Source: Selenomonadales bacterium
GTDB taxonomy: Bacteria; Bacillota; Negativicutes; Sporomusales; UBA7701
Assembly (NCBI GenBank): GCA_029976065.1
Contig: JARKNV010000048.1
Coordinates: 1 to 64,000 of the forward strand
Direction: 5' to 3'
Length of the DNA stretch: 64,000 nucleotides
This document shows positions 1-64,000 of this stretch, piece after piece. The first letter of the stretch is position 1. Every line of letters starts with the position of its first letter. The notes below the pieces were generated by a model. The model was not told the origin of the DNA. It did not search any database and was given only the letters and a program-made list of their open reading frames with translations. The position numbers were made by a program, and so were the translations under genes.

Positions 1-78
1 TGCTTTGATATTGATGACTTGAACACCCATCATTATACAGCAGAAAGGGGTGGCTCTTTGCTTAAGCATCCAATCCCA

Positions 79-100
79 CCCGCATAGCGGGCGGTTTTTT
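79..100 (+). terminator. Rho-independent terminator
   Basis: A CCCGC-ATA-GCGGG hairpin is followed by CGG and a run of six T. It would end a plus-strand transcript entering from outside the window. Confidence 0.6.
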
Positions 101-126
101 GTTCCAGGCGCTGACACGCCTGGAAC
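101..126. repeat. Perfect 10-bp inverted repeat
   Basis: GTTCCAGGCG and CGCCTGGAAC are separated by six bases. It lies directly after the terminator and at the far end of the first promoter element, where a coding sequence would be expected by analogy with the other two copies. Role unknown. Confidence 0.6.
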
Positions 127-140
127 ATGCTAAAGCTATA

Positions 141-270
141 AAATAAGAAAACCGCCCTCCGGCGGTCTTCTTCACGCTACTATCATATCACGCCTTTTCG
201 CCCCGACAGTTCACTAAAAGTCCACAAATCGTTCAAACGAAAACGCTTCTCAAAATTTTCTCCCCGTCTT
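141..270 (-). promoter_or_regulatory. Orphan copy of the three-repeat promoter element
   Basis: On the minus strand this copy carries three direct repeats ending in GAAC, GGAC and GAAC (complements at 231-234, 220-223, 209-212), exactly 11 bp apart. A TATGAT -10 box (complement at 182-187) lies 21 bp further on, and a hairpin (145-172) follows. It is nearly identical to the copies at 2436-2560 and 57660-57775, but no open reading frame follows it within the window, so it looks like a promoter that has lost its gene. Confidence 0.6.
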
Positions 271-272
271 CC

Positions 273-1076
273 TCACTCAACCACCCACGTGCCGTCGACG
301 AGGCGTACTGTTATGCTGTCGAATGGGGTATTGTCTTTGCCTACGGCCTGTATTTCGATATCTCCCCGCGAGGCAGTTATCATATAATCGTTTTGCGATT
401 TCCAGCTTAGCGAGGAATGGGAAATAACGAAGCTTTTCGGGCCGCTCCGGATTGCCCATTCGCCTTTTTCCGTGACGCCAGGCGGACGCGAATATACTTG
501 CCAGCCGCCGTCCGCCAGTTTCCAGGAATATATGGTGACGTATTTATGCTCGGGGCCGTAGCGTTTTTCGACAAGCGGGAGAAGAAGCCCATCCCCGGTC
601 GCGATTATCTCGGCGTACACAAGCTGGCCGATCGCGGTTGTCTGCACCATGGAATGCAGCTTTTCCGCCATGCTCACCTTGTCCCCGGACCGGGTCTGGA
701 CGAAAATGGTCGTCATTGAACCCATGTCGATTTGGTATGGGCGCAATATTATAAGCCGGTGGCGCGTTTCGCCCGCGCCAACCCAGTCGCCGAAAAGAAG
801 CGCGAATTGTCCGTCGCAAAGTATATCTTCCGGCTTGGCCGTCAGGCTTTCTTCCTCCTGCAGAACGGCAAGCAAGGCAGCGTTTATCCTTTCGCCAACG
901 CTATACCTCTCGTTCGGGCGCAGCGAAGAATGGTATCCGCCCAATTCCGTCCGCAGCGCCTCTACCGTTTGAAAATACGAATCACCGGCAAAGGCTGTGC
1001 TTTGGCCTAAACTGCCGAGAAATAATAAGGCACTCAGCAAGATAAACAATAAATAAGACCGGAATTTGGTAAACAC
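273..1076 (-). CDS. Secreted protein of unknown function, paralogue A
   Basis: A 267-residue protein with an N-terminal signal peptide (charged start, hydrophobic core about residues 8-22, cleavage likely after AFA near 30). It is paralogous over its full length to the product of 2561-3346, at roughly half identity by eye, with shared blocks such as ELGGYH, ERINAALL, FGDW, GLLL and a C-terminal WVVE. No catalytic motif is recognised. It lies downstream of the broken wall-hydrolase gene on the same strand and directly upstream of the orphan promoter copy. In a diderm it would be periplasmic. The context is compatible with a protective or partner role for the wall hydrolase, but that is inference. 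Confidence 0.8.
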   Translation of the reverse strand: MFTKFRSYLLFILLSALLFLGSLGQSTAFAGDSYFQTVEALRTELGGYHSSLRPNERYSVGERINAALLAVLQEEESLTAKPEDILCDGQFALLFGDWVGAGETRHRLIILRPYQIDMGSMTTIFVQTRSGDKVSMAEKLHSMVQTTAIGQLVYAEIIATGDGLLLPLVEKRYGPEHKYVTIYSWKLADGGWQVYSRPPGVTEKGEWAIRSGPKSFVISHSSLSWKSQNDYMITASRGDIEIQAVGKDNTPFDSITVRLVDGTWVVE

Positions 1077-1168
1077 GGCATCACATCCTTATGGTATTTC
1101 CGGATGTAATAACAACCATATTTACCAGTTCCATACATAGAGCTAAATTCCTTTAGTCCTCACACTAC

Positions 1169-2402
1169 TCACCACTTGTCCCGTTCCTTGATTCCGAGCA
1201 TCTCTCTTACCTCGGCCGGGGTAAAATAGTCACCTTCGTCCTGCGCTCTGTTAATCAATACCCCAAAATGTAGGTGGGGAGAATCGTTTGCTGTCCCACT
1301 ATAACCGATTACCTGTCCTGGCTTTATTCTGACTTCCTGCCCGTCCCCGTCTGCTTTTTCAACGGCAAGTTTAGACATATGGGTATACCATATATACTTC
1401 GCTTGCCTTCCATCTTTATAGGTGATTGGTGTATCAAGCTTTATAGGTGATTGGTGTATCAAGTTCGATTAGAACACTGTAAGGGGTGTCAATTTGTTCC
1501 CCCTTCGCTGGATCGCGTCTCTGCCATTTGGTATGTCCGGCCTCAGCGTATATTACTTTCCCTCCGGCTGCAGCTAGAACAGGGGTTGCGACTGGAGCGC
1601 TTATATCCAGTCCGCTATCCGAAATATACCCGGCTTCCGTACCGGTTGCTATTGGTCTCTGCAATCCGTAGGGTGACAATGCTCCCGATTCATGAGACGG
1701 TTCCCGCGAAGATTGAAAAGAATCCTGAAGCTTTGTATCAGGCGGCTTCGGCCCTTGATATTTACTCTGGAGTTTCGAATCAAAGAGATATTTCCCACCT
1801 GTGCCAGCACCCTCGTCTCCTCCATTTATCGGTTGAAATCCTTGTCCCCCGTCACTCCCTCCCGCCGTGTAGCTCAGCGGCCTTACCGTCGCTCCCCGGC
1901 TGGGAAAACTCCCGCCGGACCGGTTTCGCCCGAACGGCCCTTGCCCCGGCAGCGCCCATCCTTTAATTTCGAGGCCGCCGTCCATAATCTTCGTAATCTT
2001 CCCTGTCACCGGGTTATACATAGTATCATGCAAATCCGGTTTCATCCCTCTTTTTCCGGGCGGCGCGGGCACGTACGGTCCGGGTTTAAGCTCAGGCATT
2101 TCCTCATCCTCCCCGTTATCCCAGCCGTTCAGATAGAATTCCTGCCCCTTGGGGATCGCACTCTCGTCGTACGGCTGGCCGAACATGCGCAGAATCCGCG
2201 CCTTCAGTCCCGGATCCACCGGCCGGTACACCGTCCGCGTCGGCTGCGCCTGCTGCCACTCAGCCTCCCGCCGCCGGTCCGCCTCCTCCATCTTAGACAG
2301 CTCGTACTCAATGTCGTCGTCATCCATCCCCATCAAGCTGTCCGAATACCCCCTCTCCCGCATCCTCCTTAAGTACTCTTCCTCCCTGGTTCTCGGATTC
2401 AT
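1169..2402 (-). pseudogene. Constant-N-terminus wall hydrolase with M23 peptidase C-terminus, frameshifted
   Basis: One gene split by a 25-bp tandem duplication (1414-1463). The first part runs from ATG 2402 to a stop at 1434, and the rest continues in the next frame to 1169. Removing one 25-bp copy joins them into about 402 residues. The N-terminal ~97 residues (MNPRTREEEYLRRM, MDDDDIEYEL, RILRMFGQPYDESAIP, FYLNGWDNG) are almost identical to the product of 57810-58838. A Pro/Gly-rich linker follows, then an M23 metallopeptidase fold (GLDI, HLHF). The usual first zinc ligand (HxGxD) reads DSGLD, so His is replaced by Asp. There is no signal peptide. It is either a true loss of function, a reversible slip, or an assembly error. 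Confidence 0.75.
1414..1463. repeat. 25-bp perfect tandem duplication inside a gene
   Basis: Positions 1414-1438 and 1439-1463 are identical. Since 25 is not a multiple of three, the duplication shifts the frame of the M23-type gene and creates a stop at 1434. The peptide DTPITYK appears once in each frame. Confidence 0.9.
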
Positions 2403-2435
2403 GGTCACTCTCCCTTTCTTGCCGTTTCGGCGCAT

Positions 2436-2560
2436 AAAATAAGAAGGCCGCCCCTCCGGCGGTCTTCTTCACACTACTATCATATCACACTTTTTCGCCC
2501 CGACAGTTCACTAAAAGTCCACAAATCGTTCAAACGAAAACCGTTCTCAAAAATTTTCCC
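2436..2560 (-). promoter_or_regulatory. Three-repeat promoter and 5' hairpin of the M23-type gene
   Basis: The minus strand shows GAAC, GGAC and GAAC blocks at 2528-2531, 2517-2520 and 2506-2509 (complements), each 11 bp apart, in line with a regulator that binds one face of the helix. The last block occupies the -35 position. A TATGAT -10 box (2479-2484) follows after 21 bp. A hairpin (2441-2469, AAGAAG...CTTCTT arms around CCGCC/GGCGG) begins about three bases after the predicted start of transcription. Response regulators of the OmpR/PhoB family bind direct repeats with this spacing, but no such gene is in the window. Confidence 0.65.
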
Positions 2561-3346
2561 TCACTCCACCACCCACACACCCGCCATCAAACGCAGCCGC
2601 GTGTTGTCGAACGGCATGTCGCCGCTGTCCACCGCCAATATTTCGATATACCCCCGGCAAACGCGGACCTCCAGATCATTCCCCGCATCCCGCCCCACCG
2701 ACGCGTGGCTGACGCTGAAGCTCCCGTCGCCGGTCCTGACCGTCCACTCTCCCTTGGCCTTCACCTGCGGCGGGTTAAAATACTCCAGCCATTTCCCCTT
2801 TTCAAGCTTGCGGGTATTCACGCTCACATACTTACTCCCCGGCCCGTCATGCTTCTCCGCTATCGCCAGCAGCAGCCCGTTCCCCGCGCCGGCCATCGCG
2901 GCATACACGATCTCCCCGTCGGCCCCCGGTGCCAGCGCATAGACAATTTCCGCCTTGCCTGCCCGGTCGCCCCGCCGGCTCTGCGCAAAGACGGCCGCCA
3001 CCTCTCCCGCGCCGGTCTCGCTGGGGCGCAACGTTACGACCCGGTAGCGCCTGTCGCCCGCGCTCGCCCAATCGCCGAAAATCAGCGCGAACCGCCCCTC
3101 GTCGCCGAGGATGCCGCCCGGGTCCGCCGCCAGGCTCTCCTCCTCCCGCAATATATCGAGCAAAGCCGCGTTTATCCTTTTCCCGGCCGCGGACCTTTCT
3201 TCCGGCTGCAGCCCGGCATGATATCCACCCAATTCCGCCCTGAACGCTTCGACCTTTTCGGAAAAGGAATCTCCGGCCCAAGCCGTCTGGGCCATAAGCA
3301 GCACGCCGACGATCGCCGGCACGGCCGCCCGCATCCTCACCTTCAT
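2561..3346 (-). CDS. Secreted protein of unknown function, paralogue B
   Basis: A 261-residue protein, with ATG at 3346 chosen because a signal peptide (MKVRMRAAVPAIVGVLL, cleavage near AWA) begins there; a longer frame upstream has no such start. It is a full-length paralogue of the 273-1076 product. The conserved blocks are GDSF, ELGGYH, RINAALL, EEESL, FGDW, KYVSV, KGEW and WVVE. It is followed after 125 bp by the three-repeat promoter and the M23-type gene, all on the minus strand, so each secreted paralogue precedes one promoter copy. This suggests tandem duplication of a [secreted protein - promoter - hydrolase] unit. Function unknown. Confidence 0.8.
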   Translation of the reverse strand: MKVRMRAAVPAIVGVLLMAQTAWAGDSFSEKVEAFRAELGGYHAGLQPEERSAAGKRINAALLDILREEESLAADPGGILGDEGRFALIFGDWASAGDRRYRVVTLRPSETGAGEVAAVFAQSRRGDRAGKAEIVYALAPGADGEIVYAAMAGAGNGLLLAIAEKHDGPGSKYVSVNTRKLEKGKWLEYFNPPQVKAKGEWTVRTGDGSFSVSHASVGRDAGNDLEVRVCRGYIEILAVDSGDMPFDNTRLRLMAGVWVVE

Positions 3347-3576
3347 CCCCGCACCCCTGCCTTCCGCCCATAATCCCGCGAAGAAACAACCGGCCCCTAC
3401 ATCGACGCCCCGAAAAACCAATTGGCGCGCAGCCATCTCCCGTTTACGCCCGCCGCATGCCGGTCCCCCACCTTCATTCCCTCCGCCGTTCCTCATCGCT
3501 ACCGCATATATTATACATCGGCGGAAATTTCCCTTTATCCCCAAGACCGCGCCCTTTTCCCCCGCCCCCCGTTCCC

Positions 3577-3900
3577 TAGCCCACATTTACGTCTACGCCA
3601 ACGTCGACGCCATGCGGCAACAGCTCGTCCGGATCAACGACTTCATCCACGGCAGCCCCGAAACGGCAACAAGGAATTCACAGCCGTCGAACTGCCCGCC
3701 AAAACGCTTGAAGACAACGGCTTCAAGGTTGAAACCGGCGTCGCCGGCCTCAAAACCGCCTTCGTCGCCGCCTACGCCAACAAACCGGCGGCCCCGTAAT
3801 CGGCTTCCTCTGCGAATACGACGCCTCGACAAACTCGGCCACGGCTGCAGTCACAACCTCATCGCCTCCGCCGTTGCCGGCATCGCCCTCGCCGGCAACG
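3577..3900 (+). pseudogene. Remnant of an M20 amidohydrolase (AbgB-like)
   Basis: Three frames in succession encode pieces of one M20 peptidase: IYVYANVDAMRQQLVRIND, then NKEFTAVEL...LEDNGFKVETGVAGLKTAF, then VIGFLCEYDA, then KLGHGCSHNLIASAVAGIAL. At least three frameshifts join them, the metal-binding HGCGHN is HGCSHN, and the C-terminal two thirds are missing. No start is usable. The family hydrolyses N-acyl or aminobenzoyl-glutamate bonds; intact relatives occur at 10905 and 60634. Confidence 0.75.
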
Positions 3901-3996
3901 GCGGCCCTGCCTGCATCGGAGCATCCTCCGCATTCATTCTTTTCGCTGGCTTCTTTACGTGAATCACATTATAATTATTCTGAGGTGTTGATGCAA

Positions 3997-4620
3997 ATGA
4001 AAGGTCACGTCGAAGCGCCGATATACGCACAGATTGCACTGGACATAGCCGCCTGTATCGCCAAAGGGGAACTGCGTGAAGGAACGAAGATATTGGGGCG
4101 CTCGATGTTGGCCAGCCTGTACAACGTTTCCCCCGAGACCATCCGGAGAGCGTTGCGGCTCCTGGAAGACATGGAAATAGTTGATGTCATCGCCGGCAGC
4201 GGGGTAATTATCCAGTCCCGCCTAAAAGCCCTTGAATATATAGACAAGTATAGCACCGGGAAAGACTTGCGCGATCTCAAGGCCGACATATACGAGCTGC
4301 TCAAAGAAAGAGAGCAGATGAACCAAAAAATATCGGAAAAAATCGAGTACATGTTTGACCTCAGCGAACGCCTCAGGCATACCAACCCCATCAATATAAT
4401 GGAATTCGAAATTCCCTTGAAATCACCCCTAATCGGCAAAATGATTTCGGAAGTGCAGTTCTGGCAGAAAACAGGCGCAACAATCGTCGGCATAAAGCGC
4501 GAAGGGAAGCTCATCCTCTCGCCTGGCCCTTACGCCTGTTTCATGCCGTTGGATATAATACTGGTCATCGGCGATACCGGCATACTCAAGCGGGTCGAAA
4601 GAATAATAGACGAAGGTTGA
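3997..4620 (+). CDS. BusR-like osmoregulator (GntR HTH plus RCK_C)
   Basis: A 207-residue regulator. Residues 1-72 form a GntR-type winged helix (MLASLYNVSPETIRRALRLL), about 85-125 is charged and coiled-coil-like, and 130-205 matches an RCK_C (TrkA-C) domain (PLIGKMISEVQFWQKTGATI...GDTGILKRV). This order is that of BusR, which in lactococci and streptococci represses a betaine importer and is controlled by c-di-AMP. Here it sits just before the opuC-type operon, whose promoter carries a matching inverted repeat. ATG 3997 is preferred to 3991 because GAGGTG is nine bases upstream. c-di-AMP binding is inferred from the family. Confidence 0.85.
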   Translation: MKGHVEAPIYAQIALDIAACIAKGELREGTKILGRSMLASLYNVSPETIRRALRLLEDMEIVDVIAGSGVIIQSRLKALEYIDKYSTGKDLRDLKADIYELLKEREQMNQKISEKIEYMFDLSERLRHTNPINIMEFEIPLKSPLIGKMISEVQFWQKTGATIVGIKREGKLILSPGPYACFMPLDIILVIGDTGILKRVERIIDEG

Positions 4621-4628
4621 ACCGGCCA

Positions 4629-4654
4629 AACCGCCTTTAGGCGGTTATTTTTTT
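4629..4654 (+). terminator. Terminator after busR-like gene
   Basis: AACCGCC-TTTA-GGCGGTT is followed by a run of T. It separates the regulator from the opu operon, which has its own promoter. Confidence 0.85.
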
Positions 4655-4719
4655 GGAAAAAACTCGTTCGCCGGAATGTCCTTGCCTGGGCAAGCATAAG
4701 GTTGGATAGAGATATAAAT

Positions 4720-4767
4720 TTGACAACCCGACAACCCAAAACCTATAATAGAGTTGTCAGTTGTCGG
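4720..4767 (+). promoter_or_regulatory. opu promoter with double inverted operator
   Basis: TTGACA (4720-4725) and TATAAT (4744-4749) are both consensus, with an 18-bp spacer. GACAAC occurs at 4722 and 4730, and its complement GTTGTC at 4753 and 4760, so two half-sites on each side bracket the -10 box. TGACAAC/GTTGTCA and CCGACAAC/GTTGTCGG are perfect pairs. Binding there would block RNA polymerase, as expected of a repressor such as the adjacent BusR-like protein. Confidence 0.8.
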
Positions 4768-4837
4768 AATGAACCATTTTCTACCTGGTCGCGCGCTTTG
4801 AGAGACGAGGATTCAATAGAACTAAAGGGGGGATGGG

Positions 4838-5959
4838 ATGATTCGTTTTGAGGGAGTATCCAAGGCATATTCAAACGGACAAAAAGTGCTGCATGAGTTA
4901 AACATGCACATCAACGAAGGGGAAATCATTGTCCTCATCGGTCCCAGCGGCTGCGGAAAAACCACGACGCTGAAAATGATCAACCGCCTTATCGAGCCCA
5001 CCCACGGCAAGATATACATCCAGGGCAGGGACATCGGCCAGGAAAACCCGGTCAGCCTCCGGCGCGACATCGGCTATGTAATCCAGCATATAGGCCTGAT
5101 GCCGCACATGACGATCAGAGACAATGTCGCGCTGGTGCCGAAGCTGAAAAAATGGCCCGCAGAAAAATATCTTAAACGGGTAGCCGAGCTTATGCACATG
5201 GTCAACCTGGACCCCGATATCTACGGGAGCCGCTATCCGGCCGAGCTGAGCGGCGGCCAGCAGCAACGGATCGGAGTAATCCGGGCCATGGCGGCCGACC
5301 CGCCGATCATCCTGATGGATGAGCCCTTCAGCGCGCTCGATCCGATCAGCCGCGAGCAGTTGCAGGATGAACTCGTGCAACTGCAAGAGAAAATCAATAA
5401 AACGATCATATTCGTCACGCATGATATTGATGAAGCAATTAAAATAGCCAACCGTATCTGCATAATGAATCAAGGGCGGATTGTCCAACTCGACACGCCG
5501 GAGCACATTCTCCGCCACCCGGCCGACGAATTCGTGCGAAACTTCATCGGCGAAAACCGTTTAAACCTCCGAGAAACATATCCTACTGTCGCGGAGGTGA
5601 TGGTTAAGCCGGTCGCGTCGCGTCCTTCCAGGGGACTGGCAGAAGCCATCATGCTGATGCGCAGGCATAAAGTCGACACGCTGCTCGTCGTCGATGCGGA
5701 CAGCAAGCTGCTGGGAAAAACATCGGTCTGGGATATCCAGAGTCATTACCAGGAAGAATCGATGACGCTGCAGGACGTGCTGCAGGAGGTGCCGCCGGCC
5801 ATAGAAGTGACCCAACCGCTTGCCGATGCAGTTAATCTTATCAGCAAACACTGCATAGCGTATCTGCCGGTTATCGATGAAGAGCGGCGGCTGCTTGGCG
5901 TAATCACCCGCGCCAGCCTTGTGGATGTCATGGCCGAACATTTAAGCGGCGACCTGTAA
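4838..5959 (+). CDS. opuCA: Osmoprotectant ABC transporter ATPase with CBS domains
   Basis: A 373-residue ATPase that powers uptake of glycine betaine, choline or carnitine at the inner face of the membrane. Walker A GPSGCGKT (35-42), signature LSGGQ (137-141), Walker B ILMDEP (158-163) and the H-loop His195 are intact. Residues about 250-370 form two CBS domains, which in OpuA/OpuC sense ionic strength or bind c-di-AMP. It starts at ATG 4838 behind a G-rich ribosome site and is first in a three-gene operon. The exact substrate cannot be read from the sequence. Confidence 0.93.
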   Translation: MIRFEGVSKAYSNGQKVLHELNMHINEGEIIVLIGPSGCGKTTTLKMINRLIEPTHGKIYIQGRDIGQENPVSLRRDIGYVIQHIGLMPHMTIRDNVALVPKLKKWPAEKYLKRVAELMHMVNLDPDIYGSRYPAELSGGQQQRIGVIRAMAADPPIILMDEPFSALDPISREQLQDELVQLQEKINKTIIFVTHDIDEAIKIANRICIMNQGRIVQLDTPEHILRHPADEFVRNFIGENRLNLRETYPTVAEVMVKPVASRPSRGLAEAIMLMRRHKVDTLLVVDADSKLLGKTSVWDIQSHYQEESMTLQDVLQEVPPAIEVTQPLADAVNLISKHCIAYLPVIDEERRLLGVITRASLVDVMAEHLSGDL

Positions 5960-5979
5960 ACACAGCGGGGAAAAAGGAG

Positions 5980-6627
5980 GTGGCTATTATCGCAGAATTG
6001 CTGGCAATCATGCAAAACCGCTGGGAAGACATCCTGCTTGCGACGATACAGCACATCGAATTGACGATTATCTCCCTGTTTTTCGCCAATTTGATCGCCG
6101 TACCGCTGGGAATTCTCCTGACGCGTTACCGGCGGTGGGCCGAGCCGGTCATCGGCGTGACCGCGGTGTTTCAGACCATACCTAGCCTGGCGCTGCTCGG
6201 CTTCATGATACCGCTCATGGGAATCGGCGAAGCCCCCGCCATTGTGGCCTTGACCATATACGGCCTGCTGCCGGTCTTGCGCAACACCTATACCGGCATT
6301 GTGGGCGTCACCCCGGCGGTTGTCGAAGCCGGGATAGGCATGGGGATGACGTCCCGGCAGGTCCTGTTCATGGTTGAATTGCCGATGGCCCTGCCTGTGA
6401 TAATGGCGGGAATACGCACGGCGACCGTCCTGCTGATAGGGGTCGCGACCCTGGCGGCGCTAATAGGCGCGGGAGGGTTGGGCGATCTTATTTTCCGGGG
6501 CATTTCCATGGCCAATTCCGAACTGATTCTGGCCGGCGCCCTGCCCGCCGCGTTGCTGGCGTTGATCTTTGACTATGTGCTGAAAAGGGTCGAACTGTTA
6601 GCTCAGCCCAAAGGCCTGCAAAGATAA
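5980..6627 (+). CDS. opuCB: Osmoprotectant ABC transporter permease
   Basis: A permease of about 210-215 residues with five to six membrane segments and the family's EAA-like loop (GIGMGMTSRQVLFMVELPMALP). It carries osmolytes across the membrane with OpuCA. The start is uncertain: the frame opens with GTG 5980, which lies inside the AAGGAGG ribosome site itself, so translation more likely begins at ATT 5986 or TTG 5998. OpuC systems often have two permeases; only one is present, so a homodimer is likely. It lies 20 bp after opuCA and 15 bp before the binding protein. Confidence 0.9.
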   Translation: MAIIAELLAIMQNRWEDILLATIQHIELTIISLFFANLIAVPLGILLTRYRRWAEPVIGVTAVFQTIPSLALLGFMIPLMGIGEAPAIVALTIYGLLPVLRNTYTGIVGVTPAVVEAGIGMGMTSRQVLFMVELPMALPVIMAGIRTATVLLIGVATLAALIGAGGLGDLIFRGISMANSELILAGALPAALLALIFDYVLKRVELLAQPKGLQR

Positions 6628-6642
6628 TCGAGGAGGGATTTC

Positions 6643-7536
6643 ATGAAAAAGGGTTCCTGGTTGCTATTGGTGATATTCCTGGCGGTCGCCGTCGCCGGCT
6701 GCTCGTTGGGCGGCGAAAAAAGCGAACGCATCGTAATCGGCGGCAAGAACTTCACCGAACAAGATATTCTGGTCTATTTGATGAAATACATCATCGAAGA
6801 CAAGACAAACCTCAAAGTGGAAACGAAACCGTTCTTGGGAGGCACCAGCGTCGTAGCGCAAGCGCTGGATCGCGGCGACATCCAGATATACGCGGAATAC
6901 ACGGGAACGGCCCTTATCAACCTGCTCCAGCAACCGCTTATTAATGATCCCCAAAAGGCTTATGAAAAAGTCAAGCAAATTTATAAGGAGCAAAAACGGA
7001 TTACCTGGTTGCAGCCGTTCGGCTTCAACAATACGTATACCCTGACAATGCGGGCCGACAAGGCGGCGGAACTGGGGATAGAAAAATTCAGCGACCTGGT
7101 CGCAAAAGGTCCCGACCTGGTGCTCGGATGCACGCAAGAATTCCTGGAGCGCCCGGATGGGTACAAAGGACTGCAAAAAGTTTACGGGATGAACTTCAAA
7201 AGCGTAAACGGTATGGATCCAGGGTTGACCTATGCCGCCGCGCGCGACGGAAAAGTGGATGTCATCGACGGCTTCGCGACGGACGGACGCATCCCCGCCT
7301 TTAATTTGAAGGTGCTGAAAGATGACAAGCAGTTCTTCCCGCCTTACTACGCCGCACCGATAGTACGCGAGGAAGTGCTCAACAAACATCCGCAAATCGC
7401 CGACGCGCTGAACCTGCTGGCCGGAAAACTCGACGACAAGGAGATGGCCGCTCTGAATGCGCAGGTTGACTTGGAAAAGAAGGACGCCAAAGATGTCGCG
7501 AAACAGTGGCTAAAATCGCAGGGCTTGATTAAATAA
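6643..7536 (+). CDS. opuCC: Osmoprotectant-binding lipoprotein
   Basis: A 297-residue substrate-binding lipoprotein of the glycine betaine/choline type. The lipobox VAGC places the lipid-bearing Cys at residue 20. The mature part opens with the family motif IVIGGKNFTEQDIL and includes GGTSVVAQAL and YAEYTG, both near the ligand pocket. It ends the opu operon, giving ATPase, one permease and binding protein. GAGGAGG precedes ATG 6643. Confidence 0.93.
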   Translation: MKKGSWLLLVIFLAVAVAGCSLGGEKSERIVIGGKNFTEQDILVYLMKYIIEDKTNLKVETKPFLGGTSVVAQALDRGDIQIYAEYTGTALINLLQQPLINDPQKAYEKVKQIYKEQKRITWLQPFGFNNTYTLTMRADKAAELGIEKFSDLVAKGPDLVLGCTQEFLERPDGYKGLQKVYGMNFKSVNGMDPGLTYAAARDGKVDVIDGFATDGRIPAFNLKVLKDDKQFFPPYYAAPIVREEVLNKHPQIADALNLLAGKLDDKEMAALNAQVDLEKKDAKDVAKQWLKSQGLIK

Positions 7537-7553
7537 CCTTGGTATATTACCGT

Positions 7554-7601
7554 CGACCATGGCCTCACCCACATATTCCTGACAGGGCGAGGCCATGGTC
7601 G
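7554..7601. repeat. 13-bp inverted repeat after opu operon
   Basis: CGACCATGGCCTC and GAGGCCATGGTCG are perfect complements around a 22-base loop. There is no T run, so it may be an RNA-stabilising hairpin or a protein site rather than a classic terminator. It lies between convergent genes. Confidence 0.7.
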
Positions 7602-7627
7602 CCTTGCATTCCCTCGCTTCTATTCAA

Positions 7628-8410
7628 CTACCGCTTTTTCAAGTATTCAAATGCAGTTGTTCCATAGATGCTTTTAAAATGTCTGTTCAAATGGGTTAAA
7701 TCAACAAAGCCACAATCAGATACTGCCGAATAAATATCCCTGCTTTTTTCTATTAATCGCTTCGCAAGTGATATTTTGCAGTTTAAATAGTATTGATAGG
7801 GGGAAAGTCCCGTACCGGCCTTAAAAACCCTTATAAACTTATATTTGGACATGCCGAATTCCTCACATATATCATCTAGCCTCAACACAGCTTCTAGATT
7901 GCCATGAATCATTTCCTTGGCTCTTTTGATCAGCACATCATCTTTTTTGTGAGCCGTATTTAAAGCCACGTTGCCAAAATTATTAGCAAATGCTACAAGC
8001 AATTCATCGCAAAACGATTGATCTGCAGCGTTTATTACGGCATTGGCCAAGCTTCTAATGCTCCGCTCAAGTCTGCAGTTATATACGACGGGGGAAGAAA
8101 ACCGGACTCCTTCCTTTTTTTCGAGTAACTCCCAAAATACTTCAGGCTCAATATACAGCATCACATATTTAAGCCCTGTCTTATCGTACGCCATGCCATC
8201 ATGCACTTGTTCGGGACTAAACAGCATAACTCCATGCGGGTAAGATAATTCCATACTCCCATCAATATAAAATCGCTGAACCCCGGATAACGTTACGCCA
8301 AAAGCATATTCTTCATGACAATGCTTTTTATAAGCAAAATCAGTAAAGCTCGCGGATAAGACATTAATACCTGCCCATTTTTTATAGATGAACTCCTCCG
8401 TAACAATCAC
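7628..8410 (-). CDS. AraC-family transcriptional regulator
   Basis: A 260-residue regulator. The N-terminal half is a cupin-like sensor domain (HCHEEYAFGVTLSGVQRF), and residues about 160-260 hold the double helix-turn-helix (LDDICEEFGMSKYKFIRVFK, then DLTHLNRHFKSIYGTT). It starts with GTG 8410, whose last two bases overlap the stop of the upstream lysE-type gene (GTGA), so the two are translationally coupled. Similar AraC/LysE pairs regulate amino-acid export; here the ligand is unknown. Confidence 0.88.
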   Translation of the reverse strand: MIVTEEFIYKKWAGINVLSASFTDFAYKKHCHEEYAFGVTLSGVQRFYIDGSMELSYPHGVMLFSPEQVHDGMAYDKTGLKYVMLYIEPEVFWELLEKKEGVRFSSPVVYNCRLERSIRSLANAVINAADQSFCDELLVAFANNFGNVALNTAHKKDDVLIKRAKEMIHGNLEAVLRLDDICEEFGMSKYKFIRVFKAGTGLSPYQYYLNCKISLAKRLIEKSRDIYSAVSDCGFVDLTHLNRHFKSIYGTTAFEYLKKR

Positions 8411-9018
8411 CCCTTAAATAGGTCAACTATTCCGGATATCATGATTGCGGAATAAACTAAGAATATCCCCATAATTAGATTAACCGTCTTTTGATATTTT
8501 TGCAAAAACTCCTTCAAAACAGCGCCGAACAGCACCCAGGTCATCATTGCCAAAAACGCAATAATTGTTACAGCCGCCACAGCCATTGTTAGACCAACCA
8601 GCGAGGTATCGTAAGGCATAACAAAGCTCGGGATGACCGTCATCGTAAATATGATGACCTTGGGATTGATAAGTTGCATGAAAAAGCCACCCATGAAGGT
8701 GAATGCTTGCCCATGGCTTGAATTTGCTTCGCCTGTCCTGTAAATCAGATAAGCAAGATAAAGCATGTAAATAGTACCGATCGCCTGCATCCCAAGCAGA
8801 ATCTTTGGTATGACCGCCATAAGCAAGCTACTTAGAATGACCGAGACGGAAAGCAATAAAACAAAAGCCATTGTTGCACCATACACATATTCCATTGCCT
8901 TTTTTATTCCGAAATTATAGACTCCTGATAATATGACAATGTTGGTAGGACCGGGAGTGAAAGTAACTATTACGCAATATACCAATAGAGATGTAATATT
9001 CAGTGCCGCAAGCGCCAC
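8407..9018 (-). CDS. LysE/RhtB-family exporter
   Basis: A 203-residue membrane protein with about six helices. The LysE signature TFTPGPTNIVILSG sits at the start, a placement typical for the family, which exports amino acids or small metabolites. GTG 9018 is chosen because GGGAGGG lies nine bases upstream; the frame extends 25 codons further but without a ribosome site. A TATAAT -10 box on the minus strand lies near 9048-9053. It is first in a two-gene operon with the AraC regulator, lower in GC than its neighbours. Confidence 0.85.
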   Translation of the reverse strand: MALAALNITSLLVYCVIVTFTPGPTNIVILSGVYNFGIKKAMEYVYGATMAFVLLLSVSVILSSLLMAVIPKILLGMQAIGTIYMLYLAYLIYRTGEANSSHGQAFTFMGGFFMQLINPKVIIFTMTVIPSFVMPYDTSLVGLTMAVAAVTIIAFLAMMTWVLFGAVLKEFLQKYQKTVNLIMGIFLVYSAIMISGIVDLFKG

Positions 9019-9172
9019 GATGCCAGACCCTCCCGAATAGTTTTTTAAAATTATACTATCCGGAATGAGCTTGCCCATAGTATGATATTGCATTTAATCT
9101 TAGGCATAATCATATAAACAGGCCCGCCGACAAATCGACCACCCCGCCCGCAAGTACGCCCCCGCAACAAAA

Positions 9173-9205
9173 CAGCAATCCGCCCGCAGCGGATTGCTGT
9201 TTTTA
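9173..9205. terminator. Bidirectional terminator
   Basis: CAGCAATCCG and CGGATTGCTG form a 10-bp stem, with TTTTTATT on the plus side and TTTTGTT on the minus side. It serves the minus-strand EamA gene that ends at 9206. Confidence 0.8.
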
Positions 9206-10075
9206 TTACTGTCCCGATGCCTTGTCCTTCGCCCGGCCGCGGCCCAGCACCCCGGTTCCCAGGCACACCCCGGCCAGCACCAGCGCCAGCGCCGCCAGGT
9301 GGTTCCAGTGGAGCTGCTCACCCAGCCACAGCGCCGCCGTGAACACCCCCGCCACCGGGATGCCGTTCTGGAACAGCGTCGTCTTCGACGCCCCCACCCG
9401 CTGGATGCCCATATTCCACCACACCGCCCCCAGGGCGGTGTTCACGAAGCTCGAGAACGCCAGCACCGCGAGCGGCGCCGGCGCGAACGCCCCCTCGTAA
9501 TACCACGCCTCGTTCACGCCCAGCCCCAGGACCAGCAGGCCGGCCGCCCCCAGCAGCGTGCTGTACGCCGCCACCAGCAGCGGCGACACCAGCGCCGTGC
9601 CGCGCTTGATAAACAGCGTCCCGGCCACGAACGCCAGCATCGACGCGAACATCACCGCATCGCCGGTCAGGCTGGCCGTCCCGCGGGTATCGCCGCCCAC
9701 CACCATCACCACGCCGCTGAAGCTGAGCAAAATACCCAGCCCCTTCGGCCACGTAAACGGCTCGTGCATAAGGCGGCTCGCCAGCAACGCCACGAACAGC
9801 GGGCTCAAACCGAGGATCAGCGCCCCGTGCGTCCCGCTCGTCGCCGCCAGCCCCCACGTCATCGTCACATGGTGGAGAAAAACCGAAAACACCGCCGCCC
9901 CGCCCACCATCAGCCACGCCTCGCGCGACAGCCTGTGGCTGCCATGCTTATACACCACCAGCGGGAAAAGCAGGAACACCGCCAGCGTAAGGCGGATCGG
10001 CGCCAGCGCCAGCGGCGGGAAAAACTGCGTCAAATACTTGATCATTATCACATTGATCCCCCACAGCGTCACCAC
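9206..10075 (-). CDS. EamA/DMT-family transporter
   Basis: A drug/metabolite transporter with two EamA repeats and about ten membrane helices (TLWGINVIMIKYL; SGTHGALILGLSPLFVALLA; WWNMGIQRVGAS). The family exports metabolites; the substrate cannot be told. The first GTG (10075) cuts the first helix. In-frame codons reading LEKRTNYAIFLLLAF lie upstream up to CTG 10120, which follows GGGGTGA and a stop codon, so a CTG start is possible. The 3' end is a bidirectional terminator. Confidence 0.85.
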   Translation of the reverse strand: MVTLWGINVIMIKYLTQFFPPLALAPIRLTLAVFLLFPLVVYKHGSHRLSREAWLMVGGAAVFSVFLHHVTMTWGLAATSGTHGALILGLSPLFVALLASRLMHEPFTWPKGLGILLSFSGVVMVVGGDTRGTASLTGDAVMFASMLAFVAGTLFIKRGTALVSPLLVAAYSTLLGAAGLLVLGLGVNEAWYYEGAFAPAPLAVLAFSSFVNTALGAVWWNMGIQRVGASKTTLFQNGIPVAGVFTAALWLGEQLHWNHLAALALVLAGVCLGTGVLGRGRAKDKASGQ

Positions 10076-10145
10076 AAAGGCCAGCAGCAGGAAAATCGCG
10101 TAGTTCGTCCGTTTCTCCAGAAAAAATCACCCCAATGCTTCCCGG

Positions 10146-10553
10146 TTAATCCAATGCCGCCGCCGCGATCGCCAGCGCCTGATCGTCGGCCGACGGCCGC
10201 CCGCTGATCCCCACCGCGCCGATCACCCGGCCGTCCGCCGCGCGGAGCGGCGCCCCGCCCGGCAGCGGCGTCAGCCGGTCGTCGCAGAACCAGCGGATAT
10301 CGAGCCCTTCCCGCGCCAGCCGGGCCTGGAAATCGCCCGTCGCCGCCTGCATCCGCGCCGCCGTATAAGCCTTGCGGCGGGCCAGGTAAGCCACCCGCGT
10401 CGGCGTTCCGTCCATCTTCTGCAGCGCCACCAGGAACCCCTCCCGGTCGCACACCGCCACCGCCACCGGGCCGCCCCCGTCGGCCGCCGCCGTCCCGGTC
10501 ACGAAATCCAATATCCTGCGGCACCGCTCCATCCCAAGCTCTTCCAAAACCAT
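10146..10553 (-). CDS. GlcG/HbpS-like protein
   Basis: A 135-residue protein of the GlcG/HbpS family (haem-binding or glycolate-locus proteins): VAVAVCDREGFLVALQKMDGT, RRKAYTAARM, and the glycine-rich end RVIGAVGISGRPSADDQALA. The biochemical role of the family is poorly defined. AGGAGG is only two bases before ATG 10553, so the true start may be TTG 10547. It lies about 26 bp downstream of the possible CTG start of the EamA gene, transcribed in the same direction. Confidence 0.8.
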   Translation of the reverse strand: MVLEELGMERCRRILDFVTGTAAADGGGPVAVAVCDREGFLVALQKMDGTPTRVAYLARRKAYTAARMQAATGDFQARLAREGLDIRWFCDDRLTPLPGGAPLRAADGRVIGAVGISGRPSADDQALAIAAAALD

Positions 10554-10645
10554 TGCCTCCTTATGACACAACTCCCTATAAATTCAACACGACACCGCAA
10601 AGCCCTGTCGCCCGCCGCCATTTTTCACCTTATGAAACGCTCCGT

Positions 10646-10847
10646 CCAGGTTGCCGATAAAGCCCCATCTGCCGCGTCCCCGCAAGGGGGAGGCCGCCGT
10701 TCTAGATCGCTAAAGCGCTAAGAACGGCGCACTTGCTCCTCCGGTGCGCCCCGCACATTGTTCGTGCTGATTTTCGCTGGCAGGCAATATGCGCTGACAT
10801 CGCCGGAGAAATCAGAACGTGCATCTGGAGCTTTCTCAGCAACCTGG
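10646..10847. repeat. Dispersed structured repeat, copy R1 (long variant)
   Basis: The 202-bp unit has arms CCAGGTTG/CAACCTGG and AAGCCCCA/TGGAGCTT around a variable core. It shares CATCTG, GGTGCGCC and the arm layout with copies near 27.5, 33.8, 41.0, 59.5 and 60.5 kb. Its interior (about 10680-10730) is homologous to 44162-44210, including a hairpin whose outer bases changed together (TTCT/AGAA here, CTCT/AGAG there). It fills the gap between 10554 and 10861; nothing else is seen there. Confidence 0.65.
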
Positions 10848-10860
10848 AATTGTCTGCAGT

Positions 10861-10889
10861 AAACCAAGGCCGCAACTCGCGTTGCGGCC
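10861..10889 (-). terminator. Terminator of the M20 amidohydrolase gene
   Basis: On the minus strand GGCCGCAA and TTGCGGCC form a stem followed by TTGGTTT, just after the stop of the 10905-12218 gene. Confidence 0.7.
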
Positions 10890-10904
10890 CTCTTGCCAAC
10901 CGTC

Positions 10905-12218
10905 CTATTTCACCGGCCGCAGCAGCGTATCGGCCGCCAGGCAGGCCATCAGCGACGCCGCCAGCGGCAAAACCGCCTCGTCGATATCGAAGCGGAAATC
11001 GTGGTGTCCGGCCGCCAAAGCCGTGCCCACCATCACGTACGCCGCCAGGCCGCCGTGCTGCTGCACCCGTTCCATCAGATACGTGCAGTCCTCGCTGCCG
11101 CCGATGTTGCCGGCCGGCAGCAGCTCCGCGAACAGCCCGCTGCGCTCCGCCACCTCGCGAACCCGCTCCACCAGCGCCGGATCGCTCTCGCACCCGGCCG
11201 CGCCGCCCATCTCCGTCAGCGCCACCTTCACATCGTACATCGCGGCCGCGGCCGCGACAATCCGCACCGCCTCCGCGTACACATACTCGTTGATCGCGCT
11301 CGTCACGCCGCGCGTCTCCAGCTTCAGCACCGCGTTCGCGGGAATGACGTTGCGGCCCGTTCCGGCCTGCAGCACCCCCACATTCACCCGCGAAGCCCCC
11401 TGGCTGTGGCGGGAAATCGCGTGCAAATTCAGCGCCGCCGTCGCCGCCGCCAGCAGCGCGTTCTTGCCCGTCTCCGGTGCCGCCCCTGCATGGGCCGGCA
11501 CCCCGGTGAACACCGCATCCAGCTTCGTCGTCGCTAGAAAACCTACCGTATTGCAGGCCAACTGGCCCGTCTTGCGCAAATTTATGCCCACATGCATGCC
11601 GAAGATCACGTCCGTATCGTCCACGACGCCCTTGGCCATCATCGCCTTCGCGCCGCGCACCCCTTCCTCGGCAGGCTGGAAAATCAGCTTCACCGTCCCG
11701 GCCAGCTCGCCCTTCAGCGCTGCCAGCACCTCGGCCACCGCCAGGCCCACGGCCGTATGGGCGTCATGGCCGCAGGCGTGCATCGCGCCCTTGTTGATCG
11801 ACGCGAACCCCTCGCGGAACGGCCGGTGCCCCTCCTCCTCCGCCTCCACCGCGTCGTTGGCATCCATATCGAAGCGCAGCGCCACCGTCGGCCCCGGCTT
11901 CGCGAACCGCAGCGTCCCGACCACGCCGGTCTTGCCGCCCTTCATCTTCGCCACCCACGCCGGGTCAGCCCCCTGAGCCAGGGCCCGTTCCGTCTGGCGC
12001 TCCAACTCGGCGGCGCTCGGCAGGCCCATCATCGCCTCGGCCGCCATCACCTCGTCGCCGGCCTTCACCTCATAGCCCAGCTCGGTCAGAACGCCGGCCA
12101 CCTTCGCCGCCGTGCGGAACTCCGTCCACGCCACCTCCGCGTGGCGGTGGAAATCGCGCCGCCGCTCAACCATCTTATCCTTCAGCTTATTCGCCAACTC
12201 AATGATCTTCCTGTCCAT
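10905..12218 (-). CDS. M20 family amidohydrolase (AbgA-like)
   Basis: A 437-residue zinc hydrolase of the aminobenzoyl-glutamate/aminoacylase type. Metal-site motifs are intact: RFDMDAND, HACGHDAHTA, FQPAEEG, and FGMHVG. It is cytoplasmic, with no signal peptide. ATG 12218 is preferred because GAAAGGGG lies seven bases upstream. It is 30 bp downstream of a DcuC-type carrier in the same direction, so the pair may import and cleave an acylated amino acid or peptide-like acid. A close relative lies at 60634-61929. Confidence 0.88.
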   Translation of the reverse strand: MDRKIIELANKLKDKMVERRRDFHRHAEVAWTEFRTAAKVAGVLTELGYEVKAGDEVMAAEAMMGLPSAAELERQTERALAQGADPAWVAKMKGGKTGVVGTLRFAKPGPTVALRFDMDANDAVEAEEEGHRPFREGFASINKGAMHACGHDAHTAVGLAVAEVLAALKGELAGTVKLIFQPAEEGVRGAKAMMAKGVVDDTDVIFGMHVGINLRKTGQLACNTVGFLATTKLDAVFTGVPAHAGAAPETGKNALLAAATAALNLHAISRHSQGASRVNVGVLQAGTGRNVIPANAVLKLETRGVTSAINEYVYAEAVRIVAAAAAMYDVKVALTEMGGAAGCESDPALVERVREVAERSGLFAELLPAGNIGGSEDCTYLMERVQQHGGLAAYVMVGTALAAGHHDFRFDIDEAVLPLAASLMACLAADTLLRPVK

Positions 12219-12248
12219 GATCGGGCCCCTTTCCTGTCGCTTATACAA

Positions 12249-13535
12249 TTAAAGCAGAATGAGCATTACCACGATCGCCGCCAGCACCATCGCCGGCCAA
12301 TTGCGCTTCGTGATCTCCATCGGGTTGATGCCGGCCAGCCCCGCGCACACGATCGCCGCCCCGGCCACCGGCGACATCGACCGGCCCAGCGCGCCCGTCA
12401 GGAACGCCGTCGAGCCCATCGGCAGAATATCGAAGCCGAACTGCTTCGCATGCGGCGTAATCGCCCCGTTGAACGCCAATGTAGCCGCGTCGCCCGAACC
12501 CGACAGCACCGCCACGATAAACGGGCCGAAAGTCGCCGCTATTTTCGCGATACTCTCCGAATGCTTCATGAACTCGATCAGCGCGCCCGTCAGGCCGATC
12601 AGCTTCATCCCCTCGTTGAACACCGCCGCGCCGATGATGATGCCGATGACGCTCGCATAAGCCTCGCCCATACCGGCGAAGAACTGCTTGGAAGTATCCT
12701 GCGACGTTATGCTCCTCACGCTCACCAGGAACCCGAGCACCACGCCGATGATCATCGCCTCCGGCACCGTAAAAGCATGAATCTGCTTCAAGGCAGGCAC
12801 GGAAGGAATCAGCTTGCCGAGGCTGCCTGCCACCAGCAGCACCAGAGGCACCACCGGGACAATCGCCTTGACGATGTTGACCTCGAACTTCGCCCCCTCG
12901 CCCTGGGCAAGAGCGGCGCCCTCGTAGCCGCGGTCCTCCTTGCGGATATACGCCACCGCCGTCAGCGCGACCGCCACCACCACCGCGCCCACCACCGACG
13001 CGATCGTGTGGCCGGCGATAACCACCATCGGATCGCTTATCCCCGCCAGCTTGGCGATGAACGGATTATGCATGTTGCCGGGATTGAACGCGCTGCCCCA
13101 CGTGCCCGCAAGCACCGCGCTCGCTGCGATCGCCGGATGCACGCCGGCGCTCATCAGCGTCGGGATGAGGATCGCCCCTACGGCCGCCGCGCAGCCGGCC
13201 GCGCTCGGCAAAGCGATATTAATAAGGAAAGTCACGACCACTGCGCCCGGAATCAGGATCGCCCGGGCCTTCGTGAGCGGCGACGCCAGCAGATGCACGA
13301 GGTGGGCGTCGCATTTCGTATACTTCATCACGAACGCGAACCCCATAACCGTACAGATTACCGGCACCAGGCCCTCGTTCACCATCGCCTTCTGGAACGC
13401 GGTAAACGCCTCCCAGGGTTTCTGCGCGAGAACCGCCATCAGAATACCGGACAAAAACAAAACCATCCTCGTTTCATACCGTTTGATGATTGCCGCGAAC
13501 GTAAGAATCACTATCAACCCGCCAAGCCAGACCAT
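12249..13535 (-). CDS. DcuC-family anaerobic carrier
   Basis: A 428-residue membrane protein with about twelve helices that resembles DcuC C4-dicarboxylate carriers (LPSAAGCAAAVGAILIPTLM; GTWGSAFNPGNMHNPF; SGSGDAATLAFNGAITP). The family exchanges or exports dicarboxylates in anaerobes. The pairing with an M20 hydrolase suggests the substrate may be an N-acylated acid, which is inference. ATG 13535 follows AGGAGG by seven bases. It is first of the two-gene operon. Confidence 0.85.
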   Translation of the reverse strand: MVWLGGLIVILTFAAIIKRYETRMVLFLSGILMAVLAQKPWEAFTAFQKAMVNEGLVPVICTVMGFAFVMKYTKCDAHLVHLLASPLTKARAILIPGAVVVTFLINIALPSAAGCAAAVGAILIPTLMSAGVHPAIAASAVLAGTWGSAFNPGNMHNPFIAKLAGISDPMVVIAGHTIASVVGAVVVAVALTAVAYIRKEDRGYEGAALAQGEGAKFEVNIVKAIVPVVPLVLLVAGSLGKLIPSVPALKQIHAFTVPEAMIIGVVLGFLVSVRSITSQDTSKQFFAGMGEAYASVIGIIIGAAVFNEGMKLIGLTGALIEFMKHSESIAKIAATFGPFIVAVLSGSGDAATLAFNGAITPHAKQFGFDILPMGSTAFLTGALGRSMSPVAGAAIVCAGLAGINPMEITKRNWPAMVLAAIVVMLILL

Positions 13536-13803
13536 CGATACACCTCCTAAAATAATGGCATTGTAATTCTTATATATTCAAGCGCCGCCTCGCTATTCCT
13601 GCTTCGCCCCCGGCGCGCCGCAGGAAAATCTTTAACATATTATGTAATATAATATAAATCCCTCTCGGAGGCTTTCCCTTGGCCCGCAACGCCCTTCTGC
13701 CCCGCCCTCGGCCAGCCCGCGCCCCCTCCCGGCACCTTCCTCTGCCGGTAATCATATTATGTAAAAAGATATGTCTACGCGCATCCAAAGGAGGTGCTTT
13801 GCC

Positions 13804-14046
13804 GTGTATCCGCGTTATCCCGACTGGGAAGCCCCGGAAATCGACGACTGGCGCGACGCCTACCCTGACGAATATTCCCGCCTTTGCTTCCCCTTGGCCG
13901 CCATCGGCACCATCGGCCTCGTCGGCGCCTTCGCCTTCTGCCGGCCCCGCTACGGCTGCCGGCCCCGGTTCGGCTGCTTCCCCTTCCGCTGCTACCCTTA
14001 CTCGTCCTGCTCACCCACCTACATCTGCTATCCCCGCCGCGCCTGA
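13804..14046 (+). CDS. Small Cys/Arg/Tyr-rich protein
   Basis: An 80-residue protein starting at GTG 13804, nine bases after AGGAGG. An acidic N-terminus (DWEAPEIDDWRDAYPDEY) leads into a short hydrophobic stretch (FPLAAIGTIGLVGAFAF) and then a C-terminus rich in Cys, Arg, Tyr and Pro (CRPRYGCRPRFGC). Seven Cys fall in the last 45 residues. No family is recognised. Such a composition is seen in cross-linked spore-coat or surface proteins, which is a guess. The spacer upstream (13536-13803) is partly AT-rich and holds no other gene. Confidence 0.6.
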   Translation: MYPRYPDWEAPEIDDWRDAYPDEYSRLCFPLAAIGTIGLVGAFAFCRPRYGCRPRFGCFPFRCYPYSSCSPTYICYPRRA

Positions 14047-14104
14047 TACCCTGCCGGCTAGCCGGCGAACGAACCGACCGCCCGGTCTTTATCCACGGAC
14101 ACAC

Positions 14105-14137
14105 AAAAAAACCGTTCTGCCCGGAACGGTTTTTTTC
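14105..14137. terminator. Bidirectional terminator
   Basis: AACCGTTC and GAACGGTT form a stem with A7 on one side and T7 on the other, between the convergent 13804 and 14138 genes. Confidence 0.9.
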
Positions 14138-15379
14138 TTACGTACATACCCGGTTGCGGCCCTGCTCCTTCGCCCGGTACAGCGCCTCGTCCGCCTTCTT
14201 CAGCACCTGGTCCGGCGAACCTTGCCGCCCCCCGTCCTCGGCCGTCCCGATGCTCACCGACACAGCCACCCGCTTCGCGCCCTTCGTGCCGCGGACCACG
14301 AACGTCCGCGCGGCGATCCGCTCCCGCAGCTCCTCCAGGCATGGCCGCGCCTCCTCCAGGCCCAACCCCGCAAACACCACCGCGAACTCCTCCCCGCCGT
14401 AGCGGAAAGCCCGCCCGCCCCACGGCACCTCCATCATCATCGCCGCCACCAGCCGCAGCACGTCGTCGCCCACATCGTGGCCGTACTTGTCGTTCAACAG
14501 CTTGAAATGATCGATATCCACCATCGCGATCGCGTAACTGCCCCCCAGCCGGGCCAGCTCCTCCTGCAGAGCCCGCCGCGACGGCAGGCCGGTAAGCTCG
14601 TCACGGTACGCGATCGCATACGAATCCTCGATAGCCGCCACCGTCAGCAGCGTCGCCGCCGCCGTGAAAAACAGCGGCAGCGCGACCGTATCGCCCCGGA
14701 AATGGAACGCCGCCGCCACCGCCGGCACCACCCAGAAAAAAGCGCCGTCCACCGGCGACGGCCTCCTCAGCAGCCTGAGTCCGAGCAGCGCGCCCGCCGC
14801 CGCCAGCAGCGCCGCCGCCGTCCGCGGCAACGGCGTAAACTCCGCCAGCGCCTGCGCGTCGCGGGCGATAAACCCGGCGATATCGGCGTCCTGCGAAGCC
14901 GTAAGCACCGCCGCCAGCACAAGCTCAGCCGCCACGAACGCCAACCGCGTCCGGCCGGCCGGCGAAATCAGCCCCTTCTCGCCCAGCAGCGAAAAAACCA
15001 GGATATTGAACGCCGGCAGCACCGCCGCGAAATACACGACCGCCGCCCTGTACAGGGAAGCGTCGAACCCGGCCGGCGCAGGCAAAGCCAGCGCCGTCTC
15101 CGCCAGCAGCAGCACCAGCAGCACCGTAAACACCCGGCTGCGGTTGAAACCCGCCGACAGCGCCATCCCCACCGCCGCCACGATATACGAAGCCATCGCC
15201 AGCGACCCGGCCGACCCGGCCGGCAGCGCCGCCCGTTGCCAGTACGCCAGCGCCGCCGCCGCCAGCAGCGCCAGCGGCGCATTCGCAAACCGGCCCGCCA
15301 GCGCCTTCAGCCTGCTCCGCCGGCCGTCCGCCCGCCGGCGGTCCAATTTTTTCGCCGTCTGTTCTTCCCTGACCGTCAT
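14138..15379 (-). CDS. Membrane-bound diguanylate cyclase
   Basis: A 413-residue protein that makes c-di-GMP. About eight hydrophobic segments fill residues 30-230, followed by a GGDEF domain with the active GGEEF motif (FRYGGEEFAVVF) and DIDHFKLLNDKYGHDVGD. No RxxD inhibitory site is obvious before the motif. ATG 15379 is chosen because GGGGAGG lies four bases upstream. It lies 10 bp after the adenine deaminase gene and is probably co-transcribed. It is one of three c-di-GMP proteins in the window. Confidence 0.9.
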   Translation of the reverse strand: MTVREEQTAKKLDRRRADGRRSRLKALAGRFANAPLALLAAAALAYWQRAALPAGSAGSLAMASYIVAAVGMALSAGFNRSRVFTVLLVLLLAETALALPAPAGFDASLYRAAVVYFAAVLPAFNILVFSLLGEKGLISPAGRTRLAFVAAELVLAAVLTASQDADIAGFIARDAQALAEFTPLPRTAAALLAAAGALLGLRLLRRPSPVDGAFFWVVPAVAAAFHFRGDTVALPLFFTAAATLLTVAAIEDSYAIAYRDELTGLPSRRALQEELARLGGSYAIAMVDIDHFKLLNDKYGHDVGDDVLRLVAAMMMEVPWGGRAFRYGGEEFAVVFAGLGLEEARPCLEELRERIAARTFVVRGTKGAKRVAVSVSIGTAEDGGRQGSPDQVLKKADEALYRAKEQGRNRVCT

Positions 15380-15389
15380 AATTCCTCCC

Positions 15390-17096
15390 CTAAAGCTCCC
15401 ATAACCCGACGAACGCGAACTTGTCCACATCCACAAGTCCCCGGTCGGTAATCTTCAGCGCCGGGATAACCGGCAGCGCCAAAAACGACAGCGTCATGAA
15501 CGGCGCCGGCAGCATGCAGCCTAAAGCCAGCGCGGCCGCCGCCACCCGTTCGTGGTCCGCCGCCACCTTCGCCGCCGGCTCGTTCGCCATCAGCCCGCCC
15601 ACCGGCAGCGGCAGCGCCGCCAGCACCCTGCCCTCGGCCGCCACCGCCAGCCCGCCGTGCATCTCGCCCACCGCCCGGGCCGCGGTCTCCATGTCGGCCT
15701 CGTTCATCCCCACCACAATCACATTGTGGCTGTCGTGGGCGATCGACGACGCCAGCGCCCCGCGCCTCAGCCCGAAGCCCCGCACCAGCCCCACCGCCAC
15801 GTCGCCGCTCCGTCCGTAGCGCTCGATCACCGCCACCCGCGCCACATCGCCGGCGGCGGCCACCTCCGCGGCCGTCATCGTCAGCCGGCGGGTCATCACC
15901 TGATCGGGCAGCACCCCGATCACCTTCGCCCGCGCCCCGGCGGGCGCCGGCGGCAGCGCGAACCGTCCCTTCAGCTCCGGCAGGCGGACCGTATCCTCCA
16001 GCCGCCCGGCCGCCGGCCGCGGCACCGTCACCGTCATCCTGCCGTCCGCCGCCACCAGGCGGCCGCCTTTATAAACCTTCTCCACCCGGAAATCCTGCAG
16101 ATCGCGCACCAGCACCATATCCGCCCGGTAGCCGGGAGCCACCGCCCCCAGGCCGGCCAGCCGGTAATGCCGCGCCGGGTGCAGCGTCGCCAGCCGCACC
16201 GCCGTCACCGGCTCCAACCCGGCCGCCACCGCCCGCCGCAGTACATTGTCGACCTCGCCCTCGGCGATCAGATCGGCCGTATGCCGGTCATCCGTGCAAA
16301 ACGAAAAACAAGCCGCGTTCCGGTCGGTCACCGCCGGCAGCAGCGCCAGCAGATTCTTCGCCGCCGACCCCTCGCGGATAATCACATGCATCCCCAGGGA
16401 CGCCTTCTCCAGCGCCTCCGCCAGCTGCGTGCACTCATGGTCGCTGCCGATCCCCGCGCTCAAATAAGCCTGCAGCTCGCGGCCGCTCAGCAACGGCGCA
16501 TGGCCGTCCACCGCCAGCCCGCGCGCCCGCGCCGCCGCGATCTTCGCCAGCACCGCCCCGTCGCCGCCCACCACCCCGGGGTAATTCATCATTTCCCCCA
16601 GGCCCGGCGACCGGCCGGTCGCCAGCGCCGCCGCCACCTCCTCCGGGCCGAGCGTCGCCCCGCCCCTCTCCAGCGGCGTCGCCGGCACGCACGACGGCAC
16701 CATGTAATGGAAATCCAGCGGCAGTCCCGCCGACGCCGCCACCATATAATCCAGCCCCTCCAGGCCGGCCACGTTCACGATCTCGTGCGGATCGGCGATC
16801 ACCGCCGTCGTCCCGTGCGGCACCGCCGCCGCCGCGAAAGCGGGCGGCGCCAGCATCGTGCTCTCAATATGCACGTGGGCATCGATCAGCCCCGGCAAAA
16901 CGAACAACCTGGCGGCGTCGACCGCCTCGCGGCCGGCAGTGTAATCGCCCAACCCGGCCACCAGGCCGTCCTTCACCGCCACATCCGCGCGGACGACCTC
17001 CCCGCTGAACACATTCACCACCCTGGCGCCGCGCAGCACCAGATCGGCCGGCGCCTCCCCCCGCGCCACGGCGATAACCTCCCGTGTCATTCCCAT
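15390..17096 (-). CDS. ade: Adenine deaminase
   Basis: A 568-residue amidohydrolase that converts adenine to hypoxanthine and ammonia. Metal-site motifs DAHVHIEST, ADPHEIVNVAG, VDGHAPLLSG and CTDDRHTADLI match the bacterial Ade family, as does the C-terminal ALPLPVGGLMAN. The length is typical. The start is ATG 17096 (GGAGG four bases upstream) or ATG 17090 (ten bases). It is followed closely by the diguanylate cyclase gene. Confidence 0.95.
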   Translation of the reverse strand: MGMTREVIAVARGEAPADLVLRGARVVNVFSGEVVRADVAVKDGLVAGLGDYTAGREAVDAARLFVLPGLIDAHVHIESTMLAPPAFAAAAVPHGTTAVIADPHEIVNVAGLEGLDYMVAASAGLPLDFHYMVPSCVPATPLERGGATLGPEEVAAALATGRSPGLGEMMNYPGVVGGDGAVLAKIAAARARGLAVDGHAPLLSGRELQAYLSAGIGSDHECTQLAEALEKASLGMHVIIREGSAAKNLLALLPAVTDRNAACFSFCTDDRHTADLIAEGEVDNVLRRAVAAGLEPVTAVRLATLHPARHYRLAGLGAVAPGYRADMVLVRDLQDFRVEKVYKGGRLVAADGRMTVTVPRPAAGRLEDTVRLPELKGRFALPPAPAGARAKVIGVLPDQVMTRRLTMTAAEVAAAGDVARVAVIERYGRSGDVAVGLVRGFGLRRGALASSIAHDSHNVIVVGMNEADMETAARAVGEMHGGLAVAAEGRVLAALPLPVGGLMANEPAAKVAADHERVAAAALALGCMLPAPFMTLSFLALPVIPALKITDRGLVDVDKFAFVGLWEL

Positions 17097-17334
17097 GCTT
17101 CCTCCCTGCAGCTCCGCCATAAAACACCCTTTTCACCTATATCTGGTTTAATAAATTCCATACCGGCCGGAAATTCCCTCCCGGCCGCCCCTGTCCCCGA
17201 CCTTGCCGGCGGCGCCCGCCGCCGGTCCGCCAGCCGCACAAATAGTCAAAAACGTATTACATTTATTGGTGCCATGTCATAATTCTGTCACAAATTATGG
17301 CTACAATTAGAAGCAAAGGAAAGGGGGCGTCAAA

Positions 17335-17790
17335 ATGAAAAAATATTTCCTTCTGACTCTTGTGGTCCTACTCCTCACCCTTACGGCGACGGCCAGCGCC
17401 GATGCCCGGCCCGGCCGCCACGGCCACGACTGGTCCCACAACAAATACCGCCACAGCAGCTGGCAGCGCACCTCCCACGCCACGGTATCCGTCAACTGGC
17501 ACCAGAACCGCAACTACTACGCGCCGGCCAGATACCGCATGGAACGCATCCATGACAGAGGATGGCACGACCGCTTCCCCGGCCTGCGCGCCTACCGCTG
17601 GCACGACAACCGCGGCGAAGGCTTCTGGTATCGCGGCCACCGCGTCACCAACGGCGTCTTCTTCTACGACCGCGACGACCAGCTTGTCAGCGTCGGCTTC
17701 ATGCACAACGGCGCCTTCATCTTCATCCGCGACGACGACAGCGACTACGAAAACCGCGACTCCTTCTTCATCTCCTGGTTCAACCGTTGA
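17335..17790 (+). CDS. Secreted His/Arg/Tyr-rich protein
   Basis: A 151-residue protein with a clear signal peptide (MKKYFLLTLVVLLLTLTATASA, cleavage after ASA). The mature part is rich in His, Arg, Tyr and Trp (GRHGHDWSHNKYRHSSW; NWHQNRNYY), ending in FFISWFNR. No family is recognised. The His content could bind metals, but no defined site is seen. It begins 12 bases after AAAGGGGG, alone in its transcription unit, with a terminator at 17828. Confidence 0.75.
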   Translation: MKKYFLLTLVVLLLTLTATASADARPGRHGHDWSHNKYRHSSWQRTSHATVSVNWHQNRNYYAPARYRMERIHDRGWHDRFPGLRAYRWHDNRGEGFWYRGHRVTNGVFFYDRDDQLVSVGFMHNGAFIFIRDDDSDYENRDSFFISWFNR

Positions 17791-17827
17791 CTACTCTTTT
17801 CCCTCCAATACATAAATCCCCTCCATC

Positions 17828-17856
17828 GGGAAGGCCGGCGCCTTCCCTTTCCTTTT
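17828..17856 (+). terminator. Terminator
   Basis: GGGAAGG-CCGGCG-CCTTCCC is followed by TTTCCTTTT. Confidence 0.65.
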
Positions 17857-17927
17857 CCGGGGAAAAAAGGAATCCGGCCCACATGTGCAGAATATTTAGA
17901 TAATAACACAAAATGGAGGTGACCGCC

Positions 17928-18491
17928 TTGAACTTGGCCTACGCCTTGATCGGACCGCCCTCCTGCGGCAAATCGGCCATCGCCAAGGAGCTGACCAAAT
18001 ACGGCGTCGCCGAATTCGTCAGCTACACCACCCGCCCCCCCAGGCCCGGCGAGCAGGACGGCATCGACTACCGTTTCATCGATAAGGAAACCTTCGCCAA
18101 CACCGAACTAATCGAGAAAATCACCTACTCCGGCCACTTTTACGGTCTCGGCAAAAAAGAAGTCATGGGCAAAATCGAGAAGAACCCCGTCTCCGTCGTC
18201 GGCGTCGACCGCAACGGCTTCTACCAGCTCAGAAAGCTTCTCGGCCAGCGGGTAATCTCCATCTTCATCCTCGTCGACGAACACACCATCATCGACCGCG
18301 TCATCGAACAGTGCGGCAACCCCGAGGCCGTCCAGGAAAGGATCAACTACGCCAAAGCCGCCGGCGAATTTGACGACTGGCAGATCGCCGACTACGTCGT
18401 CAAGAACACCGCCAGCCTCGAAGACGCCGTCCGTCAGGTGCTGGCGATAATGAAACTCGTCGACATCAAACCGGTGTCCGTCGCACCGTAA
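17928..18491 (+). CDS. Guanylate kinase-like protein
   Basis: A 187-residue P-loop kinase. GPPSCGKS (P-loop), SYTTRPPRPGEQDGIDYRF (GMP-binding region) and FYGLGKKEV match guanylate kinase, which phosphorylates GMP to GDP. The C-terminal half is less conserved, with no obvious rpoZ neighbour, so it may be a second, specialised copy. TTG 17928 is preferred: GGAGGTG lies six bases upstream, whereas ATG 17913 overlaps that site. Confidence 0.8.
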   Translation: MNLAYALIGPPSCGKSAIAKELTKYGVAEFVSYTTRPPRPGEQDGIDYRFIDKETFANTELIEKITYSGHFYGLGKKEVMGKIEKNPVSVVGVDRNGFYQLRKLLGQRVISIFILVDEHTIIDRVIEQCGNPEAVQERINYAKAAGEFDDWQIADYVVKNTASLEDAVRQVLAIMKLVDIKPVSVAP

Positions 18492-18616
18492 TAAAAACCA
18501 TTATTAGCAAATACTTCTACCAGAATAACCCAAAAAATGCATTCCCCCCAGAAGGTTTTTTCGATCTGGCCGCATAATAAATAACAGCATAACATCAGAT
18601 AAGGGAGGCTAAATCA

Positions 18617-19081
18617 ATGAAAGGCAACCCGAAACTCATCGAAACCCTCAACGCGCTGCTCGCCGACGAACTCACCGCCATCAACCAGTACATCGTCCAT
18701 TCCGAAATGTGCGCCAACTGGGGCTATAATCAACTTCACGACCAGTTCGAAAAACGGGCCATCAGCGAAATGAAACACGCCGAAATGCTCATCGCCCGCA
18801 TCCTCTTCCTCGAAGGCAGCCCCGTCGTCTCCAAACTCAACGACATCCACATCGGCGCCGACATCCCCAAGCAGCTCGCCAACGACCACGAAGCCGAAGA
18901 AGGCGCCATCGCCGCCTACAACGCCGCCGTCAAACTCGCCGGCGAAGTCGGCGACTTCGCCACCCGCGAAATCCTCGAGCACATCCTCCAGGACGAAGAC
19001 GCGCACATCGACAAAATCGAGGAACTGCAGGACCAGATCGGCCACATGACCCTGCCCATATTCCTCACCACTGTAAAATAG
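18617..19081 (+). CDS. bfr: Bacterioferritin
   Basis: A 154-residue iron-storage protein that forms a 24-mer shell and oxidises ferrous iron. Ferroxidase ligands are visible: Glu18, EMKHAE with Glu and His near 51-54, Glu near 94, and Glu/His in EDAHI near 127-130. The Met in EMKHAE is at the usual haem-ligand position. AAGGGAGG precedes ATG. It is a single gene with its own terminator; likely used against oxygen stress in an anaerobe. Confidence 0.95.
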   Translation: MKGNPKLIETLNALLADELTAINQYIVHSEMCANWGYNQLHDQFEKRAISEMKHAEMLIARILFLEGSPVVSKLNDIHIGADIPKQLANDHEAEEGAIAAYNAAVKLAGEVGDFATREILEHILQDEDAHIDKIEELQDQIGHMTLPIFLTTVK

Positions 19082-19110
19082 TCGGCCGTTGATACCCCCA
19101 AGCAAAACTC

Positions 19111-19142
19111 AAGCTCCCGAAGAGGCTCTTCGGGAGCTTTGC
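19111..19142 (+). terminator. Terminator of bfr
   Basis: A 13-bp perfect stem (AAGCTCCCGAAGA/TCTTCGGGAGCTT) with a three-base loop and a short T run. Confidence 0.8.
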
Positions 19143-19150
19143 CTTTGCCC

Positions 19151-19618
19151 CTAGCGGCGCAGCATGAAATGATTCGATGACGGCCGCCAGCCGTCATGTC
19201 CCAGGTAAATCTCCGCCGGCTCGGCCGCCATCCCGCCCACCATCAGGCTAAACGCCAGGTAAGTGCCGCCCATCACCTTGAAATCCAGGCCGTCCACCGC
19301 CCCCGCCGTCTGGAACTTGAACTGCAGCGTCCTCTTATTCGCATCCAGCCGGTAATGGTCCCCGTACTCCAGCTTCTTGCCGTGGACCACCGCAAAAACG
19401 CCGTCCGTCTTGATCGTCCCGCTGAACGGCGCCCGCATCGTCTCCGCGCGTACCCTCACATGCATCCCGTCGCCGTCTTGCCAAATGAAAAACCCCCGCG
19501 CCGCCCACTGCTGCATAGCCGTCGGCGCCCCCTCCACCGGCGCGTGCCAGGCCAGCGCCGTCCCCGCCGTCAGGGCCAGCACCGCCGCGAACACCAACAC
19601 CGCCGCCAGTCTCCTCAC
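19151..19618 (-). CDS. Secreted protein of unknown function
   Basis: A 155-residue protein with a signal peptide (RRLAAVLVFAAVLALTAGTALA). Start GTG 19618 follows GGAGGG by four bases. The mature part (WHAPVEGAPTAMQQWAARGFFIWQDG...HVRVRAE) looks like a small beta-rich domain, with no recognised family. It is downstream of the papain-like protease gene, in the same direction. Confidence 0.7.
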   Translation of the reverse strand: MRRLAAVLVFAAVLALTAGTALAWHAPVEGAPTAMQQWAARGFFIWQDGDGMHVRVRAETMRAPFSGTIKTDGVFAVVHGKKLEYGDHYRLDANKRTLQFKFQTAGAVDGLDFKVMGGTYLAFSLMVGGMAAEPAEIYLGHDGWRPSSNHFMLRR

Positions 19619-19697
19619 ACCAATCCCTCCCGCTCGCATTTGCTACTATACTATTTGCCCCCTCCCCCGTTTAGTACGGCCACCCCGCCCGGCGCGC

Positions 19698-19734
19698 AAA
19701 AAACCGGCAGGCCGCCTCATCAGCCGCCTGCCGG
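19698..19734 (-). terminator. Terminator of the C1 protease gene
   Basis: On the minus strand CCGGCAGGC and GCCTGCCGG pair, followed by TTTTTT. Confidence 0.85.
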
Positions 19735-19738
19735 CCCG

Positions 19739-20659
19739 TTATTCCCCCGTCAGCTCGAACTGCTGCGTATCCACCCACTCCAGGCTCAGCAGCGACCAGA
19801 AATCGAGCGCCAGCTTATTCAGCACATACTCGTACGGCAGCCAGCCGTAACCCTGCTCGCCCCAGCCCTCCCCCCACGAATTGCGGATCAAAAGCGCCCC
19901 GATCGTCGTCCTCCCGCAGCGCGTATTCGTAATCTTGCGGCCGTCGTCGTAGCCCACCGCCGCCACCGCGTGCCCCCACTGCGCCTCCTCCGCCGGGCAC
20001 GGCAGCGGGATATCCCCCGGCGCCTCCGCCGCCTCGAACGAAGCGAACCCCCAGAACCCGAACATCGCCGGCACGCCCGTCGCCAAATACTTCTTCACGC
20101 TATCCAGCACCGTTGCCGGCGCCGGATTCGTCCCCGCCGGATCGTGACTGAAATACTTCACCGCCCCCAGATCGCGGGCCAGCGAATACACAAACGCCGA
20201 CGGCTCCTCATCGAACCGCCCGCCCTTGTCCTCATACGGCCAGTACCGCTCCTCCGGCGCGCCGCACAGCACCAGCGCCCCCATCGTATTCCTCAGCCAC
20301 GCCCCCGTATCCCCCGTCACCCCCAGCAAATTGCGCGTCGTCTTATAAATGAACAGCCGCGACACATCCGCGTACTTCCCGAACGCGCGGCGCTCGAAAT
20401 ACTCCACCACCCCCGCCGCCGCATTCGCCGTGCACGACCCCAGCGACCCCTGGTCATCCACCGGCGCACACCACTCCCGCAGGTCCACCATCGCCGGCAG
20501 CGTCCTCACGATCCCCGGCGCCACCCTGAGCCGCTTCGTCAGCTCCCGCACCTCCGCATGCCCCTCCCCGTAATCCCGCAGATCGGGCCGCGGCGGCAGC
20601 CAGCCCGTCCCTGCCGTCCTTCCCCCCTTCAGCGTCATCCGGCCATACATATTATACAT
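19739..20659 (-). CDS. C1 (papain-like) cysteine protease
   Basis: A 306-residue protein of the C1A family. Gln and Cys are in DDQGSLGSCTANA, the catalytic His in WGHAVAAVGYDDG, and Asn in LIRNSWGEGWGEQGYGWLP, so the site is complete. There is no signal peptide or long propeptide, so it is probably intracellular or exported by another route; some bacterial members coat spores or surfaces. ATG 20659 lies eight bases after GGGAGGG; a longer frame starts at 20731. It has its own terminator. Confidence 0.85.
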   Translation of the reverse strand: MYNMYGRMTLKGGRTAGTGWLPPRPDLRDYGEGHAEVRELTKRLRVAPGIVRTLPAMVDLREWCAPVDDQGSLGSCTANAAAGVVEYFERRAFGKYADVSRLFIYKTTRNLLGVTGDTGAWLRNTMGALVLCGAPEERYWPYEDKGGRFDEEPSAFVYSLARDLGAVKYFSHDPAGTNPAPATVLDSVKKYLATGVPAMFGFWGFASFEAAEAPGDIPLPCPAEEAQWGHAVAAVGYDDGRKITNTRCGRTTIGALLIRNSWGEGWGEQGYGWLPYEYVLNKLALDFWSLLSLEWVDTQQFELTGE

Positions 20660-20904
20660 ATCCATCACCCTCCCAGCATTAAGCGGCCGGCACTCGGGCC
20701 GCAGCCGTTTCTTTATGTTAACATATGCCATCCGCCGCCGTTATGTTCCTCCACCCGCCTTCCCGCGACCCGCCCGGAAATTTCCTTGTCGGCAGGATAA
20801 ACCTCGCAAACGTCGAAAGCCTTCCATATATATTCACAATTCTGCCGATATTTCCCCAAAATCGACCGTTTTTGTCGAAAATTCACCTTGATAGGGGGGC
20901 AAAA

Positions 20905-21750
20905 ATGTCCGCCGCCCATAATGCCCTGCTCGCCCTCGCCCTCGGCGCCCTCCTCGTAGCCGGCTGCTCCGCCCCCGCCAAACCCGACGGTGCCGTCAAA
21001 CCGGCTCCCGTCGCCAAATTCCTCGTCGCCGGCTCCGGCACCAACCTGCCCATCACCGCCAAACTCGCCGACGCCTACAACAAAAACCACGGCGGCAGCG
21101 TCGACATACCCAAAAGCATCGGCACCGACGGCGCCGTCAAAGCCGTCCAGAGCGGCGCTCTCGAGCTCGGCCTCGCCTCCCGCCCCCTCACCGCCGACGA
21201 AAAAGCCTCCGGCCTCAAAGAAATCCCCTACGCCCGCGTCGCCATAATCTTCGCCGCCCACCCCGGCGTCCACGACACCAACGTCACCCTCGCCGACATC
21301 GTCCGAATCCATCGGGGCGTCAAAACAACCTGGAGCGACGGCAAACCCATCGTCGTCCTCATCCGCGGCCTGCACGACAGCTCCAACCAAACCCTCTTCC
21401 CGCTCATCCCCGGCTTTGCCGACGCCATAAAAGAATCCCTCGACAAAAAACGCTGGCAGGTAATGTACCACGACATCGACATGGCCGAAAGCCTCCGCAT
21501 CAAACAAGGCGCCTTCGGCCACACCGACTCCACCGAAATCAAAATCAACGGCGGCATCAAACCACTAGCCGTCGGCGGCGTCGCTCCCACCGACGACAAC
21601 ATCAGAACCGGCCGCTACCCCTACGTCAAACCCCTCTCCTTCATCTACAAAGGCGCCCTCACCGACCGGGCCAAAGCCTTCACAGCCTTCGCCGCCTCCC
21701 CCGAAGGGCAGGCCATCATCTCCGCCAACGGCGGCACTCCGCAGCAATAG
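20905..21750 (+). CDS. PstS-like substrate-binding lipoprotein
   Basis: A 281-residue periplasmic binding protein of the phosphate (PstS) superfamily. The lipobox LVAGC gives a lipid-bearing Cys near residue 21. The pocket motif GSGTNLPITAKLADAY and the ending FAASPEGQAII are typical. No pst permease genes follow; instead a GGDEF/HD-GYP gene begins 11 bp downstream, so this protein probably senses an anion for a signalling partner rather than feeding a transporter. ATG 20905 follows AGGGGGG. Confidence 0.85.
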   Translation: MSAAHNALLALALGALLVAGCSAPAKPDGAVKPAPVAKFLVAGSGTNLPITAKLADAYNKNHGGSVDIPKSIGTDGAVKAVQSGALELGLASRPLTADEKASGLKEIPYARVAIIFAAHPGVHDTNVTLADIVRIHRGVKTTWSDGKPIVVLIRGLHDSSNQTLFPLIPGFADAIKESLDKKRWQVMYHDIDMAESLRIKQGAFGHTDSTEIKINGGIKPLAVGGVAPTDDNIRTGRYPYVKPLSFIYKGALTDRAKAFTAFAASPEGQAIISANGGTPQQ

Positions 21751-21761
21751 GTGATAAACAA

Positions 21762-23576
21762 GTGATCGACCGCATCGGCTTCTCCCGGCAATTCGCCAAT
21801 CGAATGCGCTTCCTCGCGGTGGTGGTATGGGCCATCATCAGCGTTGCCATGCCCTTCACCTACCTCATCCTCAGCTACGCCGACCGGGACCGGGCGTCCG
21901 ACCTGCGCGGCGAACTCCTCGCCGACGGCATCCTCCTCTCCATCCGCGACAACCCCGAACTCTGGTACTTTGACATCCCCCGCTTCCTCGAAGTCGGCCA
22001 CCGCGTTCCCGAAGCCGAGCCCGTCATATCCCTCCGCGTATACACCGCCGAAGGCTTTCTCGCCTACGAAGCCACCCCCGGCCCCCAGGCCTTCCTCAGC
22101 ATGACCACCCGCACCCCCATCATCTACAACAGCCACGTCTACGGCTACCTTGACATCGCCGAAAGCGTCGACGCCCTCTTCCTCTCCTCCCTCCTCGCCT
22201 TCGGCATGTTCTGCCTCCTCGGCGCCGTCCTCGCCTACGCCGTCTACCGTTACCCCGTCCGCATCGTCGTCGCCGCCGAACGCAAAATCTTCGGCGTCTT
22301 CGACGAACTCGAAACCTCCCGCGACCACCTGCGCCAGCTCGCCAACCGCGACGCCAAAACCCGCCTCTTCAACACCTCCTACATGAACGACCAGCTCAAC
22401 GCCGAAATCGGGCGCACTGCCGCCGGCGGCCCGCCCTTCTCCGTCCTCATGTTCGACATCGACCACTTCAAAAAATACAACGACCGTCACGGCCACCTCC
22501 AAGGCGACGTCCTCCTCACCCAGCTCGCCGAACTCCTCTCCCGCCTCACCCGCGAAAGCGACACCCTCGGGCGCTTCGGCGGCGAAGAATTCCTCCTCAT
22601 CATGCGCAACGCCGGCGAAGAAGCCGCCCGCGACGCCGCCGCCCGCCTCCAGCTCGCCGTCTCCACCCACGGCTTCCCCGGCGAAGACAGCCAGCCCGGC
22701 GGCCGCCTCACCGTCAGCATCGGCATCGTCGCCTACCGTCCCGGCATGACCGCCGAACAAATGATCCGCCACGCCGACGGCGCCATGTACGCCGCCAAAG
22801 AAGCCGGCCGCAACCAAATCTGCATCAGCGACGGCCAAGCCATCACCCGCGAAGGCGAAAAAATCATCCGCGTCGCCGACCTCGCCTTCACCAGCCAAAC
22901 CATCGGCCAAATGCTCGAAAAACTCGACCACTCCTCCCGCCGCCAGATCCCCTCCGCCCACGTCTCCACCCTCCTGGGCTTCCTCAAAGCCCTCGACTCG
23001 CGGGAAAACGACATCGCCCAGCACTCCCTCCTCGTCAACAAAATCGCCATGTCCATCGGCCGGAACATGAACCTCACCGAAAAAGAACTCCTCCAGCTCA
23101 ACTGGGGCACCCTCCTCCACGACATCGGCCTCCTCGCCATCGCCGACAACATCCTCCTCAAACCCGGCCCCCTCACCCCCGAAGAATACGACGCCGTCAA
23201 ACTCCATCCCACCTTCGGCTACGACCTCCTCAAAAACAACGACTACCTCGACGCCGCCAGCAAAATCGTCCTCTACCACCACGAACGCTGGGACGGGGAC
23301 GGTTACCCATACGGCCTCAAAGGCACCCAGATACCCTACCTCGCGCGCATCTGCGCCGTCGCCGACGCCGCCGCCGCCATGGCCGAAGACCGGCCCTACC
23401 GCAAAGCCCTCTCCCCCGCAGCCATCGTCGCCGAAATCCGGCGCAACGCCCAAACCCAGTTCGACCCCGGCATCGTCGCCGTCTTCGGCATCCTCGCCTC
23501 CTGCGTCCTCCCCGCCGTCGCCGACGCCCGCCAAATGCGCGACGTAAAAAACAAAAAAACAGTCCCCGGGGCCTGA
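21762..23576 (+). CDS. GGDEF plus HD-GYP c-di-GMP enzyme with sensor region
   Basis: A 604-residue inner-membrane protein. Two membrane segments (about 18-38 and 140-162) bracket an extracytoplasmic sensor of about 100 residues. A GGDEF domain (FDIDHFKKYNDRHGH, FGGEEF) and then an HD-GYP domain (LLHDIG, HHERWDGDGYPYGLKG) follow; both look active, so it may make and break c-di-GMP. GTG 21762 is used, with AGGTGA seven bases upstream, 11 bp after the PstS-like gene. The pair probably forms a ligand-sensing unit. Confidence 0.92.
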   Translation: MIDRIGFSRQFANRMRFLAVVVWAIISVAMPFTYLILSYADRDRASDLRGELLADGILLSIRDNPELWYFDIPRFLEVGHRVPEAEPVISLRVYTAEGFLAYEATPGPQAFLSMTTRTPIIYNSHVYGYLDIAESVDALFLSSLLAFGMFCLLGAVLAYAVYRYPVRIVVAAERKIFGVFDELETSRDHLRQLANRDAKTRLFNTSYMNDQLNAEIGRTAAGGPPFSVLMFDIDHFKKYNDRHGHLQGDVLLTQLAELLSRLTRESDTLGRFGGEEFLLIMRNAGEEAARDAAARLQLAVSTHGFPGEDSQPGGRLTVSIGIVAYRPGMTAEQMIRHADGAMYAAKEAGRNQICISDGQAITREGEKIIRVADLAFTSQTIGQMLEKLDHSSRRQIPSAHVSTLLGFLKALDSRENDIAQHSLLVNKIAMSIGRNMNLTEKELLQLNWGTLLHDIGLLAIADNILLKPGPLTPEEYDAVKLHPTFGYDLLKNNDYLDAASKIVLYHHERWDGDGYPYGLKGTQIPYLARICAVADAAAAMAEDRPYRKALSPAAIVAEIRRNAQTQFDPGIVAVFGILASCVLPAVADARQMRDVKNKKTVPGA

Positions 23577-23599
23577 GCCCGCGGGGACCTTCTTTTTTT
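23562..23599 (+). terminator. Terminator overlapping the stop codon
   Basis: GTCCCCG...CGGGGAC with an inner GGGC/GCCC stem is followed by T7. The stop TGA (23574-23576) lies within the stem-loop. Confidence 0.8.
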
Positions 23600-23619
23600 G
23601 CCTATTCCCGATCGTTTCC

Positions 23620-24420
23620 CTATTTTTTCGTCGCCTTCACCACAACCCCCTTGCCGTCGAACTCCACCTCCGTCCCGGCCTCATAAACCTTCTTGGCGAT
23701 AACGTCAGACGCGAACTTGTTGAACCCGGGCAGCTTCGTATCGTTATGCAGCGTGCCCATCAGCACCTCGCCCTTCTCGTTGAGCTTCACCGGCTTCCTG
23801 CCCACAAACTCCACATATCCCGGGCACGCCGTGCCGTCCCGGAAATTATCCTTCAGCAGCTCCTGCCAGCCCACCGGCCGCAGATAACTGTCGTCGTTAA
23901 GCGTGCAGCTCGCCAGCATCCCGTTCCTGTGAAAACTGATCTCGCCGTCGGCAACCGAAATATGATTCGAATAATTCAGCATGATGCTCTGGTTGGCGCC
24001 GTCGATCGTCCCGAATACAACCTCGCCCCTGTCGTTGAACACTATCCTCGTATCGCCCTTGAAGCGGAGGACCCTGTAGCGCGGCCCCGTCTCGATATAC
24101 ATCGGCACATACATCGGCACCGTCGGCGTATAAGACGGCTTCACGGCCTCCTGGGCCTTACCCGTCTCATACGGCAGGCTGATGCCCTCCGCCAGCGTCC
24201 CCTCCAGCACCTCGCCGTACTCGTTCAGCGTCACCGTCGTCCCCTTCTTGAACATCGGTATCTCGCCCCGCATCGCCACGATCACCCCCGGCGGCGTAAT
24301 CCGCGTATTCTCCGCCAGCGTCATCGCAACCTGCGCCGCCTCGGCCCCCGCGTTCCCGCCCAGGACCAGCAGCACCGCCAGCGCCGCCCCCGTCAGCACC
24401 CGTGAAAAAACAGCACCCAC
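23620..24420 (-). CDS. Secreted protein with repeated NxxGEVxxGTL motif
   Basis: A 266-residue protein with a signal peptide (cleavage near AEAA, about residue 29). Five short repeats are visible: LNEYGEVLEGTL, FNDRGEVVFGTI, FHRNGMLASCTL, LNEKGEVLMGTL and FDGKGVVVKAT. This spacing recalls MORN- or WG-like beta-hairpin repeats. No enzyme motif is seen. It stands alone on the minus strand, downstream of the GGDEF/HD-GYP gene in convergent orientation. Function unknown. Confidence 0.75.
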   Translation of the reverse strand: MGAVFSRVLTGAALAVLLVLGGNAGAEAAQVAMTLAENTRITPPGVIVAMRGEIPMFKKGTTVTLNEYGEVLEGTLAEGISLPYETGKAQEAVKPSYTPTVPMYVPMYIETGPRYRVLRFKGDTRIVFNDRGEVVFGTIDGANQSIMLNYSNHISVADGEISFHRNGMLASCTLNDDSYLRPVGWQELLKDNFRDGTACPGYVEFVGRKPVKLNEKGEVLMGTLHNDTKLPGFNKFASDVIAKKVYEAGTEVEFDGKGVVVKATKK

Positions 24421-24554
24421 AACAACCCCTCCGTTTCCTTGTCAGCTAACAATATATGCAAATTCTCCGGGCGGCACCTATTTCCTCCCCCGGTTCGCCG
24501 CCGCAAAAGGAAAAAGCCTGCCGGCTCGCAACTTTTATAAACTTCCCGGCACAA

Positions 24555-24582
24555 CAAAAAAGCTTACGGACAATCCGCAAGC
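24555..24582 (-). terminator. Terminator of hlyIII-type gene
   Basis: On the minus strand GCTTGCGGA and TCCGTAAGC pair, followed by TTTTTT. Confidence 0.8.
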
Positions 24583-24622
24583 CTTCGTTCCTCCCAACTC
24601 CTATGCAACTCCTGCACCTCTT

Positions 24623-25312
24623 CTATAGCCAGATACGGAATACTGCCGAATAGACCGGAGAATTAATAGGCAAAACAAACCAGAGAATAGTTATAAAATG
24701 GCACAAACTTCCCCCGAGCACAAAAAGATGCCAGATCGTATGATTAAACGAAAGTCTACGGCAAAGATAGAAAAAAGCGCCAATCGTGTATAAAAGACCG
24801 CCAGCCACCAACCAGTAAAGACCTGCAACAGGCAACGCCGCAGCAATGGGCCTGATAAAGAAAATAATTAACCAGCCCATAACTATATAACATATGGTTG
24901 AAAACACTTTGAACCGTTTTACGAATAAAATCTGCTGGGTAATCCCGATTAATGCCAATCCCCAGACTATTCCGAAGACAGTCCACCCCAACGTCCCCTG
25001 TAATATAACGAGGCAAAACGGGGTATAGGTTCCGGCAATCAACAGGTAAATAGCAGCATGGTCACAGATTTTAAAAATATATTTGACCTTCTCGTTTCTG
25101 AAGCTGTGATATAGCGTAGACGCCAGATACAATAGCAGCAACGAAGTTCCATATATGCTGAAACTGATGCGATGCCAAATGTTGCCGTACAAATAAGCAG
25201 CAACCATCAGGGCCACAAGTCCTGCCATTGATAATGTTGCCCCGACGCCATGGGTTATAGCGTTCAGTATTTCCTCCAGCCTGTCGCGGCTTGAAGTTAA
25301 AGTCGACACCAC
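24623..25312 (-). CDS. Hemolysin III / PAQR-family membrane protein
   Basis: A 229-residue protein with seven hydrophobic helices. Family landmarks: EILNAITHGVGA, STLYHSF, DHAAIYLLIAGTYTP and HTIWHLFVLGGSLCHF, which carry the His residues thought to bind zinc. The family includes HlyIII and YqfA; its physiological role in bacteria is unclear. It starts with GTG 25312 behind AGAAGGGG. It is AT-richer than its neighbours. Confidence 0.9.
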   Translation of the reverse strand: MVSTLTSSRDRLEEILNAITHGVGATLSMAGLVALMVAAYLYGNIWHRISFSIYGTSLLLLYLASTLYHSFRNEKVKYIFKICDHAAIYLLIAGTYTPFCLVILQGTLGWTVFGIVWGLALIGITQQILFVKRFKVFSTICYIVMGWLIIFFIRPIAAALPVAGLYWLVAGGLLYTIGAFFYLCRRLSFNHTIWHLFVLGGSLCHFITILWFVLPINSPVYSAVFRIWL

Positions 25313-25442
25313 TAGCCCCTTCTCCCTGAACTGATCTCATCTCTAATTATGATTATAACATTAATAAAGCAAAAAAATACCCCCACCTTTCAGCCAGGCT
25401 ATCTCGCGATCAGCTCGCCTGTCTGCGGGCTACTTCTTGACA

Positions 25443-25473
25443 CAAAAAAAGCCTACAAGTCCAGCTTGTAGGC
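25443..25473 (-). terminator. Terminator of the tRNA-Leu pair
   Basis: GCCTACAAG and CTTGTAGGC pair, followed on the minus strand by TTTTTTT. Confidence 0.9.
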
Positions 25474-25486
25474 CTTCATTTTCCTA

Positions 25487-25572
25487 TGGTGCGGTCGAGT
25501 GGATTTGAACCACCACGAGGTTGCCCCCGCCAGCCCCTCAAGCTGGTGCGTCTGCCGTTCCGCCACGACCGC
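25487..25572 (-). tRNA. tRNA-Leu (GAG)
   Basis: 86 bases including an encoded CCA. Acceptor GCGGTCG/CGACCGC, a long variable arm typical of tRNA-Leu, and an anticodon stem CCAGC/GCTGG with loop TTGAGGG giving anticodon GAG. Confidence 0.97.
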
Positions 25573-25599
25573 ATGATCAAAAAAACCTATTAAATTAAG

Positions 25600-25685
25600 T
25601 GGTGCGGTCGAGTGGATTTGAACCACCACGAGGTTGCCCCCACTAGCTCCTGAGGCTAGCGCGTCTGCCGTTCCGCCACGACCGC
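25600..25685 (-). tRNA. tRNA-Leu (CAG)
   Basis: 86 bases including an encoded CCA. It is nearly identical to the neighbouring tRNA except for the anticodon arm (CTAGC/GCTAG, loop CTCAGGA), giving anticodon CAG. The pair lies 27 bp apart and arose by tandem duplication. Confidence 0.97.
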
Positions 25686-25763
25686 ATTTTCACAATTGTG
25701 CCGCCATTTTCGGCGACAAAATTATCTTACCACAAGCCCCCGTCCCAGTCAATACCTCAGTTG

Positions 25764-27467
25764 CTACCTTTTTTTGGTCAGGCCCCACTCGACGGCGTTC
25801 CACAAATTCCCGCCCTGGGTCGGGTTCGGCTTATAGTTTACCACCGTATCCCGCACCGCGTCAACATTCGAGCGGAAATAAAGCGGGATAACCGGCGCCT
25901 CCTGCACGATAAGCTCCTGGATACGGAAATACGCCTGCCGCCGCGCCCCCACATCCACCAGCCGCGCTCCCTGCTCGGCCAGGCTGTCCACCTCGGGATT
26001 GCGCCACCCGGCGTAATTCTGCCCCTGGTAATTGTTGCCCGCCCCCGGGATATTGCGCGAATGCCACAAGCTGGCGTTGTCCGGGTCCAGCCCCGCCACC
26101 CATGCGAACATCGCCGCCTCGAAGCGGCGGGCCCTGAGCACGTCGCCGAAAAACACCGGCACATCCGCCAGCCGCACCGTCGCCTCCACCCCCGCCTCCT
26201 TCAACTGCTGCACGATTGCGTTCGCCACCGCCTCGCGCGTCTTGTTGCCCGCCGTCGTCACCAGATTGAAGGACAACCGCCGCCCGGCCTTCGCGAACAC
26301 GCCGTCCGGCCCCTGCTTGAACCCCGCCTGGGCCAGCAGCTCCTTCGCCGCCGCCACGTCGCGGGCCGGCGCCCTCAGCGCCGGGTTATACGCCCACGAA
26401 AGCGGCGACTGGTCGCCCACCGCCGGGCTGGCCGCCCCCTTCACCACCCCGGCGATAATGCCCTGCCGGTCGAGCGCCAGCGCGATCGCCTGCCGCACCT
26501 TCGCGTCCTGGAACAAAGCGTTGTCCAGGTTGAAATCGAGGTGCTCCCAGATCATATTCGGCGTCATCACCGCCCGCACCCCGCTCACCGCCTTCACCTG
26601 ATCCAGGTAGGCCATCCCCACGTTGCTGACGATATCCACCTCGCCCGCTTTCAGTTGGGTAAGCATGATATTGCCGTCCGGGATCACCCGGTACAAAATG
26701 CCGTCCAGGTTCGGCCGGCCGCGGAAATAAGCCGGATTGGCCTCCAGCACGATCGCCTCCGCCAGCCGCCACTCCTTGAAGCGGAACGGCCCCGTGCCCA
26801 CCGGCGCCCGGTTGAAAGCCGCCTTGTTGATATCCTCCACGTTCGCCAGCAAATGCCGGGGGAGGATCGTCGTGAACAGCGTCAGAAAAGGCGCGTAATA
26901 CTGCCGAAACCGCACCACCACCGTCAGCGCATCCGGCGTATCCACCGCGCTGATCCGGTCGTAGCCCTCGCGGGAAACCACGTTCGCCTTCCTGTTCATA
27001 ATCAGCTCCCAGGTAAACCTCACATCCGCCGACGTCAGCGGCGTCCCGTCGTGCCAGGCCACCCCCGGCCGCAGGCGGTAAGTCACCGTCAGCCCGTCCG
27101 GGCTCACCCCGCCGTTCTGCAGCGTCGGCACATCGCTCGCCAGGTCGGCCAGCCACTCGCCCTTGTCGTTCACCTTCACCAGGCCGTTGAAAATCAGACT
27201 GCCCACCTCGGCGGTCGCCAGCAGGTCGGAAAGCAGCGGATTGAGCGTATTCGGCTCCACCATGCTGCCGTAAATAAGCTGTCCGCCCGGCTGCAGCTTG
27301 GCCGGCGACGGCGACGGCGCCTCCTGCCCCGCCTTCTCGCGGCCGCAGCCCACAGCCAGCAGCGCAATTATCGCAACGAATATAATCGCAACTCTCCCGT
27401 ACCTCAACCGACCCGACCCCCAAACGTTCTCTCTGAAATGTCCGTCGAAAACTCTCCGGCCCAACAT
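25764..27467 (-). CDS. Peptide-binding lipoprotein (SBP_bac_5)
   Basis: A periplasmic solute-binding protein of the oligopeptide/nickel (OppA/DppA) type, up to 567 residues. The lipobox LLAVGC is followed by a linker and the family blocks GSMVEPNTLNPLLSDLLAT, LRPGVAWHDGTPLTSADV and GTGPFRFKEW. The frame opens at ATG 27467, giving a long leader; TTG 27407 behind GGGGGTCGGG would give a normal 21-residue lipoprotein signal and may be the real start. No permease genes are adjacent, so it must use a transporter encoded elsewhere. Confidence 0.88.
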   Translation of the reverse strand: MLGRRVFDGHFRENVWGSGRLRYGRVAIIFVAIIALLAVGCGREKAGQEAPSPSPAKLQPGGQLIYGSMVEPNTLNPLLSDLLATAEVGSLIFNGLVKVNDKGEWLADLASDVPTLQNGGVSPDGLTVTYRLRPGVAWHDGTPLTSADVRFTWELIMNRKANVVSREGYDRISAVDTPDALTVVVRFRQYYAPFLTLFTTILPRHLLANVEDINKAAFNRAPVGTGPFRFKEWRLAEAIVLEANPAYFRGRPNLDGILYRVIPDGNIMLTQLKAGEVDIVSNVGMAYLDQVKAVSGVRAVMTPNMIWEHLDFNLDNALFQDAKVRQAIALALDRQGIIAGVVKGAASPAVGDQSPLSWAYNPALRAPARDVAAAKELLAQAGFKQGPDGVFAKAGRRLSFNLVTTAGNKTREAVANAIVQQLKEAGVEATVRLADVPVFFGDVLRARRFEAAMFAWVAGLDPDNASLWHSRNIPGAGNNYQGQNYAGWRNPEVDSLAEQGARLVDVGARRQAYFRIQELIVQEAPVIPLYFRSNVDAVRDTVVNYKPNPTQGGNLWNAVEWGLTKKR

Positions 27468-27500
27468 CGTCCCTAAAACGTCGTCCCTATCTGATCTGCC

Positions 27501-27625
27501 GGAAGGTGTTTAGAAGGCTCCAGATGCAAGGCGCACCGGAAGAGCGCGCCGCGACGCGTACTCGGATGTACGCTAGCAAGCGCTCTGAGGAGCAACGCCG
27601 CAGATGAACCTTATAAACACCTTCC
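27501..27625. repeat. Dispersed structured repeat, copy R2
   Basis: A 125-bp unit. Outer arms GGAAGGTGTTT/AAACACCTTCC plus AAGG/CCTT, and an inner hairpin GCGTAC-TCGGAT-GTACGC inside a GAGCGC/GCGCTC stem. It begins four bases past the stop of the transglycosylase gene. Confidence 0.8.
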
Positions 27626-27628
27626 CCC

Positions 27629-28198
27629 TTATCGTCCGTACAAAGCTCTATACTTTTCCCGGGCCGAAAGCACCTTCCTCACATACTCCCGCGTCTCCTG
27701 ATACGGTATCTTCTCGATCTCCCGGAAATTCCTGTCCCAATTCATCTGGCGCATCCACTGGTTCACGTTGCCGCGGCCGCCGTTGTAGGCCGCCAGCACC
27801 AGAATCTCGTTGTCCTTGAACTCCTTCTTCAGCGACGCCAGATACCACGCCCCGAAACGGATGCTCGTATCCGGGTCGGTCAGCATCGCCGGGCTGAAGC
27901 CCCGCTGGTCCAACTGCCCCGCCACCCACTGCCCCGTCTCGGGCATCATCTGCATCAGCCCGATCGCCCCCTTGGGCGAGCGGGCCGTGGGCACGAACTT
28001 GCTCTCCGTGCGGATAACGGCCGCGATCAAAAAAGGGTCAACCTCGCGTTCCGTCGCATAGTGAAACACCTTCTCCCGGTACGGGAAAGGGTAAAGATAC
28101 TCCCGCTGGAACCAATCGCTTTTATAAACGGCCATGCCGGCCGCCGCCAGCGCCAAAATCAGCGCCAGCGCAACCAGAGTGGTCTTGCGCAACATCAT
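27629..28198 (-). CDS. Lytic transglycosylase (SLT family)
   Basis: A 189-residue muralytic enzyme that cleaves peptidoglycan glycan strands. One N-terminal membrane anchor (TTLVALALILALAAAGMAVY) precedes an SLT domain: catalytic Glu in AAVIRTESKF, then GAIGLMQMMPETG and LAAYNGGRGNVNQW. It is anchored outside the inner membrane. The start is one of ATG 28198, ATG 28195 or TTG 28192 after GGAG. It is last in the polA-mutM-coaE cluster, about 60 bp after coaE. Confidence 0.9.
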   Translation of the reverse strand: MMLRKTTLVALALILALAAAGMAVYKSDWFQREYLYPFPYREKVFHYATEREVDPFLIAAVIRTESKFVPTARSPKGAIGLMQMMPETGQWVAGQLDQRGFSPAMLTDPDTSIRFGAWYLASLKKEFKDNEILVLAAYNGGRGNVNQWMRQMNWDRNFREIEKIPYQETREYVRKVLSAREKYRALYGR

Positions 28199-28258
28199 CA
28201 CTCCGTCATCCATCCATGCTCCCTATAAACTATGTACATTACTACCGCTTAATGTCGC

Positions 28259-28858
28259 TTATCTGTCGCCGGCCGCCCGCCGCCACGCCGCCGCCACCTG
28301 GCCGGCGGTGCTTTCCGGGTCGCCGCTGTTGTCGATCACGATATCGGCCCGCCCGGCCTTCTCCGCCAGGCTCAACTGCGCGGCCATGCGGGCCGCGGCC
28401 TGTCCGGCCGTCAGTCCGTCCCGCGCCATCAGGCGCTTTCGTTGGGTGGCCTCGTCCACATACACCACCCACACCTCGTCCACATCCTTATCCCAGCCGG
28501 CCTCGTACAATAGCGGCACATCCAGCACCGCCACGGCGCAGCCGTCCCGCTCCGCCGCCGCCAGCGCCTCTTTCGCCGCCGCCTTTATCCGCGGATGAGT
28601 GATGCCCTCCAGAGCGGCCCGCGCCTTGCCGTCGGCGAAGACCAGCTCGCCCAGCCGACGGCGGTCGAGGCTGCCGTCAGCCAGCAGCACCTCCCGTCCC
28701 AGCCAGGCCACGATCTCCTCCCAGGCCAGCCGGCCGGGTTCGACCACCTCGCGGGCGATGGCGTCGGCGTCGATCACCCTCGCCCCCAGCCTGCGCAGCA
28801 GCGCCGTCACCGTGCTCTTGCCGCTGGCGATCCCGCCCGTCAGTCCGATCACGCGCAC
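28259..28858 (-). CDS. coaE: Dephospho-CoA kinase
   Basis: A 199-residue kinase for the last step of coenzyme A synthesis. P-loop GLTGGIASGKST (residues 5-16), IDADAIAREV, and the LID region EATQRKRLMARDGLT are intact. It starts at ATG 28858, 13 bp after mutM. The order polA-mutM-coaE is common in Firmicutes. Confidence 0.96.
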   Translation of the reverse strand: MRVIGLTGGIASGKSTVTALLRRLGARVIDADAIAREVVEPGRLAWEEIVAWLGREVLLADGSLDRRRLGELVFADGKARAALEGITHPRIKAAAKEALAAAERDGCAVAVLDVPLLYEAGWDKDVDEVWVVYVDEATQRKRLMARDGLTAGQAAARMAAQLSLAEKAGRADIVIDNSGDPESTAGQVAAAWRRAAGDR

Positions 28859-28871
28859 GCCCTTCTCCTCC

Positions 28872-29696
28872 TCAGTGCTGGCAATGCGGGCAGTAATGCG
28901 TGCCCCGCCCGGCCACCTCGGAACGGGCGATCGGCGTCCCGCACACGCTGCAGGCCTCGTCCTTGCGGCCGTACACCCTCAGATGGTGCTGGTTGCTGCC
29001 CTTCCGGCCGTCGCCGTCGCGGTAATCGCGGAACGTCGTGCCCCCGTGCTCGATCCCCTGGGCGATAACGGCGTTCACCGCGTCATACAGCCGGAGCGCC
29101 TCCTCGTCCGTCAGGCCGGCCGCCGGCCGCTCCGGACGGATGCCCGCCAGCGCCAGCGCCTCGTCCACATAAATGTTCCCCAGCCCGCCGATCAGCTTCT
29201 GATTGAGCAGCAAACCCTTGATCGTCACTTTCCGGCCGGCCAGACTTTCCCGGAAATACGCCGGCGTGAACGCCGCCGACAGCGGCTCCGGTCCCAGCGT
29301 CGCCAGGCCGGAAATGCGCCACAGCTCGTCCGTCGGCAGCGCGTACAGCGTCCCCAGCGTGCGGCTGTCGGCATACAGCAGCGCGTCGCCGCCGTCCAGC
29401 TTGAATACCACCCGCGTAAACCGGTCGGGCGGCGCGTCGGGGGTCACGTAATAAAGCCGCCCCGTCATCCTGAGGTGCACCACCATCACCTTGTCGTTAT
29501 CCAGATAAAACAGCAGATACTTGCCGCGGCGGTCCAGCCGCGTTATCACCGAATCCGCCACCAGCGCCCGGAACTCCTCCGGGGACGGCCACTTAACCAG
29601 CCGCGGCAGCAGCATATCCACATCCGTGATCCGTCGGCCCGTAACCTTGTCCGTCAGCGTGCGGCGAATCGTTTCGACTTCAGGCATCTCCGGCAT
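28872..29696 (-). CDS. mutM: Formamidopyrimidine-DNA glycosylase
   Basis: A 274-residue repair enzyme that removes 8-oxoguanine and related lesions. The N-terminal MPEMPEVET gives the catalytic Pro2 and Glu3, which fixes the start. The H2TH region (QKLIGGLGNIYVDEALALAGI) and a C-terminal zinc finger (CSVCGTPIA, YCPHC) are complete. It lies 14 bp after polA. Confidence 0.97.
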   Translation of the reverse strand: MPEMPEVETIRRTLTDKVTGRRITDVDMLLPRLVKWPSPEEFRALVADSVITRLDRRGKYLLFYLDNDKVMVVHLRMTGRLYYVTPDAPPDRFTRVVFKLDGGDALLYADSRTLGTLYALPTDELWRISGLATLGPEPLSAAFTPAYFRESLAGRKVTIKGLLLNQKLIGGLGNIYVDEALALAGIRPERPAAGLTDEEALRLYDAVNAVIAQGIEHGGTTFRDYRDGDGRKGSNQHHLRVYGRKDEACSVCGTPIARSEVAGRGTHYCPHCQH

Positions 29697-29710
29697 AGTA
29701 AATCCTCCGT

Positions 29711-32341
29711 CTATTTGGCTTCCGCCCAGTTTTTCCCCGTCTTCACATCCGTCGTCAGCGGCACATCCAGCTTCACCGTGCCCTCCATCGCCGTGCGCAC
29801 GATCGCCGCCGTCCGGTCCAGCTCGGCCGCCGGCACCTCCAGCACCAGCTCGTCGTGCACCTGCAGCAGCACGCGGCTCTTCAGCCCGGCGTCCTTCAGG
29901 CGGCGGTAAACCTCCACCATCGCCTTCTTGATAACGTCCGCCGCCGTCCCCTGGATAGGCGTGTTCATCGCCGTCCGCTCCGCGAACGACCGCTGGTTGA
30001 AATTCGTGCTGTGAATCTCCGGCAGATAGCGGCGCCGCCCGAACATCGTCGTCACATAGCCCTTCTCGCGGGCAGCGGCGATCATCGCGTCGATATAGCG
30101 CTTCACCCCCGGATAACGGGCGAAATAACTGTCGATATACTCGCCCGCCTCCTTGCGGCTCACGCCCAGCCCCTGCGACAGGCCGTAATCGCTGATGCCG
30201 TACACGATGCCGAAATTCACCGCCTTGGCCCGCGAGCGCATCAGCGGCGTCACCGCCGCCTCCCTCACCCCGAACACCTCGGCCGCCGTCGCCGTGTGGA
30301 TGTCCTTGCCTGTCCGGAAAGCCTCGATCAGCCCGGCGTCGCCCGACATATGGGCGAGAATCCTGAGCTCGATCTGCGAGTAGTCGGCCGACAGCAGCAC
30401 ATCGTAGCCCTTATCCGGCACGAACAGCTCGCGGATCTTGCGGCCCGCGTCGGTGCGCACCGGGATGTTCTGCAGGTTGGGGTCCGAGCTCGACAGCCGG
30501 CCCGTGGCCGTCACCGTCTGGTTGAAGCTCGTGTGCACCCGGCCGCTCGCCGCATTGACCAGCCCCGCCATCCCGTCGAGATAAGTCGACTTCAGCTTCG
30601 TCCACATCCGGTACTCCAGCAGCCTGTCGATCAGCGGATGCTCCCCGGCCAGCTTCTCCAACACCTCGGCGTCGGTCGAATACCCCGTCTTCGTCTTCTT
30701 CAGCACAGGCAGCTTCAGCTTCTCGAACAGAATGACGCCGAGCTGCTTGGTTGAATTCACGTTGAACTCCTCGCCGGCGATAGCGTAAATGTCGGCCAGC
30801 AGCCCATCCACCTTGCGGCCGATCTCGGCCGCCATCGCGGCTAAGCCCGCCGTATCCACCTTGATGCCCGTCTGCTCCATATCCGCCAGCACCGCGACCA
30901 GCGGCAGCTCGATATCGTAATACAGCCTGTCCGCGGCCGCCTCCTTCAGCAGCCCGTCCAGCACCGGCGCAAGCTCGCCCGCCGTCCCCGCCGCCCAGGC
31001 GGCGTAATCGGGATGGGTGCGCCACTCCTTCTCGCTCCAGCCGGCGCCTTTCCCCAGGTACCGCTCCGCCAGGCCCGTCAGCGGGTAATCGCTCGCCGTC
31101 GGGTCGAGGAGGTACGCGGCCAGGAAAACGTCGAACGACAGCCCCGCCAGCGGCTTGCCGGCCGCCAGGCAGGCGCCGGTCAGCGTCTTGGCGTCATATG
31201 TTAGCTTGCCCACTTTTTCGTCCGCCAGCAAGGCCAGCACTTCCGGCCAGCCCTCCGTCCCCGCCGGCACATACGCCGTGCGGCCGCCGGCCGCTATCCC
31301 GAGGCCGGCGAACGCCAATCCCGGCACCTGGCCGCTCGTCACCGCATGGCAGCGCAGCAGCCCCGCGGCGCGGACGGCGGCAACAAGCTCCGCCGTCTTC
31401 GCCGCCGTGTCCGCCACAAGGGCGGCCGGCGGGGCGGACGGGCCCGCGGCCTCTGCCGCCCCCGCGCCGCTCCCCGGGAAAATGCTGTCGATCTTCGCCA
31501 GCAAGCTCTTGAACTCGTATTTCGCGAACAACTCGCGCACCCTGGCGGCGTCCGGCGCCGGCTTGTAATCCGCCGGCGCGTCCGGCAGCGGCATATTGCA
31601 CTCGATCGTCGCCAGCTTCTTCGACAACACCGCCAGCGCGGCGTTCTCGCGCAGCTTCTCCTGCAGCTTCGCCCCCGGCACCTTGTCGATATTCGCCAGC
31701 AAATTCTCCACCGAGCCGAACTCGGCGACCAGCTTCGTCGCCGTCTTCTCGCCCACCCCCGGCACCCCGGGAATATTGTCCGACGTATCGCCCATCAGGC
31801 CCTTGAGATCCACGACCTGCTCCGGCGTCACCCCGTACTGGGCGTACAGCGCCTCGCGGTCGAACAGCGCCATCTCCGAAATGCCCTTGCGGGTCAGCAG
31901 CACCTTCGTCGCCGGGCCGATAAGCTGCAGCGCGTCGCGGTCGCCGGTCACGATCACGACCTCGTAGCCGTCCTTCGCCGCCCGGCAGGCCAGCGTGCCG
32001 ATGATATCATCCGCCTCGAAGCCCGCCTCCTCCAGCACCGCGATCCCCATCGCCTCCAGCAGCTCGCGCACCATCGGGAACTGCTCGGCAAGCTCGGTCG
32101 GCGTCGCCTTGCGCTGGGCCTTGTACTCCTTGTACTGCTCGGTGCGGAACGTCACCCGGCCCTTGTCGAACGCCACCGCCACCGCGTCCGGCTTCACCTC
32201 GCCCAGCAGCCTCACCAGCATCATCGTGAACCCGTACGCCGCGTTCGTGTACTGGCCGGCCGCCGTCGCCAGCAGCGGCAGCGCGTAAAACGCCCGGTGC
32301 ACCAGGCTGCTGCCGTCGATTATCACAAACTTACCGGGCAT
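29711..32341 (-). CDS. polA: DNA polymerase I
   Basis: An 876-residue polymerase. The N-terminal 5'-3' nuclease (IDGSSLVHRAFYALP, LKGLMGDTSDNIPGVPGVG) and the polymerase motifs A (DYSQIELRILAHMSGD), B (RAKAVNFGIVYGISDYGL) and C (QVHDELVLE) are intact. The middle 3'-5' exonuclease domain has lost the first acidic motif (LLRCHAV instead of a DxE), so proofreading is probably absent, as in Bacillus Pol I. ATG 32341 follows GGTGG. It heads the polA-mutM-coaE-transglycosylase cluster. Confidence 0.97.
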   Translation of the reverse strand: MPGKFVIIDGSSLVHRAFYALPLLATAAGQYTNAAYGFTMMLVRLLGEVKPDAVAVAFDKGRVTFRTEQYKEYKAQRKATPTELAEQFPMVRELLEAMGIAVLEEAGFEADDIIGTLACRAAKDGYEVVIVTGDRDALQLIGPATKVLLTRKGISEMALFDREALYAQYGVTPEQVVDLKGLMGDTSDNIPGVPGVGEKTATKLVAEFGSVENLLANIDKVPGAKLQEKLRENAALAVLSKKLATIECNMPLPDAPADYKPAPDAARVRELFAKYEFKSLLAKIDSIFPGSGAGAAEAAGPSAPPAALVADTAAKTAELVAAVRAAGLLRCHAVTSGQVPGLAFAGLGIAAGGRTAYVPAGTEGWPEVLALLADEKVGKLTYDAKTLTGACLAAGKPLAGLSFDVFLAAYLLDPTASDYPLTGLAERYLGKGAGWSEKEWRTHPDYAAWAAGTAGELAPVLDGLLKEAAADRLYYDIELPLVAVLADMEQTGIKVDTAGLAAMAAEIGRKVDGLLADIYAIAGEEFNVNSTKQLGVILFEKLKLPVLKKTKTGYSTDAEVLEKLAGEHPLIDRLLEYRMWTKLKSTYLDGMAGLVNAASGRVHTSFNQTVTATGRLSSSDPNLQNIPVRTDAGRKIRELFVPDKGYDVLLSADYSQIELRILAHMSGDAGLIEAFRTGKDIHTATAAEVFGVREAAVTPLMRSRAKAVNFGIVYGISDYGLSQGLGVSRKEAGEYIDSYFARYPGVKRYIDAMIAAAREKGYVTTMFGRRRYLPEIHSTNFNQRSFAERTAMNTPIQGTAADVIKKAMVEVYRRLKDAGLKSRVLLQVHDELVLEVPAAELDRTAAIVRTAMEGTVKLDVPLTTDVKTGKNWAEAK

Positions 32342-32507
32342 CTCGCCACCACCTGTAAACATCATTAGCTTAACTGTTATATTATTGGCTAGTCGCCCAC
32401 AAATACCTCTCCCTGTCAAAGAAAGCTCGCCTGTATTATTTTTTCTTCGCCCCGCCGCTATGCGCCGTCTCCTCCTCTCATTTCCCGGCAAAAAAAAAAA
32501 TCGGGAG

Positions 32508-33731
32508 TCAATCGCTCCCGCCCTGCTCGATAAACGGATACGTCAGCTCTATCGTCCGCGCCTCCTGGTTCCAGTACACATACGCCCCGAAAATATCGTA
32601 AACCTTCGTCAACTGGATGTAAGGCGTACCGCCCACCAGCGCCGCCGGCACCTTCGTCCCCCGCACGTACAGCGCCCCGTCCGTCCCCCGCGCCGCCGTC
32701 TGGCCTGTCGCCTCCGCCACCGACGCCACCGTCACCGCCAGGATGCCGTCCACCACCTCCACCTCGCCCTTCAGCGGCCGGCCGTTCACGAACAGCGCCA
32801 CGACGTCGATCGCCAGCACGTTATCCTCCTCGCGGAAAACCTGCTGCCCGCCGAACAGCGCGTGCGCATCGCCGGCGGCCACATACGCCCGGTCGCCCAG
32901 CACCGTTCCCGCCACCGTCCGCTTCGCCCCCCGCGCCTGACGCGTATCCCCGTCCCAGGCCACGCCCGCGCCGAGCGCCGCCGCCACCGGGGCCAGCGGC
33001 ACATACATAACCCCCTTCAGCGTCACCGCCCGCTCCACCAGCGTCCGGCCGTTCACCCGCACCTTATGGACGCGGGCCACGGCCACCTGCCGGTCGGCCT
33101 CCGCCGCGATCAGCGCCGCGATCTCGCCGTCGGTCAGCAGCCAGCCCAGGCCGCGGGCCGCCAGGGCCGCCCTCACCTCGCCCGCCGTCAGCTCGTGGCG
33201 CCCGTAAATATCGGGATGGATCCCCAGCGAAACCTCCCCGGTCCCGTCCACCCGCACCTTCACCCGCTCATACGTTATCCGCACCGGCGTCCCCACCGGC
33301 ACTACCTCGTACAGCTCCTCCACATCAGCCTCGTGCATCCTGATGCAGCCGTTCGACACCGCCAGGCCTATGGCCCACGGCGCGTTCGTCCCGTGGATGC
33401 CATACTGCGGCGCGAACCCCATCCAGCGGTACCCCAGCGGATTGTGCGGCCCCGACGGCACCACCTCTCCCGTGCGGGGCGGAAACCACCACGGGTCGAC
33501 CTCCTTCTCGAAAATATAGAATTCCCCCAGCGGTGACGGCGTCGACGGCTTGCCGATCGCGATCGGATACGTCTTCACCAGCGTGCCGTTCGCGAAAAAC
33601 TCCAGCGTCCTGCTGGGCAGGTTGAGCACAAGGCTCGGCGCCGCCAGATCCGGATTCAGCCTGGCGCCCGCCGGCGGCAAAAACGTGAATATCAACAGCG
33701 CGGCCAGCGCCGCCACACGCAAATAAGCCAA
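32508..33731 (-). CDS. L,D-transpeptidase (YkuD) with copper-amine-oxidase-N domains
   Basis: About 407 residues. A signal peptide leads into a YkuD domain with the active site HGTNAPWAIGLAVSNGCIRMH, which cross-links or anchors to peptidoglycan. The C-terminal half holds one or two copper-amine-oxidase-N-type domains (VRVNGRTL...GVMYVPLAPVAAALGAGVAWD; FVNGRPLKGEVEVVDGIL), which probably bind the wall. TTG 33731 lies six bases after AAGGG; ATG 33737 touches it. It acts outside the inner membrane. Confidence 0.88.
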   Translation of the reverse strand: MAYLRVAALAALLIFTFLPPAGARLNPDLAAPSLVLNLPSRTLEFFANGTLVKTYPIAIGKPSTPSPLGEFYIFEKEVDPWWFPPRTGEVVPSGPHNPLGYRWMGFAPQYGIHGTNAPWAIGLAVSNGCIRMHEADVEELYEVVPVGTPVRITYERVKVRVDGTGEVSLGIHPDIYGRHELTAGEVRAALAARGLGWLLTDGEIAALIAAEADRQVAVARVHKVRVNGRTLVERAVTLKGVMYVPLAPVAAALGAGVAWDGDTRQARGAKRTVAGTVLGDRAYVAAGDAHALFGGQQVFREEDNVLAIDVVALFVNGRPLKGEVEVVDGILAVTVASVAEATGQTAARGTDGALYVRGTKVPAALVGGTPYIQLTKVYDIFGAYVYWNQEARTIELTYPFIEQGGSD

Positions 33732-33815
33732 GGACATCCCTTCCCGCAAGTTAGTGATCGAATCAAGCAACCACTAACGTTATATGAAGGGCTCCCCGGC
33801 TTAATTCCAATAATC

Positions 33816-33935
33816 GGTCGTTGATAAGCCCCCATCTGCGGCGTTGCTCCTCGTCTGCCATCCTCAGCGTACGTACGTGTACGCTTCCGGTGTCAGCCTC
33901 CGGTGCGCCTTGCATCTGGGGGCTTCTGAACGACC
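33816..33935. repeat. Dispersed structured repeat, copy R3
   Basis: A 120-bp unit in the opposite orientation to R2. Arms GGTCGTT/AACGACC and AAGCCCCC/GGGGGCTT, inner hairpin GCGTAC...GTACGC. It lies between the kinase gene and the L,D-transpeptidase gene. Confidence 0.8.
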
Positions 33936-33955
33936 TCTTGCCTTGCAAAATTCCC

Positions 33956-35098
33956 CTACTGCAAATTCAGAATCTGCTGGCTCGCGCCTGTCAGCCTGCG
34001 CCGCCGGTTATCGATGATCGGCAGATACAAATGCACCCGCGTGCCGGCATTCTCGTCCGAACTGATATTGATAAACCCGCCGTGCTCGGTCACGATCCGG
34101 TGGGCGGTCGGCAGGCCCAGCCCCATCCGGTCGAGCTTCGTGCTGTAAAAAGGCTCGAACACCCGCGGCAGCACCTGCTGCCCCACCCCGGCGCCCGTAT
34201 CGGCCACCGCCACCACCAGCATGTTAAGGTCCGCATGCAGCCATGACCGCACCGTCAGCGTCCCCCGCTCAGGCATCGCCTCCATCGCGTTCTGGAGGAT
34301 ATTCACCATCGCCTGCTTCAGCAGATTGCCGTCCGCGGTCAGCGTCGGCAGCTCCTCCGCCAACCGCTTGTCGATCGCCACATTCTCCCCGCCCATCTGC
34401 TTGAACACAAGCCTGAGCGCATCCTCCAGCAGCCTGTTCACATTCACCCCCGGCTCCCTGCTCACCGGCGGCTTCGCGAACAGCACCAGCTCCTTCACCA
34501 CATTGTTGATATACGAAACTTCCCCCAGCAGCATCTCCAGCACCTCGCGGCGCACGCTGCAGCGGTCGTCCTCCAGCCTGTTCAGCATTATCTGCATATA
34601 CCCGCTCAGCGTCGTCAGCGGCGCGCGCACATGGTGGGCCACCCCCGCCGCCAGCTCCCCCAGCGACATCAGCATCTGCGTCGTCTGGATCTGCCGCAGC
34701 GTCGCCTTCAGCGCCGACATATCCTGGACGATCACGATCAGCCCGCCCATTTCGCCGTCGTCGCCCCGCAGCTTCAGGCTGTCCACGTGCACGAACGCCG
34801 CCTGGTCGCGCAAATTCAGCCTCACGTTGGCGGCGTAATACTCCTCGCTCTCCGCCGCGGCGAACACCTTCAGGAACTTCTCCCCGCAATGCCGGAAAAC
34901 CGCATCGGCCCGCTTGCCCAGCACCTCGGAACGCTCCAGGCCGAAAATGCGCTCCGCCTCCCGGTTGACATTCCTCACCATCAGCAACGCGTCGAGATAT
35001 ATAATCCCCGCCTTGCCGGCCTCGGCAAACTCATTGTACTCCTCTTCCCGGCCCAGATAAACGACCTTATTGTCCCATGCCTCGGCTGTGTGCATCAT
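33956..35098 (-). CDS. PAS histidine kinase with altered H-box
   Basis: A 380-residue soluble kinase. A PAS domain (about 22-125) is followed by HisKA and HATPase_c domains. The ATP site is complete (NILQNAMEAM, DTGAGVG, FEPFYSTK, GLGLPTA). The H-box reads GVAHHVRAPL instead of the usual GVAHE(I/V)RNPL: the Glu next to the phospho-His is His156, and the Asn four residues on is Ala159. No response regulator is adjacent. ATG 35098 follows AAGGAG by six bases. It resembles NtrB/KinA-type kinases. Confidence 0.88.
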   Translation of the reverse strand: MMHTAEAWDNKVVYLGREEEYNEFAEAGKAGIIYLDALLMVRNVNREAERIFGLERSEVLGKRADAVFRHCGEKFLKVFAAAESEEYYAANVRLNLRDQAAFVHVDSLKLRGDDGEMGGLIVIVQDMSALKATLRQIQTTQMLMSLGELAAGVAHHVRAPLTTLSGYMQIMLNRLEDDRCSVRREVLEMLLGEVSYINNVVKELVLFAKPPVSREPGVNVNRLLEDALRLVFKQMGGENVAIDKRLAEELPTLTADGNLLKQAMVNILQNAMEAMPERGTLTVRSWLHADLNMLVVAVADTGAGVGQQVLPRVFEPFYSTKLDRMGLGLPTAHRIVTEHGGFINISSDENAGTRVHLYLPIIDNRRRRLTGASQQILNLQ

Positions 35099-35104
35099 CG
35101 CCAA

Positions 35105-35423
35105 CTCCTTCGCGGCCCTCTCCGGTTCCTTATATCAATTCATTCTTGTAAATATTTTTCATCTCCTGCCTTCGACAAGCAAATTGTTTTCGTAAAAAAA
35201 CGACATAATATTCGCCTCTTTAACGGCAAAAATCGTAAAAACAAACGAAAATCCCCGTGTAATCGGGCAGCAGCCCGCAATAACTTCAATCTTTATTCGA
35301 CATAAAAAGTATATACTTCGTCATAGTTCGATCTTATTCAACACCCGTTTTCCCCCCTGCCCTTCTCCTTCCTGTCTCCGCGCATTTTTCGACAACAACT
35401 ATTAATAAAGAAAACACCCACAT
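35105..35423. other. Gene-free AT-rich spacer
   Basis: About 320 bp of AT-rich sequence between two minus-strand genes. It probably holds the promoter of the kinase gene, but no strong -35/-10 pair stands out. No repeat or RNA is seen. Confidence 0.5.
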
Positions 35424-35448
35424 AAAAAGACCCGGCGTCCACCGGGCC
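35424..35448 (-). terminator. Terminator
   Basis: On the minus strand GCCCGG-TGGACG-CCGGG is followed by TCTTTTT, nine bases after the stop of the 35457 gene. Confidence 0.8.
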
Positions 35449-35456
35449 TCCATACC

Positions 35457-35819
35457 TTATCTTCCGATATACTTCTGCCGGAAATACCCCGGGTCGATCC
35501 CCTCCGGCACCACCGCGTGGAACCGCAGCCACTCGCCGCCGGCCTCCTCCTTCGTCAGCAGATACGTCTTCACCGGAAAATCCCGGTCGTCCACGAACAT
35601 CAGGTCGTCGGTCTCCAGCGCCTCCTCCATATCGTCGCGGGAGAAATCCTCGCTGTAAAAATACTGATCCACCGACAGCAGGCTGCCGTCGTCGTCGTAC
35701 ACCGCCCCGAAATACACCGCCCCGCAGTCCACCGTGAACTCGTACTCCCCGGTCACCGCCGGCGCGCGGCTGTCGAGAAACACCCCGCTCACCGGCACCC
35801 GGCTCATCTTCATACTCAT
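35457..35819 (-). CDS. Small acidic protein of unknown function
   Basis: A 120-residue cytoplasmic protein, with ATG 35819 the likely start after GAGG. It is rich in Asp and Glu, with aromatic residues (AVYFGAVYDDDGSLLSVDQYFYSED; RDDMEEALETDDLMFVDD). No domain is recognised. It lies downstream of sbcC in the same direction (108 bp) and ends in a terminator. Confidence 0.65.
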   Translation of the reverse strand: MSMKMSRVPVSGVFLDSRAPAVTGEYEFTVDCGAVYFGAVYDDDGSLLSVDQYFYSEDFSRDDMEEALETDDLMFVDDRDFPVKTYLLTKEEAGGEWLRFHAVVPEGIDPGYFRQKYIGR

Positions 35820-35926
35820 CCTCGTCCCACCCCTCTCGACGTTGTCCATAAAATTATGGCCCGCCGACGCCCCTCTTATACGCCGACGCTACGCGCCGCA
35901 ATCCTCCTCCGGCGGCAGCTTCCGGG

Positions 35927-38900
35927 CTAAACGCGCCAGCGGGTGGTGCTGCCGCGGTCGGTCGGTACGATCTCCAGCCGGGCCTCAATGCGCTCCTTAA
36001 GCTCCGGCACGTGGGAAATAATCCCTACCAGCCGCCCGCTCGTCTGCAGCTCCACCAGCGCCTGCATCGCCATATCCAGAGCCTCCGGGTCCAGCATCCC
36101 GAACCCCTCGTCCACGAAAATCGTGTCCAGGTACACGCCCCCCGAATAACTCTGCACCACATCCGCCAGACCCAGGGCCAGCGCCAGCGACGCCAGGAAA
36201 GTCTCCCCGCCGCTCAGCGTCGCCGCCGGGCGGGCCGCCCCCGTCCACGCGTCCTCGATCTCGATATCCAGGCCGCCGGCCATCCCCTTGTGGATCGGAT
36301 CGTCCATCCGCCGCAGGGCATAGCGCCCGCGGCTCATTTTTTTCAGGCGGACATTCGCCACCCCCGTCACATCATCCAGCAGCGCCTGCAGCACGAAGCG
36401 GTGGAAACTCACCCTGAGAGGATTCTGCCCGTTCGCCACCTGCGACAACCGGCCCAGCACCGCGTACTCCGCCTCGCGGGCCTCCTTGTCCGCCTCCAGC
36501 GCTTTCAACTGTTCAAGCTGCTCCGCCGTCTTGCCCACAAGCTCCTGCAGCCGCGCCTGCTCGGCCACCAGCCCGTCGCTCGCCTCCTGGGCCGCCGCCA
36601 CCGCCGTCGCCGCGGCCGCCGTATCCGGCGCCTCCAGCCCCGCCGTCGCGGCTTCCGCCTGGCCCAGCCGGTCGCGGGCCACCGCCAGCGCCGCGTCGTA
36701 CTCGGCCAAACCTTTCTCCAGCGCCGCCGCAGCCCCAGCCGGGCGGCAGGCCGCCGCGAAGTCCGCCTCGTCGCTGAAACCCGCCTCCTTGACGCGCTGT
36801 GTAAAACGTTGCCGCTCTCTTTCCGTATTCAGTTTGGCTGTATCCAGTCCATTCTTCGCTGCCGTAAAGCCTGCGGTCAGTCCGGCAACCTTTGCCGCCA
36901 TTTCTCCTGCCGCTGCCTGCGCCTGCATCCAGGCCTGCTCCAGGCCGTCGCGGCGGGCCGTTGCCGCGGCAAGTTCGTCTTCCAATCGGCCCTCTTCCCG
37001 CAGGGCCTCCGGTATCGAACCTTCCCGTTCTGTCAAAACCGCCCGCGCCTCCCCGGCCGCCGCCGCCGCCTCCCTTGCCGCGATCTCGGCCGCCGCCAGC
37101 AGCGGCTCTCGGCTCTCGACCTCGCGCGTGAGATCGGCCAGCTGCCGTTCCAGTCTTTCCAGGTCGGCAGCCGCCTTGCGAGCATTCGCCAATTCGGCCG
37201 CCAGTCCGTCGGCTGTCCGGCGCAGGCTGTCGATACTCTCCTTTGCCTTGTCGCCCACCAGTTGTCGAAGATTGTTGCCCCGCTCCGTCACCGTGGCAAG
37301 CGCCTGGGCCGCTTCCGTCAGTTCGCGGCGTTTTCCTGTAAGATGCTCTTCATGGGTGCGGACGGCCGCTTGCTCGGCCTCCAGCGCCGCCGTTTCCGGC
37401 ACCTCTTCCGTATGGCTGGCCGGGGCCGGATGGTGCGTCGACCCGCACACCGGGCACGCCTCGCCGGGAGCCAGTTCGCGCGCCAGCCGCGCCGCCTGCC
37501 CCTGCCGCCACCGCCGGTCAACCGCCGCACACCGCTCGCGGGCCGCAGCCAATTCCTGCTCCAACCCTGTCACCGTCTCTGCCAGTGCCGTGTGGCGGCG
37601 GGAAATGTCCTGCCATTCGCCGCGCAGCGCCGCCAGCTTCCCGCAGTTGTTTACAAGCTCGGCCGCCTCCCGCGCGGCGCTCTCCAGCGTCGGCGCCTTA
37701 AAAGCCTCGGCCAGCAAGCCCTCTCTCTTTTCCCTTGCTGCCGTTAGCTTCGCATAGTCATTCTCGCGGGCCTGCCTGGCCTGCCCGTGGCCGGCTTCCG
37801 CCAGCCGTGCCTTCTCTTCGGCCGCCTGCAGGGCCTCGCGGGACTTCTTCATCTCGCCCAGCTTATCGCCCAGCGCCGCCAGGGCGTTCACCGCCTCCGC
37901 GGCCCCCTTGCGCTCGCCCTCCCGCCGCCGCTCGCCTTCCAGCGCCTCGTCGGCCCGCTCTTTATCTCCCTGCGCCGCCGCCAGTTCGGCCGCCGCCTTC
38001 GCCAGCGCCGCCGCCGCCTGTTCCTCCTCCTGTTTGCGCGCCGCCACCTGTAAGGCTAAATCGGCCAACAGCGCCGCCTGCCTGGCCCGCGCCAGCTCCC
38101 GGCGCGCCCCGGCCATCGCCTCGCCCTGGCCCTCCAGGCCGCGTAAAGCCGCCGCCGCCCGTTCCCGGTCGGCGAACCTCTCCGCCAGCCGGTTGGCCGC
38201 CGCCAGTCGCTCCTGGGCGGTCTGCAAAGTATTGCGCGCCGCCAGCGCCTCCGCCGTCAGCTTCAGGCTGCGGGCCGTATCCCCCGCCAGCCTCACCGTC
38301 AGCTCAGCCGCGCTCGCCGCGCCCGCCTCCTGCAGCAGCCAGTCGCGCCTCTGGCCCAGCTCCTTCGCCGCCTCCTCCACGCCTTTGGCCGCCTGCTTGA
38401 AAAACTCCTCCAGGCGGTGGTACAGCTCCGTCTGGAAAAGCGTCGCCAAAATCTCCTCCCGCTCGCCCGACTTGGCCAGCAGCAGCCGGCGGAACTCGCC
38501 CTGCGGCAGCACCACCACCTGGCGGAACTGCTCGTACCTGAACCCCAGCAGCCCCTCCAGCGTCTCTGTTACACGGTCCGACCCACTCGCCGCCACCGTA
38601 CCCTCGTCGTCCGCGGCCAGGCCCGTCCGCTTCCACAGCGTCGCCGCCGCCGGCAGCTTCGTCGTCCCCGTCCCGCGCCTCTTCAGCACCTCCTGCTCCG
38701 GCGCGCGGCGCACGCGGTAAACCTCCGCCCCCAGCGCGAAATCGAACACAACCTCCGTCGCTGTCGCCGGGTCCACGTAATCGCTCCGCATCTGGCGCCC
38801 GGCGCGCTCCGCCCCGCTCGTCCGCCCGAACAGCGCGAAACACATCGCGTCGATGATCGTCGTCTTCCCCGCCCCCGTCGGGCCATGAATAAGAAACAGC

Positions 38901-38986
38901 GCCTTATCCCCCAGGCGGCCGAAATCCACCCTCTCCGTCCCGGCGTACGAGCCAAACGCCGTCATCGTCAAAACAAGCGGCTTCAT
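35927..38986 (-). CDS. sbcC: Exonuclease SbcCD, subunit C
   Basis: A 1019-residue SMC-like ATPase that, with SbcD, opens hairpins and processes DNA ends. Walker A (HGPTGAGKTTIID) is near the N-terminus. Long coiled coils with many Ala, Glu and Arg surround a zinc hook CPVCG near residue 505-512. The C-terminus holds the signature LSGGETFLASLALALGLAD and Walker B IFVDEGFGMLD. It overlaps the end of sbcD by four bases. Confidence 0.96.
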   Translation of the reverse strand: MKPLVLTMTAFGSYAGTERVDFGRLGDKALFLIHGPTGAGKTTIIDAMCFALFGRTSGAERAGRQMRSDYVDPATATEVVFDFALGAEVYRVRRAPEQEVLKRRGTGTTKLPAAATLWKRTGLAADDEGTVAASGSDRVTETLEGLLGFRYEQFRQVVVLPQGEFRRLLLAKSGEREEILATLFQTELYHRLEEFFKQAAKGVEEAAKELGQRRDWLLQEAGAASAAELTVRLAGDTARSLKLTAEALAARNTLQTAQERLAAANRLAERFADRERAAAALRGLEGQGEAMAGARRELARARQAALLADLALQVAARKQEEEQAAAALAKAAAELAAAQGDKERADEALEGERRREGERKGAAEAVNALAALGDKLGEMKKSREALQAAEEKARLAEAGHGQARQARENDYAKLTAAREKREGLLAEAFKAPTLESAAREAAELVNNCGKLAALRGEWQDISRRHTALAETVTGLEQELAAARERCAAVDRRWRQGQAARLARELAPGEACPVCGSTHHPAPASHTEEVPETAALEAEQAAVRTHEEHLTGKRRELTEAAQALATVTERGNNLRQLVGDKAKESIDSLRRTADGLAAELANARKAAADLERLERQLADLTREVESREPLLAAAEIAAREAAAAAGEARAVLTEREGSIPEALREEGRLEDELAAATARRDGLEQAWMQAQAAAGEMAAKVAGLTAGFTAAKNGLDTAKLNTERERQRFTQRVKEAGFSDEADFAAACRPAGAAAALEKGLAEYDAALAVARDRLGQAEAATAGLEAPDTAAAATAVAAAQEASDGLVAEQARLQELVGKTAEQLEQLKALEADKEAREAEYAVLGRLSQVANGQNPLRVSFHRFVLQALLDDVTGVANVRLKKMSRGRYALRRMDDPIHKGMAGGLDIEIEDAWTGAARPAATLSGGETFLASLALALGLADVVQSYSGGVYLDTIFVDEGFGMLDPEALDMAMQALVELQTSGRLVGIISHVPELKERIEARLEIVPTDRGSTTRWRV

Positions 38987-40131
38987 GCCCCCACCTCCCG
39001 CTCCCGGCGGGCGAACGCCTCGATCAGCCCGGCCGCGGCCGCGGCCTCCGCCTCATTCAGCCCCTGGCCCGTCACCTGCGCGAAAAAGGCCGCGAACAGC
39101 TCGGCATCGCTCTGGCGGCGGTGATCCCGCCGCGGTCCCGTCGCCGTAGCCGCCGCCGTCTCGTCGAAAATCCGCTGCAGCACATTCGGGTACACCCTGC
39201 GCAGCTTGCCCATCGGATCGAGCAGCGCCCCGGCGTCCCTCAGCTTCACCGCGATATAATCATCGGCGTGCGCGTCCCGCGCCCCGGCCGCGACAAGTTC
39301 CTCCAAAAACCCCTCCACGCAGCGGACTTCCCGCCGCGGCGTCAGGGCCACCTCCTCCACCGTCGCCTTCCCGGCCCCGTCCAGCTCCACCAGCGCCACA
39401 CTCTTGCGCTGCCCGGCCTCCGCGAACGAATACTTCAGTAGCGACCCCGCATAGCGGATATGGTCCCCGCCCGCCTGCTGCGGCTGATGCAAATGCCCCA
39501 GGGCCACGTAATCGAACCCCGCGAACACCGCCGCCCCCACCGTCGGCACAGCCCCCACCGACAACGGCCGCTCCGACTCGCTCGCCAGCCCCCCGGCCAC
39601 GAACGCGTGGGCCACCGCCACCTTGCGGGCTCCGGCCGGCACCTTCGCCGCCGCGCGCTCCGCCAAAGCGGCCAGCGCCGCCTCGTGGCCCGCCGCCTCC
39701 ACGCCCAGCCGCTCGCGCACCACCGCCGGCTCGGCGTATGGCAGCGGGCAAAAATACACCGGCCCGTAAGCGTCGCTCACCACCACCGGCGCAATCTCCG
39801 CCGCCACCTGGCCGACCACGTGCAGCCTCTGCCGCGCCAGCACCCGGCCGCCGAACCCCAGCCGCTCCGGGCTGTCATGGTTGCCGGCGATCACGATCAC
39901 CGGCACCTTGCAATCGAGCGCCAGCCGGGAAAGCACCTCGCCCAGCAGGCTCACCGCCTCCGGCGGCGGCACCGCCCGGTCGTACACGTCGCCCGCGATC
40001 ACGATCGCGTCCGGGCGCGTATCCCTCGCCAGCTGCACGAACTGCTCCAGTACGTACGCCTGATCCTCCGTCAGATGGAGATTATAAAAAATGCGGCCCA
40101 GATGCCAGTCCGCCGTATGCAAAAACCTCAC
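38983..40131 (-). CDS. sbcD: Exonuclease SbcCD, subunit D
   Basis: A 382-residue Mre11-type metallophosphatase nuclease. Motifs HTADWHLGRIFY, IAGDVYDRAVPP, IAGNHDSPERL and LGHLHQPQ form the two-metal site. It is first in the sbcD-sbcC pair and its stop overlaps the sbcC start (ATGA), giving translational coupling. It lies 27 bp downstream of the flavodoxin-type gene. Confidence 0.96.
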   Translation of the reverse strand: MRFLHTADWHLGRIFYNLHLTEDQAYVLEQFVQLARDTRPDAIVIAGDVYDRAVPPPEAVSLLGEVLSRLALDCKVPVIVIAGNHDSPERLGFGGRVLARQRLHVVGQVAAEIAPVVVSDAYGPVYFCPLPYAEPAVVRERLGVEAAGHEAALAALAERAAAKVPAGARKVAVAHAFVAGGLASESERPLSVGAVPTVGAAVFAGFDYVALGHLHQPQQAGGDHIRYAGSLLKYSFAEAGQRKSVALVELDGAGKATVEEVALTPRREVRCVEGFLEELVAAGARDAHADDYIAVKLRDAGALLDPMGKLRRVYPNVLQRIFDETAAATATGPRRDHRRQSDAELFAAFFAQVTGQGLNEAEAAAAAGLIEAFARREREVGA

Positions 40132-40158
40132 ACCAACACCTCCGCGCTCCCGCGCCCC

Positions 40159-40995
40159 TTATCGCTTAGCCCACCAGTCCGGGCTCCCGTACGGCTTGCG
40201 GATGCGGTACAACTCGTTCCGCTCCGCGATATACCGCGCCTTGATCGCCTCCAGAAGCGCCGCGTGCTCCTCCTTGCCGGCCGGCGAAAACCGCCCGTGG
40301 CCCCCGGCCGCGAACGCCACCGCGAACCCGCCGTCCGCCGCCCTCAGCTCGCCCCGCGCGTCGCACATCACACACCGCACCGCCCCCGAAGGCGCGATCT
40401 GCAGCAGACTGCTGCCGCACGCCGCGCACGTATGCACCCCCGGCAGCGACAAATCCTCCGCGCCGCCCAGCAGCCGCCCGGCCAAAGCCCGCGCCTCGGC
40501 CAGCACCTCCGGCCGCGCCGCCTCGCCCGGGCTCGCCGCCTGCACCAGCATGCTCCCCGCCACCTCCAGGTGGAGAAAACGGGCGAAATTCAGCACCATC
40601 TCCCGGCCGTACCCTTCCCAGCCCGGGATGCCGTACGTCACCGCCGTCACGCACCGCTTGCCCGCGTACTCGGCATTGTTGGCGATCACCGAAATCAGCC
40701 GGTCGCCCACCGCCTTCACGCTCGTGTGCGCCCCGAGGAAATACACCGGCGCCGCGATAATCACCGCATCCGCCCCCTTGATCTTCTCAAGCAGGAACGC
40801 CAGATCGTCGTTAATCACGCAGTCCCGATCCGCCGGCAGGCACGCGTAGCACGCCCGGCACGGCTCGATCCTAAGCTCCGCCAGGCGCACCATCTCCCGC
40901 TCCGTCTCCGCCGGCAGCGCCGCCAGCATCTCCCGCGCCAGAATCTCCGAATTGCCAAGTTTCCTGGGAGAACCAATAAGTGCAAGCACTCTCAT
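40159..40995 (-). CDS. Flavodoxin-fold NAD(P)H-dependent FMN reductase with extra C-terminus
   Basis: A 278-residue protein. Residues 1-180 are an FMN-reductase/iron-sulphur flavoprotein-type domain (ALIGSPRKLGNSEILAREML; CRACYACLPADRDCVINDDL with four Cys; APVYFLGAHTSVKAVGDRL). The C-terminal ~95 residues add two CxxC pairs (CAACGS, CVMCDA), suggesting a zinc ribbon. GGAGG lies eight bases before ATG 40995. Probably redox-active in the cytoplasm; electron partner unknown. Confidence 0.85.
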   Translation of the reverse strand: MRVLALIGSPRKLGNSEILAREMLAALPAETEREMVRLAELRIEPCRACYACLPADRDCVINDDLAFLLEKIKGADAVIIAAPVYFLGAHTSVKAVGDRLISVIANNAEYAGKRCVTAVTYGIPGWEGYGREMVLNFARFLHLEVAGSMLVQAASPGEAARPEVLAEARALAGRLLGGAEDLSLPGVHTCAACGSSLLQIAPSGAVRCVMCDARGELRAADGGFAVAFAAGGHGRFSPAGKEEHAALLEAIKARYIAERNELYRIRKPYGSPDWWAKR

Positions 40996-41019
40996 AAGTA
41001 TTTCCTCCAATTCAATGGA

Positions 41020-41195
41020 TTGCCTTAAAAAGTCCATCTGCGGCGTTGCTCCTCGGCTGCCATCCTCAGCGTACGTTCGTGTACGCGCGATGCTGTTAAA
41101 CCGATCCTGTGCAAACAACGTATATCAACGTTGTCGCGGAGGAAACGGTGGTGTCAGCCTCCGGTGCGCCTTGCATCTGGAGCTTTTAAAGACAA
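41020..41195. repeat. Dispersed structured repeat, copy R4
   Basis: A 176-bp unit with arms CTTAAAAAG/CTTTTAAAG and inner hairpin GCGTAC...GTACGC. An insert of about 60 bp (41080-41145), containing the smaller palindrome-like CAACGTATATCAACGTTG, makes it longer than R2 and R3. Confidence 0.75.
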
Positions 41196-41346
41196 TCGTA
41201 TATTTCCTGTTTTTTTAGTCTTTGCTTGCCCTATTTCGCCCCCGCCCGGCCTTCTTCCTTGTCCCCCGCCGCCATTTGTTCGCTTGCCTCCCGGGGGGCC
41301 CGCATAGTACAATAATTGTGTAAATTCAGATCAAAGGAGGCCGCCA

Positions 41347-41595
41347 ATGGAAGCCTTTCTCCCCTCCTCCGACCTCTGGTGGCGCTACTTCATCTACGGC
41401 GCCCTCTTTCACATCGCCGCCGTCACCCCCGCCTGCAAAACCGAGCGGCACGCCACCGCCTTCCGCGTCGTGGGCTACGCCGTGGGCGCCGTCCCCGTCC
41501 TCCTCCGCCTCGGCGTCCTTCCCGCCGTCCTCATGCTCGTCTTCCTGTACGGCTTCACCTTCGCCGTGCGGTACATAAAAAGCATGTTCAAATAA
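41347..41595 (+). CDS. Small membrane protein
   Basis: An 82-residue protein with two or three hydrophobic segments (FIYGALFHIAAVTPAC; VVGYAVGAVPVLLRLGVLPAVLMLVFLYGF). AAAGGAGG lies six bases before ATG 41347, so it is clearly translated. No family is recognised. It is alone on the plus strand, facing the chemoreceptor gene across a shared terminator. Confidence 0.7.
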   Translation: MEAFLPSSDLWWRYFIYGALFHIAAVTPACKTERHATAFRVVGYAVGAVPVLLRLGVLPAVLMLVFLYGFTFAVRYIKSMFK

Positions 41596-41610
41596 TCCCT
41601 CCCGGCAGCA

Positions 41611-41644
41611 AAACAGGCCCGAGCATACGCTCGGGCCTGTTTCC
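41611..41644. terminator. Bidirectional terminator
   Basis: CAGGCCCGAGC-ATAC-GCTCGGGCCTG, an 11-bp perfect stem, with TTTCC on the plus side and TTTTG on the minus side. Confidence 0.85.
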
Positions 41645-41657
41645 TTTCCTTGCCTCG

Positions 41658-43352
41658 CTACACCCGGAACCTCGCCACCGCGGCCTGCAGCTCCTGGGCC
41701 AGCTTCGCCAGCGACTGGCTCGCGCCGGCAATCTCCTCCATCGAAGCCAGCTGCTCCTCCGTAGCCGCCGAAACGCTCTGAGACTCCGCCGCCGACCTTT
41801 TGCTATGCTCGTCGATCTTCTTCACCGAAGTCACGATATGCTGGCTCCCGCCGGCCATCTGCTCGATCGCTGCGGAAATATCCCGCACCTGCTCCGACAC
41901 CACGTTCACCATCTCCATGATCTCCCCGAAAGCGCCGCCCGCGGTCTTGACCGCCTCGGCGCCCTCCTTGACCTCCCGGGTGCCGTCGTTCATCGCCGCC
42001 ACAGCCCTGTCGGTATCCTCGCGGATCTCGCCGATCAACGACCCGATCTTCTTCGCCGCCTCCTCGGACTGCTCAGCCAGCTTCCGCACCTCCTCGGCCA
42101 CCACCGCAAAACCGCGGCCCTGCTCCCCGGCCCGCGCCGCCTCGATCGCCGCATTCAGGGCCAAAAGATTCGTCTGCCCGGCGATCCCCGCGATCGCGTC
42201 CACGATCTGGCCTATTTCCTGCGACCGCCCGCCCAGCCTGCCGACAACCGCGGCGGAAGCACCCACTGTCTGCTCGATCCGCTTCATCTGGCTTACCGCC
42301 CGCTCCACCGCCTGCCGGCCGTCGCCGGCCCGCTCGGCCGTCCGGGCCGTCTGGCCCGCCACCTCGCTCGCGTTCGCCGCGATCTGCTGAATCCCGGCGG
42401 ACATCTCCTCAACCACGGCGCTTGTTTCCGTCACCGCCTGCATCTGCTCCGTCGCCCCGGCGGCCACATCGGTTATCGACCCGGTTATCTGGTTGGCCGC
42501 CAGCGCCGACTGGTCGGCGCTCGCCGTCAGTTCCTCGCTCGAAGCCGCCAGATGCTCCGCGTTCGTCGTTATCTGCCTCACAAGGCCCGTAAGAGCGACA
42601 ACCATCGCGTTGAAAGACGCGGCCAAATGGCCGATCTCGTCCTGGCGCGTCACCCTCACCTGCTGGGTCAGATCGCCGTCCGCCACCTTCCCGGCAGCCA
42701 TAGCCAGCTGATTGACCGGCCGTGAAATGCTGCGGGCCGCGAAAACCCCGATCAGCAAACCAAGCAGCGCGCTCGCCAGGCCGGCGGCCACGGCCGCCTT
42801 CTCGCCGGCGTCGGCGGCGTTCACCGACTTCGCCATCGCCGTGTCGATCTGCTCCCGCCGCAGCTCCGAATACTCCTTCGCCTTCGCGCGCAACTGGCGG
42901 CCGAGCTCGGTAAGCTCCCCGTTCATCACCTGCAGCGCCTCCTGGTCCCTGCCGGCCTGCTTATGCGCAATGACAACCCTCTCGGCAATCTCCGAATACT
43001 TCCCTTCCAGCGCCATCAGTTCATTCACGACCTTTTTGCCCTGCTCCGTGCGGGCGGCGGCCAGCAGCTCCTTCTCCAGCTTCTCGTTCTCCGCCGTCAC
43101 CCGCCGGAAATTATCCAGCGACACCCTGTCCCCGGAGATCAGGAAGCCGCGCAGCGACGCGAACTTATTCTCCACATTCCTGGCGATCTCCGCCGTCTGC
43201 AAAAGCCGCGGGATATCCTCCTGCTTAGTCTTGGTCACCAGCTCCCTGGCGACATCCATGTTATACACCACGAAACCGAAACCCACCGCGCCCACGAGTA
43301 CGACAAGCATAAAGAAAGCAACCATCTTGGCCATCAAATTCATCTGCATCAT
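41658..43352 (-). CDS. Methyl-accepting chemotaxis protein
   Basis: A 564-residue receptor. A membrane helix (about 10-30), a four-helix-bundle sensor (to about 185), a second helix (190-210), a HAMP domain and the long signalling coiled coil follow in order. The tip [33 protein letters not shown] binds CheA/CheW. The C-terminus lacks the CheR-tethering pentapeptide. The ligand cannot be predicted. The ribosome site before ATG 43352 is weak. No other che genes are in the window. Confidence 0.95.
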
Positions 43353-43380
43353 GGTCCGGCTCAGCCGTTCACCCTCCTGT

Positions 43381-43392
43381 CTAAATATTTAG
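43381..43392. repeat. Perfect 12-bp AT palindrome upstream of the chemoreceptor gene
   Basis: CTAAATATTTAG sits 29 bp upstream of the chemoreceptor start, in an AT-rich spacer (43353-43593) that otherwise holds no gene. It could be an operator. Confidence 0.4.
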
Positions 43393-43593
43393 TCAATTAC
43401 TAAATTGGCAAATAAACCCTATATTCCTGCAAATTTTCGTATTTTTGTCCTAAAATATAAAATAAATCGTAATATTCACCATTTATAACCACATACTACC
43501 AATATCGTCATATTTTAGGAAGGGCCTTCCCACCATGCGGCTTTCTTTTAAAAACGCCGCAATCTGGAAATACTAACGCCGGAGGTGTCAGCA

Positions 43594-43722
43594 ATGGACG
43601 ACAAAGACCTTGAAAACGGCACGGACGTCCCCGAAAACGTCACCGTGACCAACCGCAAAACCGACAGCACGACCCCGACCGTGTATCCCGACGTGGACTT
43701 CGTTAACCGCACTTTCCCCTGA
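43594..43722 (+). CDS. Tiny hydrophilic protein 1
   Basis: A 42-residue acidic protein (MDDKDLENGTDVPENVTVTN ...) starting at ATG 43594, 11 bases after GGAGG. No hydrophobic segment. It is first of three tiny genes, each behind its own ribosome site. No family is recognised; the composition resembles minor small acid-soluble spore proteins, but this is weak. Confidence 0.5.
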   Translation: MDDKDLENGTDVPENVTVTNRKTDSTTPTVYPDVDFVNRTFP

Positions 43723-43741
43723 AAAAACCGGAGGTGACGAA

Positions 43742-43921
43742 ATGGTAGACGTCAACATCACCGACAAAGGCCGCCGCGACGGCAAGCAGCCCGCCCACGC
43801 CCCCTGGGGCGGCAAGCAGGCCGACCTCCTCTCCAACCCCAAAGCGACCGCCGTCTTCCCGCCCACCGAAAAAGTGACCGCCGCGCCCAAGGAAAATACC
43901 ACCGAAAGCGACGAGGGATAA
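43742..43921 (+). CDS. Tiny hydrophilic protein 2
   Basis: A 59-residue protein (MVDVNITDKGRRDGKQPAHA ...) starting at ATG 43742 behind GGAGGTG, 19 bp after the previous gene. Rich in Lys, Pro, Ala, Thr; no membrane segment or known motif. Its stop is five bases before the next start. Confidence 0.55.
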   Translation: MVDVNITDKGRRDGKQPAHAPWGGKQADLLSNPKATAVFPPTEKVTAAPKENTTESDEG

Positions 43922-43925
43922 CGAC

Positions 43926-44033
43926 ATGAAAAACAGCGGCGAACAGCACGACAAAAACGGCCAGGAATCCGGCCGCGCCTCGACCATGGTCAAAAACGCC
44001 GGCAACCGCAAAATAGCCCTGAAAACGAAATAA
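43926..44033 (+). CDS. Tiny hydrophilic protein 3
   Basis: A 35-residue basic protein (MKNSGEQHDKNGQESGRAST ...) at ATG 43926. Its ribosome site GAGGGATAA overlaps the stop of the previous gene, so it is probably coupled. Asn, Gly and Lys rich, much like SspN/SspK-type minor spore proteins in composition, but no homology is claimed. Confidence 0.5.
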   Translation: MKNSGEQHDKNGQESGRASTMVKNAGNRKIALKTK

Positions 44034-44059
44034 CGGTTGGCCTATTCTCGCTAACAGGG

Positions 44060-44292
44060 GCGTTCCGGCATTGGCCTTGCCCCCCGCCGCGACGGCGGCC
44101 TTACTATGAAGGGCAACAGCAAACTTTCAGTTCGCTGTTGCCCTTCATAGCGACTCGCACCCGCAAGGGGCAGGCCGCCCCTCTAACCGCTGAAGCGCTA
44201 AGAGTGGCGCTCCGCGGTGCTGTTCTCCGGCTCTCTCGCTAAGTAGCGGCCGTCGTCTCCGCTTGAAGGGGGCTGCCCCAATGCCGGAACGC
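44060..44292. repeat. Large nested inverted repeat
   Basis: Outer arms GCGTTCCGGCATTGG (44060-44074) and CCAATGCCGGAACGC (44278-44292) are perfect complements. Inside is a 17-bp perfect hairpin (44104-44120 with 44134-44150, 13-base loop). A segment at 44162-44210 is homologous to the inside of repeat R1 at 10.7 kb. It fills the gene-free gap; no ORF is supported in it. It may encode a structured RNA or be a mobile palindrome. Confidence 0.8.
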
Positions 44293-44466
44293 TCGCCTAT
44301 CCATTACCCGTCTTAATAAAGACCGTCAGAGGTGGGGTTTTATTGAGTTGATGATTTTATTTACATGGCACCAATGACAACCTGACTAAAGCCCCCCATC
44401 TAAGAATTAAAGGTCCTGTAGTTACACCTCACCAATGAGATGTAACTAAATAACATTTTAAAAGCA

Positions 44467-44508
44467 AAAAGCCGCCCATTCCTTACGGCAAGCGGCGGCT
44501 TTTTACTT
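44467..44508. terminator. Terminator
   Basis: AAAAAGCCGCC...GGCGGCTTTTT; works in both directions, mainly for the minus-strand gene at 44535. The stretch 44293-44466 before it shows no gene. Confidence 0.75.
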
Positions 44509-44534
44509 TGCATCCTTCCGGACAGTGATTCTCC

Positions 44535-44726
44535 CTATGGGTTTGGGTTGTTGCCTTCGTTCTCCGTGTTTTTTTCCTTAAAGATATAATTATTTATCAC
44601 AACGCCAATAGCCAAACCCATAAACACCAAAAGCAGCATGCCCGCCACTGCGATTTTTGGATTGTATAATCTGGATACAAAAATCAACAAACCGATGCAG
44701 ATGATAGGAGAAATAGCCCTTTTCAA
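44535..44726 (-). CDS. Small two-helix membrane protein
   Basis: A 63-residue protein with two hydrophobic segments (AISPIICIGLLIFVSRLY and IAVAGMLLLVFMGLAIGVVINNYIF) and a charged tail. TTG 44726 is the start, five bases after a strong GGAAGGAGGTGAT site. A long structured leader with an internal terminator precedes it, so its expression is probably controlled by attenuation. No family is recognised. Confidence 0.7.
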   Translation of the reverse strand: MKRAISPIICIGLLIFVSRLYNPKIAVAGMLLLVFMGLAIGVVINNYIFKEKNTENEGNNPNP

Positions 44727-44760
44727 GTAAATCACCTCCTTCCATATACAAATCATACTC

Positions 44761-44895
44761 ATTTGAGATAAGCGCACAAAAAATGGATAGCCACAATAAA
44801 TGGCTATCCACCCTGATAGTCTCATCTCAAATAAGTACACCATATCCGGAAGGACTTAGATGACTTACCTCACTAATTACGGTTTCCCGTAATAG
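44761..44895 (-). promoter_or_regulatory. Structured leader with internal terminator
   Basis: On the minus strand, in order: a hairpin ATTACGG-GAAA-CCGTAAT (44876-44893), ATTTGAGAT (complement of 44824-44832), a terminator stem TGGATAGCCA/TGGCTATCCA followed by TTTTTT (44778-44810), then ATCTCAAAT (44761-44769), which pairs with the earlier ATTTGAGAT. The terminator is therefore enclosed by a second stem. A possible -10 TATGAT lies at 44909-44914. It does not match a riboswitch class I know. Confidence 0.55.
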
Positions 44896-45095
44896 CTTTG
44901 ACCGAATAATCATATTTTATTGTTTATATTAGTATATAACAAAACCCACGAAATGTAAACATTTTCTTGTATGATCAAAGGACTGGGCAGGCTTACCAGA
45001 TAAAACACCTGCTGCGTTCCCGAATGATTCCAGCCCTGCCGCATGATGGAGCAAAACAATAGTAATTAGGTACATTTCATCCTGGGAATATACCT

Positions 45096-45118
45096 AAAAA
45101 AATAAGCCCTTTCGGGCT
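45096..45118 (-). terminator. Terminator
   Basis: AGCCC-GAAA-GGGCT on the minus strand followed by TATTTTTTT, adjacent to the stop codon at 45119. Confidence 0.75.
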
Positions 45119-45247
45119 CTAATCCTTCGCGTGTTGATGTGCTTCACCATTCTCTTCAGCGATAGCTTGCTCACCACGCTTGATGGCTTCACGCACCATC
45201 ATACCTACTTCCCTCGTCGTAACATCGCGCGCCGGACTCCTGTCCAT
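45119..45247 (-). CDS. Small protein with faint resemblance to alpha/beta spore proteins
   Basis: A 42-residue protein (MDRSPARDVTTREVGMMVRE ...). The stretch TTREVGMMVREAIKRGEQAI resembles the TSREAGyvGGyMVKRMIExaEkQ region of alpha/beta-type small acid-soluble spore proteins, but it is much shorter and lacks the double Gly. No good ribosome site precedes ATG 45247. A longer frame from TTG 45313 would pass through the terminator after metF. It may also be a remnant. Confidence 0.35.
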   Translation of the reverse strand: MDRSPARDVTTREVGMMVREAIKRGEQAIAEENGEAHQHAKD

Positions 45248-45265
45248 TTTACTGGTTTGTCTTTT

Positions 45266-45303
45266 TTCAAAAGCTCCCGGACTTTCGTCCGGGAGCTTTT
45301 TAG
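45266..45303. terminator. Bidirectional terminator after metF
   Basis: AAAGCTCCCGGAC and GTCCGGGAGCTTT form a 13-bp stem, between metF and the small 45119 gene. Confidence 0.8.
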
Positions 45304-45313
45304 TCGCAAACAA

Positions 45314-46177
45314 TCAGACTCTGCCGATGTTCTCCATGATCTGCCTCGTCTGCTTCGCCTTGTTCATCGTATACAGGTGGATGCCGTCCGTCCCGTGCGC
45401 CAGGAGGTCGACGATCTGCTCCGAGGCGTACTCGATGCCCGCCTTTTCCATATCGGCCGGCACGGCGCCGTATTTGTCCATCAGTCTCTGCAGCTTCGCC
45501 GGGATGCCGGCTCCGCACAGCGACGTTATCCGTTTTATCTGCGACGCGCTCAGCACCGGCATGATGCCGGCCGCCACCGGGCAGGCGATCCCCCGCGCCC
45601 TGATCTTGTCCATGAAACCGTAGAACACGTCATTATCGAAGAACAGCTGGGTTATCAGCAGATCGACCCCCTGCTCCACCTTCAGCCGCAGGTACTCCAC
45701 ATCCCGGTCGACGTCCCGGCACTCCAGGTGCCCTTCCGGATAGGCCGCCGCCGCCACGCTGAAAAAGCCGCGGCCCCGCACATGTTTGACGAGGTCCTTG
45801 GCGTACGGGAAGCCGCCGGCCGGCGGCGTGAAGCTGTCGTCGCCCGCCGGCGGGTCGCCGCGGAGCGCGAGGATGTTTTCCACCCCCAGGGCCTGCAAGT
45901 TGTCCAGCACCGCGTCGATCGAATCCGGCGTCGCCCCCACGCACGTCAGGTGAGCCACCGTCTCCAGCCCGTACTTGTTCTTGACCTTGTCCACGATCTC
46001 GATCGACCGCGCCGAACTCGAGCCCCCCGCCCCGTAAGTCACGCTTATATAAGCCGGGTTGAGCCCCTTCAGCTCCTCCAGCGTCGCGAAAACGGTATCG
46101 AGCGGGAAATCGGGTTTCGGCGGAAAAATCTCGAACGAAATCACCGGTCTGCCGTCAAATAAATCGCGAATCTTCAC
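45314..46177 (-). CDS. metF: Methylenetetrahydrofolate reductase
   Basis: A 287-residue flavoprotein that reduces methylene-THF to methyl-THF for methionine synthesis and, in acetogens, for the Wood-Ljungdahl pathway. SFEIFPPK holds the catalytic Glu; TYGAGGSSSARS, LRGDPP, ITQLFFDNDVF and GIMPV are family blocks. GTG 46177 gives the usual length. No partner metV or acs genes are nearby, so either role is possible. Confidence 0.95.
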   Translation of the reverse strand: MKIRDLFDGRPVISFEIFPPKPDFPLDTVFATLEELKGLNPAYISVTYGAGGSSSARSIEIVDKVKNKYGLETVAHLTCVGATPDSIDAVLDNLQALGVENILALRGDPPAGDDSFTPPAGGFPYAKDLVKHVRGRGFFSVAAAAYPEGHLECRDVDRDVEYLRLKVEQGVDLLITQLFFDNDVFYGFMDKIRARGIACPVAAGIMPVLSASQIKRITSLCGAGIPAKLQRLMDKYGAVPADMEKAGIEYASEQIVDLLAHGTDGIHLYTMNKAKQTRQIMENIGRV

Positions 46178-46298
46178 CCTGCCCTGCCCCCGTCCCTTTA
46201 GATAATGCTTAATAGGGGAATAATAACTCGCGTCCGCCCGATTGTCAAGACAAATTCCGCCAGAAAACCGCCGGGCGGTGAAGCTGAGGAGGTGCCTG

Positions 46299-46433
46299 AT
46301 GGTAAAACCGCGCAACCCCGAAAAGAACCCCGCCGCCGAAAGGGCCAACGCCCACGAAGGCTACGGCGCCGGCAACCCCGAACCGTCCCGGTTCAAAGCC
46401 GGGGTCGGCAAAAACGCCGCAAAACGCCCCTGA
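46299..46433 (+). CDS. Tiny hydrophilic protein 4
   Basis: A 44-residue basic protein (MVKPRNPEKNPAAERANAHE ...) at ATG 46299, four bases after GAGGAGGTG. It is rich in Asn, Ala, Lys, Pro and Gly, with no hydrophobic run. It is followed by the fifth tiny gene. The composition suggests a minor spore-core protein; not demonstrated. Confidence 0.5.
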   Translation: MVKPRNPEKNPAAERANAHEGYGAGNPEPSRFKAGVGKNAAKRP

Positions 46434-46482
46434 GGGGTGTTGGCGGCGCCGTTTTGGGCAGACTATTGCCGGAGGTGATAAT

Positions 46483-46593
46483 ATGGGCTTCAAAGACTTG
46501 CCGGGCGGCCAGAACGACAAAAGAAGCAAAAGCCGCGCCGACCTGGCCGGCGAACTATCCCCCCAGAAAAAAGAACCCCCGAAGAATAAATGA
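46483..46593 (+). CDS. Tiny hydrophilic protein 5
   Basis: A 36-residue basic protein (MGFKDLPGGQNDKRSKSRAD ...) at ATG 46483 behind GGAGGTG. Lys, Gly and Pro rich, similar in character to proteins 3 and 4. A GC-rich hairpin at 46601 follows. Confidence 0.5.
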   Translation: MGFKDLPGGQNDKRSKSRADLAGELSPQKKEPPKNK

Positions 46594-46600
46594 CTCTCAT

Positions 46601-46628
46601 ACGGGGCGGCCCAGGCCGCCCCGTTTCG
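46601..46628 (+). terminator. Probable terminator
   Basis: ACGGGGCGGCC and GGCCGCCCCGT pair with a two-base loop; the T run (TTTCGT) is weak. Confidence 0.55.
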
Positions 46629-46662
46629 TCTTCCGAATCTTTCGACAGGATTTTGTAGATTT

Positions 46663-48654
<1,992 letters not shown>

Positions 48655-48744
48655 CTCCCCATCCTCCTCGCTCCAATCCCCGGTTCCTTCGACCCAATCC
48701 CCGGCCTCATCGGCCCACCTGATCCCACCCCCAGCACCTGCGGC

Positions 48745-48777
48745 AAAAGGCCTCCGGGTTAAACCCGGAGGCCTTTT
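48745..48777. terminator. Bidirectional terminator
   Basis: AAAAGGCCTCCGGGTT and AACCCGGAGGCCTTTT form a 16-bp perfect stem with a single A between them, separating convergent genes. Confidence 0.9.
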
Positions 48778-48797
48778 CACATCTTAAGCTCTCGCTG

Positions 48798-49115
48798 CTA
48801 GCGGGCCACCTCAATCGAATAATTCGCGCCGGAATTGTTGTCCCAGTGGCCGGCGCTGTCGTGAAAACACATGTTCATCGAATCGCTCGCGGCCACCGGC
48901 ACCGCGGCGGCGAAGCCAGTTTCGGTGCGCACCATTTTGTAATCGAGCGCGCCTTCCCAAGCGCTGCCAAAACCGAAGCGGACATACAGCCGATCCGCGC
49001 CGTTATTGGCGAGAAGGCCGTTGTAGACGACCTTGACGGTTTCGCCTTTGGACGGGAAGGCGGGACGGACGAGCAGGCCGTTGGCGGCGTATTTCCTGTT
49101 GACATGGCGGGTCAT
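48798..49115 (-). CDS. Starch-binding (CBM25/53-like) protein
   Basis: A 105-residue protein made of one carbohydrate-binding fold: VRPAFPSKGETVKVVYNGLL, LYVRFGFGSAWEG, and MNMCFHDSAGHWDNNSGANY match the CBM25/CBM53 pattern, with the Trp residues that stack on alpha-glucan. There is no catalytic domain or signal peptide. GGGGAGG lies eight bases before ATG 49115. It sits at the end of the glycogen gene cluster and may tether enzymes to glycogen. Confidence 0.8.
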   Translation of the reverse strand: MTRHVNRKYAANGLLVRPAFPSKGETVKVVYNGLLANNGADRLYVRFGFGSAWEGALDYKMVRTETGFAAAVPVAASDSMNMCFHDSAGHWDNNSGANYSIEVAR

Positions 49116-49218
49116 GGCGGCATCCTCCCCTTCTGACATTGTCTGGCGCTAGCGGACAATTTCCCTGGCATCTTCATCTGACATGCGTCTGTCATGTAGT
49201 ATGCCCGCCGCGAAGACG

Positions 49219-49355
49219 AATGCTTCCGGCCATATTTTGGTGTGAAGATGAGGGTACGGTCGGTTTAATCGGGACGAATGCTTCCGGCCATATTTTGCTT
49301 CTGGAACAAAGGTAAGGCCGTTTTAACCGGGAGGAAGGCTACCGGCCATATTTTG
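49219..49355. repeat. 58-bp tandem repeat at the 3' end of the glucanotransferase gene
   Basis: CCGGCCATATTTTG begins at 49226, 49284 and 49342, exactly 58 bp apart, within longer similar blocks. The third copy is the last codons of the GH13-GH77 gene (KYGR and stop on the minus strand), so the gene end was duplicated twice downstream. Confidence 0.8.
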
Positions 49356-52300
49356 CCGCCAGGGCGGCGAGGTCGGCGGCGGTTTCCGGCGTTATGTCGC
49401 CTTCCTGGAAGCGCCACGACCAGTTGGCGGCGCTGACGGTGCCGGGGGTGTTCAGCCGCGCTTCGCTGCCGAGGCCGAGGATGTCCTGGAGGGGGATGAC
49501 GGCCAGGCAGGCCGCCGCCCCGTAGGCTGTTTCGATGTACCGCCAGCCCGCGGCGCCGTCTGCGCCGTCGTCGCCCGTCCTTTTGCGGTGCCAGCCGAGG
49601 ATGGTGTCGTTGTCGTGGGTGCCGGTGTAGACGACGGCGTTGTCTTCGCCGTCCGGCCAGTCGCCGCTTTCGAGGGCGAACTGGAGGATCTTCATGCCGG
49701 GGTAGGCGAATTTGTCGCGCAGGCTTTCGACGGCCGGGGTGATGACGCCGAGGTCTTCGGCGATGACGGGCAGGCGGCCGAGGTGCTGCTCCATGGCGGC
49801 GAAGAAGGGCGCGCCGGGGCCTTTTTCCCACCGGCCGCGCTCGGCGGTGGGTTCGCCGGCCGGGACGGCCCAGAAGGCTTCGAAGCCGCGGAAGTGGTCG
49901 ATGCGGACGGCGTCGGCGAGCCGCGTGGCCTGGGCGAGCCGCTCCCGCCACCAGCGGTAGCCGTCGGCGGCCATGGCGTCCCAGTCGTACAGGGGGTTGC
50001 CCCACAGCTGGCCGGTGGCGCTGAAGTAGTCGGGCGGGACGCCGGCGACGGCCAGCGGCCGGCCGGCGGCGTCGAGGCGGAAGAGCCGACGGTTGGCCCA
50101 CACGTCGGCGGAGTCGGCGGCGACGAAGATGGGCAGGTCGCCGATTATTTTGATCCCTTTGGCGTTGGCGTAGTCCTTGAGGGCCTGCCACTGGCGGAAG
50201 AATACGTATTGTTCGCGGCGGCGGCGCTCGACTTCGCCGGCGATGCGGCCGCCCGCCAGGGCGGCCTCGCCGTCCTCCCATTCGGTCCAGGGACGGCCGC
50301 CGTAGTGGTCTTTGAGGGCGGCGTAGGTTGCGTAGTTGTCTAGCCACAGGGCGTTTTCGGCCAGGAAGGCGGGGTAGCCGGCCTCGTCGACGGCGATGTC
50401 CGGCGAGATGAGGCCGGGGTCGCCGGCGAAGGCGGAGACGCTCTGGTAGGGAGAGCCGCCCAGGCCGGGGGGATTGAGGGGCAGTATCTGCCACCACTTC
50501 TGGCCGGCGGCCGCCAGCCAGTCGACGAAGGCGTAGGCGGACGGCCCGAGGTCGCCGCCCGGCAGGGAGGCCGGGTGGAGGAGGACGCCGGCGGCCCTTG
50601 AAAAGGCGGGCGGGTCTTCGCGGCGCTTGAGGAGGAGGGCGCCGGACAGCGGCCCGAGAATGATTTCGAGGCGGCCGTCGCGCACGGGCACGGGTTGGTA
50701 GCCGGCGAGGGCGTTGTAGCCTTCGCCGTCGACGTGTTCGCCGACGTCGAGGGTGAGGCGGACGGGTTCGCGGGCGCGGTTGAGGAGGACGAGGGCGGCG
50801 TTGGACCGCTCCGGGCGGCCGAAGACGTCCCGGCCGCGGCCGATGCGGCGGACATAGCCGTAGACGTCGCCCCGGGCGTGGAGCGGCAGCCACTCGCCGC
50901 CGCGGAGGACGGCGTGGCGGCGGCGGAGGGCGGTGAGCTTGCGGTACCAGGCGAGGAGTTCCCCGTCCTCGGCGCCCCACGGGTAGGTGCCGCGGTTGAA
51001 GGGGTCGGCGTAGCCTTCCAGGCCGGCTTCGTCGCCGTAGTAGATGCAGGGAGCGCCGGGGAAGGTCAGCTGGCAGAGGGCGAGGAGCTTGAGGCGGCTG
51101 ATCCCGAGGCGCCGCCGGTCGGCGGGCAGGCGGTAACGGGCCTGGTCGCTGATGGACATTTTGTCGGGGGCGGGGGCTTCGCCGAGGAGGGTGAGGATGC
51201 GGGGCACGTCGTGGCTGCCGAGGAGGTTCATGGCGGCGTAGAAGTTTTCGCGGGGGTAGTTTTCGCACAGGCTCGTGAGGGCGGCGTGGACGGCTTCGGC
51301 GTTCCGGCGGCCGAGGGCGAAGTCGAGGAGGATGGCGCGGAAGGGGTAGCCGGTGGCGGCGTCGAGGCCGTCGCCCCACAGGTATTCCCGCCTGGCGCCG
51401 TAGCTTTCCTTGTTGGAGGCGTCTTCCCACACTTCGCCGATGAGGACGGCGTCGGGGTCTTCCTGTTTGAGGACGGCCCGGAAGCGGCGGATGAATTCGT
51501 CGGGCAGCTCGTCGGCGACGTCGAGGCGCCAGCCTTTGACGCCGGCCCGCGCCCAGTGGCGGACGACGCTGTCCGGCCCTTGGATGATGAAGTCGACGTA
51601 GGAGGGTTCGAGTTCGTTGACGTTGGGCAGGGTGCCGATGCCCCACCACGATTCGTAGTGGTCGGGCCAGTGGCTGAAACGGTACCAGGGGTAGTAGGGC
51701 GATTCGCGCGACTGGTAGGCCCCCGGTTCGGGGTAGCGGCCGTCGCGGTTGAAGTAGCGGCTGTCGCTGCCGGTATGGCTGAAGACGCCGTCGAGGATGA
51801 TGTTCAGGCCGAGGTCGCCGGCGCGGGCGCACAGCTCGGCGAACAGGGCGTTGTCGCCGAACATCGGGTCTATGGCTTTGTAGTCGCCGGTGTCGTATTT
51901 GTGGTTGCTGGGCGATTCGAAGACGGGGTTGAAGTAGAGGGCGGTGACGCCGAGGTCTTTGAGGTAGGGCAGCTTGGCGAGGACGCCCTTGAGGTTGCCG
52001 CCGAAGAAGTCGTAGGCGAAGATGGCGCCGGTGCGGGTGTCGCGGACGTAGAAGGGGATGGCGTCCCAGTAGGGGTGGAGGAGGCTGGCGGGCGGCGGGT
52101 TGACGATGGCGCCGTCCGGGTTGCCGTTATAAAAGCGGTCGACGAAGATCTGGTAGATGACGGCGTCTTTGAGCCAGTCGGGGGTTTTGGCGCCGGGGCT
52201 GTGGACGGTTATCTGCCAGGCGGCGGGGTCGTGGTCGTAGACCTGGCCGCGGCCGCCGAGGCGGGCGGGGTTGTTGCCGTAGTGGATCGTGCGGCCGTGG

Positions 52301-52575
52301 CGGGTGAGGCGGAAGGAGTACCAGAGGGGGCCGGGGGCAGCGGGGGCGGCGAGCTCGGCCTGGTATATCCGGTTGTCGCCTTCTTCGCGCCACAGGGCCA
52401 TAGGGATGTCCTCGGCGCCGCGGCCGTCCCGCCACAGGCTGACGCCGGCGCCGTCGGGCCGGTCGGGGGAGCGGACGGCGAGCCTTAAGGTTATGGGCGT
52501 GCGACAAGAAACAGCCCCGAAAGGGCTGCGGAAGAAGAGGTTATGGGAGTCGTGCAGGAGCCATTCGTGGTCCAT
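49339..52575 (-). CDS. Fusion of GH13 amylase and GH77 4-alpha-glucanotransferase
   Basis: A protein of about 1078 residues with two enzymes. The N-terminal part has a CBM34-like domain and a GH13 barrel of neopullulanase type: GWRLDVADE (nucleophile Asp), GEVWED (acid/base Glu), LLGSHD. The C-terminal ~480 residues form MalQ (GH77): SPYQSVSAFAGD, VRIDHFRGFE (nucleophile), VIAEDLG and GTHDNDT. Together they would trim and rearrange alpha-glucans released by phosphorylase. No signal peptide. ATG 52575 follows AGGTGA. Confidence 0.92.
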   Translation of the reverse strand: MDHEWLLHDSHNLFFRSPFGAVSCRTPITLRLAVRSPDRPDGAGVSLWRDGRGAEDIPMALWREEGDNRIYQAELAAPAAPGPLWYSFRLTRHGRTIHYGNNPARLGGRGQVYDHDPAAWQITVHSPGAKTPDWLKDAVIYQIFVDRFYNGNPDGAIVNPPPASLLHPYWDAIPFYVRDTRTGAIFAYDFFGGNLKGVLAKLPYLKDLGVTALYFNPVFESPSNHKYDTGDYKAIDPMFGDNALFAELCARAGDLGLNIILDGVFSHTGSDSRYFNRDGRYPEPGAYQSRESPYYPWYRFSHWPDHYESWWGIGTLPNVNELEPSYVDFIIQGPDSVVRHWARAGVKGWRLDVADELPDEFIRRFRAVLKQEDPDAVLIGEVWEDASNKESYGARREYLWGDGLDAATGYPFRAILLDFALGRRNAEAVHAALTSLCENYPRENFYAAMNLLGSHDVPRILTLLGEAPAPDKMSISDQARYRLPADRRRLGISRLKLLALCQLTFPGAPCIYYGDEAGLEGYADPFNRGTYPWGAEDGELLAWYRKLTALRRRHAVLRGGEWLPLHARGDVYGYVRRIGRGRDVFGRPERSNAALVLLNRAREPVRLTLDVGEHVDGEGYNALAGYQPVPVRDGRLEIILGPLSGALLLKRREDPPAFSRAAGVLLHPASLPGGDLGPSAYAFVDWLAAAGQKWWQILPLNPPGLGGSPYQSVSAFAGDPGLISPDIAVDEAGYPAFLAENALWLDNYATYAALKDHYGGRPWTEWEDGEAALAGGRIAGEVERRRREQYVFFRQWQALKDYANAKGIKIIGDLPIFVAADSADVWANRRLFRLDAAGRPLAVAGVPPDYFSATGQLWGNPLYDWDAMAADGYRWWRERLAQATRLADAVRIDHFRGFEAFWAVPAGEPTAERGRWEKGPGAPFFAAMEQHLGRLPVIAEDLGVITPAVESLRDKFAYPGMKILQFALESGDWPDGEDNAVVYTGTHDNDTILGWHRKRTGDDGADGAAGWRYIETAYGAAACLAVIPLQDILGLGSEARLNTPGTVSAANWSWRFQEGDITPETAADLAALAAKYGR

Positions 52576-52633
52576 GGTATTCACCTGGCCTCTTTAGTTT
52601 CGCGCGCCTCGTACGAACAGCGGCCGTATTTTT

Positions 52634-53290
52634 CTACGCGGGTCCGTCATCGTCACGCGAGGCGTCGTCGTTGTGCCTGCCGTGCTTTGCCAAGGGCTTC
52701 AGGGCGGGTTCCGGAACCAAAAGATACGTACCGGTTTTGTCGCCGCTCATTCTGCTCTTCCTCTGCAGGTTCAGCCCGACGATTAAGATTGCCCTCATGA
52801 TAATCGCCGTGGCGACAACAAATATATAGGAGTAATAGAGCTGCCAGTCGTGGAGTTTAAGGATTCCGAGGGTGATAAGCAGCGGCCATAAGAGAAATGA
52901 CGTAGCTCCCTGCACGATTGCCAGCCAGACGACAAAGGTCCGCCAGTTCGCCGAATACTGGTAAATTAGCATCATCGACAGGGGAATGATCGTCAGGTCG
53001 TTAAGGAATAAGCTCTGCCCTATCGGGACAAGGTCGATGACATACGTCCAGCGGCCGGACGATATCCCCCAGTCGTCAAATATGACTCTGACGACGGCGA
53101 TGAACGACCCGTAGAGCAGCAACTCGATAATGCGACGCTTGTCTGTCAGCTTCCACCAGATGAAGTAAGCCGCCATGATTGCAACGACAATGAACCACCA
53201 CTCGAAGGCGAGGAAGTTCTGCTGCCAAAGCAGCGCCTTTATGTTCCAGGTCTCGATACGGAGCCGGCGAAGGTTTTCTATCATGTCCAT
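52634..53290 (-). CDS. Multi-pass membrane protein (possibly CBO0543 family)
   Basis: A 218-residue protein with five or six helices (WWFIVVAIMAAYFIWWK; LLLYGSFIAVVRVIFDDWG; FVVWLAIVQGATSFLLWPLL). The layout and the RWTY...DL segment after helix two recall the CBO0543 family of spore-forming Firmicutes, whose function is unknown. GGAG precedes ATG 53290. It is AT-richer than the glycogen genes on either side and so may be an insertion into that cluster. Confidence 0.7.
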   Translation of the reverse strand: MDMIENLRRLRIETWNIKALLWQQNFLAFEWWFIVVAIMAAYFIWWKLTDKRRIIELLLYGSFIAVVRVIFDDWGISSGRWTYVIDLVPIGQSLFLNDLTIIPLSMMLIYQYSANWRTFVVWLAIVQGATSFLLWPLLITLGILKLHDWQLYYSYIFVVATAIIMRAILIVGLNLQRKSRMSGDKTGTYLLVPEPALKPLAKHGRHNDDASRDDDGPA

Positions 53291-53540
53291 TTTGTTTCTC
53301 CTGTGCGATCTGACATATGTATAGGTTGGCCCTGCAGCCGGCTTAACATTCCAGGAATCGTACCGCCGCGATATCGGCTAGCAGACAAAAGCGCATGCGG
53401 ATTATGTTAACGCATGCACCTTACGGCGTTATCCGTTCCCGCACGGCTTTCCACGGTCAGCACCTTTCGGGAAAAAGCAACTTACCGTTTCCGGCAACGG
53501 GTCGATCTTGAACCGCCGCAACCAGGCGGGGGTTCTGATG
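53291..53540. other. Spacer with short hairpin
   Basis: 250 bp between glgP and the membrane-protein gene. GCATGCG and CGCATGC (about 53393-53417) form a hairpin; nothing else is clear. Confidence 0.4.
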
Positions 53541-56066
53541 TCAGTTGTACGCGGCGTTGGTGAGGGTGGCCTGGAGGGCGGGACGGCGGGGGAGGATGCA
53601 GCCGCTCTGGGAGCGGGCGAAGTCTTCGTCGGCGCTGCAGTAGCAGCGGACGGGGGTGTCGGGGCGCAGCCGCCAGATGTCGAGGGCGTATTCGGTGAAG
53701 GTGCGGTCGCCGGAGAATTTGCCGGAGTGGGCGATGTTGCGGGCGCACATGCCGAGCCACCGCCGCCGGTCGCGCCAGCGGCGCTCGATTTCCTTCTGGG
53801 CGTCGACGTAGGCGGCGAAGTCTTTGAGTACGAGGAAGTGGTCGCCGTGGTGGAGGAAGGAATCGAAGATGGGCCGGTATTCGTCGGGGCCGCCGGGAAG
53901 GAAGCCGCTGACGAGCTGGTCGAGGACGGTCTTCACGCGCGGGTCGGCGTTGTAGACGTCCCAGGGGTTGTAGCCGCCGCGTTCGTAGAGGGTGAGGACT
54001 TCGTCGGCGGTGAGGCCGAAGGTGACGATGTTGTCTTCGCCGACGGCGTTCATTATTTCGATGTTGCCGCCGTCGAGGGTGCCGATGATGACGGAGCCGT
54101 TCATGATGAATTTCATGTTGCCGGTGCCGCAGGCTTCGCGGCTGGCGGTGGGAATCTGCTCGTTGACGTCGGTGGCGGGGAGGAGGAGTTCGAGGAGGGA
54201 GACGTTGTAGTTTTCGAGGAAGACGACTTTGAGTTTGTCGCCCACGGTTTTGTCGTTGTTGATGACGCCGGCGAGGGCGGTGATGAATTTGATGGCCAGC
54301 TTGGCGAGCTGGTAGGCGGGGGCGGCCTTGCCGCCGAAGAGGAAGACGCGGGGGGCGATATCCAGGCCGGGGTCGGCTTTGAGGCGGTTATAGAGGTGCA
54401 TGATGTGGAAGGCGTTCATCAGCTGGCGCTTGTAGCCGTGGATGCGTTTGACGTGGGTGTCGAAGAGGGCGTCGGGGTCGAGCCTGACGCCGGTGTTGTC
54501 GCGGACCAGGGCGGCGAGCTTGCTCTTGTGGTGGCGGCGGATGGCGGCCAGCTTGTCCTGGAAGGCGGGGTCGTCGGCGTGGGGCAGGAGGCCGAGGAGG
54601 TCGCAGGGGAAGGTTATCCAGTCGGGGCCGACGGTGCCGGCGATGAGTTCGGCGAGCTGGGGGTTGGTTTTGGCGAGGAAGCGGCGGTGGGTGACGCCGT
54701 TGGTTTTGTTGTTGAAGCGGTCGGGGTAGAAGCGGTGGAAGTCGCTCATGACGCGTTCCTTGAGGATACGGGTGTGGAGCTGGGCGACGCCGTTGACGCT
54801 GTGGCTGCCGACGATGGCGAGGTGGGCCATGCGGACGGCGCCGTCGGCGAGGACGGCCATGGCGCGGATGCGGTCCCAGTCGCCGGGGTAGCGCTGCCAG
54901 AGCTCGCGGCAGAAGCGTTCGTTAATTTCGTTGACGATGATGTGGATGCGGGGCAGGAGTTCCTGGAAGAGGTCGGCGGGCCAGGTTTCGAGGGCTTCGG
55001 GGAGGATGGTGTGGTTGGTGTAGGAGATGGCGCCGACGGTGAGCTGCCAGGCTTCGTCCCAGCCGAAGCCGCGCTCGTCGATGAGGAGGCGCATGAGCTC
55101 GGGGACGGCCAGGGCGGGGTGGGTGTCGTTGATGTGGATGGCGACGTGGTCGCTGAGGCCGGCCAGGGGAAGGCCGCGCCGGTCTATGTCGTGGAGGATG
55201 GCCTGGAGGCTGGCGCTGGTGAGGAAGTATTGCTGTTTGAGCCTGAGGACGCGGCCGTCGCGGGTGGAGTCGTCGGGGTAGAGGATGCTGGTGATGGCTT
55301 CGACGGCGTTTTTGTAGTCGATGGTTTTGAGGCAGTCGTTGCGGCGGGTGGCGGAGCAGACGAATTCGGTGCGGTGGGGCTCGGCGCTCCACAGACGGAG
55401 GGCGTTGACGGTGTCGTTCCGGTAGCCGACGAAGGGGACGTCGTAGGGGACGGCGAGGACGGATTCGTAGTTTTCGTGGCGGTAGCTTAGCTTGCCGTTG
55501 ATTTCGGTGGTAACGGTGCCGCCGAAGCGGACTTCGACGGCTTCTTCGGGACGGCGGAATTCGTAGATGAAGCCGGTTTTGAGCCAGTCGTCGGGGACTT
55601 CGATCTGGCGGCCGTCGACGATGCCCTGCTCGAAGAAGCCGTAGCGGTAGCGGAGGCCGCAGCCGTGGCCGGGGAGGTTTTCGGCGGCCATGGAGTCGAG
55701 GTAGCAGGCGGCGAGACGCCCCAGGCCGCCGTTGCCGAGGCCGGGGTCTTCCTCGACGTCTTCTACGGCGCCGAGGTCGACGCCGAGGTCAAACAGGGCG
55801 GCGGCGACGGTGTCGCGGATGCCGAGGTTGATGAGGTACATGTCGGTGAGGCGGCCGAGGAGGAATTCAATAGACAGGTAGTAGACCTGCTTCTCCCGGT
55901 CCCGCCGCCGGCGCGACTGCAGCCACTGCCGGCCAATATAGTCCCGGATCAGGCTGCTGAGGGCCTGGTACCGTTCGAGGTCGGACGTTTCTTCCAGGGG
56001 CTTGCCGTGCAGGCTCGCCAGTTTTTCCAGGTACTGCTGTTGGAATTCGTGCTTGTCGATGTGCAT
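53541..56066 (-). CDS. glgP: Glycogen/starch phosphorylase
   Basis: An 841-residue PLP enzyme that releases glucose-1-phosphate from alpha-glucan. GNGGLGRLAACYLDS, HINDTHPALAVPELMR and the PLP-lysine region EACGTGNMKFIMNG are intact; the length fits the family. GGAGG lies six bases before ATG 56066. The first 200 bp overlap the end of the glgA frame. It is downstream of glgA, so synthesis and breakdown genes are co-transcribed. Confidence 0.96.
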   Translation of the reverse strand: MHIDKHEFQQQYLEKLASLHGKPLEETSDLERYQALSSLIRDYIGRQWLQSRRRRDREKQVYYLSIEFLLGRLTDMYLINLGIRDTVAAALFDLGVDLGAVEDVEEDPGLGNGGLGRLAACYLDSMAAENLPGHGCGLRYRYGFFEQGIVDGRQIEVPDDWLKTGFIYEFRRPEEAVEVRFGGTVTTEINGKLSYRHENYESVLAVPYDVPFVGYRNDTVNALRLWSAEPHRTEFVCSATRRNDCLKTIDYKNAVEAITSILYPDDSTRDGRVLRLKQQYFLTSASLQAILHDIDRRGLPLAGLSDHVAIHINDTHPALAVPELMRLLIDERGFGWDEAWQLTVGAISYTNHTILPEALETWPADLFQELLPRIHIIVNEINERFCRELWQRYPGDWDRIRAMAVLADGAVRMAHLAIVGSHSVNGVAQLHTRILKERVMSDFHRFYPDRFNNKTNGVTHRRFLAKTNPQLAELIAGTVGPDWITFPCDLLGLLPHADDPAFQDKLAAIRRHHKSKLAALVRDNTGVRLDPDALFDTHVKRIHGYKRQLMNAFHIMHLYNRLKADPGLDIAPRVFLFGGKAAPAYQLAKLAIKFITALAGVINNDKTVGDKLKVVFLENYNVSLLELLLPATDVNEQIPTASREACGTGNMKFIMNGSVIIGTLDGGNIEIMNAVGEDNIVTFGLTADEVLTLYERGGYNPWDVYNADPRVKTVLDQLVSGFLPGGPDEYRPIFDSFLHHGDHFLVLKDFAAYVDAQKEIERRWRDRRRWLGMCARNIAHSGKFSGDRTFTEYALDIWRLRPDTPVRCYCSADEDFARSQSGCILPRRPALQATLTNAAYN

Positions 56067-57510
56067 GGGCGGCCTCCTTGACGACGAGTTGATCGTATAG
56101 TTCCCGGTAGCGTCCTGCCGACCGCTCCCAGCCGTAGTCGCCGCCCATGGCCCGCCGTACGAGGGAGGGCCAGACGGCGCGGTCGCCGTGGAGGGAGAGC
56201 GCCCAGCGGAGGGTGTGGAGCATGTCGTGGGCGTTGTAGCTGGCGAAGCTGAAGCCGTTGCCTTCGCCGGTATATTGGTTGTAGGGACGGACGGTGTCGC
56301 GCAGGCCGCCGGTTTCGCGGACGAGCGGCAGGGCGCCGTAGCGCATGGCGGCGAGTTGGGCGAGGCCGCAGGGTTCGAAGAGGGAGGGCATGAGGAAGAG
56401 GTCGGCGGCGGCGAGGATGCGGCGGTAGGTGGCGTCGTCGAAGGGGAGGCAGGTGGCCCGGCCGGGGTGGCGGAAGGCGAGGTCGCGGAAGAAGGCGCGG
56501 TACCAGTCTTCGCCGTCCCCCATGACGATGAGCTGCAGGTCGGCGGCGAGCATTTCGTCGGCGATGCGGACGAGGAGGTCGAACCCCTTCTGGCGCACGA
56601 GGCGGGCGACGACGGCGACGAGCGGCGTTTCGCCCCGGACGGCGAGGCCGAGGCCTTCCTGGAGGCGGAGTTTGTTTTCCCGTTTGCCGTCGAGGCAGTC
56701 GGCGGCGCCGTACCGGCGGAAGAGGCGGCGATCGGTGGCCGGGTCGTAGGAGCTCGTGTCGATGCCGTTGAGGATGCCGGTGAGATCGCCGCCCCGCCGC
56801 CGGAGAAGGCCGTCGAGCATTTCGCCGTAGAAGGGCTGGCGGATTTCCCCGGCGTAGCTGGGACTGACGGTGGTGACGCGGTCGGCGTAGCCGATGCCGG
56901 CTTTCATGTAGCTGACCTGGTCGTAGAATTCGAGGCCGCCGACGGTGAAGTGCTCCCAGCCGAGGTCGACGATGTCGCCCATGATCGTTTTCGGGAAGAC
57001 GCCTTGGTATTTGAGGTTGTGGATGGTGAAGACGGTGCGGGTGTTCCGCCCGAAGGGGGTGTGCCGCCAGTGGGCGGCGTGGTAGGCGGGGATGAGGCCG
57101 GCGTGCCAGTCGTGGCAGTGGAGGATATCGGGCCGGAAGCCGATACGGGGCAGGGCTTCGAGAACGGCGCGGGCGTAGTAGGCGTAGCGCTCGGCTTCGT
57201 CGTAGTAGCCGTAGAGGCCGGGGCGGTCGAAGTAGTATTTGTTGTCGAGGAAATAAAAAGGGACGTCCCGGTGCCTGAGGGCGAGGAGGCCGCAGTACTG
57301 CCGCCGCCAGCCGACCGGGACGGTGAATTCTTTTATGAGGGTCATGCCGGCCCGCAGGCCGGGCGGGATGGCCGCGTAGAGGGGGATTATGACCCTGGCG
57401 TCGACGCCCAGCCGCCGGAGCGCCCCGGGCAGGGAGCCGACGACTTCGCCCAGGCCGCCGGTTTTGGCGAAGGGGGCGGCTTCGGCGGCGGCGAACAGCA
57501 CTGTTGTCAT
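55867..57510 (-). CDS. glgA: Glycogen synthase
   Basis: A 547-residue GT5 enzyme that adds glucose from ADP-glucose to glycogen. The N-terminal KTGGLGEVVGSLP holds the substrate Lys; HCHDWHAGLIPAY, NGIDTSSYDP and LMPSLFEPCGLAQL are family motifs. The normal domain ends near residue 480 (RYRELYDQLVV), but the frame runs on for about 66 residues of Pro/Arg-rich sequence over the glgP start in another frame. glgB and glgC are not in the window. Confidence 0.95.
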   Translation of the reverse strand: MTTVLFAAAEAAPFAKTGGLGEVVGSLPGALRRLGVDARVIIPLYAAIPPGLRAGMTLIKEFTVPVGWRRQYCGLLALRHRDVPFYFLDNKYYFDRPGLYGYYDEAERYAYYARAVLEALPRIGFRPDILHCHDWHAGLIPAYHAAHWRHTPFGRNTRTVFTIHNLKYQGVFPKTIMGDIVDLGWEHFTVGGLEFYDQVSYMKAGIGYADRVTTVSPSYAGEIRQPFYGEMLDGLLRRRGGDLTGILNGIDTSSYDPATDRRLFRRYGAADCLDGKRENKLRLQEGLGLAVRGETPLVAVVARLVRQKGFDLLVRIADEMLAADLQLIVMGDGEDWYRAFFRDLAFRHPGRATCLPFDDATYRRILAAADLFLMPSLFEPCGLAQLAAMRYGALPLVRETGGLRDTVRPYNQYTGEGNGFSFASYNAHDMLHTLRWALSLHGDRAVWPSLVRRAMGGDYGWERSAGRYRELYDQLVVKEAAHAHRQARIPTAVPGKTGEPARQAPGRNVRPRTVPGPQQPDPGLYWPAVAAVAPAAGPGEAGLLPVY

Positions 57511-57659
57511 GTTGTCTTTCCTTTCGTGGGGCGTTTGGGCACGCTGGAATTATTGTATGCCGCCGCCCGGGATGTTTATGCGGCGGAAAAAAGAAAAAGC
57601 CCGCGGGTGCGGGTGGTTTGATCAGGGAGGATCACTCGGCCAAAAATATTTTTAAAATT

Positions 57660-57775
57660 TTTTGTTGGGAAATATCGTTTTGGACGATTTGTGGACTTTT
57701 AGTGAACTGTTGGGGCAAAAAGGTGTGGTATGATGATATCGTCAAGAAGACCGCCAAAGGCGGCCTTCTTATTTT
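57660..57775 (+). promoter_or_regulatory. Three-repeat promoter and 5' hairpin of the NlpC/P60-type gene
   Basis: GGAC (57682-57685), GGAC (57693-57696) and GAAC (57704-57707) are 11 bp apart. A TATGAT -10 box (57729-57734) follows after 21 bp, then the hairpin AAGAAGACCGCC-AAA-GGCGGCCTTCTT (57744-57770). Spacing is identical to the two copies at the other end of the window, while loop and stem bases differ, so order and structure are conserved. Confidence 0.7.
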
Positions 57776-57809
57776 TATGCCGTCAACCGGCAAGAAAGGA
57801 AGAGTGACC

Positions 57810-58838
57810 ATGGACCCAAGAGCCAGAGCGGAAGAGTATCTGCGGAGGATGCGGGAGAGGGGGTATCAGGACAGCCTGATGGGGATGGACGACGACGACA
57901 TCGAGTACGAACTGGCCAAAATGGAGGAGGCGGACCGGCGGCGGGAGGCGCAGCAACCGGTCAGGACGGTGTACCGGCCGGTGGACCCCGGCCTGAAGGC
58001 GCGGATTCTGCGCATGTTCGGCCAGCCGTACGACGAGAGCGCCATCCCCGAAGGGCAGAAGTTCTATCTCAACGGTTGGGACAACGGGGAGTATGAGGAG
58101 GACAGGTTGCAGAAGAAACCAGCGCCGGTCATGTTGAATCCGTCGGGCGGCGGAACACGGCTGCCGGACGGGCGGCACAATTTTTTCGACGCGGCGTTGA
58201 AGGGCGGCCGGGAGGGCGGCATAAAGAACTGGCTCCAACCGACGACATGGGGCAAAGACAAGGATAGCGGCGTAAGCGTCTGGGTTGACCCGCTGGGGAT
58301 GTTTCCACAATACGAATATGAAAGCGGCAAAACTACGACGGACGATTCGGCCGGAACCGGCTCCGTCGACCGCTACCGCAACAGCGAAATCGTGCCCCAA
58401 AATGCAGACGGTACAAACACGAAGGAAGATGACTCTTTCGGCAACACCGTCCACAACATCGGTAAAAAGCAACTCGGGCTTCGCTATGTTATGGGCGGCG
58501 ATGGTATTTCCTCAACCGACTGCGGTAAATTCACTCTCGATACTTATAACCAAACAGGTGTGAATCTGGGTTCGCGACTCGCCCCTAATCAGTATGATTT
58601 TTGCAAAACAAATGGTTCCGTGTTCAACGAACTTTCACAAGCCCGGCCCGGTGATCTGGTATTTTTCAAGGACACTTACGACAGTGGCGATGGCCCCGGA
58701 TCAATTACACATGTGGGGATATATGTCGGGGACGGGAAAATGCTTCATGCGGGCAGCAGTAAAGGAGTAAGTTATGCGGACCTGAACAACGAATACTGGC
58801 AATCTCATTTTTACGGATTTGGCAGGCCACGCAGGTAA
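57810..58838 (+). CDS. Constant-N-terminus wall hydrolase with NlpC/P60 C-terminus
   Basis: A 342-residue protein. Residues 1-95 (MDPRARAEEYLRRM, GMDDDDIEYEL, RILRMFGQPYDESAIP) are about nine-tenths identical to the M23-type protein at 1169-2402. A variable linker leads to an NlpC/P60 domain: Cys in SSTDCGKFT, His in SITHVGIYVG, and HAGS, so the D,L-endopeptidase site is complete. There is no signal peptide or membrane segment. ATG 57810 follows AAGGAAG. A small secreted protein is encoded next. Confidence 0.85.
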   Translation: MDPRARAEEYLRRMRERGYQDSLMGMDDDDIEYELAKMEEADRRREAQQPVRTVYRPVDPGLKARILRMFGQPYDESAIPEGQKFYLNGWDNGEYEEDRLQKKPAPVMLNPSGGGTRLPDGRHNFFDAALKGGREGGIKNWLQPTTWGKDKDSGVSVWVDPLGMFPQYEYESGKTTTDDSAGTGSVDRYRNSEIVPQNADGTNTKEDDSFGNTVHNIGKKQLGLRYVMGGDGISSTDCGKFTLDTYNQTGVNLGSRLAPNQYDFCKTNGSVFNELSQARPGDLVFFKDTYDSGDGPGSITHVGIYVGDGKMLHAGSSKGVSYADLNNEYWQSHFYGFGRPRR

Positions 58839-58969
58839 AAATTCTTATTTAGTCTCAATTGGATGTTGGGGCAGGTTTAGTTTTCACCTGCCCCCAATAT
58901 CACTTAATGAAAAATGGTAAATATTGATTTTTAATGTACTATTAGGTAAAATGAATTAAATGGTAATTA

Positions 58970-59473
58970 TTGGCGGTGAGGCAATTGCTATTTCGCATGA
59001 TTGTGTTATTTATGATAGCGTTTATTTGTGCGGGTGTTGGTTCCGCCAATGTCGCCCCTCTGAATAAATCGGACTATTTTATAAAGTTCATCCGTACGGG
59101 CGAAACCGTCCAAGTAGGCAAACCTTTGAATTTTACGCCTGATAATAATGCCAAATATTTTTTAGAGCGCAATTATGATACCGGACAAGATTATGTCTAT
59201 CGTATAACGGTATACAGCAAAGATTACGTGACGAGCAGGGGAATAAGTATCGGCGACTCGGCGGATAAGGTCAGGGAATGCTACGGAGAACCAAACCGCT
59301 ACTCGGGGTCGAGAGATGATTATAAATGGCTCAGCTATATAGAACCAAACGAGGTCTTGAAGGTCCATTTTTATCTGGATAAAGAAACAGAGAAAGTTAT
59401 CGCCATCAATTGGGGTATCCTTCCCGTCGGGACTCCGCCGATGATTAAAATGGCTGACGGCGAATACCATTGA
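58970..59473 (+). CDS. Secreted protein next to the NlpC/P60-type gene
   Basis: A 167-residue (or shorter) protein with a signal peptide (RMIVLFMIAFICAGVGSANV). The mature part has GISIGDSADKVRECYGEP, like SmpA/BLIP-type beta domains that often bind other proteins. The frame opens at TTG 58970; ATG 58997 (15 bases after GGTGAGG) is an alternative. It lies 131 bp after the hydrolase gene on the same strand and is AT-richer. An immunity or inhibitor role is a hypothesis only. Confidence 0.75.
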   Translation: MAVRQLLFRMIVLFMIAFICAGVGSANVAPLNKSDYFIKFIRTGETVQVGKPLNFTPDNNAKYFLERNYDTGQDYVYRITVYSKDYVTSRGISIGDSADKVRECYGEPNRYSGSRDDYKWLSYIEPNEVLKVHFYLDKETEKVIAINWGILPVGTPPMIKMADGEYH

Positions 59474-59505
59474 AAAAACTCCCGGAGCAATCCGGGAGTT
59501 TTTTT
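59474..59505 (+). terminator. Terminator
   Basis: CTCCCGGA-GCAA-TCCGGGAG followed by T7, right after the stop of the 58970 gene. Confidence 0.9.
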
Positions 59506-59525
59506 GATTCCTTGCTTGAATCGCC

Positions 59526-59649
59526 GGGACCGTTCAGAAGCCTCCAGATACAAGGCGGCCCCGAGGACGCGCCGCGACGTGTACTCGGAACGTACACTAG
59601 CAAGCGCCCGCAGGGCCAACACAGTAGATGGGGGCTTATGGGCGGTCCC
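59526..59649. repeat. Dispersed structured repeat, copy R5
   Basis: A 124-bp unit: arms GGGACCG/CGGTCCC and AAGCC/GGCTT, inner hairpin GTGTAC-TCGGAAC-GTACAC. Compared with R2 and R6, one inner C-G pair is replaced by T-A (GTGTAC/GTACAC against GCGTAC/GTACGC), so pairing is kept. It ends four bases from the stop of the enoyl-CoA hydratase gene. Confidence 0.85.
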
Positions 59650-59653
59650 CCTG

Positions 59654-60436
59654 TTATTTGCCTGTAAACACCGGGGGGCGTTTTTGCTGGAAGGCGGCTA
59701 TCCCTTCCCTACAATCCTCCGTACCCGCGCAAATCGTCTGGAGGTCGGCTTCGTATTCGAGGACGGCGTCGAGGTCGAGGTCGAGGCTGCGGCCGATGAT
59801 TTTTTTCATGCAGCCGAGGGCGACGGGAGGGCCGGCGGCGAGGCGGGCGGCGAGTTCGCCGGTGACGGCGGCGAGGTCGGCGGGGTCGGCGAGGCGGTTA
59901 ACGAGGCCGAGGCCGAGGGCGGTGTCGGCGTCGATGATGTCGGCGGTGAACATGAGTTCTTTGGCTTTGTGGGGGCCGACGAGGCGGGGCAGCAGGTAGA
60001 GGCCGCCGCAGTCGGGGACGAGGCCTACTTTGGCGAAGCTTTGGGCGAAGCGGGCGGTACGGGCGGCGATGACGAGGTCGCAGGCGAGGGCGAGGTTGAA
60101 GCCGGCGCCGGCGGCGACGCCGTTGACCATGGCGATGACGGGTTTTTCGAGGTTGATGATGAGGGCGGCAAGTTGGCCGGTGTCTTTGATGAAGCGGCGG
60201 AAGGCGGTTTTGTCGGTGAGGGTGGCGAGGAAGGCGAGGTCGCCGCCGGCTGAGAAGGCTTTGCCGCTGCCGGTGAGGATGATGCATCTTACCGCGGGGT
60301 CGGCTTCGGCGGCACGGAGGGCGGCGGCGAGGCTGTCGACGAGGTCGCGGTTGAGGGCGTTGAGAACTTCGGGGCGATTGAGGGCGACGGTGGCGATACC
60401 GCCGTCTATGGTGACGAGGACGGGCTGGTTAGCCAT
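59654..60436 (-). CDS. Enoyl-CoA hydratase/isomerase
   Basis: A 260-residue crotonase-fold enzyme. SGKAFSAGGDL and NGVAAGAGFNLALACD form the oxyanion hole and CoA site; KVGLVPDCGGLYLLPRLVG carries Asp at the place where PaaG- and isomerase-type enzymes have it rather than the hydratase Glu. It may therefore act as a 2,3-enoyl-CoA isomerase. ATG 60436 follows AGGAGG. It is alone, without other beta-oxidation genes. Confidence 0.9.
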   Translation of the reverse strand: MANQPVLVTIDGGIATVALNRPEVLNALNRDLVDSLAAALRAAEADPAVRCIILTGSGKAFSAGGDLAFLATLTDKTAFRRFIKDTGQLAALIINLEKPVIAMVNGVAAGAGFNLALACDLVIAARTARFAQSFAKVGLVPDCGGLYLLPRLVGPHKAKELMFTADIIDADTALGLGLVNRLADPADLAAVTGELAARLAAGPPVALGCMKKIIGRSLDLDLDAVLEYEADLQTICAGTEDCREGIAAFQQKRPPVFTGK

Positions 60437-60523
60437 GCTTGTGCCTCCTTTATGTATGAGTGGATGGAAGGGGACGTCTCCCCTCCTCTCCCCTCCCCTA
60501 TCGTTTCGTTTTCCTGGACTGCC

Positions 60524-60647
60524 GGGACCGTTCAGAAGCCGTTAGATGCAAGGCGCACCGGAGGAGCGCGCCGCGCCGCGTACTCGGATGTACGCAAGCA
60601 AGCGCTCTGAGGAGCAACGCCGCAGATGGCGGCTTATGGGCGGTCTC
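60524..60647. repeat. Dispersed structured repeat, copy R6, overlapping a stop codon
   Basis: A 124-bp unit most like R5 in its left arm and R2 in its core (GCGTAC-TCGGAT-GTACGC). Its right arm contains the last codons and stop of the M20 gene (60634-60647). Confidence 0.85.
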
Positions 60648-61929
60648 CTTGTATTGCCGAAAGCATAGCGGAGTAGAAGGTGGCGGCGTTGGCGATTACT
60701 TGCTCGTCAATGTCGAAGGAGGAGTTGTGGTGGCCGCCGCCGACGGGGGTGCCGAAGAGGGCGACGAGGGCCTGGCCGCCGCGGTTCTGGACGTGCTGCA
60801 TGAGGAGGGTGACGTCTTCGGAGGCGTTGAAGGCGACGGAGGGGACGATGTGTTTGACGCTGGGGAGGGTGGCGGCGGTTTTTTCGGCGAGGGCGATGAG
60901 GGCGGGGGAGTTTTCGGCGACGCTGGCGACGGCGGCGGGGACGATTTCTACGCCGAGGCCGTGCATTTGGGCGGCGCCGCGGATGATTTCATGGGCTTTT
61001 TCGACCATGTAGGCGTTGATTTCGTTGGAGACGCCGCGGGTTTCGAAGCGGAAGAGGGCTTTGTCGGGGATGACGTTCCAGGTGGTGCCGGCCTGGTGGT
61101 AGCCGACGTTGATGCGGCTGGCGCCGAGGCCGTGGCGGGCGATGGCGTAGAGGTTGGCGATGGCGGCGCAGGAGCCGAGGAGGGCGTTTTTGCCTTCGTC
61201 GGGGCGGAGGGCGGCGTGGCTGGGCCGGCCGGTGTAGGTGACTTCGAAGCGGGATAGGGCCATGAAGCTGTGGACGTTGAGGCAGATGTGGCCGGTTTCT
61301 TTGAGGGCGAGGCCGATGTGGCCGCTGAGGAGGTAGTCGAGGTCGTCGATGATGCCGCTGGCGATGAGGGCGGCGGCGCCGCCGAGGTTTTCTTCGTTGG
61401 GCTGGAAGATGAGTTTGACGGTGCCGCGGAGGACGGCGCGGTTGGCGGCGAGGTGTTTGGCGAGGAGGAGGCCGATGGCGGCGTGGGCGTCGTGGCCGCA
61501 GAGGTGGGCGCAGCCGGGGTTGGCGGAGGCGAAGCCTTCGCGGACGGGCCGGTGGCCGGGGTCGGTGGTTTCGTCGGTTTCGTTGGCGTCGATGTCGAAG
61601 CGGAAGCCGACGACGGGGCCGGGCCGGTCGCCTTTGAGGATGGCGACGACGCCGGTGTGGCCGCCTTTGGCGGGGGCGAGGTATTTTTCGCTGGCGCCGG
61701 CTTTGAGGGCTTGATCGTAGGCGCGGGCGAGCTGGTCGGCATTGGGGGGGAGGAGCTGCTGGCCGGCGATGATGTCGCGGCCCATTTTTATTTCGTAGCC
61801 CCAGGCGGCAAGTTTTTCAGCGATGAAGGCGGTGGCGAAGAGTTCGAGCCAGGCGGGCTGGGGGCAGCGGTGGAGGGTGCGGCGCCATTCGATGGCGGCG
61901 GGCAGGCTGGCGGCGATGGTGTCGGTCAT
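60634..61929 (-). CDS. M20 family amidohydrolase
   Basis: A 431-residue zinc hydrolase, a relative of the 10905-12218 product. Metal-site motifs RFDIDANETDE, HLCGHDAHAAIG and FQPNEENLGG are present, though the usual PAEE is PNEE. ATG 61929 follows GGAAG; the frame extends upstream through the tRNA gene but cannot be coding there. The last four codons lie in repeat R6. Likely an aminobenzoyl-glutamate- or aminoacylase-type enzyme. Confidence 0.88.
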   Translation of the reverse strand: MTDTIAASLPAAIEWRRTLHRCPQPAWLELFATAFIAEKLAAWGYEIKMGRDIIAGQQLLPPNADQLARAYDQALKAGASEKYLAPAKGGHTGVVAILKGDRPGPVVGFRFDIDANETDETTDPGHRPVREGFASANPGCAHLCGHDAHAAIGLLLAKHLAANRAVLRGTVKLIFQPNEENLGGAAALIASGIIDDLDYLLSGHIGLALKETGHICLNVHSFMALSRFEVTYTGRPSHAALRPDEGKNALLGSCAAIANLYAIARHGLGASRINVGYHQAGTTWNVIPDKALFRFETRGVSNEINAYMVEKAHEIIRGAAQMHGLGVEIVPAAVASVAENSPALIALAEKTAATLPSVKHIVPSVAFNASEDVTLLMQHVQNRGGQALVALFGTPVGGGHHNSSFDIDEQVIANAATFYSAMLSAIQGDRP

Positions 61930-62043
61930 GGGGGAGCACTTCCTTTCGGGTGTGGTGTGCGGCCCGCGGGGGGTCGTATGTTTGTATATTTGTATATTGG
62001 TATATTTGTCCGCCGGCGGGGAAAAACCTGCCCGACAATGAAG

Positions 62044-62071
62044 AAAAAGGCTCCCGACTAGATCGGGAGCC
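62044..62071 (-). terminator. Terminator of tRNA-Leu
   Basis: GGCTCCCGA and TCGGGAGCC pair, followed on the minus strand by TTTTTC. Confidence 0.85.
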
Positions 62072-62080
62072 TGGGTTTGG

Positions 62081-62166
62081 TGGTGCCCGGGAAGGGACTC
62101 GAACCCCCACACCATCACTGATAGCAGATTTTGAGTCTGCCGCGTCTGCCATTCCGCCACCCGGGC
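62081..62166 (-). tRNA. tRNA-Leu (CAA)
   Basis: 86 bases including an encoded CCA. Acceptor GCCCGGG/CCCGGGC, anticodon stem GCAGA/TCTGC with loop CTCAAAA giving anticodon CAA, and a long variable arm. Confidence 0.97.
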
Positions 62167-62280
62167 GTATTATTTTTTGTGTTATAATAGAGACGGTCGT
62201 TTTTGAACAATAGTTATGATATCATTGCCGCGAGGCGTTGTCAAGAGCGGCGGGCTCCGGCCCGGCCGCGGGAAGGGTTT

Positions 62281-63015
62281 ATGGAGGATTTGTTTGTGGG
62301 GACTCGCCGGTTGGCGGTGCGGGTGACGCATAGCCGCCGCCGGACGGTGCGGATAAGGGTGGCGGCGGCGGACAGGCTGGAGGTGGCGGCGCCGCTGAGG
62401 TTTCCGGAGGCGGAGCTGGCGAGGCTGCTGCAGAGCCGGGAGGCGTGGATCGCACGGCAGCTGGCGAAGCTGGCGGCGGTGGCTGCGAGCCCGGTGAATG
62501 CGGCGGCGGCGCCGGGGGCGGAGCTTTTGTTTTTGGGGCGGCCGCGGGTGTTGACGGTGCTGTGGGGCGCGGCGGCGCGGGCGACGGTGAGCGCGGAGGG
62601 GGAGAGGATTTTCGCGCAGTTGCCGGCCGTGCCGGCGGCGGAGCAGGCTGGGGCGCTGACGGCGGCGCTGAGGCGCTGGTACATAGAGGAGGCGCGGGCG
62701 GTGCTGACGGAGCGGACGGCGCATTGGGCCGGGGCTTTGGGGGTGCGGCCGCAGCGGGTTTTCATCCGCGAGCAGAAGAGCCGCTGGGGGAGCTGTTCGT
62801 CGCGCGGGAATGTGAGTTATAATTGGCGGGTGGTGATGGCGCCGCCGGCGGTGGTGGATTATTTGGTGGTCCATGAGCTTTGCCATATGCGGGAGGCGAA
62901 TCATTCGGCGGCTTTTTGGCGGCTGGTGGCGGCGGCGGATCCCGATTACAAGGAGCACCGCAAGTGGCTGCGGAGCCATGGGGCGTTATTGACGCGGCTG
63001 TTCGCCGGGGAGTAG
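62281..63015 (+). CDS. YgjP-like metallopeptidase (DUF45)
   Basis: A 244-residue protein with the zinc motif HELCHMREANHSAAFW near residues 198-213 and the family block REQKSRWGSCSSRGNVSYNW. YgjP-type proteins are predicted metallopeptidases of uncertain substrate; one relative was reported to act on UTP. ATG 62281 follows GGGAAGGG; a longer frame from 62203 has no ribosome site. Very G-rich coding strand. Confidence 0.88.
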   Translation: MEDLFVGTRRLAVRVTHSRRRTVRIRVAAADRLEVAAPLRFPEAELARLLQSREAWIARQLAKLAAVAASPVNAAAAPGAELLFLGRPRVLTVLWGAAARATVSAEGERIFAQLPAVPAAEQAGALTAALRRWYIEEARAVLTERTAHWAGALGVRPQRVFIREQKSRWGSCSSRGNVSYNWRVVMAPPAVVDYLVVHELCHMREANHSAAFWRLVAAADPDYKEHRKWLRSHGALLTRLFAGE

Positions 63016-63183
63016 GCTTTTGCCGCGGGGCAGGCCGGGTTGGCCAATGGTGTACGGCGGCGTTTTGGCGGCTGTTCGCGGGGACGGCGGCAGGTGAGGC
63101 GGGGGCGGCCGGCGAAGTTATTAGGGAATTTGCGGGCGGCGTTGGCGCGGCCGCAAGGCTTTGTTTATGAGGAGGAGTAGCAG

Positions 63184-64000
63184 GTGAGTGTGTTATTTGA
63201 TGCGGTGACGATCGGCAGGCTGAGGGTGAAGAACCGGTTTGTGCGTTCGGCGACGCAGGATTTCATGAGCGAGCCGGACGGAGCCGTGTCGGCGCGCGAG
63301 GTGGAGCTGTACGGGACGCTGGCGGCGAATGAGGTGGGCCTGATTATCACGGGCCATTCGTATGTGCAGCATCCGTTGGGGCGGGCGAGCGTGAGGCAGA
63401 ACGCGATTTACGACGACCGCTTCGTGGCGGGCTACCGCCGGGCGGTGGAGGCTGTGCATGCCCACGGGGCGGCGCTGGTGCTGCAGGTGTCGCATGCGGG
63501 CCGCCAGACGCCGCCGGATTGGCTCGCCGGCCAGGAGACGGTGGCGCCGTCGGCGGTGACGGACGGTTCGAACGGTTTGACGCCGCGGGCGCTGACGGAG
63601 GAGGAGATCTGGTCGCTGGTGGATGCGTACGCGGCGGCGGTGGGCCGGGCGAAGGCGGCGGGGTGCGATGGGGCGCAGCTGCATGTGGCCCATGGGTATT
63701 TGCTGTCGGCGTTTATTTCGCCGTACACGAACCGCCGCACGGATAAATGGGGCGGCAGCCTGGAGAACCGCATCCGCATTCTGGGCGAGATTATGCAGCG
63801 GGCCCGCCGGGCGGCGGGGGAAGATTTCCCGATCCTGGCGAAGCTGAATTCGACGGACGGGCTGCCGGGCGAGGGGTTTCTGACGCTGCCTGATGTGGTG
63901 GCGACGGCGAAGGCGCTGGCCGGCTGGGGCGTGGCGGCGATCGAGGTGAGCGGCGGCATCCGCGAGGCCAAGGGCGTGATGTCGGCGCCGGGGATCGCGC
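63184..64000 (+). CDS. NADH:flavin oxidoreductase (Old Yellow Enzyme family), partial
   Basis: The first 272 residues of an FMN barrel enzyme, cut by the window edge. GTG 63184 follows GAGGAG. MSVLFDAVTIGRLRVKNRFV, LQVSHAGRQT, GCDGAQLHVAHGYLLSAFIS, SPYTNRRTDKWGGSLENR and AKLNSTDG are characteristic. Members reduce enoates or, with an added Fe-S domain, enoyl-CoA; which type cannot be told because the C-terminus is missing. Confidence 0.93.
   Translation, partial: MSVLFDAVTIGRLRVKNRFVRSATQDFMSEPDGAVSAREVELYGTLAANEVGLIITGHSYVQHPLGRASVRQNAIYDDRFVAGYRRAVEAVHAHGAALVLQVSHAGRQTPPDWLAGQETVAPSAVTDGSNGLTPRALTEEEIWSLVDAYAAAVGRAKAAGCDGAQLHVAHGYLLSAFISPYTNRRTDKWGGSLENRIRILGEIMQRARRAAGEDFPILAKLNSTDGLPGEGFLTLPDVVATAKALAGWGVAAIEVSGGIREAKGVMSAPGIA

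Follow-up and report, generated by a model that had tools for sequence, protein, structure and literature searches.

A BusR-type repressor and its predicted operator with 23-bp spacing at an OpuC/OpuB-type osmolyte importer promoter in a member of the Selenomonadales

The window analysed here, a 64-kb stretch of a Selenomonadales genome, very probably encodes a c-di-AMP-responsive BusR repressor together with its operator, located at the promoter of an osmolyte importer of the OpuC/OpuB type. Judged from the sequence, this predicted BusR-opu circuit varies a known type by its 23-bp spacing and is common rather than exotic. The host is a diderm Firmicute, as the initial annotation had suspected: NCBI puts the Selenomonadales in the Negativicutes, and Omp85/BamA-family proteins are encoded in the genome.

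The regulator gene busR (3997–4620, + strand) encodes 207 residues with a GntR-type winged HTH (wHTH), a coiled-coil linker and an RCK_C (TrkA_C) domain. Its start was placed at ATG 3997, with an alternative ATG at 3991; relatives begin at the same MK. Pfam recognises GntR (1e-9) and TrkA_C (6e-14), and the protein aligns over its full length with S. agalactiae BusR 7b5t (E 2e-34; 7wjg matches with E 5e-38), so that the GntR-RCK_C protein noticed directly upstream of the importer genes is indeed BusR-like. The linker, G72–I153 by the S. agalactiae numbering, is 82 residues long, as it is in 101 of 101 sequences compared. A GntR wHTH joined to RCK_C by a coiled coil of fixed length is what characterises BusR regulators. 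An intrinsic terminator (4629–4646, + strand; AACCGCCTTTAGGCGGTT followed by a T run) separates busR from the opu promoter.

Of six DNA-contact residues known from S. agalactiae BusR, R38, R53, G70 and G72 are identical, K54R is conservative and K36 is lost (K36L). K36 is required for DNA binding by S. agalactiae BusR, and it is also replaced in most Clostridia homologues. The wing residue G72 is likewise required for DNA binding in S. agalactiae BusR. In a second Negativicutes busR clade (L031-L046) it reads E in all 16 sequences; despite G72E, the operator is retained at opu promoters in several of the genomes concerned.

Positions 4720–4767 read TTGACAACCCGACAACCCAAAACCTATAATAGAGTTGTCAGTTGTCGG, in which four half-sites, an inner and an outer pair, can be read directly. 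They are interwoven with a promoter that matches the sigma-70 consensus at 12/12 positions, with the -35 box TTGACA at 4720–4725, a spacer of 18 bp and the -10 box TATAAT at 4744–4749 (+ strand). The predicted left half-site core GACAAC (4730–4735, + strand) lies in the promoter spacer and is conserved in relatives. The inner right GTTGTC (4753–4758) is part of a predicted half-site at 4753–4762, whose - strand reads AACTGACAAC, an exact match to AASTRACAAC. The pair, GAC(4730)-N23-GTC(4756), brackets the -10 box just as the initial annotation had it. A BusR operator is marked by inverted GAC/GTC motifs that overlap an osmolyte transporter promoter, and the core pair at 4730/4753 is the predicted BusR operator of the opu promoter.

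A weight matrix, built from a training set that excluded the window and its close relatives, ranks the site at 4730 first in the 64 kb with a score of 19.0, compared with 0.9 for the next non-overlapping site and a maximum of 7.6 over 20 shuffles. The arms contribute unequally (left 4.5, weak beyond the core; right 14.5). Simple patterns agree: GACAAC-N10–40-GTTGTC has two nested matches in the window where 0.05 are expected, and ACAAC-N16/17-GTTGT has one where 0.01 are expected. A genome scan for the half-sites, which the initial annotation had called for, returned the site at 4730 as the only promoter-like match of the whole genome; the other three read as GC-rich hairpins. These hairpins are what speaks for a chance inverted repeat or an RNA hairpin at the opu promoter as well, an explanation that is next to negligible given 0.01 matches expected per window and the conservation of the site in relatives. 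An RNA hairpin was also rejected because the repeat straddles the -10 box, which would leave its left arm untranscribed from this promoter, and because its conservation is that of a DNA site.

Scanning GTDB contigs yielded 80 busR loci, mostly from Clostridia, and a busR-opu set was formed of 33 loci, the window included, in which an opu/pro-type gene lies downstream of busR. An exact nACAAC...GTTGTn pair with N22 or N23 between the outer trinucleotides was found in 28 of the 33, and the half-site consensus from relatives is AASTRACAACTT. The conservation of the half-sites in relatives, on which the initial annotation had staked its proposal, is thereby borne out. It is very improbable that these are the half-sites of another regulator, with busR nearby by coincidence, given the spacing and the co-occurrence in these 28 loci, and given that the consensus includes the GAC/GTC element known from the literature, with the published spacing in roughly half the loci.

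Two busR clades occur in the window's order. The window's own clade comprises five genomes, the other members having BusRs 70–84% identical to that of the window; those of the second clade are about 40% identical to it. The window's promoter architecture recurs in its own clade, before the same opu operon (L027/L060) and before a ProU-like operon (L028, L029). In Negativicutes with busR distant from opu, the closest opuCA orthologues (61–82% identity) have an N23 site 50–106 bp upstream, which is exact in L195, L196, L199 and L201, has one mismatch in L197 and L198 and two in L200. The site is absent upstream of the opuCA copy of L205 (61% identity). A promoter-proximal site is also absent from the opuCA paralogues of at most 52% identity, two from BusR-less genomes included; an exact match in L208, 347 bp upstream of such a paralogue, is not promoter-like. 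This negative control is small because opuCA is rarer in genomes without BusR (2/20) than in those with it (10/20).

The spacing sets the window apart from the published sites. All four experimentally defined BusR sites are GAC-N22-GTC (PMC8517857), and changes of +5 and -10 bp, the only ones tried in the published gel shifts, abolish BusR binding, whereas GAC and GTC are 23 bp apart in the window. Among the busR-opu loci, exact sites with N22 occur in 15 and with N23 in 15, some loci having both. Each of the remaining spacings between 12 and 41 occurs in 0 or 1 locus, except N30 with 6, which is expected from N23+7 or N22+8 and fits an outward repeat. Two candidate causes were discarded. Linker length is 82 residues in every sequence, and as a property of repressor clades the spacing clusters weakly on the tree, 36–41 of 500 shuffles being as low. 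The N22/N23 label switches seven times or more along the repressor tree, and in three loci both spacings occur close to busR. Closely related, sometimes nearly identical repressors differ, exemplified by Clostridium sp. DSM 17811 (L117) with N23 and C. frigoris (L129) with N22. Since N22 and N23 are equally common, linker length is constant and the spacing has changed at least seven times, BusR can most likely accommodate one additional base pair, and the published 22-bp rule looks too strict in the light of this conservation.

The initial annotation had described a double inverted operator. The four half-sites are there; two operators are less evident. The outer left GACAAC (4722–4727, + strand) is set 8 bp further out than the core half-site and shares GACA with the -35 box. 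On the outer right, GTTGTC (4760–4765, - strand) has its GTT within the extended half-site. The consensus accounts for most of the doubling: the outer left repeat is TTGACA followed by AC, and that on the outer right is for the most part the extended half-site AACTGACAAC; the last GTC, 4763–4765, is left over and unexplained. Because of these two overlaps we read one operator, not clearly two.

The outer right repeat also forms, with CAAAAC at 4737, a weaker N23 site (CAA4737-N23-GTC4763), 7 bp downstream of the core. Its score of 10.6 is the second best of the window and above the shuffle maximum, and an exact staggered site is also present in L029. GTTG is found at the outer right position in 4/4 own-clade promoters compared, the full GTTGT in 3/4. 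This may speak for two overlapping operators staggered by 7 bp, read in two registers or by all four wHTHs of one tetramer. We consider this unlikely: the staggered left partner is missing in L028 and poor in L027, and the outward ACAA on the left side (offsets 7–8), found at 16/35 promoter-side sites, tends to coincide with the -35 box. Furthermore, in the cryo-EM complex (PMC8517857) the second wHTH lies inward, not outward, and touches the backbone. A single operator is the reading retained below.

The operator is followed by three genes on the + strand. The first (4838–5959) encodes an opuCA/opuBA-type ATPase, matching TIGR01186 proV with 426 bits, above the cut-off; it has two CBS stretches in tandem, and this part matches the OpuCA-type structures 5iip and 5ks7. 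The second (5980–6627) encodes a single OpuCB/OpuBB/ProW-like ABC permease (BPD_transp_1; ProW/ChoW family matches are below the cut-off), and the third (6643–7536) a lipoprotein-like osmolyte-binding protein with an OpuAC domain (PF04069, 3e-70). The OpuC-type target with CBS domains thus stands, being a proV-family ATPase with two CBS domains, a permease and an OpuAC binding protein, the set expected of an OpuC/OpuB importer. There is one permease gene here, while classical OpuC has two. In the PDB, the binding protein matches choline/betaine-type binders and resembles EgtU/Lmo1422 as well. Because of the single permease and this twofold likeness the choice of substrate is open, choline, betaine, carnitine and the like all being candidates. 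Elsewhere in the surroundings, a remnant of an M20/amidohydrolase-like gene with several frame shifts was seen by eye immediately 5' of busR (3600–3960, + strand), and two similar, paralogous-looking predicted secreted proteins of unassigned function are encoded at 273–1076 and 2561–3586 (both - strand).

The c-di-AMP pocket of the regulator is identical to that of the solved BusR at 7/11 positions (I153, W159, A164, T165, I166, G180, P181) and changed at the others (G154S, N157Q, V158F, H160Q). Q is found at 160 in 64/78 clostridial homologues, and K is commonest at 157 in Clostridia. Q160 is thus the rule in clostridial homologues and therefore a family trait, not decay. N157 and H160 of the solved BusR contact c-di-AMP, and with this polar rim changed the BusR site could be genuine and the regulator sense ionic strength, K+ or another nucleotide instead, all the more as DNA binding of L. 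lactis BusR responds to ionic strength too. Such a different signal seems improbable to us in view of the seven kept pocket residues and of the c-di-AMP machinery of the genome, namely a diadenylate cyclase gene and two c-di-AMP riboswitches that exceed the Rfam gathering score.

A c-di-AMP-responsive repressor would act here as described for S. agalactiae BusR, from which the scheme is taken (PMC8517857 and PMC5919688). The BusR tetramer would set wHTH domains on both arms of AASTRACAAC-N16/17-GTTGTYASTT, and as these arms flank the -10 box, bound BusR would exclude RNA polymerase. At low osmolarity and high c-di-AMP, the RCK_C domain would bind c-di-AMP, holding BusR on the DNA and opu off. 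Under osmotic stress c-di-AMP would drop, BusR would be released and opu would be turned on. A second brake, at the protein level, may come from the CBS domains of the ATPase. Control of both transcription and transporter by c-di-AMP, as known for L. lactis BusA, is plausible by analogy because of the diadenylate cyclase, the two riboswitches and the match of the CBS part to OpuCA-type structures.

The closest described system is BusR-busAB (opuA) of S. agalactiae (Bandera 2021, PMC8517857; Devaux 2018, PMC5919688). It shares with the window the GntR-RCK_C repressor of equal linker length, the paired GAC/GTC over the core promoter of an osmolyte ABC importer with CBS domains and busR in the vicinity of the operon. 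It differs in having 22 bp instead of 23 bp between GAC and GTC, two sites (pAB1, pAB2) instead of one clear site, and N/H instead of Q/Q at the pocket rim; here, K36 is replaced, the binding protein of the target is separate and there is one permease. Tandem BusR-type sites recalling the paired pAB1/pAB2 were seen 34–35 bp apart in L089 (4756 and 4790), L123 (4755 and 4789) and L110 (4733 and 4768), and 43–49 bp apart in L180 (1434/1477/1526). BusR of L. lactis, according to a review (PMC10243994), similarly represses a glycine betaine importer with CBS domains, busA, and c-di-AMP acts on both repressor and transporter. In contrast to the window's host, L. lactis is a monoderm lactic-acid bacterium, and its BusA binding domain is fused to the permease.

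OpuC systems share with the window the tandem-CBS ATPase (5ks7, 5iip match) and the OpuAC-type binding protein, and differ from it in that only one permease gene is present here. In Listeria, Staphylococcus and S. agalactiae the OpuCA CBS domain binds c-di-AMP (PMC5919688, PMC10243994). In S. agalactiae, BusR was shown on busAB, not on opuC, whereas the predicted operator here is on an OpuC-like operon. CBS-domain transporters under BusR are already known (BusAA), and BusR beside OpuC-type operons is common in Clostridia. The extension of the circuit to an OpuC-type system with CBS domains, as the initial annotation put it, can be kept; the idea that it is special to this host cannot.

Sites with N23 were also found outside the opu promoters. 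One precedes ablA-ablB in G008 (L177), a genome with a BusR of the own clade, and another lies between busR and ablA-ablB on a Melainabacteria contig (L103). In G017 (L178), a third precedes an amino-acid ABC transporter, behind which comes an ablA-like gene. Nine other ablA copies of the order have no site within 1.5 kb upstream; for L185, which is the G017 ablA copy, the site is further upstream, before the ABC transporter. Elsewhere, lysine aminomutase genes are preceded by c-di-AMP and Na+ riboswitches and dapB by Na+ riboswitches (PMC9337991), which makes a wider regulon coherent. An open-access literature search found nothing that deals with BusR in Negativicutes or that links BusR to aminomutase.

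Further BusR-type sites precede genes that were identified by sequence inspection. Some of these genes, in several Clostridium species among others, read as dihydrodipicolinate reductase-like (dapB) and are divergent from or near busR; the sites are in L098, L101, L108, L126, L130 and L133, upstream of busR, and in L041 and L042. At Romboutsia-type loci, TACAAC-N16-GTTGT[AT] (L097:6360, L100:6350, L137:6301, L139:6326) precedes membrane proteins of about 515 aa that look like BCCT betaine transporters.

We lean towards BusR being a general osmolyte regulator in Clostridia, Negativicutes and Melainabacteria, whose tetramer would read 22- or 23-bp registers with unchanged linker length. If this is true, the window is one plain example. 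The claim of a "molecular ruler" is now directly testable, as nature uses 22 and 23 bp equally. Control of osmolyte uptake by BusR and c-di-AMP, established in lactic-acid bacteria, would thereby become a promoter-level prediction for Clostridia and diderm Firmicutes, with AASTRACAAC-N16/17-GTTGTYASTT as a consensus that can be scanned for.
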